A DNA stretch of 64,000 bases. It comes from Streptomyces cellostaticus (lineage in GTDB: Bacteria > Actinomycetota > Actinomycetes > Streptomycetales > Streptomycetaceae). Shown piece after piece: positions 1 through 64,000 of this stretch. Location of the stretch: the NCBI RefSeq assembly GCF_001513965.1, contig NZ_KQ948025.1, positions 105,603 to 169,602 on the forward strand, in the 5' to 3' direction. Positions within the stretch are counted from its first letter, which is position 1. The number at the start of each line of letters is the position of its first letter. Made by a program: the position numbers and the translations under genes. The notes under the pieces were generated by a model. That model was not told where the DNA came from, searched no databases, and saw only the letters and a list, made by a program, of their open reading frames with translations.

Positions 1-1009
1 CCGGGCGACGGCGGCGGTCTCCCGCCGCACCGACGGCGTCCTGCGCCTGCACTCGGCGGACATCGAGGGCGGGGTCGTGGAGCTGCGGCTGGACGAGCTC
101 GCACCGCAGAGCGACCAGAACTGGACGGCCTACCCGGCGGGCGTGGTCTGGGCCCTGCGCGAGGCCGGGCACTCGGTCACCGGTGCCGACATCCACCTCT
201 CCTCCACGGTCCCGACCGGCGCGGGCCTGTCCTCCTCGGCGTCCGTGGAGGTCGTGATCGCGCTCGCGCTGGGCGACCTGTACGACCTCGGCCTCCAGCG
301 CTGGCAGCTGGCCCGCCTGTGCCAGCGCGCCGAGAACGTCTACGTCGGCGCGCCGACCGGCATCATGGACCAGACGGCATCGGCCTGCTGCGAGGCGGGC
401 CACGCGCTCTTCCTCGACACCCGCGACCTGTCCCAGCAGCAGATCCCCTTCGACCTCGCGGCCGAGGGCCTGCGCCTGTTGGTCGTCGACACGCAGGTCA
501 AGCACGCCCACAGCGGCGGCGAGTACGGCAAGCGCCGGGCGGGCTGCGAGAAGGGCGCGGCCCTGCTGGGTGTCGACGCCCTCCGGGACATCCCCTACGG
601 CGAACTCGACGCGGCCCTGGCCCGCCTCGGCGACGAGGAGGAGGTCGTCCGTCTCGTCCGGCACATCGTCACCGAGGACCAGCGGGTGGAGCGGGTCGTG
701 GAACTCCTCCGGTCCGGCGAGACCCGAGCCATCGGCCCGGTCCTGACCGAGGGCCACACCTCCCTGCGCGACGACTTCCGCATCTCCTGCCCGGAGCTGG
801 ACCTGGTCGTGGACACCGCCCTCGCGAACGGCGCCCTCGGCGCCCGGATGACCGGCGGCGGCTTCGGCGGCTCGGCGATCGTCCTGGCGGAGGCCACGGA
901 TGTCGACACCCTGACGAAGGCCGTCGAGGAGGCCTTCGCCGCGGCGGGCTTCACGGCACCGCGGGTGTTCGAGGCGGTGCCTTCGGCGGGGGCGCGGCGG
1001 CTGGTCTGA
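1..1009 (+). CDS. galK: Galactokinase, 5' end cut by the window edge
   Basis: The reading frame is open from base 2, so the gene begins to the left of the window. Galactokinase phosphorylates alpha-D-galactose at C1 with ATP in the cytoplasmic Leloir pathway. The GHMP-kinase ATP-binding motif PTGAGLSSSASVEV and the C-terminal GHMP motif GARMTGGGFGGSAIVL are both visible, as is the GAPTGIMDQTAS segment typical of sugar 1-kinases. About 335 codons are present, against roughly 380-390 for a full galactokinase, so only the extreme N-terminus is missing. A perfect 13-bp hairpin follows the stop, which suggests it is the last gene of its operon. Confidence 0.95.
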   Translation, partial: RATAAVSRRTDGVLRLHSADIEGGVVELRLDELAPQSDQNWTAYPAGVVWALREAGHSVTGADIHLSSTVPTGAGLSSSASVEVVIALALGDLYDLGLQRWQLARLCQRAENVYVGAPTGIMDQTASACCEAGHALFLDTRDLSQQQIPFDLAAEGLRLLVVDTQVKHAHSGGEYGKRRAGCEKGAALLGVDALRDIPYGELDAALARLGDEEEVVRLVRHIVTEDQRVERVVELLRSGETRAIGPVLTEGHTSLRDDFRISCPELDLVVDTALANGALGARMTGGGFGGSAIVLAEATDVDTLTKAVEEAFAAAGFTAPRVFEAVPSAGARRLV

Positions 1010-1024
1010 GTTTCCGCTAGCCTC

Positions 1025-1054
1025 GTCAGCCCCGCACGCCGGTGCGGGGCTGAC
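1025..1054 (+). terminator. Hairpin after galK
   Basis: The arms GTCAGCCCCGCAC (1025-1037) and GTGCGGGGCTGAC (1042-1054) are perfectly complementary around a 4-nt loop and are followed by a short T-rich stretch. The site lies 16 bases after the galK stop and before the next ribosome-binding site. Confidence 0.8.
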
Positions 1055-1079
1055 GGTCTTTCACGGGAGGCGTGGCCGG

Positions 1080-1544
1080 ATGGACGCCGACGAGATACGG
1101 TCCCGCTTCGACGGCCGGGGGCAGGTCGAACTCCGGCTCGGCACGGGGAAGCGGGCACTGGCCGAGGAGATCGCGCACGCCCTCGGGTACGAGTTGGTCT
1201 CCGTCGAGCACAAGGGTGGCAGAAACGTCGAGATTTTCTCTGTCGAGTACCGCACCGCCCGCAGCCTCGGCCTGATCTTCCGGCGCGACGACGACCCCCG
1301 GGCCCGCCGTCGCGCCGAGCTGACCATCGAGCGGCTGCGGGCGGGCGGCCCGGTGCTGGCGGACGGCCAGTCGGCTCCGCCTCCGCCGCCACCCCCGGCC
1401 CCCGCCCCGCCCCTCACTCCCCGGCCGCCGCAACCCCGCCCCCGGCGCTCGCTGGAACCCCAGCCGCCGCCACCGGTGGGCCCGCCCCGGCCCCGGATCC
1501 CGCCCCGGCCGCACTACCCGCCGCCACCGCCGGCGTCGGACTAG
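1080..1544 (+). CDS. Hypothetical protein with proline-rich C-terminal tail
   Basis: The 154-residue product has a compact charged N-terminal domain of about 95 residues, with the segment HKGGRNVEIFSVEYRTARSL, followed by a tail of about 55 residues made almost only of Pro, Arg, Ala and Gly. The ATG at 1080 has a GGAGG-type site about nine bases upstream, just after the galK terminator. I do not recognise a family. The tail looks like a disordered or protein-binding extension. The opposite strand also carries an open frame here, which I take as a shadow of the extreme G+C content. Confidence 0.6.
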   Translation: MDADEIRSRFDGRGQVELRLGTGKRALAEEIAHALGYELVSVEHKGGRNVEIFSVEYRTARSLGLIFRRDDDPRARRRAELTIERLRAGGPVLADGQSAPPPPPPPAPAPPLTPRPPQPRPRRSLEPQPPPPVGPPRPRIPPRPHYPPPPPASD

Positions 1545-1607
1545 TGCCAAGTGCGCGCCAGACCCAGCGTCTGGGACAGCATCCGCCGGTCAGGCCCCAA
1601 GTCCCGG

Positions 1608-2063
1608 TCACCCCAGCTGCTTCGTCAGCGTGAACTCCGTGATCCCCGGCGGATAGTCGGGGATCACGCACACCACGTCGTAGCCCTGCTTGCGGTAGAA
1701 CTCCGGCGCCTGGAAGTCCCAGGTCTCCAGCCGGGCGGCCGTGCAGCCCCGGCCGGTGCGGGCGAGGTGCTCGGCCTCGGCGAGGAGGCGGGAGCCGAGG
1801 CCCGTGCCGCGGTGGCGGGCGTCGACCCACAGGTAGGTGATGTGCAGCCAGGTCGTCCAGGTGTGGCCGACCAGGCCGCCGGCCAGGTCTCCCGCCGAGT
1901 CCAGCGCCCAGACGTGCAGGGGGACTTCGCGTTCCCCGGGGGTGCCGCGCAGTGCCGACAGGACCGGGGACGCCGCCGTGTTGGTGTCCCGCAGCCGGGA
2001 GCGGAGCAGATCACGCCGGGCTTTGTCGACTTCCGCCTCAATACGAAACATGCGGCACACCAT
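1608..2063 (-). CDS. GNAT family N-acetyltransferase
   Basis: The 151-residue product has the GNAT acetyl-CoA pyrophosphate-binding loop in VDARHRGTGLGSRLLAEAE (motif A) and the usual later strand-helix RLETWDFQAPEFYRKQGYDV, in which a conserved Tyr follows the last helix. These enzymes move an acetyl group from acetyl-CoA to an amine; the substrate cannot be inferred. It is monocistronic between a plus-strand hypothetical gene and a plus-strand response regulator. Two in-frame ATGs at 2063 and 2051 are possible starts and neither has a convincing Shine-Dalgarno site. Confidence 0.85.
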   Translation of the reverse strand: MVCRMFRIEAEVDKARRDLLRSRLRDTNTAASPVLSALRGTPGEREVPLHVWALDSAGDLAGGLVGHTWTTWLHITYLWVDARHRGTGLGSRLLAEAEHLARTGRGCTAARLETWDFQAPEFYRKQGYDVVCVIPDYPPGITEFTLTKQLG

Positions 2064-2131
2064 AAACGTGCCCGGACGGCCAGTTCTGTAATTCGGCTTC
2101 CGCTCTGTGCTCCCATCCGTACTCTGAGGAG

Positions 2132-2155
2132 CAGCACCGGTGGGGGCCGGTGCTG
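2132..2155. repeat. Inverted repeat upstream of the response regulator
   Basis: CAGCACCGG (2132-2140) and CCGGTGCTG (2147-2155) form a perfect 9-bp inverted repeat in the region between the divergent acetyltransferase and response-regulator genes. It could be an operator or an RNA hairpin in the long leader of the regulator gene. Confidence 0.5.
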
Positions 2156-2289
2156 ATCAGGGGGCGAGACAGGCGGGTACGGCGCCTGTGGTGGGGGTAG
2201 CAGTTTCCGCAACGGCGGCGGCCGTGCGGTCGGCGTTCCTTCCTCAGGTGTCGTGCCCGCGCGGGTCGTCGTTCTCCGGACCTTGGCTA

Positions 2290-2320
2290 TCCCCTGCTCC
2301 GTGCGGAGCCTGGGGGAGGG
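2290..2320. repeat. Possible degenerate copy of the dispersed palindromic repeat
   Basis: A CCCC-TGCTCC / GGAGCC-TGGGGG palindrome ends in GGGGGAGG just before the response-regulator start. It resembles the shape of the clearer copies near 12126 and 18695 but shares little loop sequence. Its GGGGGAGGGGG end also supplies the ribosome-binding site of the regulator. Confidence 0.35.
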
Positions 2321-2326
2321 GGTTTC

Positions 2327-3094
2327 GTGGTTCGTATCCGAGTCCTGGTCGTCGACGACCACCGTATCTTCGCCGAGTCGCTGGCCGCGGCCCTGGCCGC
2401 CGAGCCCGACGTCGACGTCGCCGCCGCGGGCAGCGGCCCGGCCGCGTTGCGCTGCATGGAGCGGGCGGCCGCCGAGGGCCGCCGCTACGACGTCCTGCTG
2501 GTCGACGCCGACCTGGGCGGCAACGTGCCCGGCATACGCCCGGCCGTGTCCGTGCAGGAGGGCAACGAGGAGGGCCTGGTCGACGGGATCTCGCTGGTCG
2601 CGGGCGTCCGCTCGGCGCAGCCCGCGGTGCGCACCGTGGTCCTCGCCGAGAAGGACGACCCCCGGCGCGCGGCCCTCGCGCTGCAGGCCGGCGCCTCCGG
2701 CTGGGTCGCCAAGGACTGCTCGCTGTCGCGGCTGCTGACGGTGATACGAGGGGTGCTGCGCGACGAGACCCATCTGCCGCCCGCGCTGCTCACCGGCGTC
2801 CTCAAGGAGCTGACGGCCGCGCGCAAGCACCGCACCGAGAGCGAACGGCTGGTGGAGTCGCTGACCCCGCGCGAGCGGGAGGTGCTGCGCTGCATGGTCG
2901 CGGGCCTCGGCCGCAAGGCCGTCGCCGAACGGCTGTACCTGTCCCCGCACACCGTGCGCACCCACATGCAGAACGTCCTCGGCAAGCTGGGCGTCCACTC
3001 GACGCTGGCCGCCGTCGCCCTTGCGCGGCGGGCGGGCGTGGGCCCGGTGGACCTAGCCGGGGATGTTGTCGAACGGGGCGGTCAACTGGCGTAG
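2327..3094 (+). CDS. LuxR/NarL-family response regulator, orphan
   Basis: The 255-residue protein starts with a receiver domain (RVLVVDDHRIFAESL, acidic pair near residue 10, probable phospho-acceptor Asp60 in YDVLLVDADLGG) and ends with a LuxR-type helix-turn-helix (LTPREREVLRCMVAGLGRKA, then LSPHTVRTHMQNVLGKLGV, about residues 186-235). The receiver has an extra Gly/Asn/Glu-rich loop of about 20 residues after the phospho-acceptor, so signalling may be atypical. The GTG start sits behind a strong GGGGGAGGGGG site. No histidine kinase gene is adjacent. Its 3' end overlaps the convergent MarR gene by 42 bases. Confidence 0.92.
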   Translation: MVRIRVLVVDDHRIFAESLAAALAAEPDVDVAAAGSGPAALRCMERAAAEGRRYDVLLVDADLGGNVPGIRPAVSVQEGNEEGLVDGISLVAGVRSAQPAVRTVVLAEKDDPRRAALALQAGASGWVAKDCSLSRLLTVIRGVLRDETHLPPALLTGVLKELTAARKHRTESERLVESLTPREREVLRCMVAGLGRKAVAERLYLSPHTVRTHMQNVLGKLGVHSTLAAVALARRAGVGPVDLAGDVVERGGQLA

Positions 3095-3550
3095 CAGCCC
3101 CGCCAGTTCGGCGCGCTGGGCGCGGGACAGCTCGGCGAGGATCGCTCGCTCCTGCTCCAGCAGGCCCGCCAGTGCCTGGTCCGCGCGGTCCCGGCCCGTG
3201 TCGGTCAGCCGGACCAGCACGCCGCGCCGGTCGCTCGGGTCGGGCAGCCGCTCCACCAGGCCCTTCTTCGCGAGCCGGTCGATCCGGTTGGTCATCGTGC
3301 CCGAGGTGACCAGGGTCTGCGTCAGCAGCTGCCCGGGGGAGAGCTGGTACGGCGTCCCCGCGCGCCTGAGCGCGGTCAGCACGTCGAACTCCCAGGGTTC
3401 GAGCTGGTGTTCGGAAAAGGCGAGCCGACGTGCGCGGTCCAGGTGCCGGGCCAGTCTGCTCACCCGGCTGAGCACTTCCAGCGGCTCCACGTCGAGGTCC
3501 GGACGCTCCCGGCGCCACGCTGCGACCAGCCGATCGACCTCGTCCTCCAT
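3053..3550 (-). CDS. MarR family transcriptional regulator
   Basis: The 165-residue product has the MarR winged-helix core: LEPWEFDVLTALRRAG, a recognition segment TSGTMTNRIDRLAKKGLVER (about residues 84-105), the wing RLPDPSDRRGVLVRLTDTGR, and a C-terminal dimerisation helix. It is divergent from the methyltransferase/VOC operon, and the 90-bp gap holds two near-identical palindromes, which fits autoregulation and control of that operon. The ligand is unknown. The end overlaps the response-regulator gene tail-to-tail. Confidence 0.92.
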   Translation of the reverse strand: MEDEVDRLVAAWRRERPDLDVEPLEVLSRVSRLARHLDRARRLAFSEHQLEPWEFDVLTALRRAGTPYQLSPGQLLTQTLVTSGTMTNRIDRLAKKGLVERLPDPSDRRGVLVRLTDTGRDRADQALAGLLEQERAILAELSRAQRAELAGLLRQLTAPFDNIPG

Positions 3551-3585
3551 GGAGATCAGTGTAGTGGTTGTGTCGACATGAAGTC

Positions 3586-3614
3586 TCTTGATCTCAAGTC
3601 TCTTGACATCAAGA
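3586..3614. promoter_or_regulatory. Tandem palindromes, probable MarR operator
   Basis: CTTGATCTCAAG (3587-3598) and CTTGACATCAAG (3602-3613) share the symmetric form CTTGA-N2-TCAAG with centres 15 bp apart. The second extends to TCTTGA-CA-TCAAGA. They lie between the divergent marR-like gene (start 3550) and the methyltransferase gene (start 3640), close to where both promoters must lie. Confidence 0.7.
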
Positions 3615-3639
3615 TAGATGAAGCGGGAAAGTGGCGGAC

Positions 3640-4452
3640 ATGACGACGCCCAGCTGGGACCCCGCCCAGTACCTCCGCCACGCCGGCCACCGCGCCCGCC
3701 CCTTCACCGACCTGCTCGCCCGCATCCCCGCACTCCCGGGGGACCGCCCCCGCATCGCCGACCTCGGCTGCGGCCCCGGCAACGTCACCGTCCTGCTCGC
3801 CGAACGCTGGCCCACCGCGCACATCACCGGCTACGACAACTCGCCCGAGATGCTCGACAAGGCCCACGTCGACCACGAGGGCGCCACGGCCGGCGGCGGC
3901 CGCCTCGACTTCGCCCACGCCGACGCCCGCGTCTGGACGCCCGAGGAGCCGTGCGACCTGATCGTCTCCAACGCCACCCTCCACTGGGTGCCGGGGCACA
4001 CCGACCGCTTCGCCGAGTGGATCGCCGCCCTGAAGCCCGGCGGCACCTTCGCCTTCCAGGTCCCGGACAACATCGACGCCCCGCTGCACGCCCTGATGCG
4101 CGACCTCGCCGCCACCCCGCGCTGGAAGTCCCGCCTCGCCGACGTCCTGCGCCACACGGACTCCGTCCACACCCCCGGCGTCTACCTGGACCGACTGGCC
4201 CGCCTCGGCTGCGCGACCGACGTGTGGCAGACGACGTACTTCCACGTCCTGACCGGCGAGGACCCGGTCCTGGACTGGGTCAAGGGCACCGGCCTGCGCC
4301 CCGCCCTGACCGCCCTCGCCGACGATCCCGAGGCCCGCGACGCCTTCGTCACCGAGTACCGGGACCTGCTGCGCGAGGCCTACCCGAGCGCGCCGTACGG
4401 CACGGTCCTGCCGTTCCGGCGGCTGTTCGCGGTAGCTGCGAAGGAGGCATGA
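3640..4452 (+). CDS. tam: Trans-aconitate 2-methyltransferase-like SAM methyltransferase
   Basis: The 270-residue cytosolic protein has the class I SAM-binding motif IADLGCGPGNVTVLLAERWP (about residues 35-54), the acidic adenosine-binding segment GYDNSPEMLDKA and motif IV DLIVSNATLHWVPGHTDRFAEW. Overall arrangement and length match Tam, which methylates trans-aconitate that arises from the citric-acid-cycle intermediate cis-aconitate. The ATG at 3640 is preferred because GGGAAAG is then nine bases away; a GTG at 3631 is the alternative. The stop overlaps the short upstream ATG of the VOC gene, so the two are probably co-transcribed under the MarR regulator. Confidence 0.85.
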   Translation: MTTPSWDPAQYLRHAGHRARPFTDLLARIPALPGDRPRIADLGCGPGNVTVLLAERWPTAHITGYDNSPEMLDKAHVDHEGATAGGGRLDFAHADARVWTPEEPCDLIVSNATLHWVPGHTDRFAEWIAALKPGGTFAFQVPDNIDAPLHALMRDLAATPRWKSRLADVLRHTDSVHTPGVYLDRLARLGCATDVWQTTYFHVLTGEDPVLDWVKGTGLRPALTALADDPEARDAFVTEYRDLLREAYPSAPYGTVLPFRRLFAVAAKEA

Positions 4453-4454
4453 GG

Positions 4455-4814
4455 ATGCTCGTCGCCGTCGACCACGTCCAGCTGGCCGCACCGCCCGGCT
4501 CCGAGGACGAGCTGCGGGCGTACTACGTCGACGCCCTCGGCATGACGGAGATCCCCAAGCCGCCGGTACTGGCGGCGCGCGGCGGGTGCTGGTTCCGGGC
4601 GGGAGCCGTGCAGCTCCATCTGGGTATCGAGGCCGACTTCCGCCCGGCGCGCAAGGCTCACCCCGGACTGCGGGTGACGGACATCGAGGCGTACGCGGCC
4701 CGGCTCGCGAAGAGCGGTGCGGACGTGACCTGGGACGACAACCTGCCCGGCCACCTGCGCTTCTACTCGGAGGACCCGGTCGGCAACCGGCTGGAGTTCC
4801 TCCAGCCCCGATAG
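4455..4814 (+). CDS. VOC superfamily (glyoxalase/bleomycin-resistance-like) protein
   Basis: About 119 residues with two beta-alpha-beta-beta-beta modules: VDHVQLAAPPGSEDELRAYY at the start and GHLRFYSEDPVGNRLEFLQP at the end, where the final Glu is the usual metal ligand. The first module starts with the His of VDHVQL, also a usual ligand. The substrate is unknown. AAGGAGG lies seven bases before the ATG at 4455, which favours it over the ATG at 4449 that overlaps the tam stop. The 3' end overlaps a convergent membrane-protein gene by 52 bases. Confidence 0.85.
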   Translation: MLVAVDHVQLAAPPGSEDELRAYYVDALGMTEIPKPPVLAARGGCWFRAGAVQLHLGIEADFRPARKAHPGLRVTDIEAYAARLAKSGADVTWDDNLPGHLRFYSEDPVGNRLEFLQPR

Positions 4815-5245
4815 TTCATCAGCGTCCACTTGGCGAACACCCACGCGAACGCGAGCGGGATCAGCGGGGAGAGCGCGCGGCCCAGCTTCCAGCCGCCCTG
4901 GTCCACCGGCACCCAGGACCCCCACGGATCCTGGGCCACCTCCACGGACGCGTCGGGCCGGGGACGGGAGGAGAAGCCGGTCGCCGTGATCCACCGTCCC
5001 CCGTCCACAGGACCCATGCAGGAGAGCATCGGGTGCGAGTCCCCGCCGCGCGAGGTCGTGGCCGGAACGTTCGCGTAGCAGGTCGCGGCCCGCATGGTCA
5101 GCGGGTGCCCGATCAGGCCCAGGCGCCCCACGGCCACAAGACCCAGATAGACACCGAGAGCGAGGAAGCCGGCGGCGATCACACCGCACACGACGGTCCC
5201 CCACGCCTGATGCCGCCTCGTGCGGACCTTGAGCTGCCTGGTCAC
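4763..5245 (-). CDS. Hypothetical membrane protein with two transmembrane segments
   Basis: The 160-residue product has a basic N-terminus (KVRTRRHQ), a hydrophobic helix at about residues 15-42 (GTVVCGVIAAGFLALGVYLG), a loop of about 80 residues with three Cys residues (TCYANVP and MLSCMGPVDGG) and a second hydrophobic stretch near residues 128-142 (ALSPLIPLAFAWVFAKW). The central loop is probably extracellular. I do not recognise the family; the layout resembles small actinobacterial DUF3592-like proteins, which is only a guess. Confidence 0.65.
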   Translation of the reverse strand: MTRQLKVRTRRHQAWGTVVCGVIAAGFLALGVYLGLVAVGRLGLIGHPLTMRAATCYANVPATTSRGGDSHPMLSCMGPVDGGRWITATGFSSRPRPDASVEVAQDPWGSWVPVDQGGWKLGRALSPLIPLAFAWVFAKWTLMNYRGWRNSSRLPTGSSE

Positions 5246-5274
5246 CGCGCGATAGTACGCCGTCGCCCGGGACG

Positions 5275-5952
5275 TTACGCCTTCCGGTGCCCTATCAACC
5301 GCGGCTTCTGCTCAAGCCCGTCCAGACCGTGCCACGCAAGATTCACCAGGTGGGCGGCGACTTCCGCCTTCTTCGGGCGGCGCACGTCCAGCCACCACTG
5401 GCCGGTCAGGGCGACCATGCCGACCAGGGCCTGGGCATACAGGGGGGCGAGCTTCGGGTCGAAGCCGCGGGACTTGAACTCGCGGCCCAGGATGTCCTCC
5501 ACCTGGGTGGCGATGTCCGAGATCAGGGAGGCGAAGGAGCCGGTCGACTGGGGGATCGGGGAGTCACGGACCAGGATGCGGAAGCCGTCCGTGTACTCCT
5601 CGATGTAGTCGAGCAGCGCGAAGGCCGCCTGCTCGCACAGCTCCCGGGGGTGGCCGGCCGTCAGCGAGCTCGTGACCATGTCCAGCAGGCGGCGCATCTC
5701 GCGGTCCACCACCACCGCGTACAGCCCCTCCTTGCCGCCGAAGTGCTCGTACACCACCGGCTTGGACACCCCGGCCTTCGCCGCGATCTCCTCCACCGAG
5801 GTGCCCTCGAAACCCTTCGCCGCAAAGAGGGTGCGACCGATCTCCAGCAACTGCGCGCGGCGCTCGGCACCGGTCATACGGGTCCGGCGGGTCCGCCGCT
5901 GCTTGTCATTGCCGGGATTGCTGCTGGAATCGGTCGCCACGGCGTCAATCAT
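5275..5952 (-). CDS. TetR family regulator in the desaturase operon
   Basis: The 225-residue protein has the TetR helix-turn-helix at about residues 37-82 (TLFAAKGFEGTSVEEIAAKA, VSKPVVYEHFGGKEGLY) after a basic leader RRTRRTRM, and a variable helical ligand domain. Its ATG overlaps the desaturase stop by four bases, so it is translated from the desaturase transcript. By analogy with DesT/FatR-type regulators of membrane desaturation, it probably binds an acyl-CoA and represses its own operon; this is inference. The best candidate operator is the palindrome at 7037-7063. Confidence 0.92.
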   Translation of the reverse strand: MIDAVATDSSSNPGNDKQRRTRRTRMTGAERRAQLLEIGRTLFAAKGFEGTSVEEIAAKAGVSKPVVYEHFGGKEGLYAVVVDREMRRLLDMVTSSLTAGHPRELCEQAAFALLDYIEEYTDGFRILVRDSPIPQSTGSFASLISDIATQVEDILGREFKSRGFDPKLAPLYAQALVGMVALTGQWWLDVRRPKKAEVAAHLVNLAWHGLDGLEQKPRLIGHRKA

Positions 5953-6956
5953 GCCGCCTCGGCGGTCTCCTTCCGGCGCCCGGAGCCGCCTTCCCGGGGG
6001 TTACGGCGTGAATCGATACGCGAGCGTGACGGCCAGCGCACGTCATACGCCCAGCCCAGCAGCTCGAACCAGCGGATGAACCGGGCGGAGGAGTCGATCT
6101 GGCCCCGCTCCACACCGTGGCGCGCGGAGGTCGGGTCGGCGTGGTGCAGGTTGTGCCAGGACTCCCCGCAGGACAGCACCGCGAGCCACCACACGTTGCC
6201 CGAACGGTCCCGCGACTTGAACGGACGCTTGCCCACCGCGTGACAGATCGAGTTGATCGACCACGTCACATGGTGCAACAGCGCCACCCGTACGAGTGAA
6301 CCCCAGAAGAACGCGGTGAACGCGCCCCACCAGGACATCGTCACCAGCCCGCCGACCAGCGGCGGCAGCAGCAGCGACACCGCCGTCCACAGCACGAACT
6401 GGCGGGAGATCGCCCGGATGGCGCCGTCCTTGACCAGATCCGGCGCGTACTTCTCCTGCGGGGTCTGCTCCTCGTCGAACATCCAGCCGATGTGCGCCCA
6501 CCACAGGCCCTTCATGAGCGCGGGGACCGTGTCCCCGAACCGCCACGGCGAGTGCGGGTCGCCCTCGGCGTCGGAGAACTTGTGGTGCCTGCGATGGTCG
6601 GCCACCCAGCGCACCAGCGGGCCCTCGACCGCCAGTGAACCCATGATCGCCAGCGCGATCCGCAGGGGCCGCTTGGCCTTGAACGAACCATGGGTGAAGT
6701 AACGGTGGAAACCGATCGTGATGCCGTGGCACCCGAGGAAGTAGAAGAACACCAGCAGGCCCAGATCGAGCCAGCTCACCCCCCAGCCCCAGGCCAGCGG
6801 CACGGCCGCCACGAGTGCCAGGAACGGCACGGTGATGAACAGGAGCAGCGTGATCTGCTCGATCGAACGCTTCTGCTCGCCGCCCAGCGTGGCGGAGGGG
6901 GTGAGCGTGTCGGTGGCCTGACGGGCTTCTTCGATCACATCGGAACTTGAGGTCAT
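5949..6956 (-). CDS. Membrane acyl-CoA (delta-9 type) fatty acid desaturase
   Basis: The 335-residue integral membrane protein carries the three histidine boxes of the fatty-acyl desaturase family that bind the di-iron centre: HRYFTH, HRRHH and HNLHH, in GFHRYFTHGSF, DHRRHHKFSD and ESWHNLHHADPT. It introduces a double bond into acyl chains and so adjusts membrane fluidity; it needs an electron donor that is not encoded beside it. Hydrophobic helices lie near residues 35-80 and 190-220. The frame is open further upstream to 7262, but the ATG at 6956 begins the conserved N-terminus. It is followed directly by the TetR gene. Confidence 0.93.
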   Translation of the reverse strand: MTSSSDVIEEARQATDTLTPSATLGGEQKRSIEQITLLLFITVPFLALVAAVPLAWGWGVSWLDLGLLVFFYFLGCHGITIGFHRYFTHGSFKAKRPLRIALAIMGSLAVEGPLVRWVADHRRHHKFSDAEGDPHSPWRFGDTVPALMKGLWWAHIGWMFDEEQTPQEKYAPDLVKDGAIRAISRQFVLWTAVSLLLPPLVGGLVTMSWWGAFTAFFWGSLVRVALLHHVTWSINSICHAVGKRPFKSRDRSGNVWWLAVLSCGESWHNLHHADPTSARHGVERGQIDSSARFIRWFELLGWAYDVRWPSRSRIDSRRNPREGGSGRRKETAEAA

Positions 6957-7036
6957 GCGCGTCCCCTGTGGGGTCGAGAGTGGAAGCAGATGCCGCGGCG
7001 CGGGCGGGACCGGACGGGACAGGAACGGGACCTCCC

Positions 7037-7063
7037 TACGGTTCCGTAACCTACGGCGACGTA
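7037..7063. promoter_or_regulatory. 27-bp palindrome, candidate TetR operator
   Basis: Four symmetric blocks, TACG (7037-7040), CCGTA (7044-7048), TACGG (7052-7056) and CGTA (7060-7063), are separated by 3-bp spacers around the centre at 7050. The two outer and two inner blocks are exact reverse complements. The site is about 80 bp upstream of the desaturase start, between the divergent desaturase and ppc genes. Confidence 0.65.
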
Positions 7064-7264
7064 AGTATGGCAGCGCATCGTCCGGCGGCAAGAGCCCGAG
7101 AACCTGCGCGTCCGGGTGGACACCTATCCTGGGAGTCGGTCGGACAGCGCGGTCCGCTCTGATTATTTCCCGGACGATCCGGCCGTAAGCGGCATCCGCC
7201 GCGTGGTGCACGGATGCCCGGGTTCCCTCCCGGACGAGCTTCAACACTGCAAGGAGCCGCACCT

Positions 7265-9997
<2,733 letters not shown>

Positions 9998-10015
9998 CGG
10001 CCACATCACCACGAA

Positions 10016-10050
10016 GGTGCCCCCGAGGTCCGTACGACCTCGGGGGCACC
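10016..10050. terminator. Bidirectional hairpin terminator between ppc and the surface-protein gene
   Basis: GGTGCCCCCGAGGTC (10016-10030) and GACCTCGGGGGCACC (10036-10050) form a perfect 15-bp stem with a 5-nt loop between two convergent genes. Confidence 0.85.
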
Positions 10051-10066
10051 CGTGCGATGGGCCGCC

Positions 10067-10750
10067 TCAGCCCTGCCGGGCCCTGCGGCGCCGCGCCACC
10101 AGATAACCGCCCGCACCGACCAGCGCGGCAGCGGCGCCCGACAGCAGACCCACCGGGGCACCGTTGCCGGTCTCGGCGAGATCACCGCCGCCGCCCTGGG
10201 CGGAGGGAGAAGCGGACGGAGCCGACGACGGAGCCGACGACGGGGTTCCCGACGGCGACGAGGACGCCCCGGCCGTCGTACCGGACGACGACGGCGACGT
10301 CGAACCGGAGGGGGTCGCCGCACCGCCCCCGCCGCCCTGCGAAGCGGCGCAGTCCGTCCAGAACACCTTGTGCTTGGCCGCGCCCTTCTCACCGTCGAAG
10401 TTCCAGAACAGCTTGTAATGGCCGTCCGGCAGCGACAGGTCCTCGGTACGGCCGTGACCGTCCGTGTCCAGGGTGAGGGCGCCCGACTTCACCGTGGCAC
10501 CCTTCGTGGCGGCTGTCGGCGCCCAGGCCTCGATGTGCCAGTCCACCCGCTGCACACCGTCGAAACCGAAGGCGTCCAGATAGAAGCTGCACACGTGCGG
10601 CTCGTTACGGCGCAGCTCCTCGCCGGTCCTGGCGTCATGGATCTTGACGGTGCCGTTGTCACCGGGGGCACTGGCGTGGGCGGCAGGGGCGCACACGAGC
10701 GCCGCCGCAACACCGGCGGTCAGCGCGCCGGCGCGGATGAGGGTACGCAT
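10067..10750 (-). CDS. Secreted surface protein with LAETG sortase signal
   Basis: The 227-residue protein has a signal peptide (MRTLIRAGALTAGVAAALV, Ala-x-Ala cleavage near residue 26), an extracellular domain with two Cys residues (PHVCSFYLDAF and WTDCAAS), a Ser/Thr/Pro/Gly linker, and a C-terminal LAETG motif followed by a hydrophobic helix and the basic tail RRRRARQG. LAxTG is the recognition motif of class E sortases in high-G+C actinobacteria, so the mature protein is probably linked covalently to peptidoglycan. No sortase gene is in the window. ATG 10750 gives the best signal peptide; 10762 is an in-frame alternative. Confidence 0.82.
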   Translation of the reverse strand: MRTLIRAGALTAGVAAALVCAPAAHASAPGDNGTVKIHDARTGEELRRNEPHVCSFYLDAFGFDGVQRVDWHIEAWAPTAATKGATVKSGALTLDTDGHGRTEDLSLPDGHYKLFWNFDGEKGAAKHKVFWTDCAASQGGGGGAATPSGSTSPSSSGTTAGASSSPSGTPSSAPSSAPSASPSAQGGGGDLAETGNGAPVGLLSGAAAALVGAGGYLVARRRRARQG

Positions 10751-10886
10751 GAGGTGATCCATCTTCGAGTGGCGAACGGGGAAGATGTGGAGGGGGCGGT
10801 ACAGCTTCCGCTCCCGCCAGGCAGCCGGTCAATCACGAACAGGCAACACACAGGCCCCCCACAGACGTGAAGAACGCCCCAACCCC

Positions 10887-11390
10887 TCAGAGGGTCACGA
10901 AAGCAGCCGTCAGCAGCGCGATCCCCGACCCCGCCAGCACCCACGCGGCCCGGGTCGACCGCAGACCGCCCGCCACGACCACCGACGCCAGCAGCAACGC
11001 ACCACCCAGCGGAACCCAGGCGTACAGGATCCCCACCGGCCCCGACCGCACCACCTCACCGGTCCCCGGCTTCACCACCACGTCGTACGTCAGCCCCTTG
11101 CGCACCGCGACGGAGTTGGCGATGTCCACGCTCGCACGTGCCCTCGCTCCCTCGGACACCGGCGTGAACGGACCACTGCACGTGTCCCCCGCACAGCTCG
11201 TCACCCTGATCGTGCCGCGCTCGCGCCCCTTGGTCAGCATCACGTGCTGCGCGGTCCCCCAGGAACCCCACACCCCCGCGAACAGGATCAGCGCGGCGAG
11301 CGTACCCATCGTCGCGACCCGCCCGAACCGCAGCGCGGTCACGGAGGCCTGACGAGCGGTGGCGGCGGTGGCAGGCATGGCCGGGATCAT
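10887..11390 (-). CDS. Hypothetical membrane protein with three transmembrane helices
   Basis: The 167-residue product has a helix at about residues 24-44 (ATMGTLAALILFAGVWGSWG), an extracytoplasmic loop of about 75 residues with two Cys residues in TSCAGDTCSGPF, and two C-terminal helices (about residues 120-140 and 147-165). It may be co-transcribed with the LAETG protein gene downstream. I do not recognise a family. Confidence 0.7.
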   Translation of the reverse strand: MIPAMPATAATARQASVTALRFGRVATMGTLAALILFAGVWGSWGTAQHVMLTKGRERGTIRVTSCAGDTCSGPFTPVSEGARARASVDIANSVAVRKGLTYDVVVKPGTGEVVRSGPVGILYAWVPLGGALLLASVVVAGGLRSTRAAWVLAGSGIALLTAAFVTL

Positions 11391-11442
11391 TGGCCATACC
11401 CCGGCGGCCGGTCAACTCCGGCGGGCAGCATGGCAGGACAAG

Positions 11443-12048
11443 TCAGGAGTTGTACGCGCCCTGCGCCCGCTCAAGACCCTCGATCACCAGACACTCCACC
11501 GCGTCCGCCGCACGGTCCGCGAAGTAGTCCAGTTCCTTGCGCTCCGCCGAGGAGAAGTCCTTCAGCACGAAGTCCGCGACCTGCATCCGCCCCGGCGGCC
11601 GGCCGATCCCGAACCGCACCCGGTGGTAGTCCGCGCCCATCGCCTTCGTCATCGACTTCAGACCGTTGTGCCCGTTGTCACCGCCGCCCAGCTTCAGCCG
11701 CAGTGTGCCGTAGTCGATGTCCAGCTCGTCATGGACCGCGACGATGTTCGCCACCGGCACCTTGTAGAAGTCCCGCAGCGCGTTCACCGGACCGCCGGAC
11801 AGGTTCATGAACGACATCGGCTTCGCCAGGATCACCCGCCGGTTCGCCGGCCCGACCGGACCGATCCGCCCCTCCAGCACCTGCGCCTGCGCCTTGCCCG
11901 CCCGCTTGAACTTCCCCCCGATCCGTTCCGCGAGCAGATCCGCCACCATGAACCCGACGTTGTGCCGGTTCATGGCGTACTCCGGCCCGGGATTACCGAG
12001 CCCGACGATGAGCCAGGGGGCGTTGGCGGGGGTGGTCACGTCGTCCAT
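11443..12048 (-). CDS. pth: Peptidyl-tRNA hydrolase
   Basis: The 201-residue cytosolic enzyme cleaves the ester bond of peptidyl-tRNA released from stalled ribosomes. It shows the signature [20 protein letters not shown] (catalytic His in NRHNVGF), the [13 protein letters not shown] substrate-binding segment, the catalytic Asp region [12 protein letters not shown], and [13 protein letters not shown]. It is downstream of rplY on the same strand, separated by about 190 bp holding a hairpin and a dispersed repeat. The rplY-pth order is conserved in actinobacteria. Confidence 0.96.
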
Positions 12049-12062
12049 GTCTCCTTATGCAA

Positions 12063-12095
12063 CAGCCGCTGCTCCCCCAAGGGAAGCAGCGGCTG
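12063..12095 (-). terminator. Hairpin between rplY and pth
   Basis: CAGCCGCTGCT (12063-12073) and AGCAGCGGCTG (12085-12095) form an 11-bp perfect stem only 15 bases upstream of the pth start on the coding strand. It could end rplY transcripts partially or shape the pth leader. Confidence 0.55.
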
Positions 12096-12125
12096 AGACC
12101 GCTGCGGGCAGTCGTTCCGCAGGGC

Positions 12126-12169
12126 GATGGGGGTTCCCCCGCTCGAGCGAAGCCGAGAGTGGGGGAGGG
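12126..12169. repeat. Dispersed palindromic repeat, intergenic copy
   Basis: The segment starts GATGGGGGTTCCCCC, carries GCTCGAGCGAAGCCGAGAG in the middle and ends GTGGGGGAGGG. It closely resembles the copy at 18695-18737 and, in shorter inverted form, 25041-25068. Such elements are common between genes in Streptomyces. Confidence 0.7.
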
Positions 12170-12239
12170 TGGGCACAGCCTGCAGCACCGGGCGCCCGGC
12201 AAACAGGCTGAACCCCTGCTACGGCCGAACCAGCAAGGC

Positions 12240-12833
12240 TCAGGCCTCCGCGACCTCTTCGCCCGCAGCCTCTTCGCCCGCAGCCTCCTCGGCCTGCGCC
12301 TGCAGGACCTGAAGGACGACCGCGTCCTCGTCGACGGCCAGGGTCACACCGGACGGCAGCTTGACGTCCTTGGCGAGAACGGAGGCACCGGCCTCCAGGC
12401 CCTCGACGGAGACGGTGAGCGCCTCGGGGATGTGCGTGGCCTCGGCCTCGACCGGCAGCGCGTTCAGGACGTGCTCGAGCAGGTTGCCACCCGCAGCCAG
12501 CTCACCCTCGGCGTGCACCGGAATCTCGACCGTGACCTTCTCGCCGCGCTTGACCAGCAGCAGGTCGACGTGCTCCAGGAAGCCCTTCAGCGGGTCGCGC
12601 TGCACGGCCTTCGGGATCGCCAGCTCGTTGGTCTTGCCGTCGATGTCCAGGGAGATCAGGACGTTCGGCGTACGCAGCGCCAGCAGCAGGTCGTGGCCCG
12701 GCAGCGTCAGGTGCAGCGGCTCGGAACCGTGGCCGTACAGCACACCGGGAACCTTGCTGTCACGACGGATACGACGGGCGGCACCCTTGCCGAACTCGGT
12801 GCGCGTCTCGACGCTGAGCTTCACCTCGGACAT
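12240..12833 (-). CDS. rplY: 50S ribosomal protein L25/general stress protein Ctc
   Basis: The 197-residue product is the long, two-domain Ctc/TL5 form: an L25 5S-rRNA-binding domain (VETRTEFGKGAARRIRRDSK, VPGVLYGHGSEPLHLTLPG) followed by the C-terminal beta domain and an acidic Ala/Glu tail (QAEEAAGEEAAGEEVAEA). The ATG at 12833 has GAGGAG eight bases upstream, while the earlier in-frame GTG at 12842 directly abuts that site, so 12833 is chosen. It is placed between prs and pth. Confidence 0.95.
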   Translation of the reverse strand: MSEVKLSVETRTEFGKGAARRIRRDSKVPGVLYGHGSEPLHLTLPGHDLLLALRTPNVLISLDIDGKTNELAIPKAVQRDPLKGFLEHVDLLLVKRGEKVTVEIPVHAEGELAAGGNLLEHVLNALPVEAEATHIPEALTVSVEGLEAGASVLAKDVKLPSGVTLAVDEDAVVLQVLQAQAEEAAGEEAAGEEVAEA

Positions 12834-12940
12834 ATTGATCACTCCTCGCAGAACTGGGAACGGACGTGGTCACCCGGCCACGAACGGCCTGCTACGAAGA
12901 GCGCGTCGATAACGGACCGCCGTAATCGCACACACGACTA

Positions 12941-12990
12941 CGGCCTCCCTCGCCGAGCAACTGCAGCAGTCTACTCGGAGGGGGAGGCCG
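12941..12990 (-). terminator. Hairpin between prs and rplY
   Basis: CGGCCTCCC (12941-12949) pairs with GGGAGGCCG (12982-12990) and the inner CGAG pairs with CTCG, giving a long interrupted stem about 110-160 bp upstream of rplY and about 60 bp after the prs stop on the same strand. Confidence 0.6.
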
Positions 12991-13048
12991 CACCCAAAAG
13001 GATCTTCAGCGAGCACTAACAGTGAGCGTGAGCGCTAGCGCAGAAACC

Positions 13049-14029
13049 TCACTGCTCGTCGAAGAGGCTGGTCACCGAGCCGTCCTCGAACACCTCACGC
13101 ACCGCGCTCGCGATCGTCGGAGCGATCGACAGCACCGTGATCTTGTCCAGGTCTGCACTCAGCTCACCCGGCGTCGGCAGCGTGTTCGTGAACACGAACT
13201 CACTCACCCGCGAGTTCTTCAACCGGTCCGCAGCCGGACCCGACAGCACACCGTGCGTCGCCGTCACGATGACGTCCTCCGCCCCGTGCGCGAACAGCGC
13301 ATCCGCAGCCGCACAGATCGTGCCACCCGTGTCGATCATGTCATCGACCAGCACACACACCCGGCCCTTGACCTCACCCACGACCTCGTGGACGGTCACC
13401 TGGTTCGCGACGTCCTTGTCCCGCCGCTTGTGCACGATCGCCAGCGGCGCACCCAGCCGGTCACACCACCGGTCCGCCACCCGCACACGACCCGCGTCCG
13501 GCGACACCACCGTCAGCTTGTCCCGGTCCACCTTGTCGCCCACATAGTCCGCCAGCAGCGGAAGCGCGAACAGATGGTCCACCGGACCGTCGAAGAAGCC
13601 CTGGATCTGGTCCGTGTGCAGATCCACCGTCAGGATCCGGTCCGCACCCGCGGTCTTCATCAGATCCGCGATCAGACGCGCCGAAATCGGTTCACGACCC
13701 CGGTGCTTCTTGTCCTGCCGCGCGTAACCGTAGAACGGCACGATGACCGTGATGGAGCGCGCCGACGCACGCTTCAGCGCGTCGATCATGATCAGCTGCT
13801 CCATGATCCACTGGTTGATCGGAGCCGTGTGGCTCTGGATCACGAAGCAGTCCGCACCACGTGCCGACTCCTGGTAGCGGACGTAGATCTCACCGTTCGC
13901 GAAGTCGAAGGCCTTCGTCGGGACAACCCCGACACCCAGCTGCTGGGCGACCTCCTCGGCAAGCTCGGGGTGGGCGCGGCCGGAGAAGAACATCATCTTC
14001 TTCTCGCCGGTCGTCTTGATCCCGGTCAC
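13049..14029 (-). CDS. prs: Ribose-phosphate pyrophosphokinase
   Basis: The 326-residue cytosolic enzyme makes PRPP from ribose 5-phosphate and ATP for nucleotide, His and Trp synthesis. The flexible-loop and ATP-binding segments (VPFYGYARQDKKHRGREPIS), the divalent-cation signature DLHTDQIQGFFDGPVDHL and the PRPP-binding loop VCVLVDDMIDTGGTICAAA are all present. The GTG start has GAGGAG eight bases upstream. It is the second gene of the glmU-prs run on the minus strand, with about 150 bp between them. Confidence 0.97.
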   Translation of the reverse strand: MTGIKTTGEKKMMFFSGRAHPELAEEVAQQLGVGVVPTKAFDFANGEIYVRYQESARGADCFVIQSHTAPINQWIMEQLIMIDALKRASARSITVIVPFYGYARQDKKHRGREPISARLIADLMKTAGADRILTVDLHTDQIQGFFDGPVDHLFALPLLADYVGDKVDRDKLTVVSPDAGRVRVADRWCDRLGAPLAIVHKRRDKDVANQVTVHEVVGEVKGRVCVLVDDMIDTGGTICAAADALFAHGAEDVIVTATHGVLSGPAADRLKNSRVSEFVFTNTLPTPGELSADLDKITVLSIAPTIASAVREVFEDGSVTSLFDEQ

Positions 14030-14183
14030 AGCACTGTCTCCTCAGAGGTGTCTCAGCCAGCCGACTGCTCAGGCGACCTCTCGGCTGGGCATGAGAGGCC
14101 GTATCAGCTGGTAGGGGTGCAGGTTGCACTCGTGCGGATGTGCACTTATCACGGTACGCCGTGTTTGGCGCACCCGTTTCCCG

Positions 14184-15632
14184 TCAGTCCTCGCCCTTGC
14201 CCTGCCGGGACGCCGCCTCGGCCGCCTTCGCGGCCGCACTCCCAGGACGCTTCCGAGCCACCCAACCCTCGATATTCCGCTGCTGACCACGGGCCACGGC
14301 CAGCGAACCGGGCGGCACATCCTTCGTGATCACGGACCCGGCGGCGGTGTAAGCACCGTCCCCGACCGTGACAGGCGCCACAAACATGTTGTCCGAACCC
14401 GTCTTGCAGTGCGACCCGACGGTCGTGTGGTGCTTGCTCTCACCGTCGTAGTTCACGAACACACTCGCCGCACCGATGTTCGAATACTCACCGATCGTCG
14501 CGTCACCCACATACGACAGATGCGGAACCTTCGTCCCCTCACCGATCGACGCGTTCTTCGTCTCCACGTACGTACCGATCTTGGACTTGAGCCCGAGACG
14601 GGTACCCGGCCGCAGATACGCGTACGGCCCCACGGACGCCTGCGCACCGATCCGCGCCCCGTCCGACACCGTGTTGTCCACCCGCGCCCCCGCACCCACC
14701 CGGGTGTCCTTCAGCCGGCTGTTCGGCCCGACCTCGGCGCCTTCCCCGATGTGCGTCGACCCGATGAGCTGCGTACCGGGGTGTACGACGGCGTCCTGCT
14801 CGAAGGTGACGGTGACGTCGACCCAGGTCGTCGCCGGGTCCACGACGGTCACACCGCCGAGCATCGCGCGGGTCAGCAACCGGTCGTTGAGGATCCGGCG
14901 GGCCTCGGCGAGCTGGACCCGGTTGTTGATACCGGCGATCTCCCGGTGGTCGCCGGCCACGGAGGCACCGACCCGATGCCCGGCCTCCCGCAGAATCCCG
15001 AGGACGTCGGTCAGATACTCCTCACCCTGGCTGTTGTCCGTCCGCACCTTCTTCAGCGCGTCCGCCAGCAGCTGCCCGTCGAAGGCGAAGACCCCGCTGT
15101 TGATCTCCCGGACCGCCCGCTGGGCGTCGGTGGCGTCCTTGTGCTCCACGATCGCGGTCACGGCACCCGTCGCCCCGTCCCGCACGATACGGCCGTACCC
15201 GGTCGCGTCGGGGACCTCGGCGGTGAGCACGGTCACGGCGTTGCCGTCGGCGCGGTGGGTCTCGGCGAGCTGCTTGAGGGTGTCGCCGGTGAGGAGGGGG
15301 GTGTCCCCGCAGACGACGACCACGGTTCCGTCCACGGCCCCGCCCAGCTCCTCCAGCCCCATCCGTACGGCGTGCCCGGTGCCGTTCTGCCGCTCCTGCA
15401 CAGCCGTCCGCACGCTCGGGTCGATCTCGGCCAGGTGCGCGGTGACCTGCTCGCGGGCGTGGCCCACGACGACGACCAGGTTCGCGGGGTCCAACTCACC
15501 GGCGGCGGCGAGCACATGGCCGACCAGGGAACGGCCGCAGATCTGGTGGAGGACCTTCGGTGTGGCCGACTTCATACGGGTGCCCTCACCCGCTGCGAGA
15601 ACGACGACGGCTGCCGGGCGAATGGCGCTCAC
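14184..15632 (-). CDS. glmU: Bifunctional UDP-GlcNAc pyrophosphorylase/glucosamine-1-phosphate acetyltransferase
   Basis: The 482-residue enzyme carries out the last two steps of UDP-N-acetylglucosamine synthesis for peptidoglycan. The N-terminal uridylyltransferase half shows [20 protein letters not shown] and [11 protein letters not shown]; the C-terminal half (about residues 260-460) is a left-handed beta-helix of hexapeptide repeats including [18 protein letters not shown] and the [14 protein letters not shown] active-site region. It ends with a charged extension [18 protein letters not shown] start is used. It heads the glmU-prs cluster downstream of tRNA-Gln. Confidence 0.97.
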
Positions 15633-15756
15633 GGGGTTGCCCTTCGGCTCTGGATGGGTGGGGGTGTCAGCCGAAGGATACCGGGGTGGGGTTGGGGGGA
15701 TATGAGTGCGGGCCCTGACGGTGGATTCATCGGTCAGGACCCGAACTGAGCATGTG

Positions 15757-15827
15757 CTCCCGGGGGAGGACTCGAACCCCCATGATCAGAACCAAAATCT
15801 GACGTCTTGCCCTTAGACGACCCGGGA
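15757..15827 (-). tRNA. tRNA-Gln (anticodon UUG)
   Basis: On the minus strand a 71-nt cloverleaf can be drawn: acceptor arms TCCCGGG/CCCGGGA with discriminator G, a D-stem GTCT/AGAC, an anticodon stem TCAGA/TCTGA enclosing the 7-nt loop TTTTGGT (anticodon TTG), and a T-arm with the loop TTCGAGT. CCA is not encoded. Its 5' end lies six bases after the stop of the upstream helix-turn-helix gene on the same strand. Confidence 0.95.
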
Positions 15828-15833
15828 TTACCG

Positions 15834-16724
15834 CTATGTCCGATTTGGGAGATCGGCTGCGGTGACAGCCCCTACTATGCCGTACCACCAGCCTTCGATG
15901 CGACGGTACAACTCGGCTCCGTCCCTCACGTCGACGCGAAGACACCCGTAGTAGTTCTCGTCGGTGTTCTTCCGGTTGGTGCTGGGGTTGTGCTTCTTGA
16001 GGGTCGTCTTCAGTAGTTCGGCCGTCTCGATGCCAACGTGTTCTGCCCAGAACTTCTCGGCTGCCGCCACGTTCGCCGTCTCGTGGATCTGCAGGGCAAA
16101 CCTGAGGGTGCTCGGGTCTACGCGGAGCAGCTTCAGCCAGGCCAGGAAGACCGCGATCATGTCCGGGTCGCTGTTCACGAAGGTGACGCGCTCTCGTCGG
16201 CTGTACGGCTTGCTCTTGGCTCCCTCGGCCCAATAGAGACCCACGCCGACAAGAAACAGCTCGCGGTCGGTCGGCTGACCCACCTCTGCCGCCGCTGTCC
16301 GTTTGGTGCGCTGGCGTTCCTCGTCGCGCAGCTGGAGCTTGGCCTCCCAGCCCCGCTTCGCGATCGCCGAGGCTTCCTCTCGGGTTCGCTTCTGACGTTC
16401 CGGCCTCGGCAGATCCCGCACCCACAGCGAGATCGAACTCTTCGAGCACCCCAACGCGACCTGGATCTGGTCGTACGTCCAGCCCTGAAGTCGTAGCTCC
16501 CGTGCCTTCTCCCTGAGGTCGTCCTTGGCGTTCGGCCGCTTCGTCCACTCCGGCGGCGGCTCCCCCTCGAGCAGCCGGTTGAGGATGTCGTTGTTGTCGA
16601 CGTGCAGGCGGTCCCGGATCTGCCGTCGGCTGAGTCCCTCCCGCTGCAGCGCCACCGCTCGCTCCCGCAACCCCTCGAAGTCCTCGTACTTGCCGCTCTT
16701 GCCTGCTGAATGCGTCATACGCAT
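15834..16724 (-). CDS. Accessory DNA-binding protein with LAGLIDADG-like C-terminal segment
   Basis: The 296-residue protein has two N-terminal helix-turn-helix segments, about residues 19-54 (EGLSRRQIRDRLHVDNNDIL) and 70-103 (GWTYDQIQVALGCSKSSISL), then a basic region and a C-terminal domain (about residues 150-285). The latter begins LFLVGVGLYWAEGAKSK and continues VTFVNSDPDMIAVFLAWLK, a pattern reminiscent of one LAGLIDADG homing-endonuclease half (Gly-x2-x-Trp-x-Glu-Gly in place of Gly-x-Ile-x-Gly-Asp-Gly). It has lower G+C and looser third-position bias than neighbours, suggesting acquisition. It ends six bases before mature tRNA-Gln. Function is not established. Confidence 0.65.
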   Translation of the reverse strand: MRMTHSAGKSGKYEDFEGLRERAVALQREGLSRRQIRDRLHVDNNDILNRLLEGEPPPEWTKRPNAKDDLREKARELRLQGWTYDQIQVALGCSKSSISLWVRDLPRPERQKRTREEASAIAKRGWEAKLQLRDEERQRTKRTAAAEVGQPTDRELFLVGVGLYWAEGAKSKPYSRRERVTFVNSDPDMIAVFLAWLKLLRVDPSTLRFALQIHETANVAAAEKFWAEHVGIETAELLKTTLKKHNPSTNRKNTDENYYGCLRVDVRDGAELYRRIEGWWYGIVGAVTAADLPNRT

Positions 16725-16884
16725 ACCGTCCGGGCGGAATGTGGGCCTCCGGCGTCGAACAGGGGTGGTTCAGCAGTTCGAGGGATATCGGTGGGTTCTG
16801 GGGTCGCTCGATTACGGACTGTGGTCCAGGCCAGTAGGTGAAAGTCACCGGAAAAGCCGCCTGTGACGCCCGTACGCTGGAGGC

Positions 16885-18198
16885 ATGACCACGACGGGGG
16901 AAGAGCATGCCAGGGCCCTGACCGGCCCCTGGTGGTGGGCCAGGTGGCGCAGTGCGGTGCTCGACGGGAGTCTCGCGCTGGTGTCGGCCGTGGAGTGCGG
17001 TGCGGAGGGGGTTCCGTTCGCCCGGGATGCGGGGATCCCGGTGTCGGTGGGGATCGTGTTCGGGTTGATTGCCGGATCGGTCCTGCTGGTGCGCAGGAAG
17101 TGGCCGATCGCCGTCGTGCTGGTCGCGATCGCGATCACGCCGGCCCAGATGGGCTTCCTGATGGGCATCGTCGGCCTGTACACGCTGGCGGCGTGCGAGT
17201 TGCCGCGCCGGATCATCGTGGCGCTGGCGGGGATGACGTTGCTGGGCACGATGATCGTGACGTTCGTGCGGGTGCGGCAGGACATGGCGCGGGGGGATCT
17301 GACACTGGGGGACTGGTTCGTCCCGTTCGCTTCGATCACGACGTCGTTGGGGCTGACGGCTCCGCCGCTGCTGCTCGGGCTGTACGTGGGGGCGCGGCGC
17401 CGGCTGATGGAGAGTCTGCGGGAGCGGGCGGACAGTCTGGAGCGGGAGCTTCAGTTGCTGGCGGAGCGGGCGGAGGAGCGGGCCGAGTGGGCGCGGAACG
17501 AGGAGCGGACGCGGATCGCTCGTGAGATGCATGACGTGGTCGCTCATCGGGTGAGTCTGATGGTGGTGCATGCGGCGGCGCTGCAGGCGGTTGCGCGTAA
17601 GGATCCCGAGAAGGCCGTGAAGAACGCGGCGCTGGTGGGGGACATGGGGCGGCAGGCGTTGACCGAGTTGCGGGAGATGCTCGGGGTGTTGCGGGCGGGG
17701 GAGGACGTGGGGCGGCGTGCGGCTTCGGCGCCGTTGGCCGCGGTCGGGGTGGCTGCTGCGGAGGCGGCGTCTCGGGTGGCGGACGAGGACGGTGCGGTGG
17801 AGGGGCCGTGTCTTTCGGAGCTGGAGGAGTTGGTCGGGCAGTCGGCCGCGGCGGGGATGGCGGTGGATCTGTCGGTCGAGGGGGAGGTGCGTGCGTATGC
17901 GGCGGAGGTGGAGCAGACGGCGTACCGGGTGGTGCAGGAGGCGTTGACGAACGTCCACAAGCATGCGGCGGGTGCGAAGACGTATGTGCGGCTGGCGCAT
18001 CGGGGGGCGGAGATCGCGATGCAGGTGGAGAACGGTCCGCCGCCCGAGCCGGCGTCGGCGTCGGCGGTGCGGTTGCCGTCGGGGGGCAATGGTCTGGTGG
18101 GGATGCGGGAGCGGGTCGTGGGGCTGGGTGGTGTGTTTGTGTCGGGGCCGACGGATGCGGGGGGTTTCCGGGTGTCGGCGGTGATTCCGGCGGCGTAG
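16885..18198 (+). CDS. NarL-type sensor histidine kinase
   Basis: The 437-residue membrane protein has about four to five hydrophobic helices in residues 30-175, a coiled linker (SLRERADSLERELQLLAERA), a HisKA_3 dimerisation box with the phospho-acceptor His216 in RIAREMHDVVAHRVSLMVVH, and an HATPase domain with the N-box VVQEALTNVHKHA and the G-box GGNGLVGMRERVVGLGG. TGGAGG precedes the ATG. This class pairs with LuxR-type response regulators, but no partner gene is adjacent; the orphan regulator at 2327 is more than 13 kb away and there is no evidence that they pair. Confidence 0.92.
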   Translation: MTTTGEEHARALTGPWWWARWRSAVLDGSLALVSAVECGAEGVPFARDAGIPVSVGIVFGLIAGSVLLVRRKWPIAVVLVAIAITPAQMGFLMGIVGLYTLAACELPRRIIVALAGMTLLGTMIVTFVRVRQDMARGDLTLGDWFVPFASITTSLGLTAPPLLLGLYVGARRRLMESLRERADSLERELQLLAERAEERAEWARNEERTRIAREMHDVVAHRVSLMVVHAAALQAVARKDPEKAVKNAALVGDMGRQALTELREMLGVLRAGEDVGRRAASAPLAAVGVAAAEAASRVADEDGAVEGPCLSELEELVGQSAAAGMAVDLSVEGEVRAYAAEVEQTAYRVVQEALTNVHKHAAGAKTYVRLAHRGAEIAMQVENGPPPEPASASAVRLPSGGNGLVGMRERVVGLGGVFVSGPTDAGGFRVSAVIPAA

Positions 18199-18225
18199 GC
18201 CGGTGTTTTCGTTGTTCGGGTGGGG

Positions 18226-18756
18226 TCAGCCGGTGGTGAGGCGGGCGGGTTCCATGCCGGCGATGAGGGTGGCCAGGGCGTGGTCGATGCCGGGGCCGAC
18301 GTACCAGTCGCCGGTGTGGTCGAGGGTGTAGATGCGGCCTTCGGCGTCGATGGCGAGGAGGGCGGCGGTGTCGGTTTCCTCGCCGAGGGGGCAGACCTCG
18401 GTGCCGAGGGCGCGGCCGAGGTCGCCGAGGGTGCGGGCGAGGTGGAGGCCGTGCAGGGGGTCGAGGTGGAGGGTGGCGGGGGCGATCTGGCGGCCGGGGC
18501 CGGTGGGTGCGATGCGGAGGCCGCCGAATTCGGCCCAGGCTTCGACGGCGGCGGGGAAGACGGTGTGCCGGTGTCCGGCGGGTGAGGTGTGTTCGCGCAG
18601 GGTGTCGGCCCAGACTTCCGCCTGCTTTATGTCCCAGCGTCCGGGTTGCCAGCCGGCGGCGCGCAGGGCGGCGTCGACGGGTACGGGGAAGCGCGATGGG
18701 GGTCCCCCCGGTCGAGCGAAGTCGAGACTGGGGGAGGAGGTGCGGTCGGGGTGCAT
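18226..18756 (-). CDS. SUKH-3 family immunity-like protein
   Basis: The 176-residue product resembles SUKH-3 (SMI1/KNR4-superfamily) immunity proteins: a start ALRAAGWQPGRWDIKQAEVW, a central FPAAVEAWAEFGGLRI and a C-terminal LLAIDAEGRIYTLDHTGDWY, followed by GIDHALATLIAG. It lies 49 bp downstream of the YwqJ-type deaminase gene on the same strand, the usual order for a toxin and its antidote. The first 25 residues include a stretch encoded by a dispersed palindromic repeat that appears inserted in frame after MHPDRTSS. The match is from pattern recognition, not a search. Confidence 0.75.
   Translation of the reverse strand: MHPDRTSSPSLDFARPGGPPSRFPVPVDAALRAAGWQPGRWDIKQAEVWADTLREHTSPAGHRHTVFPAAVEAWAEFGGLRIAPTGPGRQIAPATLHLDPLHGLHLARTLGDLGRALGTEVCPLGEETDTAALLAIDAEGRIYTLDHTGDWYVGPGIDHALATLIAGMEPARLTTG
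18695..18737. repeat. Dispersed palindromic repeat inside the SUKH-3 reading frame
   Basis: GATGGGGGTCCCCCCGG, then TCGAGCGAAGTCGAGACT and GGGGGAGG nearly repeat the copy at 12126-12169. Here it encodes the residues PSLDFARPGGPPS near the N-terminus of the SUKH-3 protein. Confidence 0.7.
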
Positions 18757-18805
18757 CTGCCCTTCGATCGTCGTGTTTGCTGGGTGGTGCCGGCGGTGCC
18801 GGGGT

Positions 18806-19321
18806 TCAGCTGTCGGCCGCTGTCGGGTCGACGATGCGGACGCCGAAGTGGGCGCTGAGGGCGGTGCAGGCGCGGCAGGGGGCGGCGAAGCTGCCGTGGA
18901 GGGGGTCGCCGTCCTCGCGTATGCGGCGGGCGGTGAGTTTGGCCCCTTTGAGGGCTTTGCGGCCTTCGCCGTTGGTCATGGGTTTGCGGGCGGCGCGTTT
19001 GCTGCGGGTGGTGTCGGCGGCGGCTATGTGCCGGGAGATGAGGATGGTTTCGGCGCAGCGGCCGGTGAAGCGGTCGCGCTGGGCGCTGGTGAGGGTGTCG
19101 AGGAAGTCCTGGACGAGGGGGTGCAGGGGCGGGGGCTGGTCGCTGCGGGCGGCGGTGCCGGTGAGGGTGGCGCCGCGGACGGAGAGGGCTGCGGCGATGG
19201 TGGGCAGGATGCCGTCGCGGCGGTGCAGGAGGGCGGGGGTGGGGGGTGTGTCGGTGCCGCTCCAGCCGATGCGTGGGTCACCGGCCCGCGCATGGTTACC
19301 TCCGGTCTGCAAGGTATTCAT
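18806..19321 (-). CDS. YwqJ-type putative deaminase (toxin-like)
   Basis: The 171-residue protein has the zinc-deaminase signature split as Cys89-Ala-Glu91 (FTGRCAETILISRHI) and Pro148-Cys149-x-x-Cys152 (SFAAPCRACTALSAHFGV), with a basic stretch RSKRAARKPMTNGEGRKALK between. This is the arrangement of the YwqJ-related family of polymorphic-toxin deaminases that act on nucleic acids or nucleotides. There is no signal peptide, WXG or RHS leader, so it is not an obvious exported effector. It precedes a SUKH-3 gene and is divergent from two further toxin/immunity-like fusions. The ATG has a GGGGAGGGG site about 11 bases upstream. Confidence 0.75.
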   Translation of the reverse strand: MNTLQTGGNHARAGDPRIGWSGTDTPPTPALLHRRDGILPTIAAALSVRGATLTGTAARSDQPPPLHPLVQDFLDTLTSAQRDRFTGRCAETILISRHIAAADTTRSKRAARKPMTNGEGRKALKGAKLTARRIREDGDPLHGSFAAPCRACTALSAHFGVRIVDPTAADS

Positions 19322-19426
19322 GATCGTCTTCCCCTCCCCGGGCGTCCCCCGAAGGACACAGAGTGCCAAATGCCGTGGCTGGTGGGGAAGCTGGGGCGGT
19401 GCGACACGCCCGGGTTTGGGCGGGCT

Positions 19427-19544
19427 GTCACGGCGGGGTGACGGCTGGTCACGGTTGTGGGGGGCGGTGGTGCCGGGATCGGAGGGGTGGGTGGTGCGGT
19501 GGATGTGATGGGCCGGTGACCGGGGTTCGTGTACCGCATAGGCT
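19427..19544 (+). promoter_or_regulatory. Divergent control region: GTCAC/GTGAC repeats and a candidate promoter
   Basis: GTCAC (19427-19431), GTGAC (19438-19442) and GTCAC (19448-19452) give two overlapping inverted repeats with centres about one helical turn apart. Downstream, GTGACC (19516-19521) and TAGGCT (19539-19544) are separated by 17 bp and resemble a sigma-70-type -35/-10 pair reading toward the WHH/SUKH gene at 19607. Confidence 0.4.
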
Positions 19545-19606
19545 GTCGTCATCCGCGATCGACACCGCCGTTCAGGCCAGAGAGAACGCCGCAGGGGGCA
19601 ACCGCC

Positions 19607-20596
19607 ATGACGACAGGTCGGCTCGGGCAGCAAGCCGCGCCGCCGAACGCGGCCTATGCCGGGCAGGTCGTGCACTTCCCGGATCCGGTTCGGGCGGCAC
19701 GTCACCCGAGAGGAGTACGGGTCGACGAGCGTGGTTACCCGGATTTCTCGGCGTATGCGCGCGCGGCGGCTCAGATCGCCGATCCGCCGGAGGGTTTCGG
19801 TGTCGACGAGTTGCGGCTGACGGACTACGTGTCGGCGAACGCGGCGCTCGCGGCTTCGGGGCACGAGTTGTGGGACACGGTGCCGGATGTGGCGACGCCG
19901 CACGGCTGGACGTGGCATCACGTGGTGGGTTCGCGGCGGCTGGAGCTGGTTCCGGTCGAGGTGAAGGCGTTGCTGCGGCATCACGGTGGGGTGGCGACGA
20001 CGCGGGTGGACCACGCCAAGCGGGGGACGCGGCCGTTGCAGGAGACGCGTCCGGCGCACTTCGGGCTGCCGAAGTCGGGTGTGGCGGTGACGGAGTCGCA
20101 GGTGCAGGGCGTCGAGGAGGACCTGGGCTACCGGTTGCCGGGTGCCTATCGCTCGTTCCTGAAGGCGGCGGGCGGCAGCGCGCCGGTGGGTACGGCGCTC
20201 GTCGCCGAGCTGGGGCTGCTGCTGGACCAGCCGTTCTTCACGGTGCGGGACGAGGCGGCGGTCAACGACCTGGTGTATGTGAACAAGTGCCTGCGCGACC
20301 ATCTGACGAAGGATTACCTGGGCGTCGGCTTTGTGCAGGGCGGTCTGCTCGCGGTGAAGGTGAAGGGCGAGCGGCTGGGTTCGGTGTGGTTCTGTGCGTA
20401 CGACGATGCGCGGGACGTGGATCCGTCGTGGCCGCCGGCCGAGCGGGTGGAGCGGCTGCTGCTGCCGTGCGGTGACGATTTCGACGCCTTCCTGTCGCGG
20501 CTGGCGGGCAGTCCGCCGGAGTTGGAGACGGTGGCGAACCTGATGGTGGACGGCGGTTTCGCGCGTGCCGTTCCGGTCTCTTCGGCGGGGGAGTGA
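19607..20596 (+). CDS. WHH-type HNH/EndoVII nuclease domain fused to a SUKH-1 (SMI1/KNR4) domain
   Basis: The 329-residue protein has two recognisable parts. Residues about 30-135 resemble the WHH family of HNH/endonuclease VII toxins: DYVSANAALAASGHELWDTV, then HGWTWHHVVGSRRLELVPVE with Trp103-His104-His105, and ALLRHHGGVA. Residues about 158-305 resemble an SMI1/KNR4 fold: VTESQVQGVEEDLGYRLPGA, YRSFLKAAGGSAPVG and a long strand pair. Toxin and immunity-like domains are thus in one chain. No export signal is seen. Its stop overlaps the ribosome-binding region of the next gene, so the two are co-translated. Confidence 0.75.
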   Translation: MTTGRLGQQAAPPNAAYAGQVVHFPDPVRAARHPRGVRVDERGYPDFSAYARAAAQIADPPEGFGVDELRLTDYVSANAALAASGHELWDTVPDVATPHGWTWHHVVGSRRLELVPVEVKALLRHHGGVATTRVDHAKRGTRPLQETRPAHFGLPKSGVAVTESQVQGVEEDLGYRLPGAYRSFLKAAGGSAPVGTALVAELGLLLDQPFFTVRDEAAVNDLVYVNKCLRDHLTKDYLGVGFVQGGLLAVKVKGERLGSVWFCAYDDARDVDPSWPPAERVERLLLPCGDDFDAFLSRLAGSPPELETVANLMVDGGFARAVPVSSAGE

Positions 20597-20604
20597 GCTT
20601 CGCG

Positions 20605-23600
20605 ATGGTGACGTTCGCACAGGCGCAGGAGCGCGCCGAGGAGTGGATCAACGGGGATGTCCCGGCGTACCAGCATCGTGAGGTGCGGGTGCGGGAGTTC
20701 GAGCTGGGCTTCGTGGTGTGGGGTGAGGACCGTGCGGAGGGCCCGCGTTCGGATGCGGGCGGGCAGCGGCTGGTGATCGCCCGGGACAGTGGTGAGGCGA
20801 CGCTGTGGCCGGCGTTGCCGGTGGGTGAGGTGATCCGCCGGTACGAGGAGGAGTACGGCCGGGGCGACGAGGTCGAGGACGCGGTGCCGGCGCCGGCTCC
20901 TGCGCGGGTGGATCTGAACCAGACGTCGTTCCTGCTGAGTCCGCCGGAGTGGTTGCAGGAGGCGGCGGACAAGCTGGGCATTCCGGATCGGCGGTCGGGG
21001 GAGGGCTCGGGCGCTGCGGTTCCGGCCGGTGCTGATTCCGGTGCCGGTGCCGGTGCCGGTGCCGTTGGCGGTTCGGTCGGTGGGGGTTTCGCCGGGGGCG
21101 GGGCGCTTGCCGAGACGCAGGCCGGGGTGCCTGCGGGGGCGGATGCTGCGGCTTCGGGTGTGCCGGCTGGGTCTGGTGGTGCGGGTACGGCCGGTGGGGC
21201 TGGGAGCGGTGCGTCGTGGCCGGCGGCCGGGGCGGGCGGTGCGCCGGGTGGTGCGCCGGGTGTGGGCGCGCCCGGTGGGGCGCAGGATGCGCCGAGTGCG
21301 CCGGAGGTGCCCGTGGGGGCCACGCCGTGGGCCGGTACGGACACGAATGCGGATGCTGGTGAGGACCGTTCGGTGCCGCTGCCCGCGACGGTGTTCGCGC
21401 CGCCGTTGAGCGAGGGGGGCGGCGAGGCTCCGCGGCCGCCGGCAGCGGCTCCGGAGGCGAAGACGGCGTTGATGTCGGGGGGCAGCCAGCTGCCGCCCAC
21501 GGCGGTCGCGCCGGCGCTCGATGCCTCGAACGCGCCGGGAGCGCCTGCTGCTCCTGGTGCGCCGGGTGCTCCGTTGGGCAGCACGCCTCCGCCGGGCGCG
21601 CCGCCGTACGGCTACCCGCAGGGTCCGGCGGCACCTGGTACGCCTCCGCCGGGCGCGCCGGTCTATTCTCCGGCGCCTGGCACTCCGCCTGCGGCCCCTG
21701 CTGGTCCTGGTGCGCCGGGCGTTCCGTTGGGCAGCACGCCTCCGCCGGGCGCGCCGCCGTACGGCTACCCGCAGGGTCCGGCGGCACCTGGTACGCCTCC
21801 GCCGGGGGCGCCGGTCTACTCTCCGGCGCCCGGTACCTCGCCCGCGGCCCCTGGTGCGCCGGGTGCTCCGCTGGGCAGCACGCCTCCTCCGCCTCCGCCG
21901 GGCGCCCAGTCGTACGGCTATCCGCAGGGTCCGGGCGCGCCGGGTGCCCCGGGTGGTCCGCAGGCTGCTCCCGGTTACGGCTATCCGCAGGCGCCGGGCG
22001 GCGCCCCGCACGCGCCGCAGCCTCCGGCCGGCCCCGGGCGGCCGCTCGCGCCGCACGCCGGGGACATCGCGGATGCCGCGACGAGCAAGGCCGCGCCGCC
22101 GCCGCGCAAGGCGCGCGGTGGGCCGGGCGCGCCGCCGCCTCCGCCGGGCGCCCCTGGTGCGCCGGGCGCGCACCCGGGCTATCCCGCGCCGCCTGCGCCT
22201 GGTGTGCCGGGTGCGCCTCCGGGCGGGTATGTGCCGACGCAGCTCGTGTCCGCGCTTGGGCCCGAGGGGCCTGAGGGACAGGGCGTTCCGGGCATTCCGG
22301 GCGCTCCCGGTGGTCCGGTGGGCGCGGAGGCGGCGCAGACTCCGGGCGCCCCCCATCCGCCTGGTGCGCCGGGTGCTCCCGGTGGCACGCCCCCGGGCAA
22401 CGTCCACCACGCGGCCACGATGCTGGCCGACCCGAGTCAGCTGGGAGCGGGCACGCCGCAGCCTCCGGGCGCCCCGGGCATGCCTCCCGCTCCCGGCGCG
22501 CCTCAGCCGTCGGGCGCCCCCGGCGCCCCGCAGCCCCCAGGCGCCCCGGGTGTGCCCGGAGCGCCCGGTGCCCCCGGCGCTGCCGGAGGTGGGCGTGGGG
22601 CCGTGCACCACGCGGAGACCATGCTGGCCGCGCCGCCTGTGGGCGGCCCGGGCGCACCCCCGCCGCCGCCCGCCCCGGGTGCTCCCGGCATGCCGCCGGG
22701 AGCCCCGCAGCCGATGCCGCCGGGTGCGATGCCGCCGCCGGGCGGGCCCCTGCCGGGGCAGCCTCCGGCGTACGGCTATCCGCAGCAGGGGCAGCCGACG
22801 GTGGGCCCGGGCTACCAGGCCGTGCTGCGCTATCGCGCGCAGGACGGTTCGGAGCAGCAGCTGATCCGGCGTTCGGCGCCGGGTACGCCGCACCCGGAGT
22901 GGCAGATCTTCCACGAGCTGCGGTCGATGAACGTGCCGCCGGACCAGGTGCTGGAGCTGCACACCGAGCTGGAGTCGTGCTCGCTGCCGGGCGCGTACTG
23001 CGCGCGGATGATCCGGGATCAGTGGCCGCAGGCGCGGATCACGAGCATCGCGCCGTACGGCACGGATCACGCGAGCCGGCAGCAGGGCATGCAGCAGTTG
23101 CTGGCGCACCAGGGCGAGTTGCACCAGGTGGCGGACGGTCCTGCGCGGCCGGCGCCGGTGCGGGCGCCGCTGGCGCCGGTGCAGGCGCTGCCGCCGGTCC
23201 CGCCGGAGGCCGTCGCGCAGGAGCTGGCGGCGGTGTTCGGGCCGGGGATCTTCCGGTTCGAGCAGCAGGCGGTGTCGCGGCAGGGTGTGCCGCCGGTCGT
23301 GGCGCACACGCTGGTGGTGTCCGGGCTGCCGGTGGACCTGGGCCCGTTCTTCTGGGCGCAGGCCCAGCCGGGCCGTCCGGTGCCGACGCTGGCGGAGCTG
23401 GCGGCCGAGCGCGGGGTGCAGCCGGCCTCGGACGCGGGCTCGTACCTCGTCATGGGCACGGACTTCGGCAGGGCGATCTGTGTGCAGTACGGGACGGCGA
23501 ACATCGTCGCCGTGCCGGTGGAGGCGGGCCCGGGCGGTGCGCCGGTGCCGCCGCAGTTCGTGAACACCGGGCTGCCGGAGTTCGCGCGGTGCCTGGCGCT

Positions 23601-23766
23601 GCTGGGCCGGATGTGGCGGCTGCGGTTCGGGCTGAACCAGGAGCAGGCGGGCCGCTGGACCGTCGACTTCCAGTCCCAGCTGGCGGCCCTGGACCCGGCG
23701 GCGCTCGGTTCGCCGGAGAGCTGGTGGTCGGTGCTGCTGGAGCAGATGTGGGACGGACTGCTGTAG
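20605..23766 (+). CDS. Multidomain YrhB/Imm35-like, collagen-like linker, deaminase and SUKH-4-like protein
   Basis: The 1053-residue protein has four regions. Residues 1-90 (FAQAQERAEEWINGDVPAYQ, LVIARDSGEATLWPALPVGE) look like a YrhB/Imm35-type domain. Residues about 130-735 are Pro/Gly/Ala-rich collagen-like repeats containing the recurring HHA-x-TMLA motif. Residues about 740-845 look like a deaminase: His786-Thr-Glu788 and Cys792-x6-Cys799 in LELHTELESCSLPGAYCARM, then YGTDHASRQQGM. Residues about 870-1050 resemble SUKH-4 (YLVMGTDFGRAICVQYGTAN). No signal peptide is seen. ATG 20605 is nine bases past the preceding stop; a GTG at 20593 lies too close to the ribosome site. Domain names come from memory of motifs. 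Confidence 0.72.
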   Translation: MVTFAQAQERAEEWINGDVPAYQHREVRVREFELGFVVWGEDRAEGPRSDAGGQRLVIARDSGEATLWPALPVGEVIRRYEEEYGRGDEVEDAVPAPAPARVDLNQTSFLLSPPEWLQEAADKLGIPDRRSGEGSGAAVPAGADSGAGAGAGAVGGSVGGGFAGGGALAETQAGVPAGADAAASGVPAGSGGAGTAGGAGSGASWPAAGAGGAPGGAPGVGAPGGAQDAPSAPEVPVGATPWAGTDTNADAGEDRSVPLPATVFAPPLSEGGGEAPRPPAAAPEAKTALMSGGSQLPPTAVAPALDASNAPGAPAAPGAPGAPLGSTPPPGAPPYGYPQGPAAPGTPPPGAPVYSPAPGTPPAAPAGPGAPGVPLGSTPPPGAPPYGYPQGPAAPGTPPPGAPVYSPAPGTSPAAPGAPGAPLGSTPPPPPPGAQSYGYPQGPGAPGAPGGPQAAPGYGYPQAPGGAPHAPQPPAGPGRPLAPHAGDIADAATSKAAPPPRKARGGPGAPPPPPGAPGAPGAHPGYPAPPAPGVPGAPPGGYVPTQLVSALGPEGPEGQGVPGIPGAPGGPVGAEAAQTPGAPHPPGAPGAPGGTPPGNVHHAATMLADPSQLGAGTPQPPGAPGMPPAPGAPQPSGAPGAPQPPGAPGVPGAPGAPGAAGGGRGAVHHAETMLAAPPVGGPGAPPPPPAPGAPGMPPGAPQPMPPGAMPPPGGPLPGQPPAYGYPQQGQPTVGPGYQAVLRYRAQDGSEQQLIRRSAPGTPHPEWQIFHELRSMNVPPDQVLELHTELESCSLPGAYCARMIRDQWPQARITSIAPYGTDHASRQQGMQQLLAHQGELHQVADGPARPAPVRAPLAPVQALPPVPPEAVAQELAAVFGPGIFRFEQQAVSRQGVPPVVAHTLVVSGLPVDLGPFFWAQAQPGRPVPTLAELAAERGVQPASDAGSYLVMGTDFGRAICVQYGTANIVAVPVEAGPGGAPVPPQFVNTGLPEFARCLALLGRMWRLRFGLNQEQAGRWTVDFQSQLAALDPAALGSPESWWSVLLEQMWDGLL
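21571..21905 (+). repeat. Long tandem repeat in the collagen-like linker
   Basis: A unit beginning CCGTTGGGCAGCACGCCTCC starts at 21571 and again at 21724 (period 153 bp, 51 codons), with a diverged third start at 21868 (144 bp later). The copies are nearly identical at the DNA level, implying recent slippage or recombination. Confidence 0.8.
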
Positions 23767-23790
23767 TCCGCGCCCCCGGAGCCTGAGCGA

Positions 23791-23822
23791 TCCTGCCCTT
23801 CACGCGCGCGTGAAGGGCAGGA
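23791..23822. promoter_or_regulatory. 32-bp perfect palindrome at the ECF sigma gene start
   Basis: TCCTGCCCTTCACGCG (23791-23806) is followed without a spacer by its exact reverse complement (23807-23822). It sits 24 bp after the previous stop and 7 bp before the sigma-factor GTG. Its right arm supplies the only AGGGCAGGA-type Shine-Dalgarno sequence, so folding as RNA would hide it. It may also end the upstream transcript. Confidence 0.7.
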
Positions 23823-23829
23823 TGGGCGG

Positions 23830-24744
23830 GTGGACTTCGAGCCGTTCCGGGGCGAGCTGGTGGCGTACTGCTACCGCATGGTGGGCTCGTTCCACGAGGC
23901 CGAGGACCTGACGCAGGAGACGATGCTGCGTGCGTGGAAGGCCCGGGACCGCTACGACCCCGCGCGGGCGTCCGTACGGACCTGGCTGTACCGGATCGCG
24001 ACCAACGTCTGTCTGACCGCACTTCAGGGCCGCGCGCGCCGCCCGCTGCCGTCGGGGCTCGGTGCGCCGAGCGAGGATCCGGGTGCGCCGCTCGCGCCGG
24101 CGCTCGACGTTCCCTGGCTGGAGCCGTTTCCCGAGGCGCGGTACGACGTGGAGGCGCGCGCGGACCTGCGGCTCGCGCTGGTGGCGGCGCTGCAGCTGCT
24201 GCCCCCGCGGCAACGGGCCGTCCTGGTGCTGCGCGAGGTGCTGGAGTTCTCCGCGGCCGAGGTCGCGGGCCGGCTGGGGACGTCGGTGGCGGCCGTCAAC
24301 AGCGCGCTGCAACGGGCGCGCGCCGCCGTCGGGCGCGGGGGCGGCGCGGGCGAGGTCGCCGAGCCGGACGATCCCGAGGCGCGGGCGGTGGTGCAGCGGT
24401 ATGTGCGCGCCTTCGAAGCGGCCGATGTGCCGGCGCTGGTGCGGCTGCTCACCGAGGACGCGGTGCTGGAGATGCCGCCGGTGCCGCTCTGGTACCGGGG
24501 CGGCCGGGACTACGGCCGGTTCATGGAGCGGGTGTTCGCGTTGCGCGGGACCGGCTGGCGGGTGCGGCGCGTGGCGGCCAACGCGCAACCGGCGCTCGCC
24601 GCTTACGCGCCGGAGCCCGGTGGCGGCCACCGGCTGCACACCGTGCAGGTGCTGACGGTCACCGGCGGCCGCATCGCGCGCAACGTGGTGTTCGCGGACC
24701 CGCGCGTGCTGGCCGCGTTCGCGCCGCCCGCCCTTTTCCCGTGA
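23830..24744 (+). CDS. ECF sigma factor with C-terminal SnoaL-like domain
   Basis: The 304-residue protein has sigma region 2 at about residues 1-65 (YCYRMVGSFHEAEDLTQETM, RTWLYRIATNVCL), sigma region 4 at about residues 115-170 (LQLLPPRQRAVLVLREVLEF, GRLGTSVAAVNSALQRARAA), and then a SnoaL/NTF2-like C-terminal domain of about 120 residues (YVRAFEAADVPALVRLLTED). This layout matches extended ECF groups such as those related to ECF41/ECF56, where the C-terminal domain replaces a separate anti-sigma factor. No anti-sigma gene is adjacent. The GTG start lies just past the 32-bp palindrome. Confidence 0.9.
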   Translation: MDFEPFRGELVAYCYRMVGSFHEAEDLTQETMLRAWKARDRYDPARASVRTWLYRIATNVCLTALQGRARRPLPSGLGAPSEDPGAPLAPALDVPWLEPFPEARYDVEARADLRLALVAALQLLPPRQRAVLVLREVLEFSAAEVAGRLGTSVAAVNSALQRARAAVGRGGGAGEVAEPDDPEARAVVQRYVRAFEAADVPALVRLLTEDAVLEMPPVPLWYRGGRDYGRFMERVFALRGTGWRVRRVAANAQPALAAYAPEPGGGHRLHTVQVLTVTGGRIARNVVFADPRVLAAFAPPALFP

Positions 24745-24821
24745 CGTTCCGGTGGGAGCGATGAGTCCCGCGGGTGGTGCCGGTAGGTACCGGTGAGCAT
24801 CCGAGTGAAGGGACTTGCGCC

Positions 24822-25401
24822 ATGAGCGTCGTCGTCATCGAGTTCGTCACCCTGGACGGGATCGTGTCCGATCCGGACGGTTCCGCGGGCACCTCGTACG
24901 GAGGGTGGGCCTTCAGGCACGGCCCCGAGGCGGTCGCCGGGGACAAGTTCCGTCTCGGTCGTGTCCTGGACGAGGGGGTCATGCTGCTGGGCCGTACCAC
25001 CTGGGAGCTGTTCGCGCGGCTGTGGCCGGGGCGGGACGATCCTCCCCCGCAAGCGGGGGGACCCCCAGCCGCGCGGCTGAACGCGGTGCCCAAGCTGGTC
25101 GCCTCGCGCACCGCGCCCGACGTGTCCGCGTGGTCGAACTAGAGCCTCCTGGAGGGCGATCTCCTTCAGGCCGTACGGGCCGAGCGGCGGGATGTGATCG
25201 TCACCGGGAGCCTCGCCGTCGTGCACGCCTTGATGACGGCCCGTCTCGTCGACGAGTACCGGCTGCTGACCTTCCCCGGTCGTCCTGGGCGAGGGCCGGC
25301 GGCTGTTCCCGGCGGGGAGTCCCTCCGCCGACCTGGAGTGCCTGTCGGCCGAACGGGTGGGCGCGGTCGTCCTCACCCGGCACCGGAGGGCCGGGCGATG
25401 A
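24822..25401 (+). pseudogene. Broken RibD C-terminal/dihydrofolate-reductase-like gene
   Basis: An intact start (MSVVVIEFVTLDGIVSDPDG, LLGRTTWELFARLWPGRDDP) leads into the family sequence, but an in-frame TAG at 25140-25142 interrupts SAWSN-SLLEGDLLQAVRAE. The same frame then continues with the family motif DVIVTGSLAVVHALM, and an extra G near 25282 shifts VVLGEGRRLFPAG out of frame; the original frame resumes and ends at the TGA 25399-25401. A short dispersed repeat at 25041-25068 also interrupts the conserved RDDP-AARLNAVPK segment. Three separate lesions indicate a decayed gene. Confidence 0.8.
25041..25068. repeat. Short dispersed palindromic repeat inside the RibD-like pseudogene
   Basis: CCTCCCCCGCAAGCGGGGGG followed by ACCCCCAG is the inverted, short-loop form of the elements at 12126 and 18695. 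It adds the unusual residues PPPQAGGPP to the reading frame. Confidence 0.6.
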
Positions 25402-25665
25402 CGGTCCGTTTCCTCGCCCTGTAGGAGAGGCCGGCCGGGCGCCGTCCGGCGCCCGTCCGCAGCATGGTCGTCACCCTGGAGGGGGACGTGCTCCGGGCGG
25501 CCCGTGCAGTGCCCCGAAGACCGTACGGATCGCGAAGTGCGCATGCCGCGGGGATCCTACCGTGACATTCTGCGGAGTGTCGTGTTATGCGCGCTTACAT
25601 CCGATCCATCAAGATGTGCGCGAAATGATGCTGTCGAGTACGTCCGGCGGAGAGGGGTTCCCAGG

Positions 25666-26559
25666 GTGAGCAGCGCATCGGCGACGCCGTACGGCTTCGC
25701 GACCGTCCGGGGGCGCGGCTACCGCCCCGATCAGGTCGACGCGTACCTGGAGGCACTGTCGCTGGACCGTGATGCCGCGTGGGAGCGTGCCGCGCGGCTG
25801 ACCGTGCTCGCCAAGGACATGAGGGCGGAGGCCGCGCAGCTGCGCGAGGCCGTCGCGCAGCTTCCGCCCCAGGCGTACGAGACGCTCGGGGAGAGCGCAC
25901 GGAGTCTGTTCCAGCTCGCGCTGGAGGAAGCGGCGGAGGTCCGTGACCGTGCGCGGCGCGAGACACAGCAGCAGGTCGCGCAGGCCGAAGCCCAGGCCCT
26001 CGGCGTACGTCAGGCGGCGCAGGAAGCCGCCGACGCGCTCTGCGCGGAAGCCGAGGAACACGCCCGCCAGTGCCTCCTTGCGGCGCACGCCGAAGTCGAC
26101 GCCCTGCGCATCGGCAGCCGGCGCGAAGCGAAGGAAGGACGCGCGGCGGCGCTCGCCGAGTTGCGCGACGTACGGCAGCGCACCACCGTCGTGCTCGCCG
26201 AGCAGACCCGGGAGCACGCCGAGCAGTGGGCCGCTCTCGAGCGCGAGGAGGCCGAGCAGCTGGCCGCGCTGGCGGACCGCCACGCCGAGCAGGTCTCCCG
26301 CGCGGAGGCCTCCCTGGCCGAGGCGAAACGTGCGCATGCCGAGGCCGAGGAGTCCGCACGCCGCAGCCACGAGGAGGCACACGCGCGTGCCGCGGAAATC
26401 CTCGCCGAGGCCCGCCTGCGCGAGGAGCGCATCACCCGGGACACGGAAGAGATGCTGCGCGAGCACGGCGAGACCTGGGACGACGTGCAGGCGCACATGG
26501 ACCACGTGCGCGACAGCCTGATCACGCTGCAGGGCAGAGCGGCACTCGAAGAGCGGTAG
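25666..26559 (+). CDS. DivIVA-like coiled-coil protein
   Basis: The 297-residue protein begins with a short DivIVA-type segment (YGFATVRGRGYRPDQVDAYL), followed from about residue 35 to the end by an almost uninterrupted Ala/Glu/Arg coiled coil. Actinobacterial proteins of this kind, such as FilP and Scy relatives often annotated as cellulose-binding, form filaments or polar scaffolds. That role is inferred only from architecture. GGAGAGGGG is about eight bases before the GTG at 25666; the frame is open further upstream but lacks the conserved start. The preceding 264 bases hold no recognisable gene. Confidence 0.8.
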   Translation: MSSASATPYGFATVRGRGYRPDQVDAYLEALSLDRDAAWERAARLTVLAKDMRAEAAQLREAVAQLPPQAYETLGESARSLFQLALEEAAEVRDRARRETQQQVAQAEAQALGVRQAAQEAADALCAEAEEHARQCLLAAHAEVDALRIGSRREAKEGRAAALAELRDVRQRTTVVLAEQTREHAEQWAALEREEAEQLAALADRHAEQVSRAEASLAEAKRAHAEAEESARRSHEEAHARAAEILAEARLREERITRDTEEMLREHGETWDDVQAHMDHVRDSLITLQGRAALEER

Positions 26560-26577
26560 CCTCCGGCCGGGGCCGCG

Positions 26578-28221
26578 TCATCTCCCCCTGCGGACCGCGC
26601 CCGCCAGGATCCACCCCTCCACCGCCTCGTACTGGCGCCGCTGTTCCTGCGCCGTACGGCGGCCCGAGAGGACCGTGCCCAGCCAGCCGAAGAAGAAGCC
26701 GGCCGGGATGGAGACGATGCCGGTCGTGGTGAACGGGAACCAGTTGAAGTCGGCGTGCGGGAAGGCCGCGGCGGGCGAGCCGGAGACGAGGTTGGTGCCC
26801 GGCATGAGCAGCAGCACGCTCAGCGAGCCCCCGATCAGCGTGCCCAACAGGCCGCTTCGGGTGTAGCGGCGCCAGAAGAGGCCGTACACCAGGGCGGGTG
26901 CGAGCGCGGAGGCGCCGAGGCAGAAGGAGAGGGTGATCAGGGGCTGGAGACTGTGGTGCTGCACCAGGGTGGCCAGCAGGATCGTCGGCACGCCTATGGC
27001 GAGCGCCGAGAGCCGGGCCAGGGCCATCTCCCGGCGGGCCGGCATCTCCTGCACACGGGCGGCGAAGACGTCGTGGGCAAGGGAGTTGGCGCAGGCGAGG
27101 ATCATCCCGGCCACCGAGGCGAGCAAGGTCAGGAAGATCGCCGTGGTGACCATGGTGAACAGGAGCGTCTCGGCCGTCGACACGTCGGTGCCGAAGGCGG
27201 CCCGCGAGCCCAGCAGGTAGGCCGTGTTGCCCTGCGGGTCGGCCGCCGCGATCGTCGCAGGTCCGACCAGGGCGGTGGCGCCGAACCCGATCACCGTGAT
27301 GACCAGCACGAACAGGGCCACGATCGACACCGCCCAGGACAGCGAGCGGCGCACCTGCCGGGCGCTGGAGGCGGTGTACATGCGCATGGTGATGTGTGGC
27401 AGGCAGGCGCCGCCGAGCACGATCGTCAGCTCGGAAGTGATCATGTCCAGCCGGGCGTCGGGGCGGTTGCCGAACTGGAGTCCGGAGTGCAGGAAGGCCG
27501 GCCCGGCCCCGCTCTGCCGTGCCGCCGCGTCGAACAGGGCGCCCGGGTCCCAGTCGAAGTGGCGCAGGATGAGTACGGCGACCACGGCGCCCGAACCGAC
27601 CAGCATCACGATCTTCAGGATCTGGATGAGCGCGGTGCCCTTCATGCCCCCGATGGCCGCGTAGCTGATCATCAGTGCGCCGACTCCCACGACGCAGCCG
27701 GTCTTCAGCGACTCGTTGGAGAAGCCCAGGATGAACGCCATCAGCTGCCCGGTGCCGGCCAGCTGGACCAGCATCAGCGGCAGCAGCGCGGCGATCGTCA
27801 CGGCGCAGGCCGCGATCCGCACGCTCCGGCCCGGCAGCCGGCGGGCCAGCGCGTCGCCCATGGTGAACCGGCCCGCGTTGCGCAGCGGTTCGGCCAGCAG
27901 GAACATCAGCAGCATCAGCGACAGCGCCGTACTGAGGGCGAGCACGACACCGTCGTAGCCGCACAGGGCGATCACCCCGCCGGTGCCGAGGACGGTGGCC
28001 GCGGAGATGTAGTCGCCGGCGATCGCCAGGCCGTTGCGCAGCGGGGACAGGGAGCCGTAGCCGGTGTAGAACTCGTCGAGGTCGTCGTGGTCGGGGCCGG
28101 TCATCACGCACAGCAGCAGGGTGAGGGTGCCGACGGCGCAGAAGGCGACCAGGGACATGGCCTGGGACGAGCCGCTGAATGCGGTGAAGCCGGCCGGGTG
28201 CGCGGAGAGGGCGCCGGTCAT
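26578..28221 (-). CDS. Sodium/solute symporter (SSS family, ActP-like)
   Basis: The 547-residue membrane protein has about 13 hydrophobic helices and the SSS-family segments GDYISAATVLGTGGVIALCG, GQLMAFILGFSN and SYAAIGGMKGTALIQILKI. Members of this family take up small organic acids such as acetate or pyruvate with sodium. The gene overlaps the preceding DUF485 gene by four bases (ATGA), the classical yjcH-actP arrangement, which supports monocarboxylate uptake; the exact substrate is unproven. It converges on the coiled-coil gene with an 18-bp gap. Confidence 0.9.
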   Translation of the reverse strand: MTGALSAHPAGFTAFSGSSQAMSLVAFCAVGTLTLLLCVMTGPDHDDLDEFYTGYGSLSPLRNGLAIAGDYISAATVLGTGGVIALCGYDGVVLALSTALSLMLLMFLLAEPLRNAGRFTMGDALARRLPGRSVRIAACAVTIAALLPLMLVQLAGTGQLMAFILGFSNESLKTGCVVGVGALMISYAAIGGMKGTALIQILKIVMLVGSGAVVAVLILRHFDWDPGALFDAAARQSGAGPAFLHSGLQFGNRPDARLDMITSELTIVLGGACLPHITMRMYTASSARQVRRSLSWAVSIVALFVLVITVIGFGATALVGPATIAAADPQGNTAYLLGSRAAFGTDVSTAETLLFTMVTTAIFLTLLASVAGMILACANSLAHDVFAARVQEMPARREMALARLSALAIGVPTILLATLVQHHSLQPLITLSFCLGASALAPALVYGLFWRRYTRSGLLGTLIGGSLSVLLLMPGTNLVSGSPAAAFPHADFNWFPFTTTGIVSIPAGFFFGWLGTVLSGRRTAQEQRRQYEAVEGWILAGAVRRGR

Positions 28222-28634
28222 CGGGTGGCTCCTCGCCTCGCGTCCAGTTCGGCCTCCTTGCGGATGCGGTCCGCGAGCGGGTCGACGTGGCGGCGCGCGG
28301 TGTGCTCGTACAGGGCGATCGCGAGCCAGGTGACCGGGAGTTGGAGGAGGGCGAGCAGCAGGCCGGCGGGGACGCCGTCGGCGACGGTGCGCGTCATGAC
28401 GTGCGGTGCGAACGCGGACAGCACGAGGAAGAGCGTGAAGTAGCCGAGCGCGGTGAGTGTGGCGGTGCGCCGCTGCCAGCGGTAGGCGCTGCGCAGCAGG
28501 CGGAGGTCGCTGTGGTGCCCGATGGGTGCGCGGGCCGGCTGGTGCCGGGGGCGGGGCGGCTGCGGGGGCGGGGGCTGCCAGGGGTAGGTGGGGCGGGCGG
28601 GATACGGCGGTGGGTGCGGCGGGTTGTAGGACAT
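28218..28634 (-). CDS. DUF485 family membrane protein, symporter partner
   Basis: The 138-residue protein has a proline-rich cytoplasmic N-terminus (about residues 1-40) and a DUF485 core with two transmembrane helices (TATLTALGYFTLFLVLSAFA and LLLALLQLPVTWLAIALYEH). Such proteins are encoded with ActP-type symporters and are thought to form a complex with them. GAGGAG lies seven bases before the ATG at 28634, so the longer frame to 28721 is rejected. Its stop overlaps the symporter start. Confidence 0.87.
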   Translation of the reverse strand: MSYNPPHPPPYPARPTYPWQPPPPQPPRPRHQPARAPIGHHSDLRLLRSAYRWQRRTATLTALGYFTLFLVLSAFAPHVMTRTVADGVPAGLLLALLQLPVTWLAIALYEHTARRHVDPLADRIRKEAELDARRGATR

Positions 28635-28825
28635 CCCGGGGCTCCTCGCGTGGCTCGGGTCCGTGGCGGCGGACCGCAGGGAGGTGGGGAGCGGAGCCAT
28701 GCACGCTACTCGCGGGTTCACACCCGCGCAGGGTTTTCCCCGAACTGGCCGGTCGGTATGCGCTTACTGCGCGGAAACGGCGTCCGACCTGGGGTGTTAC
28801 CCGCGTTAACCCACATCGTGATGTC

Positions 28826-30322
28826 TCATTCCCTGAGCACGGGGAATCTGCGCGGCGCCAGCAGCAACAGCACCAGGAAGGCCAGCGCCGCCGCACATGA
28901 CGCCCCCAGGTACACCGCGTGCACGGCGTCCGCGATCGCCCGCCGCGTCGCCTCCGGCGCCGTACCCGAGTTCAACGCGCGCGTGACGGACTCCAGGTCG
29001 CCCGAGCCGCCCAGTCGCGCGGCCAGCACCCCGTTGGCGACGGCGCCGAACAGCGAGGCGCCCACCGTCTGCCCGGTCTGCCGGCAGAACAGCACCGAGG
29101 CGGTCGTCGTGCCCCGCTCCGACCAGCCCACCGTGGACTGCACCCCGATGATCAGCGGCAGCTGGAACAGCCCCAGCACCCCGCCCAGCGCCAGCATCAG
29201 CAGCATCGGCTGCCACCAGGAACCGGGATAGGGCAGGAACGGGAACGCGAGCAGGACCAGCGCGCCCGCCCCGATGCCGATCAGCGCGGTGTCACGGAAG
29301 CCGATGCGCCGGTACACGTGCTGGCTGAGCGCCGCCGACCCCGACCAGGTCAACGTCCATACACACAGCACGAGACCGGCGGCCGCGGGGCCGAGGCCGA
29401 GCACCGACTGGGCGTACGTCGGCAGGAACACCGCCGGTGCCACCATCAGCAGCCCCAGCGCGCCGAACGCCAGATTGACGGCCGCGATCGTACGGCGCCG
29501 CCACACCCACCCCGGGATGATCGGCTCTGCCGCCCGCCGCTCGACCCACACCACCACACCCACCAGCGCGAGCCCCGTGCCCAGCAGCGCGAGCGAGGGC
29601 GCCGACAGCCACGGCCAGGCCACCCCGCCCTGCACCAGCGCGGTCAGCAGCACCCCGCCGCATGCGAACACCGCGAGCGCGCCGGCCCAGTCCACGCGCG
29701 CGCGGGCGGCCTTTTCCCGTTCGGGCTCGTGCAGGTGACGCACGATCAGCCACAGCGCGGCGGCGCCGATCGGCAGGTTGACGAGGAAGATCCAGCGCCA
29801 GCCGGCGTAGGCGGCCAGCACCCCGCCGAGCCCCGGCCCGGCCACCGCGGACACCGCCCACACGGTGGACAGCCTGGCCTGGATCCTCGGGCGCTCGGCC
29901 AGCGGGTACAGGTCGGCGGCCAGCGTCTGCACCGTCCCCTGCAACGCCCCGCCGCCCAGGCCCTGCACGATCCGGAACGCGATCAGCGCCGCCATGTTCC
30001 ACGCCCCGGCGCACAGCAGCGAGCCCAGCAGGAACACGGCCGCGCCCGCCACCAGGACGGGCTTGCGGCCGAAGGTGTCGGACAGCTTGCCGTAGACGGG
30101 GAGCGTGACGGTGACGGCGAGCAGATAGCCGGAGAACAGCCAGGAGAAGACCGAGAACCCGCCGAGGTCGCCGACGATCTGCGGTACGGCGGTGGAGACG
30201 ATGGCGGCGTCGAGCGCGGCCAGCGCCATCGAGAGCATCAGAGCGGCGACGACGGCGCCCCTGGTGCGGGTGCCCTGCCCCGTCGTGGCGCCGTTGCGTA
30301 TCGCGGGTGTCGTACTCCCCAC
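28826..30322 (-). CDS. MFS drug-efflux transporter (DHA2, 14-helix type)
   Basis: The roughly 498-residue membrane protein has about 14 predicted helices. It shows the MFS motif A in LPVYGKLSDTFGRKPVLVAG, motif C-like sequence in STVWAVSAVAGPGLGGVLAA and the N-terminal DHA2 pattern LALDAAIVSTAVPQIVGDLG. DHA2 members export drugs or metabolites with protons. A GTG at 30322 with GGGAGGGG just upstream is the probable start; a GTG at 30349 is in the same frame. It is divergent from the ABC transporter operon across 420 bp holding two palindromes. Confidence 0.9.
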   Translation of the reverse strand: MGSTTPAIRNGATTGQGTRTRGAVVAALMLSMALAALDAAIVSTAVPQIVGDLGGFSVFSWLFSGYLLAVTVTLPVYGKLSDTFGRKPVLVAGAAVFLLGSLLCAGAWNMAALIAFRIVQGLGGGALQGTVQTLAADLYPLAERPRIQARLSTVWAVSAVAGPGLGGVLAAYAGWRWIFLVNLPIGAAALWLIVRHLHEPEREKAARARVDWAGALAVFACGGVLLTALVQGGVAWPWLSAPSLALLGTGLALVGVVVWVERRAAEPIIPGWVWRRRTIAAVNLAFGALGLLMVAPAVFLPTYAQSVLGLGPAAAGLVLCVWTLTWSGSAALSQHVYRRIGFRDTALIGIGAGALVLLAFPFLPYPGSWWQPMLLMLALGGVLGLFQLPLIIGVQSTVGWSERGTTTASVLFCRQTGQTVGASLFGAVANGVLAARLGGSGDLESVTRALNSGTAPEATRRAIADAVHAVYLGASCAAALAFLVLLLLAPRRFPVLRE

Positions 30323-30473
30323 CGGATCCCCTCCCTGTGCCCCCTGCACCTATCTCCGGTACGACACCTTCCCATGTGAGGGGGAACTTGACCCTGACGC
30401 GACGGAAGGGTGGAGCCTTGCTGGGCCGGAGGGTGGAGCCGACCCCGAGAAGCACTCCACCCGGCGGTGGACC

Positions 30474-30500
30474 ACCCCTAGGGGTATCTCCGTACTACGG
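30474..30500. promoter_or_regulatory. Adjacent palindromes between MFS and ABC transporter genes
   Basis: ACCCCTAGGGGT (30474-30485) is a perfect 12-bp palindrome, and CCGTA-C-TACGG (30490-30500) a perfect 11-bp one, five bases apart. The rest of the 420-bp gap (30323-30742) shows no gene; a TAGGAG ribosome site precedes the ABC ATPase start. No regulator gene is adjacent. Confidence 0.45.
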
Positions 30501-30742
30501 ACCGGGGAGGGTTCGTACCGCCGGAGGAGGAGATGGGCCCGGTCCGGTCCTTAACCTGGCTTTACGCCGCTGGGGGGCGGCTGACCGAACCGGCGGGGGT
30601 GGGGTTTTCCCCCGCCCAAGAGGGGGCTTCGCACCAGCGCGCGGCACACCCGCCGCACGCGAGACTCGGCGAGTACCCACGACGACGCACCGGACCACCG
30701 GGGCGCAACCGCAGACCTGTCGACCGATATAGGAGACATACC

Positions 30743-31531
30743 GTGACATCGGCTGTGACCATTCCCAGGCATGGGGGCACTGGAGGGCGTACGGCCGTTG
30801 CCGCGCGGGCGCGGCAGGTCGTCAAGGCGTACGGGTCCGGCGAGACCCGTGTCGTCGCCCTGGACCACGTCGACGTGGACATCGCCCGCGGTCAGTTCAC
30901 CGCGATCATGGGCCCCTCGGGGTCCGGCAAGTCCACGCTGATGCACTGCCTCGCCGGGCTCGACACCGTGACCGGCGGTCAGATCTACCTGGACGAGACC
31001 GAGATCACCGGGCTGAAGGACAAGAAGCTCACCCGGCTGCGCCGGGACCGCATCGGGTTCATCTTCCAGGCGTTCAACCTGCTGCCGACCCTGAACGCGC
31101 TCGAGAACATCACGCTGCCCATGGACATCGCGGGCCGCAAGCCGGACCGGGCGTGGCTGGACCGGGTCGTGGAGACCGTCGGGCTCGCCGGACGGCTCAA
31201 GCACCGGCCCACCCAGCTCTCCGGCGGCCAGCAGCAGCGCGTCGCCGTGGCCCGCGCCCTCGCCGCCCGCCCGGAGATCATCTTCGGTGACGAGCCCACC
31301 GGAAACCTCGACTCGCGCGCGGGAGCCGAAGTGCTCGGCTTCCTGCGGCGGTCCGTGGACGAGCTGGGCCAGACCATCGTGATGGTCACCCACGACCCGG
31401 TGGCCGCCTCCTACGCGGACCGCGTGCTCTACCTCGCCGACGGCCGGATCGTCGACGAGATGTACCAGCCGACGGCCGATCAGGTCCTGGACCGCATGAA
31501 GGACTTCGACGCCCGGGGGCGTACGTCATGA
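30743..31531 (+). CDS. ABC transporter ATP-binding protein (MacB/LolD type)
   Basis: The 262-residue cytoplasmic ATPase has Walker A (GPSGSGKST), Q-loop (GFIFQAFNLLPTLN), signature (LSGGQQQRVAVARAL), Walker B (EIIFGDEPTGNLDSR) and H-loop (VTHDPVAAS). This family serves FtsX-like permeases, which move lipids, peptides or drugs or act mechanically on cell-wall enzymes. AGGAG is seven bases before the GTG at 30743. The stop overlaps the permease ATG by four bases. Confidence 0.95.
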   Translation: MTSAVTIPRHGGTGGRTAVAARARQVVKAYGSGETRVVALDHVDVDIARGQFTAIMGPSGSGKSTLMHCLAGLDTVTGGQIYLDETEITGLKDKKLTRLRRDRIGFIFQAFNLLPTLNALENITLPMDIAGRKPDRAWLDRVVETVGLAGRLKHRPTQLSGGQQQRVAVARALAARPEIIFGDEPTGNLDSRAGAEVLGFLRRSVDELGQTIVMVTHDPVAASYADRVLYLADGRIVDEMYQPTADQVLDRMKDFDARGRTS

Positions 31532-34107
31532 CCGTCCTGAAGACCTCGATGCGCAACTTCTTCGCGCACAAGGGCCGCATGGCCCTGTCGGCGGTCGCGG
31601 TGCTGCTGTCGGTCGCCTTCGTCTGCGGCACCCTGGTGTTCACCGACACGATGAACACCACCTTCGACAAGCTGTTCCAGGCCACGTCGTCGGACGTACA
31701 GGTCAGCGCCAAGGGAGCCTCCGACACCGGGGAGACCACCTCGCGCACCGGCAAGCCGCCGGTCATGCCGGCCTCCGTGCTCGGTGAGATCCGCAAGGCC
31801 CAGGGCGTGAAGGCGGCCGAGGGCACGGTGTTCTCCACCGCGGCGACCGTCGTCGACGCCCAGAAGGACAAGCTCGGCTCCGGCAGCGGCCCGACCATCG
31901 TCGGCAGCTGGAACACCAACGACGCCCGCACCATGAAGATCACCTCCGGTACGGCGCCCAAGGGCCCCGGCCAGGTCATGGTCGACGCGGACACCGTCAA
32001 GAAGCACCACCTCAAGCTCGGCGACGACATCGGTGTGATCAACGCCGTCGGTACGCACCACGCGCGCGTGTCCGGCATCGCCACCTTCACCGTCACCAAC
32101 CCCGGCGCGGCCATCTTCTACCTGGACACGAAGACCGCCCAGCAGACCCTGATCGGCGAGACCGGCGTGTACACCAGCGTCAACATCACCGCCGCCAAGG
32201 GCGTCACCGACGCGCAGCTGAAGAAGAACGTCGTCGCCGAACTCGGCCACGGCTACAAGGTGCAGACCGCCAAGGAAATCGCCGACGCCAACCAGAAGAG
32301 CCTCAAGAGCTCCCTGGACGTCATGAAGTACGCCATGCTCGGCTTCGCCGGGATCGCCTTCCTGGTCGGCATCTTCCTGATCATCAACACCTTCTCGATG
32401 CTGGTCGCCCAGCGCACCCGGGAGATCGGCCTGATGCGGGCCATCGGCTCCTCCCGCCGCCAGGTCAACCGGTCCGTGCTCGTCGAGGCCCTGCTGCTCG
32501 GCTTCATCGGGTCCGCGCTCGGCGTCGGCGCGGGCATCGGCGTCGCCGTCGGACTGATGAAGCTCATGGGCACCCTGGGCATGCACCTGTCCACCGACGA
32601 CCTGACCGTCGGCTGGACCACCCCGGTGACCGGCCTGCTCCTCGGTGTTGTGGTCACCGTCCTGGCGGCCTACCTGCCGGCCCGGCGCGCCGGCAAGGTC
32701 TCCCCGATGGCCGCCCTGCGCGACGCGGGCGCCCCCGCCGACGCCAAGGCGGGCATCGTCCGGGCCCTGATCGGCCTGGTCCTCACCGGCGCCGGCACCG
32801 CGAGCCTGTTCGCGGCCGCCAACGCCGACAAGGCCAAGGCCGGCTCGTCCTGGCTGGGCCTCGGGGTGCTCCTCACCCTGATCGGGTTCGTCGTCATCGG
32901 CCCGCTCCTCGCCGGCGGCCTCGTCCGCGTCCTCGGCGCGGTCATACTGCGGATCTTCGGCCCCGTCGGCCGCATGGCCGAGCGCAACGCCCTGCGCAAC
33001 CCGCGCCGCACCGGCGCCACCGGCGCCGCCCTGATGATCGGCCTGGCCCTGGTGGCCTGCCTGTCGGTGGTCGGCTCCTCCATGGTGGCCTCCGCCACCG
33101 ACCAGCTCGACAAGACGGTCGGCACCGACTTCATCATCCAGCCGGACAACCCGCAGAACGGTCTCATCACCGCGCAGGCGGTCAAGGTCATCAAGGCCAC
33201 GCCGGGCCTCGCGCGGGTCACCGAGTACCGGCCGACGGAGGCCGACTTCACCACCCCGGACGGCCAGACGCTCAAGGACACCGACATCACGGCGGCCGAC
33301 CCGACGTACGCGACCGACCTGCACAAGAAGACCGTCGTCGGGAACCTCAAGGACGCCTACCTGCCCGACTCGATGTCCTTCCCCGAGAAGTTCGCCAAGG
33401 CCCACGGCATCCACCTCGGCTCGAAGATCACCGTGGCGTTCAAGGACGGCTCCACCGCCCACCTGACGGTCCGCGCGATCACCAGCAGCGACGAGGTGAT
33501 CGACCAGGGCGCCAAGTACACCTCGCTCGCCACGCTCGCCACGTACGTGCACAAGATGCCGCTCGACCAGATGGTCTTCGCCACCGCCAAGGACGGGCAG
33601 CAGGCTGCCGCCTACAAGGCGCTGAAGGCGGCCCTGCACGACGACCACCCCGAGCTGACCGTGCGCGACCAGACCGACTACAAGAAGGCGCTGAAGGACC
33701 AGATCGGCCAGCTGCTGAGCATGATCTACGGCCTGCTGGCACTCGCGATCATCGTCGCGATCCTCGGTGTGGTGAACACCCTCGCCCTGTCGGTGGTCGA
33801 ACGCACCCGCGAGATCGGCCTCATGCGGGCGATCGGCCTCTCCCGCCGCCAGCTGCGCCGCATGATCCGCCTGGAGTCCGTGGTGATCGCCGTCTTCGGC
33901 GCCCTGCTGGGCCTCGGCCTCGGCATGGGCTGGGGCGCGACCGCCCAGAAGCTCCTCGCGCTGGAAGGCATGAAGGTCCTGGAGATCCCCTGGCCGACGA
34001 TCACCGCGGTCTTCATCGGCTCGGCCTTCGTGGGCCTGTTCGCCGCCCTGATCCCGGCGTTCCGGGCAGGCCGGATGAACGTACTGAACGCCATCGCGAC
34101 GGACTAG
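31528..34107 (+). CDS. FtsX/MacB-like ABC permease, duplicated core
   Basis: The 859-residue membrane protein has an N-terminal helix, an extracytoplasmic MacB-like domain of about 220 residues, three helices (FSMLVAQRTREIGLMRAIGS), then a further helix pair, a second extracytoplasmic domain and three C-terminal helices with the same FtsX motif (LALSVVERTREIGLMRAIGL). The motif duplication suggests an ancestral fusion of two permease halves, as seen in many actinobacterial ABC permeases. It forms a unit with the preceding ATPase. The substrate is unknown. A strong hairpin lies about 40 bp after the stop. Confidence 0.93.
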   Translation: MTVLKTSMRNFFAHKGRMALSAVAVLLSVAFVCGTLVFTDTMNTTFDKLFQATSSDVQVSAKGASDTGETTSRTGKPPVMPASVLGEIRKAQGVKAAEGTVFSTAATVVDAQKDKLGSGSGPTIVGSWNTNDARTMKITSGTAPKGPGQVMVDADTVKKHHLKLGDDIGVINAVGTHHARVSGIATFTVTNPGAAIFYLDTKTAQQTLIGETGVYTSVNITAAKGVTDAQLKKNVVAELGHGYKVQTAKEIADANQKSLKSSLDVMKYAMLGFAGIAFLVGIFLIINTFSMLVAQRTREIGLMRAIGSSRRQVNRSVLVEALLLGFIGSALGVGAGIGVAVGLMKLMGTLGMHLSTDDLTVGWTTPVTGLLLGVVVTVLAAYLPARRAGKVSPMAALRDAGAPADAKAGIVRALIGLVLTGAGTASLFAAANADKAKAGSSWLGLGVLLTLIGFVVIGPLLAGGLVRVLGAVILRIFGPVGRMAERNALRNPRRTGATGAALMIGLALVACLSVVGSSMVASATDQLDKTVGTDFIIQPDNPQNGLITAQAVKVIKATPGLARVTEYRPTEADFTTPDGQTLKDTDITAADPTYATDLHKKTVVGNLKDAYLPDSMSFPEKFAKAHGIHLGSKITVAFKDGSTAHLTVRAITSSDEVIDQGAKYTSLATLATYVHKMPLDQMVFATAKDGQQAAAYKALKAALHDDHPELTVRDQTDYKKALKDQIGQLLSMIYGLLALAIIVAILGVVNTLALSVVERTREIGLMRAIGLSRRQLRRMIRLESVVIAVFGALLGLGLGMGWGATAQKLLALEGMKVLEIPWPTITAVFIGSAFVGLFAALIPAFRAGRMNVLNAIATD

Positions 34108-34143
34108 CCAACAGCCACCGCATACGGGGGTTGCGGGGGAAGA

Positions 34144-34181
34144 CCCGGTGCCGGGGAGTCTTGGGACTTCCCGGCACCGGG
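34144..34181 (+). terminator. Terminator after the ABC permease
   Basis: Arms 34144-34160 and 34165-34181 form a 17-bp stem with one G-U pair and a TTGG loop (CCCGGTGCCGGG on the left, CCCGGCACCGGG on the right), followed by CTCTTTG. Confidence 0.85.
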
Positions 34182-34366
34182 CTCTTTGCGCGTCCACTTC
34201 TCGGCCGGCCGAGTCGGCTGGCGGGCGAGCCACGGCTCCGGGCAAGGCACAGCGGAGGTTATCCACAGCCCCGGCGCCGAGAAGCGCAGCGTCGTACGCT
34301 GGACACCCCCGGCCGCTCCCCGCGTCGGGCACTTTGCGTTGCCCACCCCTGGACGGAAAGCCCCCC

Positions 34367-37900
<3,534 letters not shown>

Positions 37901-37922
37901 GTGACGACGGGGGGCGCGGGGC

Positions 37923-38279
37923 GTGCGGATCGGTGAACTGGCGCAGGCGACCGGGGCGACACCGCGCGCCCTGCGCCACTACGAGCAGGCGGGCCTGATC
38001 ACCTCCGCACGCACCGCCAACGGCTATCGCGACTACGCCCCCGGTACGGCCGTCCGCGTCCGCAACATCCGCCACCTGCTGGAGGCGGGCCTGACCCTGG
38101 ACGACGTACGGGCCTTCCTGCCCTGCCTGGACGGCGACGTCGCCGCCACTCCCGTCCCCGCGAAGGGCCTGCGGATCGCCCGGGACCGGCTCGCCGTCCT
38201 GGACGCACGGATAGCGGCACAGACGGCGGTACGGGAGCGGCTGGTGGCGGCACTGCGGGAGGCGGGCGAGACGGTCTGA
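37923..38279 (+). CDS. Small MerR family regulator
   Basis: The 118-residue protein starts with the MerR winged helix (MRIGELAQATGATPRALRHY, EQAGLITSARTANGYRDYAP) and has a short dimerisation helix (AIAAQTAVRERLVAALREA-like end). There is one Cys (FLPCLDGD), so a metal site is not obvious. A GTG start lies 23 bp after mfd. It converges on the SDR gene with a 27-bp gap; such MerR regulators often respond to organic compounds handled by a neighbouring oxidoreductase, which is inference. Confidence 0.9.
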   Translation: MRIGELAQATGATPRALRHYEQAGLITSARTANGYRDYAPGTAVRVRNIRHLLEAGLTLDDVRAFLPCLDGDVAATPVPAKGLRIARDRLAVLDARIAAQTAVRERLVAALREAGETV

Positions 38280-38306
38280 CCCGAGGACCCCGGCAGGACG
38301 TGACGG

Positions 38307-39068
38307 TCAGGCGACCACCGCCCCGCCGTCCACCGGCAGCACCACGCCGGTCACGAACGACGCCTGCGGGGAGGCGAGGCGGGTGATGGCCCAGGCGACC
38401 TCCTCGGGGCGGCCGACCCGGCCGAGCGGAGTGTGGTCGAGCTGCCACTTGCGGATGGTGGCCCGCTGCTCCGGGGTGTACCCCGAGTGGTCGGCGATCG
38501 GTGTCTCGATCGCACCCGGGGCCACGGCGACCACCCGGATCCCGAGCGGCGCCAGTTCGACCGCCCAGCTGCGGGTCAGCACCTCCAGGGCCGCCTTCCC
38601 CGCCGCGTACAGCGAGTTGCCGGGCCAGCCGCGCTGGCCGACGGCGGTCGTCACGTTCACCACGACACCCCGGCTCTCCTCCAGCGCAGGAAGTGCGGCC
38701 TGTGTGAGCAGGACGGGAGCGAGCAGGTTCGTCTCCAGCAGCGGCCGCACGCCGTCGCGGGTGTAGGTGCGCAGGGAATCGGTGGTGACGACCGCCGCGT
38801 TGTGGACGAGCACGTCGAGACGGCCGCACCGCTCCAGAACGGTCCGTACGACGGTCTCGGGCCCGTCCTCGGCGGTGATGTCGGCGGGCAGCGGTGTGAT
38901 CCCGGGGTGTCCTTCGGCGGTCTCGGCCAGGGGCCCGGGCCGGCGGCCGACCGCGACGACCTGTGCCCCCTCGGCGGCGAACGCGCGTGCGGTGGCGCGG
39001 CCGATACCGGTGCCGGCGCCGGTGACGAGGACGGTACGGGGGCCCTGCGGGCGGGTGGTTTCACTCAT
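38307..39068 (-). CDS. SDR family NAD(P)-dependent oxidoreductase with Thr at the catalytic Ser position
   Basis: The 253-residue protein has the classical SDR cofactor motif TGAGTGIG (after TVLVT), the NNAG-equivalent HNAAVV, and the active-site YAAGK. Thirteen residues before the catalytic Tyr, where most SDRs have Ser, the sequence reads VVNVTTAVGQRGWPGNSLY, so Thr is present. The Arg at position 40 in VVAVGRRPG suggests NADP(H). The C-terminus GVVLPVDGGAVVA is typical. The substrate is unknown. Confidence 0.9.
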   Translation of the reverse strand: MSETTRPQGPRTVLVTGAGTGIGRATARAFAAEGAQVVAVGRRPGPLAETAEGHPGITPLPADITAEDGPETVVRTVLERCGRLDVLVHNAAVVTTDSLRTYTRDGVRPLLETNLLAPVLLTQAALPALEESRGVVVNVTTAVGQRGWPGNSLYAAGKAALEVLTRSWAVELAPLGIRVVAVAPGAIETPIADHSGYTPEQRATIRKWQLDHTPLGRVGRPEEVAWAITRLASPQASFVTGVVLPVDGGAVVA

Positions 39069-39230
39069 GGCGGGATCCTCGGACCCTGACGCCGGTGTCA
39101 GGGTCAAGTCCCGCCGAGGCAGGGCCTCTCCTTCAACCGTCCGCCGAGCGGGACCAGGTTCGGGCAGTCTGGTCGGTGTCAGCTTCTGGGCGGTCACGAG
39201 TGAGGGCCGGGCAAGGGGGAGGGGCACGTC

Positions 39231-40145
39231 ATGTCCGAGCACGTCGGCAAGGCCGTGGAAGAGGGAGCAGGGGCCGGGGAGCCCGTGGAACCGGCGCGCG
39301 TACGGCGGCTCTGGCACCTGATGGAACCCCTCCACGCGCTGCTCTACTACGCGCCCGAGGTCTCCGAACAGGCGGCCGCGCTCGGATACGACACGGCGGA
39401 CCGCTGGCCGAGATACTTCCCGCTGCGCGCCGCCCCGTTGGGGGAGGCCGGTGCCGAACGGGTGGCCTCCGCCTTCTACAGCTTCAGCCCCCGCATGGTC
39501 GCCGAGCACATCGACCCGGCGTGGAACATCGCGAGCCCGCGGGAGGTACTGGCCGCGCGCCTGCGAGGCATCGACCGGACCTACCGCACTCTCCTCGGCG
39601 ACCGCGTCGACAGCCCCGAACTCGCCGAGGCCGCCGCCCTCGCCCGCCGCGCGGCCCAGGCGGCCGGCACCGCGGGCCGCCCGCTCGCCGCGGCCAACGC
39701 CGAACTGCACTGGCCCGAGGCCCCGCACCTCCAGCTGTGGCAGGCGGCCACGATCCTGCGCGAACACCGCGGCGACGGCCACATAGCCGCCCTGCTCCTC
39801 GCGGACCTCGACCCCGTCGAGTCCCTGGTGTCCTTCGCCGCGATAGGCGCCGCGTCCGTCGAGCGCTTCGAGAGCCGCGGCTGGAGCAGCGCGCAGTGGT
39901 CCTCCGCCCGCGCCCGCCTGGCCGCCCGAGGCCTGGTCGAGGCGGACGGTACGGCCACACCGGCGGGCCGCGCCCTGCGCCGCGACGTCGAGGAGCACAC
40001 CGACCGCCTCGCCGCCGGCCCCTGGCAGGCCCTCGGCCGGGCCGCCACCGACCGCCTCGCCGATCTCCTCGGCGACTACTGGGTCGCGGTCCTGTCCTCC
40101 GGACTGCTGCCCTCGGAGTCCACGCTGGGCATAGGCAAGGTGTGA
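39231..40145 (+). CDS. SalK/SCO6745-like protein
   Basis: The 304-residue soluble protein matches the actinobacterial family often called SCO6745 or SalK: an N-terminal ARRLWHLMEPLHALLYYAPE-like segment (here VRRLWHLMEPLHALLYYAPE), a central HWPEAPHLQLWQAATILREH, and a C-terminal winged-helix-like part (WSSARARLAARGLVEADGTA, then LRRDVEEHTDRLAAGPWQAL). The biochemical role is not known; the C-terminus resembles a MarR-type wing. It is monocistronic, divergent from the SDR gene. Confidence 0.85.
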   Translation: MSEHVGKAVEEGAGAGEPVEPARVRRLWHLMEPLHALLYYAPEVSEQAAALGYDTADRWPRYFPLRAAPLGEAGAERVASAFYSFSPRMVAEHIDPAWNIASPREVLAARLRGIDRTYRTLLGDRVDSPELAEAAALARRAAQAAGTAGRPLAAANAELHWPEAPHLQLWQAATILREHRGDGHIAALLLADLDPVESLVSFAAIGAASVERFESRGWSSAQWSSARARLAARGLVEADGTATPAGRALRRDVEEHTDRLAAGPWQALGRAATDRLADLLGDYWVAVLSSGLLPSESTLGIGKV

Positions 40146-40332
40146 GCGGGCGCACGAACCCGCCCGCCGGGCTCCCCCTCCTGGGCGCCACATGCCCCAA
40201 GTCGAGCCCTGCTTGCCCCGAATCATCCCTTTAGGCCTCATCTGGCGGGCGGCGCACGCCCGTTACCGTGGGGCACAAGAACGATTCGCCCGCAGGGCCG
40301 GGGCGGACCAGGGTGAGCAAGGGGGACGCACA

Positions 40333-41052
40333 GTGACGCGTCTGAGGGGCGGAGCGATCACCGCCGTGGTCGTCATATCGGTCGCCGTGGCCGGCTGCAC
40401 GGCCGAGCAGACCAAGGGGTCTTCCGGACCCACGGGAACAGGGGGCGGGGGAGCGGCCCTGACCGCCGTCGGCTCACTGACCGTCAAGGGCCGCGCCCCG
40501 AAAACCGGCTACTCCCGGGCCCGGTTCGGCACCGCCTGGGCCGACACCGACTCCAACTCCTGCGACACCCGCGACGACATACTCAAACGCGACCTGAAGG
40601 CGGCGAAGACCACCGGCGGCACCTGCAAGGTCACCTACGGCCTGCTCGAGCCGGACCCGTACTCCGGCAAGGACATCACCTACCGGCGCGGCCGCAGCCA
40701 GGTCGACATCGACCACGTCGTCGCCCTCTCGGACGCCTGGCAGAAGGGCGCCAAGTACTGGGATCCCAGCAAGCGCATAGCCCTGGCCAACGACCCCCTC
40801 AACCTCCTGGCGGTCGACGCGAGCACCAACCGCGGCAAGGGCGACGGGGACACAGCCACCTGGGTCCCGCCCAACACGGCCTATCGCTGCACCTATGTGG
40901 CCGCCCAGGTGGCCGTCAAGAAGAAGTACGGCCTGTGGGTCACCGACGCCGAGAAGGCCGCGATGAAGAAGGTCCTCGCCGCCTGCCCGGACCAGAAACT
41001 CCCCACAGGGGGCAATCCGACCAAGGCCCCCGAGCGGTTCCGGGCGCGGTGA
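40333..41052 (+). CDS. Lipoprotein with HNH (GmrSD C-terminal/DUF1524-like) nuclease domain
   Basis: The 239-residue protein begins with a lipoprotein signal (VVVISVAVAGC, Cys about residue 21), a Gly-rich linker and a DUF1524-type HNH domain: an upstream DSNSCDTRDDILKRDL, the catalytic core VDIDHVVALSDAWQKGA with Asp-His-Val, and the downstream Asn/Asn segment DPLNLLAVDASTNRGKGDGD, then WVPP. It should sit on the outer face of the membrane and degrade DNA, for example for nutrient use or defence. A GTG start at 40333 is taken because it begins the signal peptide. Confidence 0.88.
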   Translation: MTRLRGGAITAVVVISVAVAGCTAEQTKGSSGPTGTGGGGAALTAVGSLTVKGRAPKTGYSRARFGTAWADTDSNSCDTRDDILKRDLKAAKTTGGTCKVTYGLLEPDPYSGKDITYRRGRSQVDIDHVVALSDAWQKGAKYWDPSKRIALANDPLNLLAVDASTNRGKGDGDTATWVPPNTAYRCTYVAAQVAVKKKYGLWVTDAEKAAMKKVLAACPDQKLPTGGNPTKAPERFRAR

Positions 41053-41086
41053 GCCGAGGGCATCGGCCCTGAACCCGCTTGCCCAG

Positions 41087-41233
41087 GTGACCGGCCGGCG
41101 CCTGGGCAAGCCGGTGCTGATGGACCAGGAGGGTGCCTACGGCCACCCGGTGCCCGGGTACGACCCGAAGGCCGACCGGGTCCTCCTCCTCGCCGGCTCC
41201 GACCCGTACCACCGGCCCCCGGTGACCGGCTGA
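41087..41233 (+). CDS. Possible small ORF or gene remnant
   Basis: A frame with normal codon bias encodes 48 residues (VTGRRLGKPVLMDQEGAYGH, ending LLAGSDPYHRPPVTG) between the HNH lipoprotein and the acyltransferase-like gene. It has no clear ribosome site and no family I recognise. The frame is open back to 41048 without an initiator, so it may be the tail of a decayed gene. Confidence 0.3.
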   Translation: MTGRRLGKPVLMDQEGAYGHPVPGYDPKADRVLLLAGSDPYHRPPVTG

Positions 41234-41249
41234 ATTCGCTGTCCCGACC

Positions 41250-42020
41250 ATGCGCATGCCACATACGGTGACCAGCATGGACGTACAGACAAGCACGCTC
41301 GCCGAGCGGCCCGACCGGCTGCCGGCGGTGCTCGGAATGGCCGACACCTGGCCCGAGTTCGTGACCAACGACCCCGTGGGCAGCGCCCACTACGGCCGTA
41401 TCCCCACCGAACTGCCGGAGTACGCGCTCTTCGCCGAGGACGAGCGCGGCGAGGTCGTCGCGCACGCCTTCAGCGTGCCCTTCTCCCTCGCCGCCGAGGG
41501 CCGGGGCACCCTGCCCGCCCGGGGCTGGGACCAGACCCTGCTCTGGGCCTTCGCCGACCTGCGCCGCGGCACCCGCCCCGACACGGTCAGCGCGATCTCC
41601 GTCGTCATCGCCCCGCACGCCCTGGGCCACGGCCTGTCCGCCGTCATGCTCTCGGCGATGCGGGACAACGCCCGTGCCCACGGCTTCCGCGAGGTCGTCG
41701 CCCCCGTCCGACCCAACGCCAAACACCGTGAACCGCACACCCCGATCACCGAGTACGCCCACCGGGTCCGCCCGGACGGCCTGCCCGAGGACCCGTGGCT
41801 GCGCGTCCACGCCCGCGCCGGCGCCACCATCGACTCGATCGCCCCGGCCTCCATGACCGTGGGCGCCTCCCTGGAGGAGTGGCGCCGCTGGACCGGGCTG
41901 CCCTTCGACACCCCGGGGGACGTCGAGGTGCCCGGCGCGCTGGTCCCGGTCCGCTGCGAACCGGAGCGCGGGTATGCCGTGTACGTCGAGCCCAACGTAT
42001 GGATGCGGCACCCCCTCTGA
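41250..42020 (+). CDS. GNAT-like N-acetyltransferase
   Basis: The 256-residue protein resembles the actinobacterial GNAT-like family with VGSAHYGRIPTELPEYALFA near the start, VVIAPHALGHGLSAVMLSAM as the likely acetyl-CoA loop (in place of the usual R/Q-x-x-G-x-G/A) and FREVVAPVRPNAKHREPHTP further on. The substrate is unknown. The start is uncertain: ATG 41250 or ATG 41277 (MDVQTSTLAERPD), neither with a strong Shine-Dalgarno site. Confidence 0.75.
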   Translation: MRMPHTVTSMDVQTSTLAERPDRLPAVLGMADTWPEFVTNDPVGSAHYGRIPTELPEYALFAEDERGEVVAHAFSVPFSLAAEGRGTLPARGWDQTLLWAFADLRRGTRPDTVSAISVVIAPHALGHGLSAVMLSAMRDNARAHGFREVVAPVRPNAKHREPHTPITEYAHRVRPDGLPEDPWLRVHARAGATIDSIAPASMTVGASLEEWRRWTGLPFDTPGDVEVPGALVPVRCEPERGYAVYVEPNVWMRHPL

Positions 42021-42089
42021 CCCGAACTCGGCGTGACCTGTGCTCGGCCTGACTCGTGCGAGGCGTGGCTCGGCCGTCGGTCCCGGTGA

Positions 42090-42806
42090 TCAGGACTTGG
42101 CGGCCGCGTCCTTCAGGGAGCCGACGACGTGCCCCACCAGCTTGGTGGCGTTGGCGGCGCCGTTGTCGCTGCCGGCCGTGGACATCACGGTGACCATGGA
42201 GCTGCCCACGCGGGCGGCCACCAGGGTGGTGCCGTTCTCCCAGCGAGGGCTGGTGAGCGTGATGGTGTAAGCCTCGTCACCGAGTCCGGAGGTGTCGCGG
42301 CCGGAGAGCTTCACCTTGGCGTGCGCGTCCGTGTCCGTGAACGTGGGGCACGCGATGGCGGCGTTCCGCACCTCCTTCATCACCGTCGTCGCGGTAGTGC
42401 CCTGGAACGCGTCGATCTCCTGGACCATCTCTTCGGTCTGGTCCTTGTTCGCGTAGTCGTTCTGCGCGAACGACACGCCCCCCTTGAAGCCGGTCACGTC
42501 GATCCAGGAGGTGTTCTCGAACTTGGAGCAGTCCGGCCTGGCCGTGTTACGGATGCTCGGGGCGAGGAACTCGCTGCCACTGTCGGCGGCGCCGTCCGCG
42601 ACGGCGGTGAGGTGGGACGGGAAGACCGACGCCGGTGCCAGAGCCTTCTTCAGCTGGGTGCCCGTCATCAGGCCGGCGTTGGGGTCCTTGGCCTTCGTCG
42701 CCTTGGCCGGCGCGGTGGCGTCGGAGGAACCGGTGGAGCAGGCGGCCAGGGCCAGCGGCAGCGCGGCGACGGTGAGGACCTTGACGAAACGGGACGGAAG
42801 ACGCAT
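42090..42806 (-). CDS. Hypothetical lipoprotein
   Basis: The 238-residue product has a lipoprotein signal (LTVAALPLALAAC, Cys at about residue 22), a short Ser/Thr/Ala/Lys linker and a domain of about 190 residues with two further Cys residues (RPDCSKFENTSW and AIACPTFTDTD), resembling PknH-like sensor lipoproteins of actinobacteria; this family call is tentative. AAGGAA lies shortly before the ATG at 42806. Confidence 0.75.
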   Translation of the reverse strand: MRLPSRFVKVLTVAALPLALAACSTGSSDATAPAKATKAKDPNAGLMTGTQLKKALAPASVFPSHLTAVADGAADSGSEFLAPSIRNTARPDCSKFENTSWIDVTGFKGGVSFAQNDYANKDQTEEMVQEIDAFQGTTATTVMKEVRNAAIACPTFTDTDAHAKVKLSGRDTSGLGDEAYTITLTSPRWENGTTLVAARVGSSMVTVMSTAGSDNGAANATKLVGHVVGSLKDAAAKS

Positions 42807-42956
42807 GGAATTTCCTTGGGGGAGTCGGTACTTGGTGTGCGGTGGTAGGTGTGAGGCAGTGGGGTGCGAAGCGGCACCGGAGGCGGGGCTCGGGTGCCGG
42901 GGCGCGGGACGTGAGTGCAACATCCCGCGCCGGCCGGGGGCGGAGCGCCTGCCGGG

Positions 42957-43622
42957 TCAGCCCGTCTTCTTCCAGTCGCCGCAGCCGGTCGTCTTGAAGT
43001 AGGCGTCTGTTGAGCGGATGGTGACGACGGCGGTGCCGGTCACGTTGTCGTTGGCGATGACCGAGTCGAGCCCGTGCTCGGCGTCCTTGGTGCGCTCCCA
43101 GTAGCAGGAGTCGTCGGCGTTCCCGGTCGACCTGTAGGTGCCCGGCGCGATGTCCGCGCCGACCCGGAACATGCCCCCGTCGCCGTCCATCGAGGAGGCG
43201 GGCGTGCCCTTGGCCTTCGGGTCGACGGCCTCCCAGTCCTTGCAGCCGCTCGACTTGAACAGCTTGTCGCCGGCCTTGACGGTGACGTAACTCGTGCCGG
43301 TGACGTTGTCGTTGGCCAGCAGCGAGTCCGTCTCGCCCGAGGCGTCCTTGGCGCGTTCCCAGGAGCACTGGTCGTCGGCGTTGCCGGTGGTGCGGTAGGT
43401 GCCGGGCTTGACGTCGGAGCCGACCCGGAAGTCGCCGTCGCCGCCGAAGGCGGCCTTCTTCTTCTCGGCCGCCTTGGCGCCCTCCGAGTCCTTCTTTCCG
43501 CCGGGCTGGTGCGCGGCGGAGGCCGAAGAGTCCTTGCCGCTGCTGCCGGCGTTCGCGGACACGACACCGATGACGACGACGCCCACGACGGCGCTCAGCG
43601 CGATCTTGCCCTTCATGCCCAT
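42957..43622 (-). CDS. Secreted or membrane-anchored protein with two tandem repeats
   Basis: The 221-residue protein has an N-terminal hydrophobic segment (KIALSAVVGVVVIGVVSANA), a Lys/Glu/Ala linker and two homologous domains of about 70 residues (FRVGSDVKPGTYRTTGNADD with QCSWERAKD; FRVGADIAPGTYRSTGNADD with SCYWERTKD). Each has a conserved Cys pair (CSWER...SGCKDW and CYWER...TGCGDW) likely to form a disulfide. GGGGAGGG precedes the ATG at 43622. It is divergent from the DNA methylase gene across a 30-bp inverted repeat. The function is unknown. Confidence 0.78.
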   Translation of the reverse strand: MGMKGKIALSAVVGVVVIGVVSANAGSSGKDSSASAAHQPGGKKDSEGAKAAEKKKAAFGGDGDFRVGSDVKPGTYRTTGNADDQCSWERAKDASGETDSLLANDNVTGTSYVTVKAGDKLFKSSGCKDWEAVDPKAKGTPASSMDGDGGMFRVGADIAPGTYRSTGNADDSCYWERTKDAEHGLDSVIANDNVTGTAVVTIRSTDAYFKTTGCGDWKKTG

Positions 43623-43695
43623 GACAGGACCCTCCCCTGGCCGGCGACCGCCCCCTCCGGCTGGTCGCTCGTTCGCTGGGCCAATAAGAGCAGAG

Positions 43696-43725
43696 GCTGT
43701 GAACCGAGTCAACACGGTTCACAGC
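43696..43725. promoter_or_regulatory. Inverted repeat between the repeat protein and the DNA methylase
   Basis: GCTGTGAACCG (43696-43706) and CGGTTCACAGC (43715-43725) are perfect reverse complements separated by 8 bp. A second short palindrome GTGTACAC lies at 43733-43740. The half-site TGTGAAC recurs at 44258, 44276, 44330 and 44348 inside the methylase gene. Confidence 0.65.
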
Positions 43726-43811
43726 ATCTCCTGTGTACACGAGCGTGAATGCATGGATCTTGTGTACGCCGGTATGCTCGGTGCACACACGGGACGAGGG
43801 GAGCGGGGCCG

Positions 43812-46019
43812 GTGCAGGACAACGCGACAGAGGTGACCGCAGCCGGCATCGCACGGCTCGCCGGAGTGGGCCGCGCCGCCGTCAGCAACTGGCGTCGCCG
43901 CCACGCCGACTTCCCCAAGCCGGTCGGCGGCACCGAGACCAGCCCGTCCTTCGCGCTCGCCGAGGTGGAGGCGTGGCTGCGCAAGCAGGGCAAACTCGCG
44001 GAAGTGCCGCTACGGGAACGTGTCTGGCAGCAGCTCGCCGGCCATCCCGAGGGGCCGGTCACCGCGCTGGTGCACGCGGGCTGTGTCCTGCTGCTCATCC
44101 ACGAGCGCCCGACCGTCTGGCTCGAAGTGAGTGCCGGTTCCGACGAGCGGCTGGCCGCGATGCTGCCCGGTGCGCTGGACCAGGTGCTCGGGCCGCGCTT
44201 CGGCGCTTTGCACGGCCGCGGTGTTCACACCGCAAAGGCCGCGGGCGGCTCATCGACTGTGAACGCGCCGCTTTCTGTGAACCCGGACGCACCAGCTCAC
44301 ACCCAGGTCCCCGCTCAGACCCCGGCCGCTGTGAACACCCCCCCGGCTGTGAACACCCCGCCGGTCGCTCACAACGCCCCCGCGCACACCACCCCCGTGG
44401 TGCACACCCCCACCGGCCCCCAACTCCTCCCCTCCGCCCCCCTCCTGCGCGGCGCGGCCGAGCTGGCCGCCGAGCTGGGGGCGCGGCAGACCTTCGAGTT
44501 CCTGCTGGGGCGGCACCTGGACGCCAACCCGCGCCAGTACACGCTCACCCCGGCCGAACTCGCCCGCCTCATGGCCGACCTCGCCGGCCCCGCCCGCACC
44601 GTCCTCGACCCGGCCTGCGGCACCGGCGCCCTGCTGCGCGCCGTCGACACCCACCCCGACCAGGAGCTGTACGCCCAGGACAGCGCGCCCGACCTCGCCG
44701 CACTGACCGCGCTGCGGCTCGCGCTGGGCGCCCGCGCCACCGTGCGCGGCGCCGTGGGTGACACCCTGCGCGGCGACGCCTACCCCGAGCTGCGCGCCGA
44801 CGCCGTCCTGTGCCACCCGCCGTTCAACGAGCGCAACTGGGGCCACGACGAACTCGCCTACGACCCCCGCTGGGAGTACGGCTTTCCCGCGCGCACCGAG
44901 TCCGAGCTGGCCTGGGTGCAGCATGCGCTGGCCCGGCTCGCCGAGGCGGGCACCGCCGTGCTGCTCATGCCGCCGGCCGCGGCCTCCCGCCGCTCCGGGC
45001 GCCGGATCCGCGCCGACCTGCTGCGCCGGGGCGCGCTGCGGGCCGTGGTCGCACTGCCGGTCGGGGCGGCGCCGCCGTACAACATCCCGCTGCACGTGTG
45101 GGTGCTGCGGCGCCCCGACCGGACACCCGCAGCGCCGGAGGTGCTGCTCGCCGACACCGGACGGTTCGCGGGCGAGGCGCGCGGCGGCCCGGACTGGCAG
45201 GCGGTCAGGGACGCCGTCCTGGACGCCTGGCGCGCCTTCGACCGCACCGGGCGGCTGGCGGAGCGGCCGGGGCTGGCGCGTTCCGTGCCGGTGATCGAGC
45301 TGCTCGACGACGACGTGGACCTCGCCCCCGCCCGCCATCTGCCGCCGCCGGCCGTCGCCGACGGCGCGGAGCAGCTCGCGGCGGTGCGCGAGCGCCTCGG
45401 CGCGACGCTGCGGCTGACCGCCGACCTCACCCCGCCGCCCGCCGACCCGGTGCCGCCCGCGCGCTGGCCGCTCACCACGGTCGGTGAACTCGCGCGCGGG
45501 GGCGCGCTGGTGCTGCGCACGGGCGGAAACGGCGGCCACGCGCGCGTGCCCGTGCTCACCGACCATGACGTGCTCGCCGGAACGGCACCTTCCGGGACGC
45601 TTCCCGAGAGCGACGAGGAGGCTGTGCTGACCGAGCCGGGCGACGTCGTCGTACCGGTGCTCGGCGGCGGCTCGGTGGCGCGCGTGATCGACGACGCCAC
45701 GGGGGGCGCTGCCCTCGGGCGCAGTCTTGTGCTCCTGCGCCCCGATCCCGCGGCGCTCGACCCCTGGTTCCTCGCCGGGTTTCTGCGGGGGACCGCCAAC
45801 AACCGCCAGGCCAGCAGCTACGCGTCCACCGCGACCCGCCTGGACGTGCGCCGCCTCCAGCTGCCCCGGCTCCCGCTCGACGAACAACGGCGCTACGGCG
45901 CGCGCTTTCGCGCACTGGACGAGTTCGAGCGGACGCTGCGCCAGGCGAGCCGGCTCGGGGAGCAGCTCGTGCGCGGGATGTACGACGGTCTGACCGACGG
46001 TACCGTCGCGCCGGATTGA
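43812..46019 (+). CDS. Orphan N6-adenine DNA methylase with N-terminal helix-turn-helix
   Basis: The 735-residue protein begins with a MerR/AlpA-like helix-turn-helix (GIARLAGVGRAAVSNWRRRH, about residues 12-60), then a linker of low complexity (residues about 137-205) rich in His/Val/Asn/Thr/Pro. The type I HsdM-like methylase follows: motif I VLDPACGTGALLRAV (from residue 264) and motif IV HPPF (residues 335-338, in VLCHPPFNERNWG). The C-terminal 220 residues look like an HsdS-type target-recognition half. No restriction subunit lies nearby. GTG 43812 has GAGGGGAG upstream. It may be a maintenance, regulatory or defence methylase. Confidence 0.82.
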   Translation: MQDNATEVTAAGIARLAGVGRAAVSNWRRRHADFPKPVGGTETSPSFALAEVEAWLRKQGKLAEVPLRERVWQQLAGHPEGPVTALVHAGCVLLLIHERPTVWLEVSAGSDERLAAMLPGALDQVLGPRFGALHGRGVHTAKAAGGSSTVNAPLSVNPDAPAHTQVPAQTPAAVNTPPAVNTPPVAHNAPAHTTPVVHTPTGPQLLPSAPLLRGAAELAAELGARQTFEFLLGRHLDANPRQYTLTPAELARLMADLAGPARTVLDPACGTGALLRAVDTHPDQELYAQDSAPDLAALTALRLALGARATVRGAVGDTLRGDAYPELRADAVLCHPPFNERNWGHDELAYDPRWEYGFPARTESELAWVQHALARLAEAGTAVLLMPPAAASRRSGRRIRADLLRRGALRAVVALPVGAAPPYNIPLHVWVLRRPDRTPAAPEVLLADTGRFAGEARGGPDWQAVRDAVLDAWRAFDRTGRLAERPGLARSVPVIELLDDDVDLAPARHLPPPAVADGAEQLAAVRERLGATLRLTADLTPPPADPVPPARWPLTTVGELARGGALVLRTGGNGGHARVPVLTDHDVLAGTAPSGTLPESDEEAVLTEPGDVVVPVLGGGSVARVIDDATGGAALGRSLVLLRPDPAALDPWFLAGFLRGTANNRQASSYASTATRLDVRRLQLPRLPLDEQRRYGARFRALDEFERTLRQASRLGEQLVRGMYDGLTDGTVAPD

Positions 46020-46170
46020 CCGCCGGGCCCGGACAACGGTTCGGTACAACCCGGACCGCTTGTCCGCGCCGGGCCATATGCTCGAAGCGACCATCGCACG
46101 AGCGGTGTCGTCCGCCCGGCGGAGCACACCGGGCGGATACGTACGCCCATTTCAGGCATCAGGAGCAGCC

Positions 46171-46812
46171 ATGCAAGGCCACGGCTACGCACAGCCGCTG
46201 AAGCAGCCGCCGCACCCTGCGTGGCTGGCCTTCCTGCGGGTGCTGTTCGTGGCGGTCGGGGTCTTCAGCATCGGTTTCCTGACCTGGGCGGTGATGCTGC
46301 GGCTGGCCGTGGTCACGCGCAGGTCGCTGGACTGGGGCCTGTTCGTGGCGGTGCTGGCGGCCGACATCCTCAGCATCGTGCTGCTGGGCAGCGAGCCCGG
46401 TGACGAGATCCACACCTCCGGTGGTTACCTGGGCCTGACCCTGCTCCTCGGCACCCTGGCCGGCACGCTCGTGTACTACCTCGCTGCGGACATCCGGCAC
46501 TTCCAGCAGCTCCGGCAGGCGTACGCGGGTGGTCCGGCGCTGTCCGGGTACGGCTATCCGCGGCCTGCGGTGCCGTTCACCGCGACGACCGTGACGCAGA
46601 CGCCCGTGCCCGTGCAGGCGCCGCCCACCGTGCCCCCGATGCCGCACACGCCCGTGCCCCGGCCCCCGCTGGCCACCCCGCCGCCGCAGCGCCCGGCGCC
46701 CGCCCGGATCGACCAGGTGCGTGCCGAGCTGGACGAGCTGAGCGACTACCTGCGCAAGCACGACGGCCACCAGGACGACGGGCAGGACACCGGCCACGAG
46801 GGCGGACGGTGA
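46171..46812 (+). CDS. Membrane protein with proline-rich cytoplasmic tail
   Basis: The 213-residue protein has three hydrophobic helices (AFLRVLFVAVGVFSIGFLTW, WGLFVAVLAADILSIVLLG and LGLTLLLGTLAGTLVYYLAA, about residues 20-108), a Pro/Thr/Val-rich segment and an acidic C-terminal coil (DQVRAELDELSDYLRKHDG). AGGAG precedes the ATG. The stop overlaps the kinase start by four bases (GTGA), so this may be a partner or substrate of the kinase. Confidence 0.8.
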   Translation: MQGHGYAQPLKQPPHPAWLAFLRVLFVAVGVFSIGFLTWAVMLRLAVVTRRSLDWGLFVAVLAADILSIVLLGSEPGDEIHTSGGYLGLTLLLGTLAGTLVYYLAADIRHFQQLRQAYAGGPALSGYGYPRPAVPFTATTVTQTPVPVQAPPTVPPMPHTPVPRPPLATPPPQRPAPARIDQVRAELDELSDYLRKHDGHQDDGQDTGHEGGR

Positions 46813-48344
46813 CCGTGGCGACGGGACGGGTCGTCGCCGGCCGCTACGAACTGTCCACGCTCATCGGGCAGGGCGGCATGGGCCAGGTCTGGACGGCGTA
46901 CGACCAGCGGCTCGACCGGCGCGTGGCGGTGAAGCTGCTGCGCCCCGACAAGGTGGCGGGCCAGGAGGCGGACGAGCTGCGCCGCCGGTTCGTGCGCGAG
47001 TGCCGGGTGACGGCGCAGGTCGACCACCCGGGCCTGGTCACCGTGCACGACGCGGGCAGCGAGGGCGAGGAGCTGTTCCTCGTCATGCAGTACGTCGACG
47101 GCGCCGACCTCTCCGACCACCTCGCCGAGCACGACCCCTACCCGTGGCAGTGGGCGGTCGCGGTGGCAGCCCAACTGTGCGCCGTGCTGAGCGCCGTGCA
47201 CGCCGTGCCGATCGTGCACCGCGACCTCAAGCCGCGCAACGTGATGGTGAAGCAGGACGGCACGGTCACCGTCCTCGACCTGGGCGTGGCCTCGGTCATG
47301 GACACCGACACCACCCGCCTCACCCACACCGGCTCACCGATCGGCTCGCCCGCCTACATGGCGCCCGAGCAGGCGATGGGCGGCGCGGTCGGCCCGTACA
47401 CCGACCTGTACGCGCTCGGCGTGCTGATGCACGAACTGCTCAGCGGGGACGTGCCGTTCGCCGGTTCGACGGCGCTCGGTGTGCTGCACCGGCACCTGTA
47501 CGAGCCCCCGCTGCCCGTGCGCCGCATCCGCCCCGAGGTGCCCGAGGAGCTCGAAGCGCTGGTGCTGCGCCTGCTCGCCAAGGACCCCCAGCACCGGCCG
47601 GCCTCCGCGCAGGAGGTGTACGAGGACCTGGCGCTGCTCCTGCCCGCGCGCGGGATACCCACCGGGGCCCCTTTGGACCCCACGCGCCCCTTCCTGCGCC
47701 CGCACGCCCCCTGGCCGGACCGCGCGCGGACGCCCGCGCCCCAGCCCGCCCCCGTCGCACCCGCGCCGGCGGTGACCGAGAAGCCCGATGTCGCCGCCGC
47801 CGTCGACGAGGTCAAGCGGCTCCTCGGCGAGGGCCGCATCACCCAGGCCGTGGACATACTCGGCGCGATCCTGCCCGCCGCGGCCGAACAGCACGGCGAG
47901 CACTCCCCGGTCGTGCGCACCCTGCGCAAGCAGTACGCGGCCACCCTCATGGACGACGGCCAGTACCGGCGCGCACTGCCCGAACTGCGCCGCCTCGGCG
48001 ACGAACGCGCCGCCGAGGCCGGCCAGGCCGACCCGCAGTCCCTGCGCTTCCGCTACGAGGCCGCCCAGTGCCTGGAGCAGCTCGGCGAACCGGCGGCGGC
48101 GCTCGCCGAGTACCGCGCGCTGCTGCCGTACTACGAGAACCAGTACGTCTCGGGCGACCCGCAGCTCGCCCACGACGTGCGCCGCCGCATCGGCCACCTG
48201 CTGCTCGCCCTCGGCGACCGCCCGGCCGCCCACGACACGCTCGCGCGGCTGCTGATGGACGTGGAGCGCTTCCAGGGCCCCGGTCACCCGCTGGCCGGGG
48301 AGATCCGTCGCACCCTGCAGTGGCTGGGACAGGTGCGCGGCTAG
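46809..48344 (+). CDS. Soluble Ser/Thr protein kinase with C-terminal TPR-like region
   Basis: The 511-residue protein has a PknB-type kinase domain (residues 10-275): glycine loop IGQGGMGQVW, VAVKLL with the ATP-binding Lys, catalytic loop VHRDLKPRNV, DLG in place of DFG (VLDLGVASV), and SPAYMAPEQ. A Pro-rich linker follows, then a helical region of about 170 residues with TPR character (QAVDILGAILPAAAEQHGEH, ALAEYRALLPYYENQYVSGD). No transmembrane helix is seen, unlike most PknB proteins; the overlapping upstream membrane protein could anchor it. Confidence 0.92.
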   Translation: MTVATGRVVAGRYELSTLIGQGGMGQVWTAYDQRLDRRVAVKLLRPDKVAGQEADELRRRFVRECRVTAQVDHPGLVTVHDAGSEGEELFLVMQYVDGADLSDHLAEHDPYPWQWAVAVAAQLCAVLSAVHAVPIVHRDLKPRNVMVKQDGTVTVLDLGVASVMDTDTTRLTHTGSPIGSPAYMAPEQAMGGAVGPYTDLYALGVLMHELLSGDVPFAGSTALGVLHRHLYEPPLPVRRIRPEVPEELEALVLRLLAKDPQHRPASAQEVYEDLALLLPARGIPTGAPLDPTRPFLRPHAPWPDRARTPAPQPAPVAPAPAVTEKPDVAAAVDEVKRLLGEGRITQAVDILGAILPAAAEQHGEHSPVVRTLRKQYAATLMDDGQYRRALPELRRLGDERAAEAGQADPQSLRFRYEAAQCLEQLGEPAAALAEYRALLPYYENQYVSGDPQLAHDVRRRIGHLLLALGDRPAAHDTLARLLMDVERFQGPGHPLAGEIRRTLQWLGQVRG

Positions 48345-48467
48345 TTTTTGCCGTCCCCTGGGAGATTCTTGTGATCTTCAGGGGATTGCGTTTCCCGAAG
48401 GCAGGGGCGGCGCCGGATAGGTTGCGCTTCGCTTTTCGCAGGCATGTACGAGCAGGGGTGGGGTTTC

Positions 48468-49295
48468 ATGGCGGGCCATCGGCAGTCGAAGAAGCGCAGG
48501 TACGTCACCTGGGCGGTGGCCGGGACGGCCGTCGTCGCCGGGGCCGGCATCGCCGCGCAGACCTCCATGGCCGCCACCACCTGGCCCGCGCAGAAGACCT
48601 TCACCGGCCGCGCCTTCGACACCTGCACCGCGCCCTCCGAGGCCGCGATGAAGGCCTGGCACACCGGCTTCTACGGCGCGGCCGCCGTCTACGTGGGGGG
48701 CAGGAACCGCGGCTGCAACCAGCCCAACCTCACCTCCAAGTGGGTCACGGACGTCACGGCCCTGGGCTGGAAGCTCATCCCGCTCTACGTCGGCGCCCAG
48801 CCGCCCTGCCAGTCCGGCTCCAACCCGGAGAAGCTGACCGCCTCCACCGCCGCCTCCCTCGGCGCCGCCGACGCCTCCGACGCCGTCGCCAAGGCCTCCG
48901 CGCTCGGCATGAAGGCGGGCAGCCCGGTCTACCTCGACATGGAGGCGTACGACACCACGAACACGGCGTGCAACGACGCCGTGCTGACGTACGTCCGCGC
49001 CTTCGACAAGGGCCTGCACGCCAAGACGTACCGCACCGGCTACTACGGCTTCACCAGCTCCAGCGCCAAGGCGATCGCCACCGCGTCCGACAAGACGGAC
49101 CTGCCCGGCAACCTCTGGTACGCGCTGTGGGACAAGCAGAACACCACGACCGCGGACTGGCCGTGGGGCTCCACCCAGTTCACGAACCACAGCCGGGCCC
49201 ACCAGTACCTGGTCAACAGCAAGGAGTCGCACGGCGGCGTCACGCTCACCGTCGACCGTGACGCGTGGGACGCGCCGGTGGCGATCACCGGCTGA
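48468..49295 (+). CDS. Secreted DUF1906 (Rv2525c-like) glycoside-hydrolase-fold protein
   Basis: The 275-residue protein has a basic signal peptide (KKRRYVTWAVAGTAVVAGAG) and a domain that begins FDTCTAPSEAAMKAW and contains YLDMEAYDTTNTACNDAV, the acidic residues expected for the TIM-barrel DUF1906 family typified by mycobacterial Rv2525c. Four Cys residues suggest two disulfides. It is probably exported to the cell wall, perhaps by Tat as Rv2525c is. ATG 48468 begins the signal peptide; an upstream ATG at 48444 is in frame. Confidence 0.88.
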   Translation: MAGHRQSKKRRYVTWAVAGTAVVAGAGIAAQTSMAATTWPAQKTFTGRAFDTCTAPSEAAMKAWHTGFYGAAAVYVGGRNRGCNQPNLTSKWVTDVTALGWKLIPLYVGAQPPCQSGSNPEKLTASTAASLGAADASDAVAKASALGMKAGSPVYLDMEAYDTTNTACNDAVLTYVRAFDKGLHAKTYRTGYYGFTSSSAKAIATASDKTDLPGNLWYALWDKQNTTTADWPWGSTQFTNHSRAHQYLVNSKESHGGVTLTVDRDAWDAPVAITG

Positions 49296-49444
49296 CCCGG
49301 CGGCCCCATCCGCAGGGACGCGGCGGTGCCCGAAGGGCATGCGAATCGTTGGTCGAATGGGTTGGCCCCAGCCTGCCCACTGCCTACCATCGATCACCGC
49401 AAGACTTTGTGCACCGTCGCACAATCTCCCCCCTGGAGGTTTCC

Positions 49445-50101
49445 TTGCACCGCCGCCGTCGCACCGCGCTCGTCCTCTCCGCCGCGATCGCCGCCGCGGC
49501 CCCCTTCCTCACCGCCTGCCAAAGCGCTGCGCACGCGGGCGCGGCGGCCGTCGTCGGAGGGCAGCGGATCACCGTCTCCCAGCTGGAGACCAGGGTCAAC
49601 GAGGTACGCAAGGCACAGCGGGCCGCGGTGTCCGACGAGACCCAGTACCAGCAGGTCCTCTCCTCCACCCCCGGCCTCACCCGCGACACCCTGCACAACA
49701 TGGTCCTCGACCGGGTGCTGCACCGCGCCGCGCAGGACGAGGGCATCTCGGTCACCCGCAAGGAGGTCCTCCAGATGCGCACGGGCCTGGAGCAGCAGAC
49801 CGGCGGTGCCAAGGGGCTTCAGACGGCCTGGCTGCAGAAGTACGGCATCGCGCCCGGACGCCTGGACGACAATCTCCGCCTTCAGCTGGAGGCGCAGAAG
49901 CTCGCCGCGAAGCTCGGCACCGACACCACCCAGCCCGCCTTCTGGAAGGCCCTGTCCCAGGCCTCCGCGGAACTCCACGTCGACCTCAACCCGCGCTACG
50001 GCTCCTGGGACGTGCAGAAGAGCAGCCGTGTGGACGCGAAGACGCCATGGGTGCGGGAGGTCACGGCGGAGACGGGGACGGGGATTCAGCAGCCGGCGTA
50101 G
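49445..50101 (+). CDS. SurA N-terminal-domain lipoprotein
   Basis: The 218-residue product has a lipoprotein signal (ALVLSAAIAAAAPFLTAC) and a SurA_N-like chaperone region (VVGGQRITVSQLETRVNEVR, DTLHNMVLDRVLHRAAQDEG, and GISVTRKEVLQMRTGLEQQT) without a parvulin domain. Such proteins probably assist folding of exported proteins outside the membrane. A TTG start is taken at 49445 because GGAGG lies five bases upstream and the signal peptide begins there; longer frames with ATG lack a site. Confidence 0.85.
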   Translation: MHRRRRTALVLSAAIAAAAPFLTACQSAAHAGAAAVVGGQRITVSQLETRVNEVRKAQRAAVSDETQYQQVLSSTPGLTRDTLHNMVLDRVLHRAAQDEGISVTRKEVLQMRTGLEQQTGGAKGLQTAWLQKYGIAPGRLDDNLRLQLEAQKLAAKLGTDTTQPAFWKALSQASAELHVDLNPRYGSWDVQKSSRVDAKTPWVREVTAETGTGIQQPA

Positions 50102-50186
50102 GCAGGCCGGTCATACGATCACATGACCCGCTCGGTGCTGTGGATAACCGAGCCGCCGCCTGCGCGCCGTGGGTTACGTTCGGAGC

Positions 50187-51179
50187 GTGAACGAAACCAG
50201 TCCCGAAGCCGCCCCCGGCCGCATCGTCCTGCTCACCACCAGCCACCGGGTCGCGCCCGGCCTGCTGTCCTGGCCCGCCTGGCAGGCGCTGCGCACCGCC
50301 GACGCCGTGCTGTGCGCGGACGGCGCGCATCCGCAGCTGCCGTATCTGCGTGAGGCCGGGATAGGCGTGGCCGAAGCGTCCCCCACCGCTCAGGAGCTGG
50401 TCGACGCCTGCGCCGGCGGGCGGACGGTGGTGGTCGTGGCCACGGGCGAGGGAGAGCCTGCCCTCACCGACGGCCTGGCCCGCCTGGCCGGGACCGGCCG
50501 CGTCCGCATGCCCGAGCTGGAGCTGCTCCCCGCCTCCTACGACCTGCCCGGCGCCCGCCTCCTCGACCTCGTCCAGGTCATGGACCGCATCCGCGCCGAA
50601 TGCCCCTGGTCGTCCCGCCAGACCCACCAGGGGCTGGCGAAGTACGGCATCGAGGAGGCGTACGAACTGGTCGAGGCGATCGAGGCCGGCGACCGCGAGG
50701 AGCTGCGGGAGGAGCTGGGCGACGTCCTGCTCCAGGTCGTCTTCCACTCCCGCATCGCCGAGGAGGACCCGGATGCGCCGTTCTCCATCGACGACGTGGC
50801 CGGCGGCATCGTCACCAAGCTGATCCACCGCCACCCGCACGTCTTCGGCGACGAGAAGGCCGAGACACCGGAGGACGTCAAGAAGCACTGGCGGCGCACC
50901 AAGGCCGAGGAGAAGCGGCGCACCTCGGTCACCGAGGGCGTCCCCCTGGGCCAGCCCGGCCTCGCCCTCGCCGCCAAGCTCGCCTCCCGCGCCCGCACGG
51001 CGGACCTGGACGTGCCCCTGCCCCAGGGCGAGGGCATCGGCTACGAACTGCTGGCGCTCGCGGTGCGGGCCGAGGCACAGGGAGTGGACCCGGAGACCGC
51101 GCTGCGGGCGGCGGGCCGGGTGTACCGGGATGCGATCAGGCAGAAGGAGGGCGAAATCGCCCTGGAGCAGCAGGAGTAG
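50187..51179 (+). CDS. mazG: Nucleoside triphosphate pyrophosphohydrolase
   Basis: The 330-residue protein has an N-terminal domain of about 110 residues (GRIVLLTTSHRVAPGLLSWP), then the MazG core with the metal-binding pattern GIEEAYELVEAIEAG and EELGDVLLQVVFHS and the segment HPHVFGDEKAETPEDVKKHW. It hydrolyses (d)NTPs to monophosphates and cleans or balances nucleotide pools. The GTG at 50187 gives the expected start VNETSPEAAPG; a GTG at 50169 is in frame. A second MazG-like half (LASRARTADLDVPLPQG) is degenerate, as usual. Confidence 0.92.
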   Translation: MNETSPEAAPGRIVLLTTSHRVAPGLLSWPAWQALRTADAVLCADGAHPQLPYLREAGIGVAEASPTAQELVDACAGGRTVVVVATGEGEPALTDGLARLAGTGRVRMPELELLPASYDLPGARLLDLVQVMDRIRAECPWSSRQTHQGLAKYGIEEAYELVEAIEAGDREELREELGDVLLQVVFHSRIAEEDPDAPFSIDDVAGGIVTKLIHRHPHVFGDEKAETPEDVKKHWRRTKAEEKRRTSVTEGVPLGQPGLALAAKLASRARTADLDVPLPQGEGIGYELLALAVRAEAQGVDPETALRAAGRVYRDAIRQKEGEIALEQQE

Positions 51180-51283
51180 AAGTACAGGAGCAGAAGAACT
51201 GGTACAGCAGAGCCGCCGACGTGGGGCCCCGCCACTCGCAGGCCCCTCGGCGGGACTCCCGGGAAGCCGGATACCGTCAAGGA

Positions 51284-52582
51284 GTGACCAACCAGCCCCA
51301 CCTCCCGACGGCCCCCACTCCCGCCCCCGACCTCTTCACCTGGGAGTTCGCCGCCAACCCCTACCCTGCCTACGCCTGGCTCCGCGAGCACGCGCCCGTG
51401 CACCGGACGGAACTCCCCAGTGGGGTCGAGGCATGGCTGGTCACGCGGTACGCCGATGCCAAGCAGGCCCTTGCCGACCAGCGGCTGAGCAAGAACCCGG
51501 CGCATCATGACGAGCCCGCGCACGCCAAGGGGAAAACAGGTATCCCCGGTGAGCGCAAGGCCGAGCTGATGACGCATCTGCTCAACATCGACCCGCCGGA
51601 CCACACCCGTCTGCGCCGGCTGGTCAGCAAGGCGTTCACGCCCCGCCGTGTCGCCGAGTTCGCGCCCCGGGTGCAGGAGCTGACCGACCACCTCATCGAC
51701 CAGTTCGCGAGGACGGGCTCGGCCGACCTCATCCACGAGTTCGCCTTCCCGCTGCCCATCTACGCCATCTGCGACCTGCTCGGCGTCCCGCGCGAGGACC
51801 AGGACGACTTCCGGGACTGGGCGGGCATGATGATCCGGCACGGGGGAGGACCGAGGGGCGGGGTCGCGCGGTCCGTCAAGAAGATGCGCGGTTACCTCGC
51901 CGAGCTGATCCACCGCAAGCGCGAGGCGCTGCCCGCGGAGCCCACCCCCGGCGAGGACCTGATCTCGGGCCTCATCCGCGCCTCCGACCACGGCGAGCAC
52001 CTCACCGAGAACGAGGCCGCCGCCATGGCCTTCATCCTCCTCTTCGCCGGCTTCGAGACGACCGTCAACCTCATCGGCAACGGCACCTACGCCCTGCTCA
52101 CCCACCCCGAGCAGCGGCGCCGGCTGGAGACGTCCCTGGCCGACGGGGACAAGGACCTCCTGGAGACCGGTGTCGAGGAACTCCTGCGGTACGACGGTCC
52201 CGTGGAGCTGGCGACCTGGCGGTTCGCCACCCGGCCGCTCACCATCGGCGGGCAGGACATCGCCGCCGGGGACCCGGTGCTCGTCGTACTCGCCGCCGCC
52301 GACCGCGACCCGCAGCGGTTCGCCGATCCGGATGTGCTGGACCTGTCCCGCCGGGACAACCAGCACCTCGGCTACGGCCACGGCATCCACTACTGCCTCG
52401 GCGCCCCCCTCGCCCGGCTGGAAGGCCAGACCGCCCTCGCCACCCTGCTCACCCGCCTGCCCGACCTGCGGCTCGCGGCCGATCCGGCCGAGCTGCGCTG
52501 GCGCGGCGGGCTCATCATGCGCGGCCTGCGCACCCTGCCCGTGGAGTTCACGCCGGTTCACCCGAGCACGGGCGGTCAGTAG
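51284..52582 (+). CDS. Cytochrome P450, CYP107 type
   Basis: The 432-residue soluble protein shows the I-helix oxygen-binding motif LLFAGFETTVNLIG, the K-helix GVEELLRY (Glu-x-x-Arg) and the haem loop HLGYGHGIHYCLGAPLARLE with the axial Cys. Redox partner genes are not adjacent. Its place between mazG and the Rpf genes is the position I recall for CYP107U1 of S. coelicolor, which has been reported to be needed for sporulation; orthology is inferred from position. The GTG at 51284 overlaps its AAGGAG site, so the start is not certain. Confidence 0.93.
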   Translation: MTNQPHLPTAPTPAPDLFTWEFAANPYPAYAWLREHAPVHRTELPSGVEAWLVTRYADAKQALADQRLSKNPAHHDEPAHAKGKTGIPGERKAELMTHLLNIDPPDHTRLRRLVSKAFTPRRVAEFAPRVQELTDHLIDQFARTGSADLIHEFAFPLPIYAICDLLGVPREDQDDFRDWAGMMIRHGGGPRGGVARSVKKMRGYLAELIHRKREALPAEPTPGEDLISGLIRASDHGEHLTENEAAAMAFILLFAGFETTVNLIGNGTYALLTHPEQRRRLETSLADGDKDLLETGVEELLRYDGPVELATWRFATRPLTIGGQDIAAGDPVLVVLAAADRDPQRFADPDVLDLSRRDNQHLGYGHGIHYCLGAPLARLEGQTALATLLTRLPDLRLAADPAELRWRGGLIMRGLRTLPVEFTPVHPSTGGQ

Positions 52583-53259
52583 TCCAGTCCCGCGAACCAG
52601 TCGCCACGGCCGCCCGGCGTCAGGTCGAGCAGGTGCCAGACGGGGTTGAGGAGGTCGATGCCGCGCTGGTCGATGTCCTCGGCCAGGCGCGGGTGGGCGG
52701 AGTAGGAGTGGCGGACCGTGCCGTCCGCGTCCCGGGTGAAGACGGAGACGGTGGAGTCCTGCGCGCCGTCCTCGTCCTCGCTGCCCAGGTCGTACTTGAA
52801 CGTGCTGTCCCCGCAGCTCAGCAGGCGCAGCCGGGACCAGCCACGGTTGCGGGCGTGCCCGCGCAGAGTGGGCGGGTCGGCGGCCGCGGCGATGACGAGG
52901 TCGGCGTTCTGGGCGAGGTGACGGGCGACACCGTTGAAGCCGTCGATCCACAGGGTGCACATCGGGCACGGGGCGGTCTGCTGTTTGCCGTACATGAAGT
53001 GGTAGACGATCAGCGGCCGGTCCGGGCCGGTGAACAGCTCGCTCAGGGTGACCTCGCGGACGGGGCTGTCGCCCGCGTCGAGGTCGGCGGGGCCTTCGAG
53101 GAAGACGCAGTCGGCCACTTCGGGCCCTTGCGGAAGCGACCTGCGCCGGGCCGCGACCTTCTCGCGGTGGCGCATGAGGTCGATCTCGGCGTGGCGGAGC
53201 TCTTCGCGGGCGGCGAGATAGTCCGCGGACTCGCCGGGCAGTCGGGTGTGCCGCAACAT
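52576..53259 (-). CDS. DUF899 thioredoxin-fold family protein
   Basis: The 227-residue protein begins with LPGESADYLAAREELRHAEI and carries the family's thioredoxin-like CxxC-type segment PLIVYHFMYGKQQTAPCPMC and a C-terminal HPRLAEDIDQRGIDLLNPVW, followed by WHLLDLTPGGRGDW. The catalytic role is not established. AGGAGG lies five bases before ATG 53259; the longer frame to 53292 is not supported. The 3' end overlaps the P450 gene by seven bases, tail to tail. Confidence 0.88.
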   Translation of the reverse strand: MLRHTRLPGESADYLAAREELRHAEIDLMRHREKVAARRRSLPQGPEVADCVFLEGPADLDAGDSPVREVTLSELFTGPDRPLIVYHFMYGKQQTAPCPMCTLWIDGFNGVARHLAQNADLVIAAAADPPTLRGHARNRGWSRLRLLSCGDSTFKYDLGSEDEDGAQDSTVSVFTRDADGTVRHSYSAHPRLAEDIDQRGIDLLNPVWHLLDLTPGGRGDWFAGLDY

Positions 53260-53429
53260 CGCGTCCTCCTGGCTGGAAGCCCCCCAGGTCATGTCGGGTC
53301 CATGCTTCCGCCCGCCCTCCTGGCCCGTCGTGAGACATCGCCGTTCCCGACGGGTGACAAAGCGGGACCAGCCGGGAATCCGGGAATGGTGACGGATCCT
53401 CAGACGAAAGACGACACGCGTACACCATC

Positions 53430-53475
53430 GTGATCTTCACGTGATCTGCGCGGCATTAACTTGTGACAAGTGATC
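53430..53475. promoter_or_regulatory. GTGATC repeats upstream of the first Rpf gene
   Basis: GTGATC occurs at 53430, 53441 and 53470. The first two are 11 bp apart, about one helical turn, which fits a response-regulator direct repeat. The third is within GTGACAAGTGATC. The 299-bp divergent region holds no other gene. Confidence 0.4.
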
Positions 53476-53558
53476 GTCTCCCGATACGTTCACCCATCAG
53501 CGTGGCCCCCCAGCTTCACTCGCCACGCCGGTTCCGCTGTCGCACGAAAGGCATCCGC

Positions 53559-54620
53559 ATGCTCACCGGGAACGGTCGTCACCGTCGCCCCCGTCAGGCC
53601 CCGGCCCTCCTCGTCGCGGCCGGAGTGACCGGCTCCGCCATTGCCATCCCGCTCCTCGGTGCCGCGAGCGCCAGCGCGGCGGACGGCACCACGTGGGACA
53701 AGGTCGCCGAGTGCGAGAGCGGAGGCTCCTGGAGCGCGAGTACCGGCAACGGGTACTACGGCGGCCTCCAGATATCCCAGGACGACTGGGACAAGTACGG
53801 CGGCGCCACGTACGCCTCCAGCGCCGACCAGGCCAGCCGTTCGCAGCAGATCGCCGTCGCCGAGAAGATCCTCGCCGACCAGGGCACCACCCCCTGGGCC
53901 ACCTGCGCCCTGCTCTCCGGCCTGACCTCGAACTCGGGCTCCGTGGACGTCGACACGGGCGTCGGCGGCTCCGGCTCGTCCGACTCGGGCTCCGGCTCCG
54001 GCTCGGTGGACTCCGGTGACTCCTCCGGGTCCACGGACTCGTCCGGCTCCGCCGGTACTTCCGACTCGTCTGGTCTGCCGGATTCATCCTCGTCGTCCGA
54101 CTCCTCCTCGAATGCGACCACCAAGCCGTCCCCGAGCGCGAGCAAGGATGCCGGCTCCACCGGCTCCGACAAGAGCAAGAGCAAGAGCAAGGACAAGGGC
54201 GCTGATGCCCCCAAGTCCGACAAATCCTCCTCGCCCGGCTCCGGGGGTACGCAGGAGAGCGGGCCCGCCACCACGGACCCGGCCACGGAAGACTCGGATA
54301 ATTCCGGGCAGACCGGCGGCTCATGGAGCCTGGTCGACACCGGCGCCCTCAGCAGTGGTGGACGTCACCGTGGCGAGAGTGCGGACGAAAGCGTGACAAA
54401 CGGTCAGAGCGCCACTTCGTCCGGTCGTCACGCCTCCCGTGACGCGAGCACCTACACCGTCCGCGAGGGCGACACCCTCTGCTCCATCGCCGACTCCCTT
54501 GACGTCGACGGCGGATGGCGCGCGCTCTACGCCGAGAACAAGAAGGCCATCGGCGCCGACCCGAACGACATCGCCCCCGGTCAGACCCTGGATGTCGGTG
54601 CCGAAAACGGTGGAAAGTAG
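53559..54620 (+). CDS. Resuscitation-promoting-factor-like muralytic enzyme with LysM
   Basis: The 353-residue secreted protein has a signal peptide (RQAPALLVAAGVTGSAIAIP), a transglycosylase-like Rpf domain (TWDKVAECESGGSWSASTGN, with the catalytic Glu in ECESGG, then YYGGLQISQDDWDKYGG), a long Ser/Gly/Asp-rich linker and a C-terminal LysM (STYTVREGDTLCSIADSLDV). It should cut peptidoglycan during germination and growth. Its position before a second Rpf gene matches the S. coelicolor gene I know as rpfC. ATG 53559 begins the signal peptide. Confidence 0.9.
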   Translation: MLTGNGRHRRPRQAPALLVAAGVTGSAIAIPLLGAASASAADGTTWDKVAECESGGSWSASTGNGYYGGLQISQDDWDKYGGATYASSADQASRSQQIAVAEKILADQGTTPWATCALLSGLTSNSGSVDVDTGVGGSGSSDSGSGSGSVDSGDSSGSTDSSGSAGTSDSSGLPDSSSSSDSSSNATTKPSPSASKDAGSTGSDKSKSKSKDKGADAPKSDKSSSPGSGGTQESGPATTDPATEDSDNSGQTGGSWSLVDTGALSSGGRHRGESADESVTNGQSATSSGRHASRDASTYTVREGDTLCSIADSLDVDGGWRALYAENKKAIGADPNDIAPGQTLDVGAENGGK

Positions 54621-54699
54621 CGGGAGTTGACGCCCCACTTCACGCCGAATGTCCGGTTTGGTGAAAGTGTGGGATGAGTCTCAGAAGCCCTGATCGTCT

Positions 54700-54729
54700 T
54701 TGAAATTCCGCCGAGCGCGTGTCTACGGT
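54700..54729 (+). promoter_or_regulatory. Candidate promoter of rpfA
   Basis: TTGAAA (54700-54705) and TACGGT (54724-54729) are separated by 18 bp and fit a housekeeping -35/-10 pair. The predicted start would lie just upstream of the riboswitch. Confidence 0.5.
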
Positions 54730-54765
54730 CAAGGCCGCTCGTCACCACGAGCCCCGGCTTCCGCA

Positions 54766-54958
54766 ACGCCGAATCCTGCCAGCGGTTGCCCGGGAACAGT
54801 CGTCGCGTCATGCGCCGCAGGCAGGAGCGGGGGACCCAAGGTAAGTGCCGGGCCCAGCAGTTGAGGCTGGATCCGGCTAGGGGTGAAGCCGTACCTCTCC
54901 AGGAGGTGCGGCCGGGCAACTCAACCGGCCCGAACCCGACAGCTCACCTCGCAGGCGT
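54766..54958 (+). ncRNA. c-di-AMP (ydaO/yuaA-type) riboswitch
   Basis: The leader shows the conserved blocks of this class in order: CGCCGAATCCTGCC, GAGCGGGGGACCCAAGG, AGGGGTGAAGCC, CGGGCAACTC and CCCGAACCCGACAGC, then CACCTCGCAGGCGT. The closing helix P1 is ACGCC (54766-54770) with GGCGT (54954-54958). The rpfA ATG follows 18 bases later. In S. coelicolor rpfA is known to be controlled by such a riboswitch. Confidence 0.9.
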
Positions 54959-54964
54959 CGGTGA

Positions 54965-55675
<711 letters not shown>

Positions 55676-55765
55676 CACCTGGCTCCCACCGGAACCACAG
55701 CGCCCTCGCAAGGCCTGCCCCCAGACTGAAGGCCTCGTGAGGGTCACCCCCCGTCCCCACGGGCT

Positions 55766-55807
55766 CCCCGCCCCGGCGCGTGTTCCCCCGTACGCGCCGG
55801 GGCGGGG
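55766..55807 (+). terminator. Strong rho-independent terminator after rpfA
   Basis: CCCCGCCCCGGCGCGT (55766-55781) and ACGCGCCGGGGCGGGG (55792-55807) form a perfect 16-bp stem, followed by TTGTTTGTCTT. The remaining 200 bp up to eno hold its promoter region; a clear -35/-10 pair was not identified. Confidence 0.9.
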
Positions 55808-55973
55808 TTGTTTGTCTTCCCGCTCCGTTTCCCCGCTCTTCGGCCGGGCCTCATTGCGGATTCCCTTTGTTTCGGGCGAGAACAAAAGGTACCGTCGGCA
55901 TGTCCACGGGACGGTCGGTCAGTGGCCGACGCCCCCGGGACGGTTAGGCTCTAGTCGCAAGGCACAGCCGTAA

Positions 55974-57302
<1,329 letters not shown>

Positions 57303-57333
57303 GCCGTACAGGGCTAACGCCTAGCCAGTCGTA

Positions 57334-57378
57334 CGTACGTCCCCGTACCCGGTCCCGTACCGTGTGCGGGGACGTACG
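57334..57378 (+). terminator. Inverted repeat between eno and divIC
   Basis: CGTACGTCCCCG (57334-57345) and CGGGGACGTACG (57367-57378) are perfectly complementary with a 21-nt loop. It could end most eno transcripts and let some read into divIC; no T-run follows. Confidence 0.6.
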
Positions 57379-57399
57379 CACGTGAAGGGGAGGCCGGAC

Positions 57400-57876
57400 A
57401 TGGCCGTGAAGGACCGGGACCGGTTCTCCACCGCGACCAGGCTCAGGCTGCTCGGCGAGCAGACGGCGGCCCGGGTCTACCGATCCCAGACCAAGCGGCA
57501 GGCCCGCCGCTCCCGGCTCACCGGCCGCGCCGCGCTGCTCGCGCTGGTGCTGTGCTCGCTGATCGTCGCCCTCGCCTATCCGATGCGGCAGTACGTCTCC
57601 CAGCGCGCCGAGATCGCCGACGTCCAGCGGCAGCAGCGGCAGGCCCGCCAGCGCGTCGAGCAGCTGCGCGACCTCAAGGCGCGCTGGCAGGACGACGCCT
57701 ACGCAGAGCAGCAGATCCGGCGCCGGCTGCACTACGTGATGCCCGGCGAGACCGGCTACATCGTGATCGACCCGGGCGCGGCCAAACAGTCCCGCGCCGG
57801 CCTCGGGGCCGCCCACCGGCCCTGGTACGCGAACGTCTGGGACGGGGTCGACAAGTCCGACGCCTCCGACCAGTGA
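57400..57876 (+). CDS. divIC: Septum formation initiator DivIC/FtsB-like
   Basis: The 158-residue protein has a basic cytoplasmic N-terminus (RLLGEQTAARVYRSQTKRQA), one transmembrane helix (ALLALVLCSLIVALAYPMRQ, about residues 45-64), an extracytoplasmic coiled coil (EIADVQRQQRQARQRVEQLR) and the DivIC-type segment QQIRRRLHYVMPGETGYIVI. It is part of the FtsL/DivIC/FtsQ divisome complex, important for sporulation septa in Streptomyces. GGGGAGG precedes the ATG at 57400. The eno-divIC order is conserved in actinobacteria. Confidence 0.93.
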   Translation: MAVKDRDRFSTATRLRLLGEQTAARVYRSQTKRQARRSRLTGRAALLALVLCSLIVALAYPMRQYVSQRAEIADVQRQQRQARQRVEQLRDLKARWQDDAYAEQQIRRRLHYVMPGETGYIVIDPGAAKQSRAGLGAAHRPWYANVWDGVDKSDASDQ

Positions 57877-57904
57877 ACCGACAGAAAGACAGCTGAAGAC
57901 AGTC

Positions 57905-59467
57905 ATGGAAACGCCTCCGCCGCCCACTCCGCGTACCGAGCCGACCGACGCGGACGTCGAGGCCTTCAAGCAGCAGCTCGGGCGTGAGCCGCGCGGGCTG
58001 AGGGCGATCGCGCACCGGTGCCCGTGCGGGCAGCCGGACGTCGTGGAGACCGCCCCGCGACTGCCGGACGGCACGCCCTTCCCGACGACGTACTACCTGA
58101 CGTGCCCGCGCGCAGCCTCCGCGATCGGCACGCTGGAGGCGAACGGCGTCATGAAGGAGATGACCGAGCGGCTGCAGAACGATCCCGAGCTGGCCGCCGC
58201 CTACCGGGCCGCGCACGAGGACTACATCCGGCGCCGGGACGAGATCGAGGTCCTGGAGGGCTTCCCGAGCGCGGGCGGTATGCCGGACCGGGTGAAGTGC
58301 CTGCACGTCCTCGTGGGCCACTCGCTGGTCGCAGGACCGGGCGTGAACCCCCTCGGCGACGAGGCGATCGCCATGCTGCCCGAGTGGTGGCGCAAGGGGC
58401 CCTGCGTGCAGCCGCTCGTGGCGCCCGACCCGGCGGACGAGCACCCGGGCGAGGAGGGCGTGGTCCTCGACCTCGCCGAGACCCGCAGCGGTTTCTTCGC
58501 CCACAAGCCGCTGGTTGCCGAGGGGTTCTCGCGTGTCGCGGCCGTGGACTGCGGTACGAACTCCATCCGGCTGCTCGTCGCCGACGTCAACCCGGCCACC
58601 GGCGAGCTGCTGGAGCTGGACCGGCGCATGACGATCGTGCGGCTCGGCCAGGACGTGGACCGCACCGGCCGGCTGGCGCCCGAGGCGCTGGAGCGGACCT
58701 TTGCGGCCTGCCGTGAGTACGCGGACGTCATCCGCGAACTGGGCGCAACGAAGGTGCGGTTCGTCGCCACCTCCGCCTCCCGGGACGCGGAGAACCGGGA
58801 CGAGTTCGTGCGCGGTGTCGTCGGCATCCTCGGTGTCGAACCCGAGGTCATCACCGGCGGCCAGGAGGCCGAGTTCTCCTTCACGGGGGCGACGAAGGAA
58901 CTCAAGGGCCGCGACGACCTCGCCAGGCCCTACCTGGTCGTGGACATCGGCGGCGGCTCCACCGAGTTCGTCGTCGGGGAGGACCACGTACGGGCCGCGC
59001 GGTCCGTGGACATCGGCTGTGTGCGGATGACCGAACGGCACCTGGTGCACGACGGCAAGGTGAGCGACCCGCCCACCGAGGAGCAGATCGCGGCCGTGCG
59101 GGCCGACATCGAGACCGCCCTGGACCTCGCCGAGGAGACGGTCCCGCTGCGCGAGGCACACACCCTGGTCGGCCTGGCCGGCTCGGTGACCACCGTGTCC
59201 GCGATCGACCAGGACCTGCCCGAGTACGACTCCGAGCGCATCCACCACTCCCGCATCTCGCGCGAGCGCGTCCGCGAGATCACCGAGCGGCTGCTGCGTT
59301 CCACGCACGCCGAGCGGGCGGCGATCGCGTCCATGCACCCGGGCCGCGTCGACGTCATCGGCGCGGGCGCCCTCGTGCTGCTCGCGATCATGGAGCGGAC
59401 CGGGGCCGAGGAGGTCGTCGTCAGCGAGCACGACATCCTCGACGGCATCGCGTGGTCGGTGGCTTAG
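57905..59467 (+). CDS. DUF501 domain fused to Ppx/GppA exopolyphosphatase
   Basis: The 520-residue frame joins two proteins usually separate in relatives. Residues 1-175 are DUF501 (VEAFKQQLGREPRGLRAIAH, RCPCGQPDV, YYLTCPRAASAIGTLEANGV, KCLHVLVGHSL). Residues about 212-520 are Ppx/GppA (AAVDCGTNSIRLLVADVNPA, FVATSASRDAENRDEFV, LVVDIGGGSTEFVVG, LAGSVTTVSAIDQDLPEYD). The latter hydrolyses polyphosphate or pppGpp. The joint, residues about 175-211 (PDPADEHPGEEGVVLDLAET), has no stop and no good internal start before the conserved AAVDCGTNS. Either a real fusion or a sequence difference. Confidence 0.85.
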   Translation: METPPPPTPRTEPTDADVEAFKQQLGREPRGLRAIAHRCPCGQPDVVETAPRLPDGTPFPTTYYLTCPRAASAIGTLEANGVMKEMTERLQNDPELAAAYRAAHEDYIRRRDEIEVLEGFPSAGGMPDRVKCLHVLVGHSLVAGPGVNPLGDEAIAMLPEWWRKGPCVQPLVAPDPADEHPGEEGVVLDLAETRSGFFAHKPLVAEGFSRVAAVDCGTNSIRLLVADVNPATGELLELDRRMTIVRLGQDVDRTGRLAPEALERTFAACREYADVIRELGATKVRFVATSASRDAENRDEFVRGVVGILGVEPEVITGGQEAEFSFTGATKELKGRDDLARPYLVVDIGGGSTEFVVGEDHVRAARSVDIGCVRMTERHLVHDGKVSDPPTEEQIAAVRADIETALDLAEETVPLREAHTLVGLAGSVTTVSAIDQDLPEYDSERIHHSRISRERVREITERLLRSTHAERAAIASMHPGRVDVIGAGALVLLAIMERTGAEEVVVSEHDILDGIAWSVA

Positions 59468-59574
59468 CTCTCTTTTGTTACTGGCCGGTAGTCGTCGGCT
59501 GAGCAGGTCGGATAACGTCTGAGCGGGACTGAGGGGTCCTCAGGGGCCCCTCGGTGACGGCCGGTCGGAAAAGT

Positions 59575-59592
59575 TCGTGAAGTTCTTCACAA
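59575..59592 (+). promoter_or_regulatory. Candidate Rex operator upstream of ndh
   Basis: TCGTGAAGTTCTTCACAA matches the redox-sensor Rex consensus TTGTGAACGCGTTCACAA at both GTGAA and TTCAC arms with the same 4-bp spacer. It lies 320 bp before the ndh ATG. Rex represses ndh in S. coelicolor, so the site is in the expected place. Confidence 0.6.
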
Positions 59593-59657
59593 GGAATTCC
59601 GCGTCGTGGAACCCCGAAACGGGGCCGGTGGGCCCTGCCGGGGGCCGTCGAGCCGTT

Positions 59658-59669
59658 TGAACATGTTCA
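59658..59669. promoter_or_regulatory. Perfect 12-bp palindrome upstream of ndh
   Basis: TGAACATGTTCA is self-complementary and sits between the Rex-like site and ndh; a TTGACA hexamer follows at 59768-59773. The 444-bp gap (59468-59911) contains no gene. Confidence 0.4.
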
Positions 59670-59911
59670 GATGGTGGGCGTGGGAAGGGCCCGGAAGGGG
59701 GCGCTCCGGGGGTGTTGCGAGGTGCTCACACGCACCCCGGTTGCCCAGAGAGGCAGCTCACGCGGCCTTGACAACGGGTCAGACCGCCTCACGGTTCCCC
59801 TCCGCCGTCATGACCTGCGTCACGCGGGCCGCGGAGTTTAGCACAGGGCCTGTCGGACCTTGTGAAGGGGCGCACGAGCACCCCTCCACAGGCGGGTGGA
59901 TACTCGATGGC

Positions 59912-61291
59912 ATGAGCACCACGGAGCGTCCCAGGATCCTCGTAGTAGGCGGTGGGTACGTAGGCCTGTACGCAGCTCGGCGCATCCTCAAGAAGATGCG
60001 CTACGGCGAGGCGACCGTCACGGTCGTCGACCCCCGGTCGTACATGACCTACCAGCCCTTCCTCCCCGAAGCCGCCGCCGGCAACATCTCCCCCCGGCAC
60101 GTCGTCGTCCCGCTGCGACGCGTGCTGCCGAAGGCGGAGGTCCTCACCGGCCGGGTCACCACCATCGACCAGGACCGCAAGGTCGCCACGATCGCCCCGC
60201 TGGTGGGCGAGGCGTACGAGCTGCCCTTCGACTACCTGGTCATCGCGATGGGCGCGGTCTCCCGCACCTTCCCGATCCCCGGCCTCGCCGAGCAGGGCAT
60301 CGGCATGAAGGGCATCGAGGAGTCCATCGGCCTGCGCAACCACGTCCTCGAGCAGCTGGACAAGGCCGACTCGACGAACGACGAGGAGATCCGCCGCAAG
60401 GCGCTCACCTTCGTCTTCATCGGCGGTGGCTTCGCGGGTGCGGAGACCATCGGCGAGGTCGAGGACATGGCCCGGGACGCGGCCAAGTACTACAAGAACG
60501 TGTCCCGTGAGGACATGCGCTTCATCCTCGTCGACGCCGCAGACAAGATCCTTCCCGAGGTCGGCCCGAAGCTCGGCCAGTACGGCAAGGAGCACCTGGA
60601 GAGCCGCGGCGTGGAGATCTACCTCTCCACCTCGATGGACTCCTGCGTCGGCGGCCACGTCGTGCTGAAGAACGGCCTCGAGGTCGACTCCAACACGATC
60701 GTCTGGACGGCCGGCGTCAAGCCGAACCCGGCCCTCGCCCGCTTCGGCCTGCCGCTGGGTCCGCGCGGCCACGTCGACTGCGCGCCCACCCTCCAGGTCC
60801 AGGGCACGGACTACATCTGGGCCGCGGGCGACAACGCCCAGGTGCCGGACGTCGCCGCCCGCAAGGCCGGCGTCGAGAACGCCTGGTGCCCGCCGAACGC
60901 CCAGCACGCGCTGCGCCAGGCCAGGGTGCTCGGCGACAACGTGGTCTCCGGCATGCGGGGCTTCCCGCAGAAGGAGTACAGCCACGCCAACAAGGGTGCG
61001 GTCGCCGGTCTCGGCCTGCACAAGGGCGTCGCGATGATCGTCATGGGCAAGATGAAGATCAAGCTCAAGGGCCGCCTCGCCTGGTACATGCACCGTGGCT
61101 ACCACGGTCTGGCGATGCCGACCTGGAACCGCAAGATCCGCGTCTTCGCCGACTGGACCCTCGGCATGTTCCTCAAGCGCGAGGTCGTCTCGCTCGGTGC
61201 CATGGAGAACCCGCGCGAGGAGTTCTACGAGGCCGCCAAGCCGGCGCCGGTCGCTGCCGCGAGCAAGACCGAGAAGGCCAAGGCCTCCTGA
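59912..61291 (+). CDS. ndh: Type II NADH dehydrogenase
   Basis: The 459-residue peripheral membrane flavoenzyme passes electrons from NADH to menaquinone without pumping protons. It has the FAD Rossmann motif ILVVGGGYVGLYAARRI at the start and the NADH Rossmann motif VFIGGGFAGAETIGEVEDMA at about residue 168, then IWAAGDNAQVPD near residue 305 and an amphipathic C-terminus. The ATG at 59912 begins the first motif; the frame is open to 59606 but the upstream part is regulatory DNA. A 12-bp hairpin follows the stop. Confidence 0.95.
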   Translation: MSTTERPRILVVGGGYVGLYAARRILKKMRYGEATVTVVDPRSYMTYQPFLPEAAAGNISPRHVVVPLRRVLPKAEVLTGRVTTIDQDRKVATIAPLVGEAYELPFDYLVIAMGAVSRTFPIPGLAEQGIGMKGIEESIGLRNHVLEQLDKADSTNDEEIRRKALTFVFIGGGFAGAETIGEVEDMARDAAKYYKNVSREDMRFILVDAADKILPEVGPKLGQYGKEHLESRGVEIYLSTSMDSCVGGHVVLKNGLEVDSNTIVWTAGVKPNPALARFGLPLGPRGHVDCAPTLQVQGTDYIWAAGDNAQVPDVAARKAGVENAWCPPNAQHALRQARVLGDNVVSGMRGFPQKEYSHANKGAVAGLGLHKGVAMIVMGKMKIKLKGRLAWYMHRGYHGLAMPTWNRKIRVFADWTLGMFLKREVVSLGAMENPREEFYEAAKPAPVAAASKTEKAKAS

Positions 61292-61314
61292 CCCGGCCTC
61301 CGGGCAGAATGACC

Positions 61315-61354
61315 CGAAAGACCTCCTGCCATCCGTGGTGCGGGAGGTCTTTCG
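61315..61354 (+). terminator. Terminator after ndh
   Basis: CGAAAGACCTCC (61315-61326) pairs perfectly with GGAGGTCTTTCG (61343-61354). Confidence 0.8.
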
Positions 61355-61461
61355 GCGTTGCGGCGTAAAAAAGGGCACTCATTTGCGGGACTGCGCCGGG
61401 CGGCCGTCGGTGTTTACGTGGTGAACGGACATCCGGGATCGTCGTCTTGGAGGTGTGTGCC

Positions 61462-62751
61462 ATGGCCGACGCCGCGTCGCGGCTGACGAGTGTTGCCGAG
61501 AAACTGCTGGGAGTGCCGTTCCCGGTGCGGATCCGCGCCTGGGACGGTTCCCGGTCCGGTCCGCCGGGGACCCCGGTCCTCATCATCCGCAACCGCCGCG
61601 CTCTGCGCCGACTGCTGTTCAAACCGGGCGAGCTGGGCCTGGCCCGCGCCTGGGTCGCCGGGGACCTGGAGATCGAGGGCGACCTGTACACCGCGCTCGA
61701 CGCCGTGGCCGGACTGATCTGGGAGCGCGGGGACGACGCCCGTACCCTCTCCCAGGCCCTGCGCGACCCGGACGTCCGGGCCGCCGCCCGCGAGCTGTTG
61801 AGGCTCGCGGGACCGCCGATCCCGCCCGCCCCGCCGCGCGAGGAGGTCCGCAGGCGCCGTCATCTGCACACCCGGCACAGCGACAAGCGGGCCATCAGCC
61901 ACCACTACGACGTCGGCAACGACTTCTACGAGATCGTCCTCGGTGCGTCGATGGTCTACTCGTGCGCCTACTGGGAGGACGCCGGCACTCTGGAGTCGGC
62001 CCAGCGCGACAAGCTCGAACTGGTCTGCCAGAAGCTCGGCCTGACGCCCGACAAGCGCCTGCTGGACGTCGGCTGCGGCTGGGGCTCGATGGCCCTCCAC
62101 GCGGCCCGTGAGCACGGCGTGAATGTCGTCGGCATCACCCTCTCCCGGGAGCAGGCGGCCTACGCCCGCAAGCGCGTCGCCGACGAGGGCCTGGCCGACC
62201 GGGTGGAGATCAGGGTCCAGGACTACCGGGACGTCGTGGACGGCCCCTACGACGCGATCTCCTCCATCGGCATGGCCGAACACGTCGGCGCCGAACGCTA
62301 CCTGGAGTACACGAGCGCCCTGTACGCCCTGCTCAAGCCCGGCGGACGGCTGCTCAACCACCAGATCGCCCGCCGCCCGCAGCGCGACGAGTCGGCGTAC
62401 GAGACCGATCGGTTCATCGACGCCTACGTCTTCCCGGACGGCGAACTCGCCCCGATCGGCACCACCGTCACCCAGCTGGAGCGGGCCGGCTTCGAGGTCC
62501 GGGACGTGGAGTCGATCCGCGAGCACTACGCCCGCACCCTGCGCCGGTGGGTCGCCAACCTGGAGGCGGACTGGGACCGCGCCGTCCGCCTCAGCAGCCC
62601 CGGCCGCGCCCGCGTCTGGCGCCTGTACATGGCCGCCTGCGCGCTCGCCTTCGAACGCAACCGCATCGGCGTCAACCAGGTCCTGGCCGTCCGCACCCCG
62701 GAGTCGGGCGCCTCCGGCCTGCCGCTGCGCACGCGCACCTGGCACGGCTGA
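61462..62751 (+). CDS. Cyclopropane-fatty-acyl-phospholipid synthase family methyltransferase
   Basis: The 429-residue protein has an N-terminal lipid-binding region (GDLEIEGDLYTALDAVAGLI), the transition HTRHSDKRAISHHYDVGNDF, the SAM-binding motif RLLDVGCGWGSMALHAAREH and the active-site region ISSIGMAEHVGAERYLEYTS. CFA synthases add a methylene to unsaturated acyl chains of membrane lipids; related enzymes add methyl branches, so the exact product is open. GGAGG lies about nine bases before ATG 61462. A hairpin follows the stop. Confidence 0.93.
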   Translation: MADAASRLTSVAEKLLGVPFPVRIRAWDGSRSGPPGTPVLIIRNRRALRRLLFKPGELGLARAWVAGDLEIEGDLYTALDAVAGLIWERGDDARTLSQALRDPDVRAAARELLRLAGPPIPPAPPREEVRRRRHLHTRHSDKRAISHHYDVGNDFYEIVLGASMVYSCAYWEDAGTLESAQRDKLELVCQKLGLTPDKRLLDVGCGWGSMALHAAREHGVNVVGITLSREQAAYARKRVADEGLADRVEIRVQDYRDVVDGPYDAISSIGMAEHVGAERYLEYTSALYALLKPGGRLLNHQIARRPQRDESAYETDRFIDAYVFPDGELAPIGTTVTQLERAGFEVRDVESIREHYARTLRRWVANLEADWDRAVRLSSPGRARVWRLYMAACALAFERNRIGVNQVLAVRTPESGASGLPLRTRTWHG

Positions 62752-62806
62752 CAAGCCTGACAAGACTGATACGGCCGGCAAGGCTGATACGGCAAGGGGC
62801 CCCGCC

Positions 62807-62828
62807 CTGCGGAGGCAGAGCGGGGCCC
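62807..62828. terminator. Bidirectional hairpin between the CFA synthase and ABC permease genes
   Basis: GGGCCCCGC (62807-62815) and GCGGGGCCC (62820-62828) form a perfect 9-bp stem between two convergent genes. Confidence 0.75.
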
Positions 62829-62843
62829 GTCGTCGCCGTGGTG

Positions 62844-64000
62844 CTACTCGGCCTTGATCGCCGCCAGCATGTTCAGCCGGGCCGCGCGCCGGGCCGGCCA
62901 CAGCGCGGCCAGCACGCCGACCACCGCCGCCAGCAGCAGGAAGACCGTCATCCGGCCCCAGGGCAGCACCAGTTCGTACGTCGGCATCTTCGTCCCCAGC
63001 AGCTCACCGGCCGCCCAGCCGAAGAACACGCCCAGGCCAATGCCGAGCACGCCGCCGAACAGGGAGATCACCAGGGACTCCAGGCGGACCATCCGCTTGA
63101 CCGCCTTGCGGTCCAGGCCGATCGCGCGGAGCATCCCGATCTCCTGGGAGCGCTCGAAGACCGACATGGCCAGGGTGTTGATGACGCCGAGGACCGCGAC
63201 GATCACCGCCATGCCGAGCAGGCCGTAGACCATGTTCAGCATCATCGTGAACATCTTCGCGATGTCGTTGGAGATGTCCTGCTTGTCCTGGACCTTGATC
63301 GCCGGGTTGGAGCCGAGGGCCTTTTCCAGCTTGTCCTTCGTGGCGCTGGAGGCGCCGTCCGCCGTCTTGACCATGACCTGCATGTCGGCCGGGTCCTTCA
63401 GGTGCGGGGTGATGGCCTTGTCGTCGACGATGATCCCGTTGAGCAGGTCGTTGCCCTCGTAGATCCCGGCGACCGTCAGCTTCTGCGCCTTGCCGTCCTC
63501 GTAGTGGGCGGTGAACTGGGAACCGGCCCGCCAGCCGTACTGCTTGGCCCGGTCCTTGTCCACGACGACCTGCGTGCCGCCGACCTTGAACCGGCCGTCC
63601 TGCACCTTCAGGTCCGTCAGTTCGCCGATCACCGGGCCGTTGACACCGGTCAGGAACTCGGTCTCACCGTTGATCCGGGACTCCGCGTTGCGCAGCGGGC
63701 TGCTGGCGGTGACGCCGTCGACGGAGGCGAGCTTCTCCGCCACGTCGGGGGAGAGCGGGCCGCGGTTGGCCATCGAGACGACGTAGTCCGCGCGGACCGC
63801 CGAGCTGGCCATCTTGTCGATCGCCGCCTGCAGGCTGCCCGCCATCACCGTCATTCCGGTGATCAGGGTCAGGCCGATCATCAGCGCGGAGGCGGTGGCC
63901 GCCGTGCGGCGCGGGTTGCGCACCGAGTTCTGGCGGGCCAGCTTGCCCGAGACGCCGAACACGCGCAGCACCGGGGCGGCGGCCGCGATCAGCGGTCGGG
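62844..64000 (-). CDS. FtsX/MacB-like ABC permease, 5' end cut by the window edge
   Basis: About 385 C-terminal codons of an FtsX-like permease are present and the frame runs open off the right edge. Visible are NPRRTAATASALMIGLTLIT, an extracytoplasmic domain, and the FtsX motif NTLAMSVFERSQEIGMLRAI with three C-terminal helices ending RRAARLNMLAAIKAE. It is a paralogue of the permease at 31528-34107. Its ATPase gene is probably just outside the window. Confidence 0.93.
   Translation of the reverse strand, partial: RPLIAAAAPVLRVFGVSGKLARQNSVRNPRRTAATASALMIGLTLITGMTVMAGSLQAAIDKMASSAVRADYVVSMANRGPLSPDVAEKLASVDGVTASSPLRNAESRINGETEFLTGVNGPVIGELTDLKVQDGRFKVGGTQVVVDKDRAKQYGWRAGSQFTAHYEDGKAQKLTVAGIYEGNDLLNGIIVDDKAITPHLKDPADMQVMVKTADGASSATKDKLEKALGSNPAIKVQDKQDISNDIAKMFTMMLNMVYGLLGMAVIVAVLGVINTLAMSVFERSQEIGMLRAIGLDRKAVKRMVRLESLVISLFGGVLGIGLGVFFGWAAGELLGTKMPTYELVLPWGRMTVFLLLAAVVGVLAALWPARRAARLNMLAAIKAE

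What the first reader, a model, noticed from the sequence alone, without database searches (positions are those of the whole stretch)
20605..23766. Deaminase with a C-x6-C zinc pair between a collagen-like linker and a SUKH-4-like domain
His786-Thr-Glu788 and Cys792-x6-Cys799 replace the common C/H-A-E ... P-C-x-x-C spacing; the motif pairs lie almost adjacent instead of 25-60 residues apart. With an N-terminal immunity-like domain and about 600 residues of Pro/Gly repeats, the architecture is unusual for a bacterial cytoplasmic protein.
Basis: partly seen in the sequence, partly recalled or inferred. Interest (0 to 1): 0.66.

Follow-up and report, generated by a model that had tools for sequence, protein, structure and literature searches.

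The report
Streptomyces core deaminase with built-in immunity domain
The protein is a recognised toxin-type deaminase, with its catalytic pair at a different place from the one first proposed, and it sits fused to an immunity-type domain in a gene cluster that Streptomyces species carry as an ordinary inherited chromosomal locus, which is surprising for genes that look like weapons.

Summary
The ORF is real (20605-23766, 1053 aa). It holds a Pfam XOO_2897-like deaminase (PF14440, 124 bits, cut-off 27) followed by a SUKH-4 domain (PF14435, 161 bits). The HxE motif is His763-Pro-Glu765, at the start of a predicted helix; "His786-Thr-Glu788" lies in the next strand and position 786 is Tyr in 10 of 15 aligned paralogues. 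Glu765 and the first Cys are 27 residues apart, an ordinary arrangement. C-x6-C is real but occurs in 14 of those 15 paralogues. The deaminase fold is predicted (pLDDT 84.8; top Foldseek hits APOBEC3H and AID). The N-terminal "immunity" domain and the "collagen" label found no support; the linker carries conserved short motifs. What is unusual is the context: a syntenic four-gene cluster (SUKH-3, YwqJ deaminase, WHH nuclease-SUKH-1, this protein), complete in 39 of 40 Streptomyces loci, with invariant catalytic residues, median dN/dS 0.16-0.25 for the two fusion genes and divergence tracking GlmU. Best reading: toxin-immunity modules domesticated into a vertically inherited, cis-restrained intracellular effector locus. 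Activity, target and trigger are untested.

The parts
20605..23766 (+). gene of the finding, 1053 aa, ATG start 8 nt after the stop of the upstream gene
20605..20877 (+). conserved N-terminal domain of about 90 aa, unassigned (no Pfam match)
20878..22794 (+). Pro/Gly/Ala-rich linker, 639 aa here; 230-852 aa across the 41 sequences compared
20923..20958 (+). linker motif TSFLLSPPEWLQ; TSF[LM]L[ST]PP is in 34 of 34 in-frame linkers
21385..21411 (+). linker motif ATVFAPPLS; pattern [AEQL]TV[FLV][AS] in 32 of 34
22234..22251 (+). linker motif PTQLVS; pattern [PA]T[QR][LMF][VA] in 30 of 34
22414..22428 (+). linker motif ATMLA, first copy; pattern [AEQ]TM[LF][AS] in 30 of 34, 0-5 copies
22615..22629 (+). 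linker motif ETMLA, second copy
22795..23148 (+). XOO_2897-like deaminase domain (PF14440; profile match 22804-23106)
22891..22899 (+). HxE motif His763-Pro764-Glu765
22960..22968 (+).
22978..23001 (+). Cys792-x6-Cys799, presumed zinc ligands with His763
23215..23745 (+). SUKH-4 domain (PF14435)
19607..20596 (+). upstream gene: WHH (HNH/EndoVII) nuclease domain fused to SUKH-1; W103-H104-H105 invariant in 40 of 40
18806..19321 (-). YwqJ-like deaminase (PF14431, 89.7 bits), divergent from the nuclease gene; Cys89, Glu91, Cys149, Cys152 invariant in 39 of 39 hits among 40 loci
18226..18756 (-). SUKH-3 immunity-type protein (PF14433, 202 bits)

Best explanation
The protein is a member of the XOO_2897-like deaminase family carrying its own SUKH-4 domain. 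It belongs to a four-gene Streptomyces cluster holding three nucleic-acid-acting domains (two deaminases and one HNH-type nuclease), each fused to or next to a SUKH domain. The ancestors were toxin-immunity cassettes of polymorphic-toxin type; here they have become vertically inherited chromosomal genes. The likely mechanism: the SUKH-4 domain holds the deaminase inactive in cis, while the N-terminal domain and the motif-studded flexible linker sense or tether a partner. When that partner or a stress signal binds, the SUKH-4 domain is displaced and the deaminase (Zn held by His763, Cys792 and Cys799; Glu765 as proton shuttle) deaminates bases in RNA or DNA inside the hypha, as an intracellular response such as self-limitation on infection or in development. 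Shown by computation: family membership, predicted fold, invariant catalytic residues, fusion, synteny, purifying selection. Inferred: ancestry as a toxin, zinc, activity, inhibition in cis, cytoplasmic site, trigger and target.
For: Family: PF14440 124 bits and SUKH-4 161 bits. Fold: AF2 pLDDT 84.8, pTM 0.77, order E-E-H(HPE)-E-H(Cys)-E-H; Foldseek top matches APOBEC3H and AID, DddA lower down (one match at E<=0.001, TM-score 0.56); VIA best Z 8.3, RibD-type, with cytidine deaminases and APOBEC3H next. Active site: His763, Glu765, Cys792, Cys799 invariant in 40/40, 54/54 (overlapping sets) and 80/80 orthologues. Near-universal: PF14440 match in 141 of 150 genomes of the genus and, by my count of the listing, 179 of 181 in the order sample (overlapping genomes); upstream nuclease-SUKH gene in 141 of 150. 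All 12 of 396 phylum genomes over the cut-off are of this genus. Synteny: nuclease, deaminase and SUKH-4 in 40 of 40 loci, SUKH-3 and YwqJ deaminase in 39 of 40. Selection: median pairwise dN/dS deaminase 0.161, SUKH-4 0.234, N-domain 0.246, nuclease-SUKH 0.221. Inheritance: distances correlate with those of neighbouring GlmU (r 0.69-0.88 for five cluster parts, each above all 999 permutations, n=33), and the deaminase domain diverges less than GlmU (0.148 against 0.190). Intracellular: no trafficking domain matched; a paralogue carries the same deaminase-SUKH-4 pair behind a long N-terminal region that I read by eye as HTH plus coiled coil (not profile-tested).
Against: No experiment, zinc or activity datum. 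The two-domain model is poor (pLDDT 50.9, pTM 0.33), so it gives no evidence that SUKH-4 touches the deaminase. Cytoplasmic site rests only on the absence of a matched trafficking domain. One of 40 loci (L095, a finished genome) lacks the SUKH-3 and YwqJ genes beside the pair, and these two genes change faster: SUKH-3 mean distance 0.291 against 0.190 for GlmU, YwqJ identity 47-89 %, median 69 %. GlmU is a neighbour, so transfer of the whole block would give the same correlation. PADLOC models match none of the four proteins. Trigger and target have no evidence. 7 of 40 loci have a frame change within the linker; motifs go on in another frame in 5 of these 7, so I read them as assembly errors, but true breakage is not excluded.
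Confidence: 0.55

Rival explanations
1. It is still an inter-bacterial polymorphic toxin: exported by an unrecognised route, with the SUKH-4 domain as built-in immunity in the producer.
For: PF14440, YwqJ, WHH and SUKH are all catalogued polymorphic toxin or immunity families (PMC3482391, passages). Accessory PF14440 copies on two Streptomyces plasmids lie near a larger deaminase gene with a separate SUKH-4 gene.
Against: No trafficking domain matched; near-fixed in the genus and slowly evolving; immunity is part of the same chain, so export would carry the inhibitor along.
Confidence: 0.15
2. A housekeeping nucleic-acid or nucleotide editor of Streptomyces: a deaminase with a regular RNA or nucleotide substrate, with SUKH-4 and the linker as scaffold.
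For: Distribution, a deaminase domain that diverges less than GlmU, and invariant catalytic residues fit an everyday enzyme. Linker motifs in fixed order (26 of 26 linkers where the three could be placed) suggest docking sites.
Against: The neighbours are two more toxin-type domains with SUKH partners, which points to conflict biology; no substrate evidence.
Confidence: 0.2
3. Immunity decoy or antidote store: the cluster mainly protects against related toxins of other strains, the toxin domains being retained only to keep the SUKH partners folded or specific.
For: Three SUKH families in one locus resemble polyimmunity loci described in PMC3482391 (passages).
Against: Catalytic residues are invariant in the orthologues examined (Cys89/Glu91/Cys149/Cys152 in 39 of 39; WHH in 40 of 40), which a mere decoy would not need.
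Confidence: 0.1

Closest known systems
XOO_2897-like deaminase, Pfam PF14440
   Same: Profile match over nearly the whole model; HPE plus C-x6-C as in 14 of 15 aligned paralogues; deaminase fold predicted
   Different: Near-universal in Streptomyces, placed between a long linker and SUKH-4 in one chain
SUKH-4 immunity family, Pfam PF14435
   Same: 161-bit match over nearly the whole model
   Different: In the same chain as the deaminase
Streptomyces plasmid loci with PF14440-type deaminase and SUKH-4 genes (NZ_CP108606.1, NZ_CP054921.1)
   Same: Same two families
   Different: About 34 % identical over the deaminase part, much shorter gene, and a second larger deaminase gene with a separate SUKH-4 gene nearby; domain order in these plasmid genes was not checked (in chromosomal relatives L227 and L228 SUKH-4-like sequence comes first)
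DddA-type and APOBEC/AID deaminases
   Same: Predicted fold
   Different: Low sequence identity, C-x6-C here; no activity known here

Membership tests
XOO_2897-like deaminase (PF14440) | Profile score above the curated cut-off | tested here: met
   124.4 bits against 27; 129.8
XOO_2897-like deaminase (PF14440) | HxE and Cys pair of the zinc site | tested here: met
   H763/E765/C792/C799 invariant in orthologues; H763, C792, C799 in 14 and E765 in 15 of 15 distinct aligned paralogues
XOO_2897-like deaminase (PF14440) | Deaminase fold | tested here: met
   AF2 and Foldseek; VIA Z 8.3 at best, a middling value
XOO_2897-like deaminase (PF14440) | Zinc binding and deamination | not testable with these tools
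   needs protein
SUKH-4 (PF14435) | Profile score above cut-off | tested here: met
   161.1 bits against 25.5
SUKH-4 (PF14435) | Neutralises its partner toxin | not testable with these tools
   two-domain model too poor to read an interface
Polymorphic toxin | N-terminal trafficking domain | tested here: not met
   no such Pfam match at E<=1 in the whole protein, none for the N-terminal domain of the window
Polymorphic toxin | Toxin domain varies between strains by recombination | tested here: not met
   same deaminase in 40 of 40 loci, dN/dS 0.161
Polymorphic toxin | Immunity protein from a separate adjacent gene | tested here: not met
   SUKH-4 is in the same chain
Imm35 (PF15567), considered for the N-terminal domain | Profile match | tested here: not met
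   no Imm35 match for 21 members at E<=10; own-genome search at E<=10 did not hit this locus
Collagen-like repeat | Long uninterrupted Gly-X-Y | tested here: not met
   42 of 639 residues in runs of 4 or more triplets
Known anti-phage defence protein | PADLOC profile match | tested here: inconclusive
   no match at E<=0.1; the library covers only described systems

The most novel reading that the evidence does not exclude
Streptomyces as a genus has domesticated three nucleic-acid-attacking toxin domains (YwqJ deaminase, WHH nuclease, XOO_2897 deaminase) with their SUKH partners into one fixed intracellular locus, in which the long motif-bearing linker is a sensor or scaffold that releases the deaminase from its own SUKH-4 domain to edit or damage nucleic acids in its own hyphae, as a programmed response in development or infection.
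Probability: 0.35. Interest if true: 0.85.

Novelty: new variant of a known kind. Interest (0 to 1): 0.52.

Why it matters
Toxin and immunity domains of this sort are normally accessory and fast-changing. A locus with three of them that is near-universal in a large, well-studied genus, with intact active sites and with a deaminase domain that diverges less than a cell-wall precursor enzyme, would mean that conflict proteins have become part of normal Streptomyces physiology. It can be tested directly in model strains, where the genes probably correspond to SCO3115-SCO3118 (inferred from gene order only: SCO3114 is a rod-domain protein; SCO3119 an orphan histidine kinase).

Tried and rejected
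His786-Thr-Glu788 as catalytic pair: rejected. C-x6-C as unique: rejected, in 14 of 15 aligned paralogues; it is not absolute, as L049 and one frame in L230 show other spacings. Collagen: rejected. Imm35 for the N-terminal domain: an own idea from memory; not supported. PDB by sequence: no credible relative of the deaminase domain (best E 0.6), the upstream protein (none at E<=1) or the N-terminal domain (best E 0.73). Phage records: no match at E<=0.01. Linker motif elsewhere in the genome: the extended pattern for HHA[AE]T[MV]LA occurs twice, both in this gene. Two-domain model: uninformative. Genomes lacking one gene: G010 has a run of Ns directly after the N-terminal domain, in G033 the deaminase lies at a contig end, and in G030 the contig ends about 1.2 kb after the N-terminal domain; the other absences were not examined. 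Recount: I first had 16 paralogues; L047 repeats the gene of L044, so 15. The pattern [AEQ]T[MV][LF][AS] (109 hits, 33 of 34 linkers) also counts the ATVFA site, so I give the strict form [AEQ]TM[LF][AS], 69 hits in 30 of 34. Rows dropped: 8 of 24 paralogue loci did not align; 7 of 40 loci with a frame change were left out of the linker motif counts. A1 holds 25 chosen sequences, A2 22 and A3 21 of those at hand. Papers: PMC3482391 seen as passages only; PMC2680258, PMC9739842, PMC3878966 and PMC4631099 as passages; all others as search listings, which were capped (20 of 618, 20 of 34, 12 of 642). No held paper names SCO3116, SCO3117, SCO3118 or SCO3120, nor SCO3115 together with Streptomyces.
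Full report
What is there. The gene runs from ATG 20605 to the stop at 23766, 1053 aa. The mechanical start at 20593 overlaps the upstream stop; in 40 of 40 loci the position aligned to 20605 is ATG, GTG or TTG, 3-14 nt after the upstream stop, so the two genes are probably co-transcribed (inference). Pfam finds two domains: PF14440 XOO_2897-like deaminase (124 bits) and PF14435 SUKH-4 (161 bits). NCBIfam finds none for it.

The catalytic motif. The family says otherwise. In orthologues both HPE (763-765) and HTE are invariant (40 of 40, 54 of 54 and 80 of 80, the first two sets sharing genomes), so orthologues cannot decide. Paralogues can: of 24 loci given, 16 aligned, 15 of them distinct. 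Glu765 is kept in 15, His763, Cys792 and Cys799 in 14; position 786 is His in 5 and Tyr in 10, and 788 is Glu in 12 and Asp in 3. The odd one out, L045, lacks His and both Cys and looks inactive. The AF2 model (25-sequence alignment A1, pLDDT 84.8, pTM 0.77) shows E8-14, E20-26, H34-44, E52-59, H69-76, E81-86, H92-113; HPE (33-35) caps the first helix, HTE (56-58) is in the third strand, Cys62 precedes and Cys69 begins the second helix. That is the usual deaminase order. Foldseek's best matches are APOBEC3H and AID, further down blasticidin S deaminase, cytidine deaminase and DddA (best E 8.9e-4 with TM-score 0.56 and rmsd 7.8, the only match at E<=0.001). VIA-align gives Z up to 8.3, a middling value, with RibD-type, APOBEC3H and cytidine deaminases at the top. 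Only the spacing C-x6-C in place of the common C-x2-C is special, and 14 of the 15 paralogues share it.

The other parts. The N-terminal 90 residues are well conserved but match nothing: 0 Pfam families for the window sequence and one weak hit in 1 of 21 members at E<=10, no Imm35 hit at this locus, PDB best E 0.73. The linker is 25 % Pro, 19 % Gly, 18 % Ala over the 34 in-frame sequences, 230-852 aa long over all 41. It is not collagen-like by period. It holds conserved islands: TSF[LM]L[ST]PP in 34 of 34, [AEQL]TV[FLV][AS] in 32 of 34, [PA]T[QR][LMF][VA] in 30 of 34, and [AEQ]TM[LF][AS] 69 times in 30 of 34, 0-5 copies each; in 200 composition-preserving shuffles no more than 3 linkers held any one of these. 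The order of the first three is the same in 26 of 26 linkers where all could be placed. The patterns were chosen after looking at the sequences, so the shuffles show enrichment, not an independent test.

The cluster. Upstream lies a gene for a WHH nuclease domain joined to SUKH-1. Divergent from it are a YwqJ-like deaminase (PF14431, 89.7 bits) and a SUKH-3 protein (202 bits). In 40 loci taken from 40 genomes of the genus, the nuclease gene, the deaminase and SUKH-4 are found in 40, the YwqJ and SUKH-3 genes in 39, in the same order and strands. The exception is L095, from a finished genome; I did not look for the two genes elsewhere in it. The active-site residues of the neighbours are invariant too (Cys89, Glu91, Cys149, Cys152 of the YwqJ gene in 39 of 39 hits; WHH in 40 of 40).

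Distribution. PF14440 matches in 141 of 150 genomes of the genus (own genome included); in all of these but G001 the best match has E 2.1e-34 or better. The nuclease-SUKH gene matches in 141 of 150. Three genomes (G008, G130, G147, each of several hundred contigs) lack both. Three of the one-gene absences were checked and are an N-gap or a contig end; the repetitive linker breaks assemblies. In the phylum sample 12 of 396 genomes pass the cut-off, all of this genus; two others, of other families, match below it, and one of these looks like an ordinary cytidine deaminase by its motifs (L042). In the order sample 188 of 197 genomes match: by my count 179 of 181 of the genus, one of another genus of the family (124 bits, with SUKH-4 beside it), and eight of another family with 35 to 99 bits.

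Selection and inheritance. Median pairwise dN/dS over 820 pairs: deaminase 0.161, SUKH-4 0.234, N-domain 0.246, nuclease-SUKH 0.221. Distances correlate with those of the neighbouring GlmU across 33 sequences (r 0.78 nuclease, 0.69 deaminase, 0.76 SUKH-4, 0.73 N-domain, 0.88 SUKH-3; each above all 999 permutations); the deaminase domain diverges less than GlmU (0.148 against 0.190), SUKH-3 more (0.291). GlmU is a neighbour, so transfer of the whole block would give the same signal; the near-complete distribution argues against that.

Accessory relatives. Other PF14440 copies in Streptomyces are patchy and more distant. Of the ORFs read, two (L227, L228) have SUKH-4-like sequence followed by the deaminase (tblastn), one (L229) deaminase then SUKH-4 without a long linker, and one (L225, 59-60 % identical in the two domains) a long other N-terminus before deaminase and SUKH-4. 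Two Streptomyces plasmids carry a deaminase gene of this family followed by a second, larger deaminase gene and a separate SUKH-4 gene. So fusion of this deaminase with SUKH-4 has several forms, and the one in the finding is the fixed chromosomal form.

How it may work. The fusion of a deaminase with an immunity domain in one chain makes sense if the immunity domain keeps the enzyme silent until a signal parts them. The conserved linker motifs would be docking sites, the variable spacer only distance. I could not test this: the two-domain model is poor. Alternatives are an exported toxin with built-in immunity, a housekeeping editor, or a protective store of immunity domains; the first fits badly with the fixed distribution, the last with the invariant catalytic residues.

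Known or new. The parts are known families. PMC3482391 (passages) lists YwqJ, XOO2897 and WHH among toxins linked to SUKH and notes occasional SUKH-toxin fusions. I found no description of this genus-wide cluster in the held library (searches; listings capped), but the founding 2011 papers are not held. I therefore call it a new variant of a known kind, with moderate interest that would rise if activity and an intracellular role were shown.

Noticed in passing
window 18226-20596: YwqJ-like deaminase with SUKH-3, and a WHH nuclease-SUKH-1 fusion, next to the finding; part of the conserved cluster
   Followed up: yes
window 21328-21345 and 18806-19321: The linker has WAGTDT (a related pattern is in 20 of 34 linkers) and the N-terminus of the YwqJ protein has a similar WSGTDT; a shared docking motif is possible but untested
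   Followed up: partly
L067, L085, L092, L099, L100, L101, L104 (linker part): Frame change within the linker in 7 of 40 loci; conserved motifs go on in another frame in five, so probably assembly errors in GC-rich repeats
   Followed up: partly
L045:1486-1866: A paralogue in one Streptomyces genome has lost the His and both Cys of the zinc site but keeps the rest of the domain; maybe an inactive regulator
   Followed up: no
L225:8526-9494: Second deaminase-SUKH-4 fusion (about 59 % identical) with a long, different N-terminal region that looks like HTH plus coiled coil by eye; it is in G012, the same genome whose main locus (L095) lacks the SUKH-3 and YwqJ genes
   Followed up: partly
window 25504-26559: Coiled-coil DivIVA-like protein downstream, found near the cluster in 30 of 40 loci; perhaps the counterpart of SCO3114, a rod-domain protein
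   Followed up: partly
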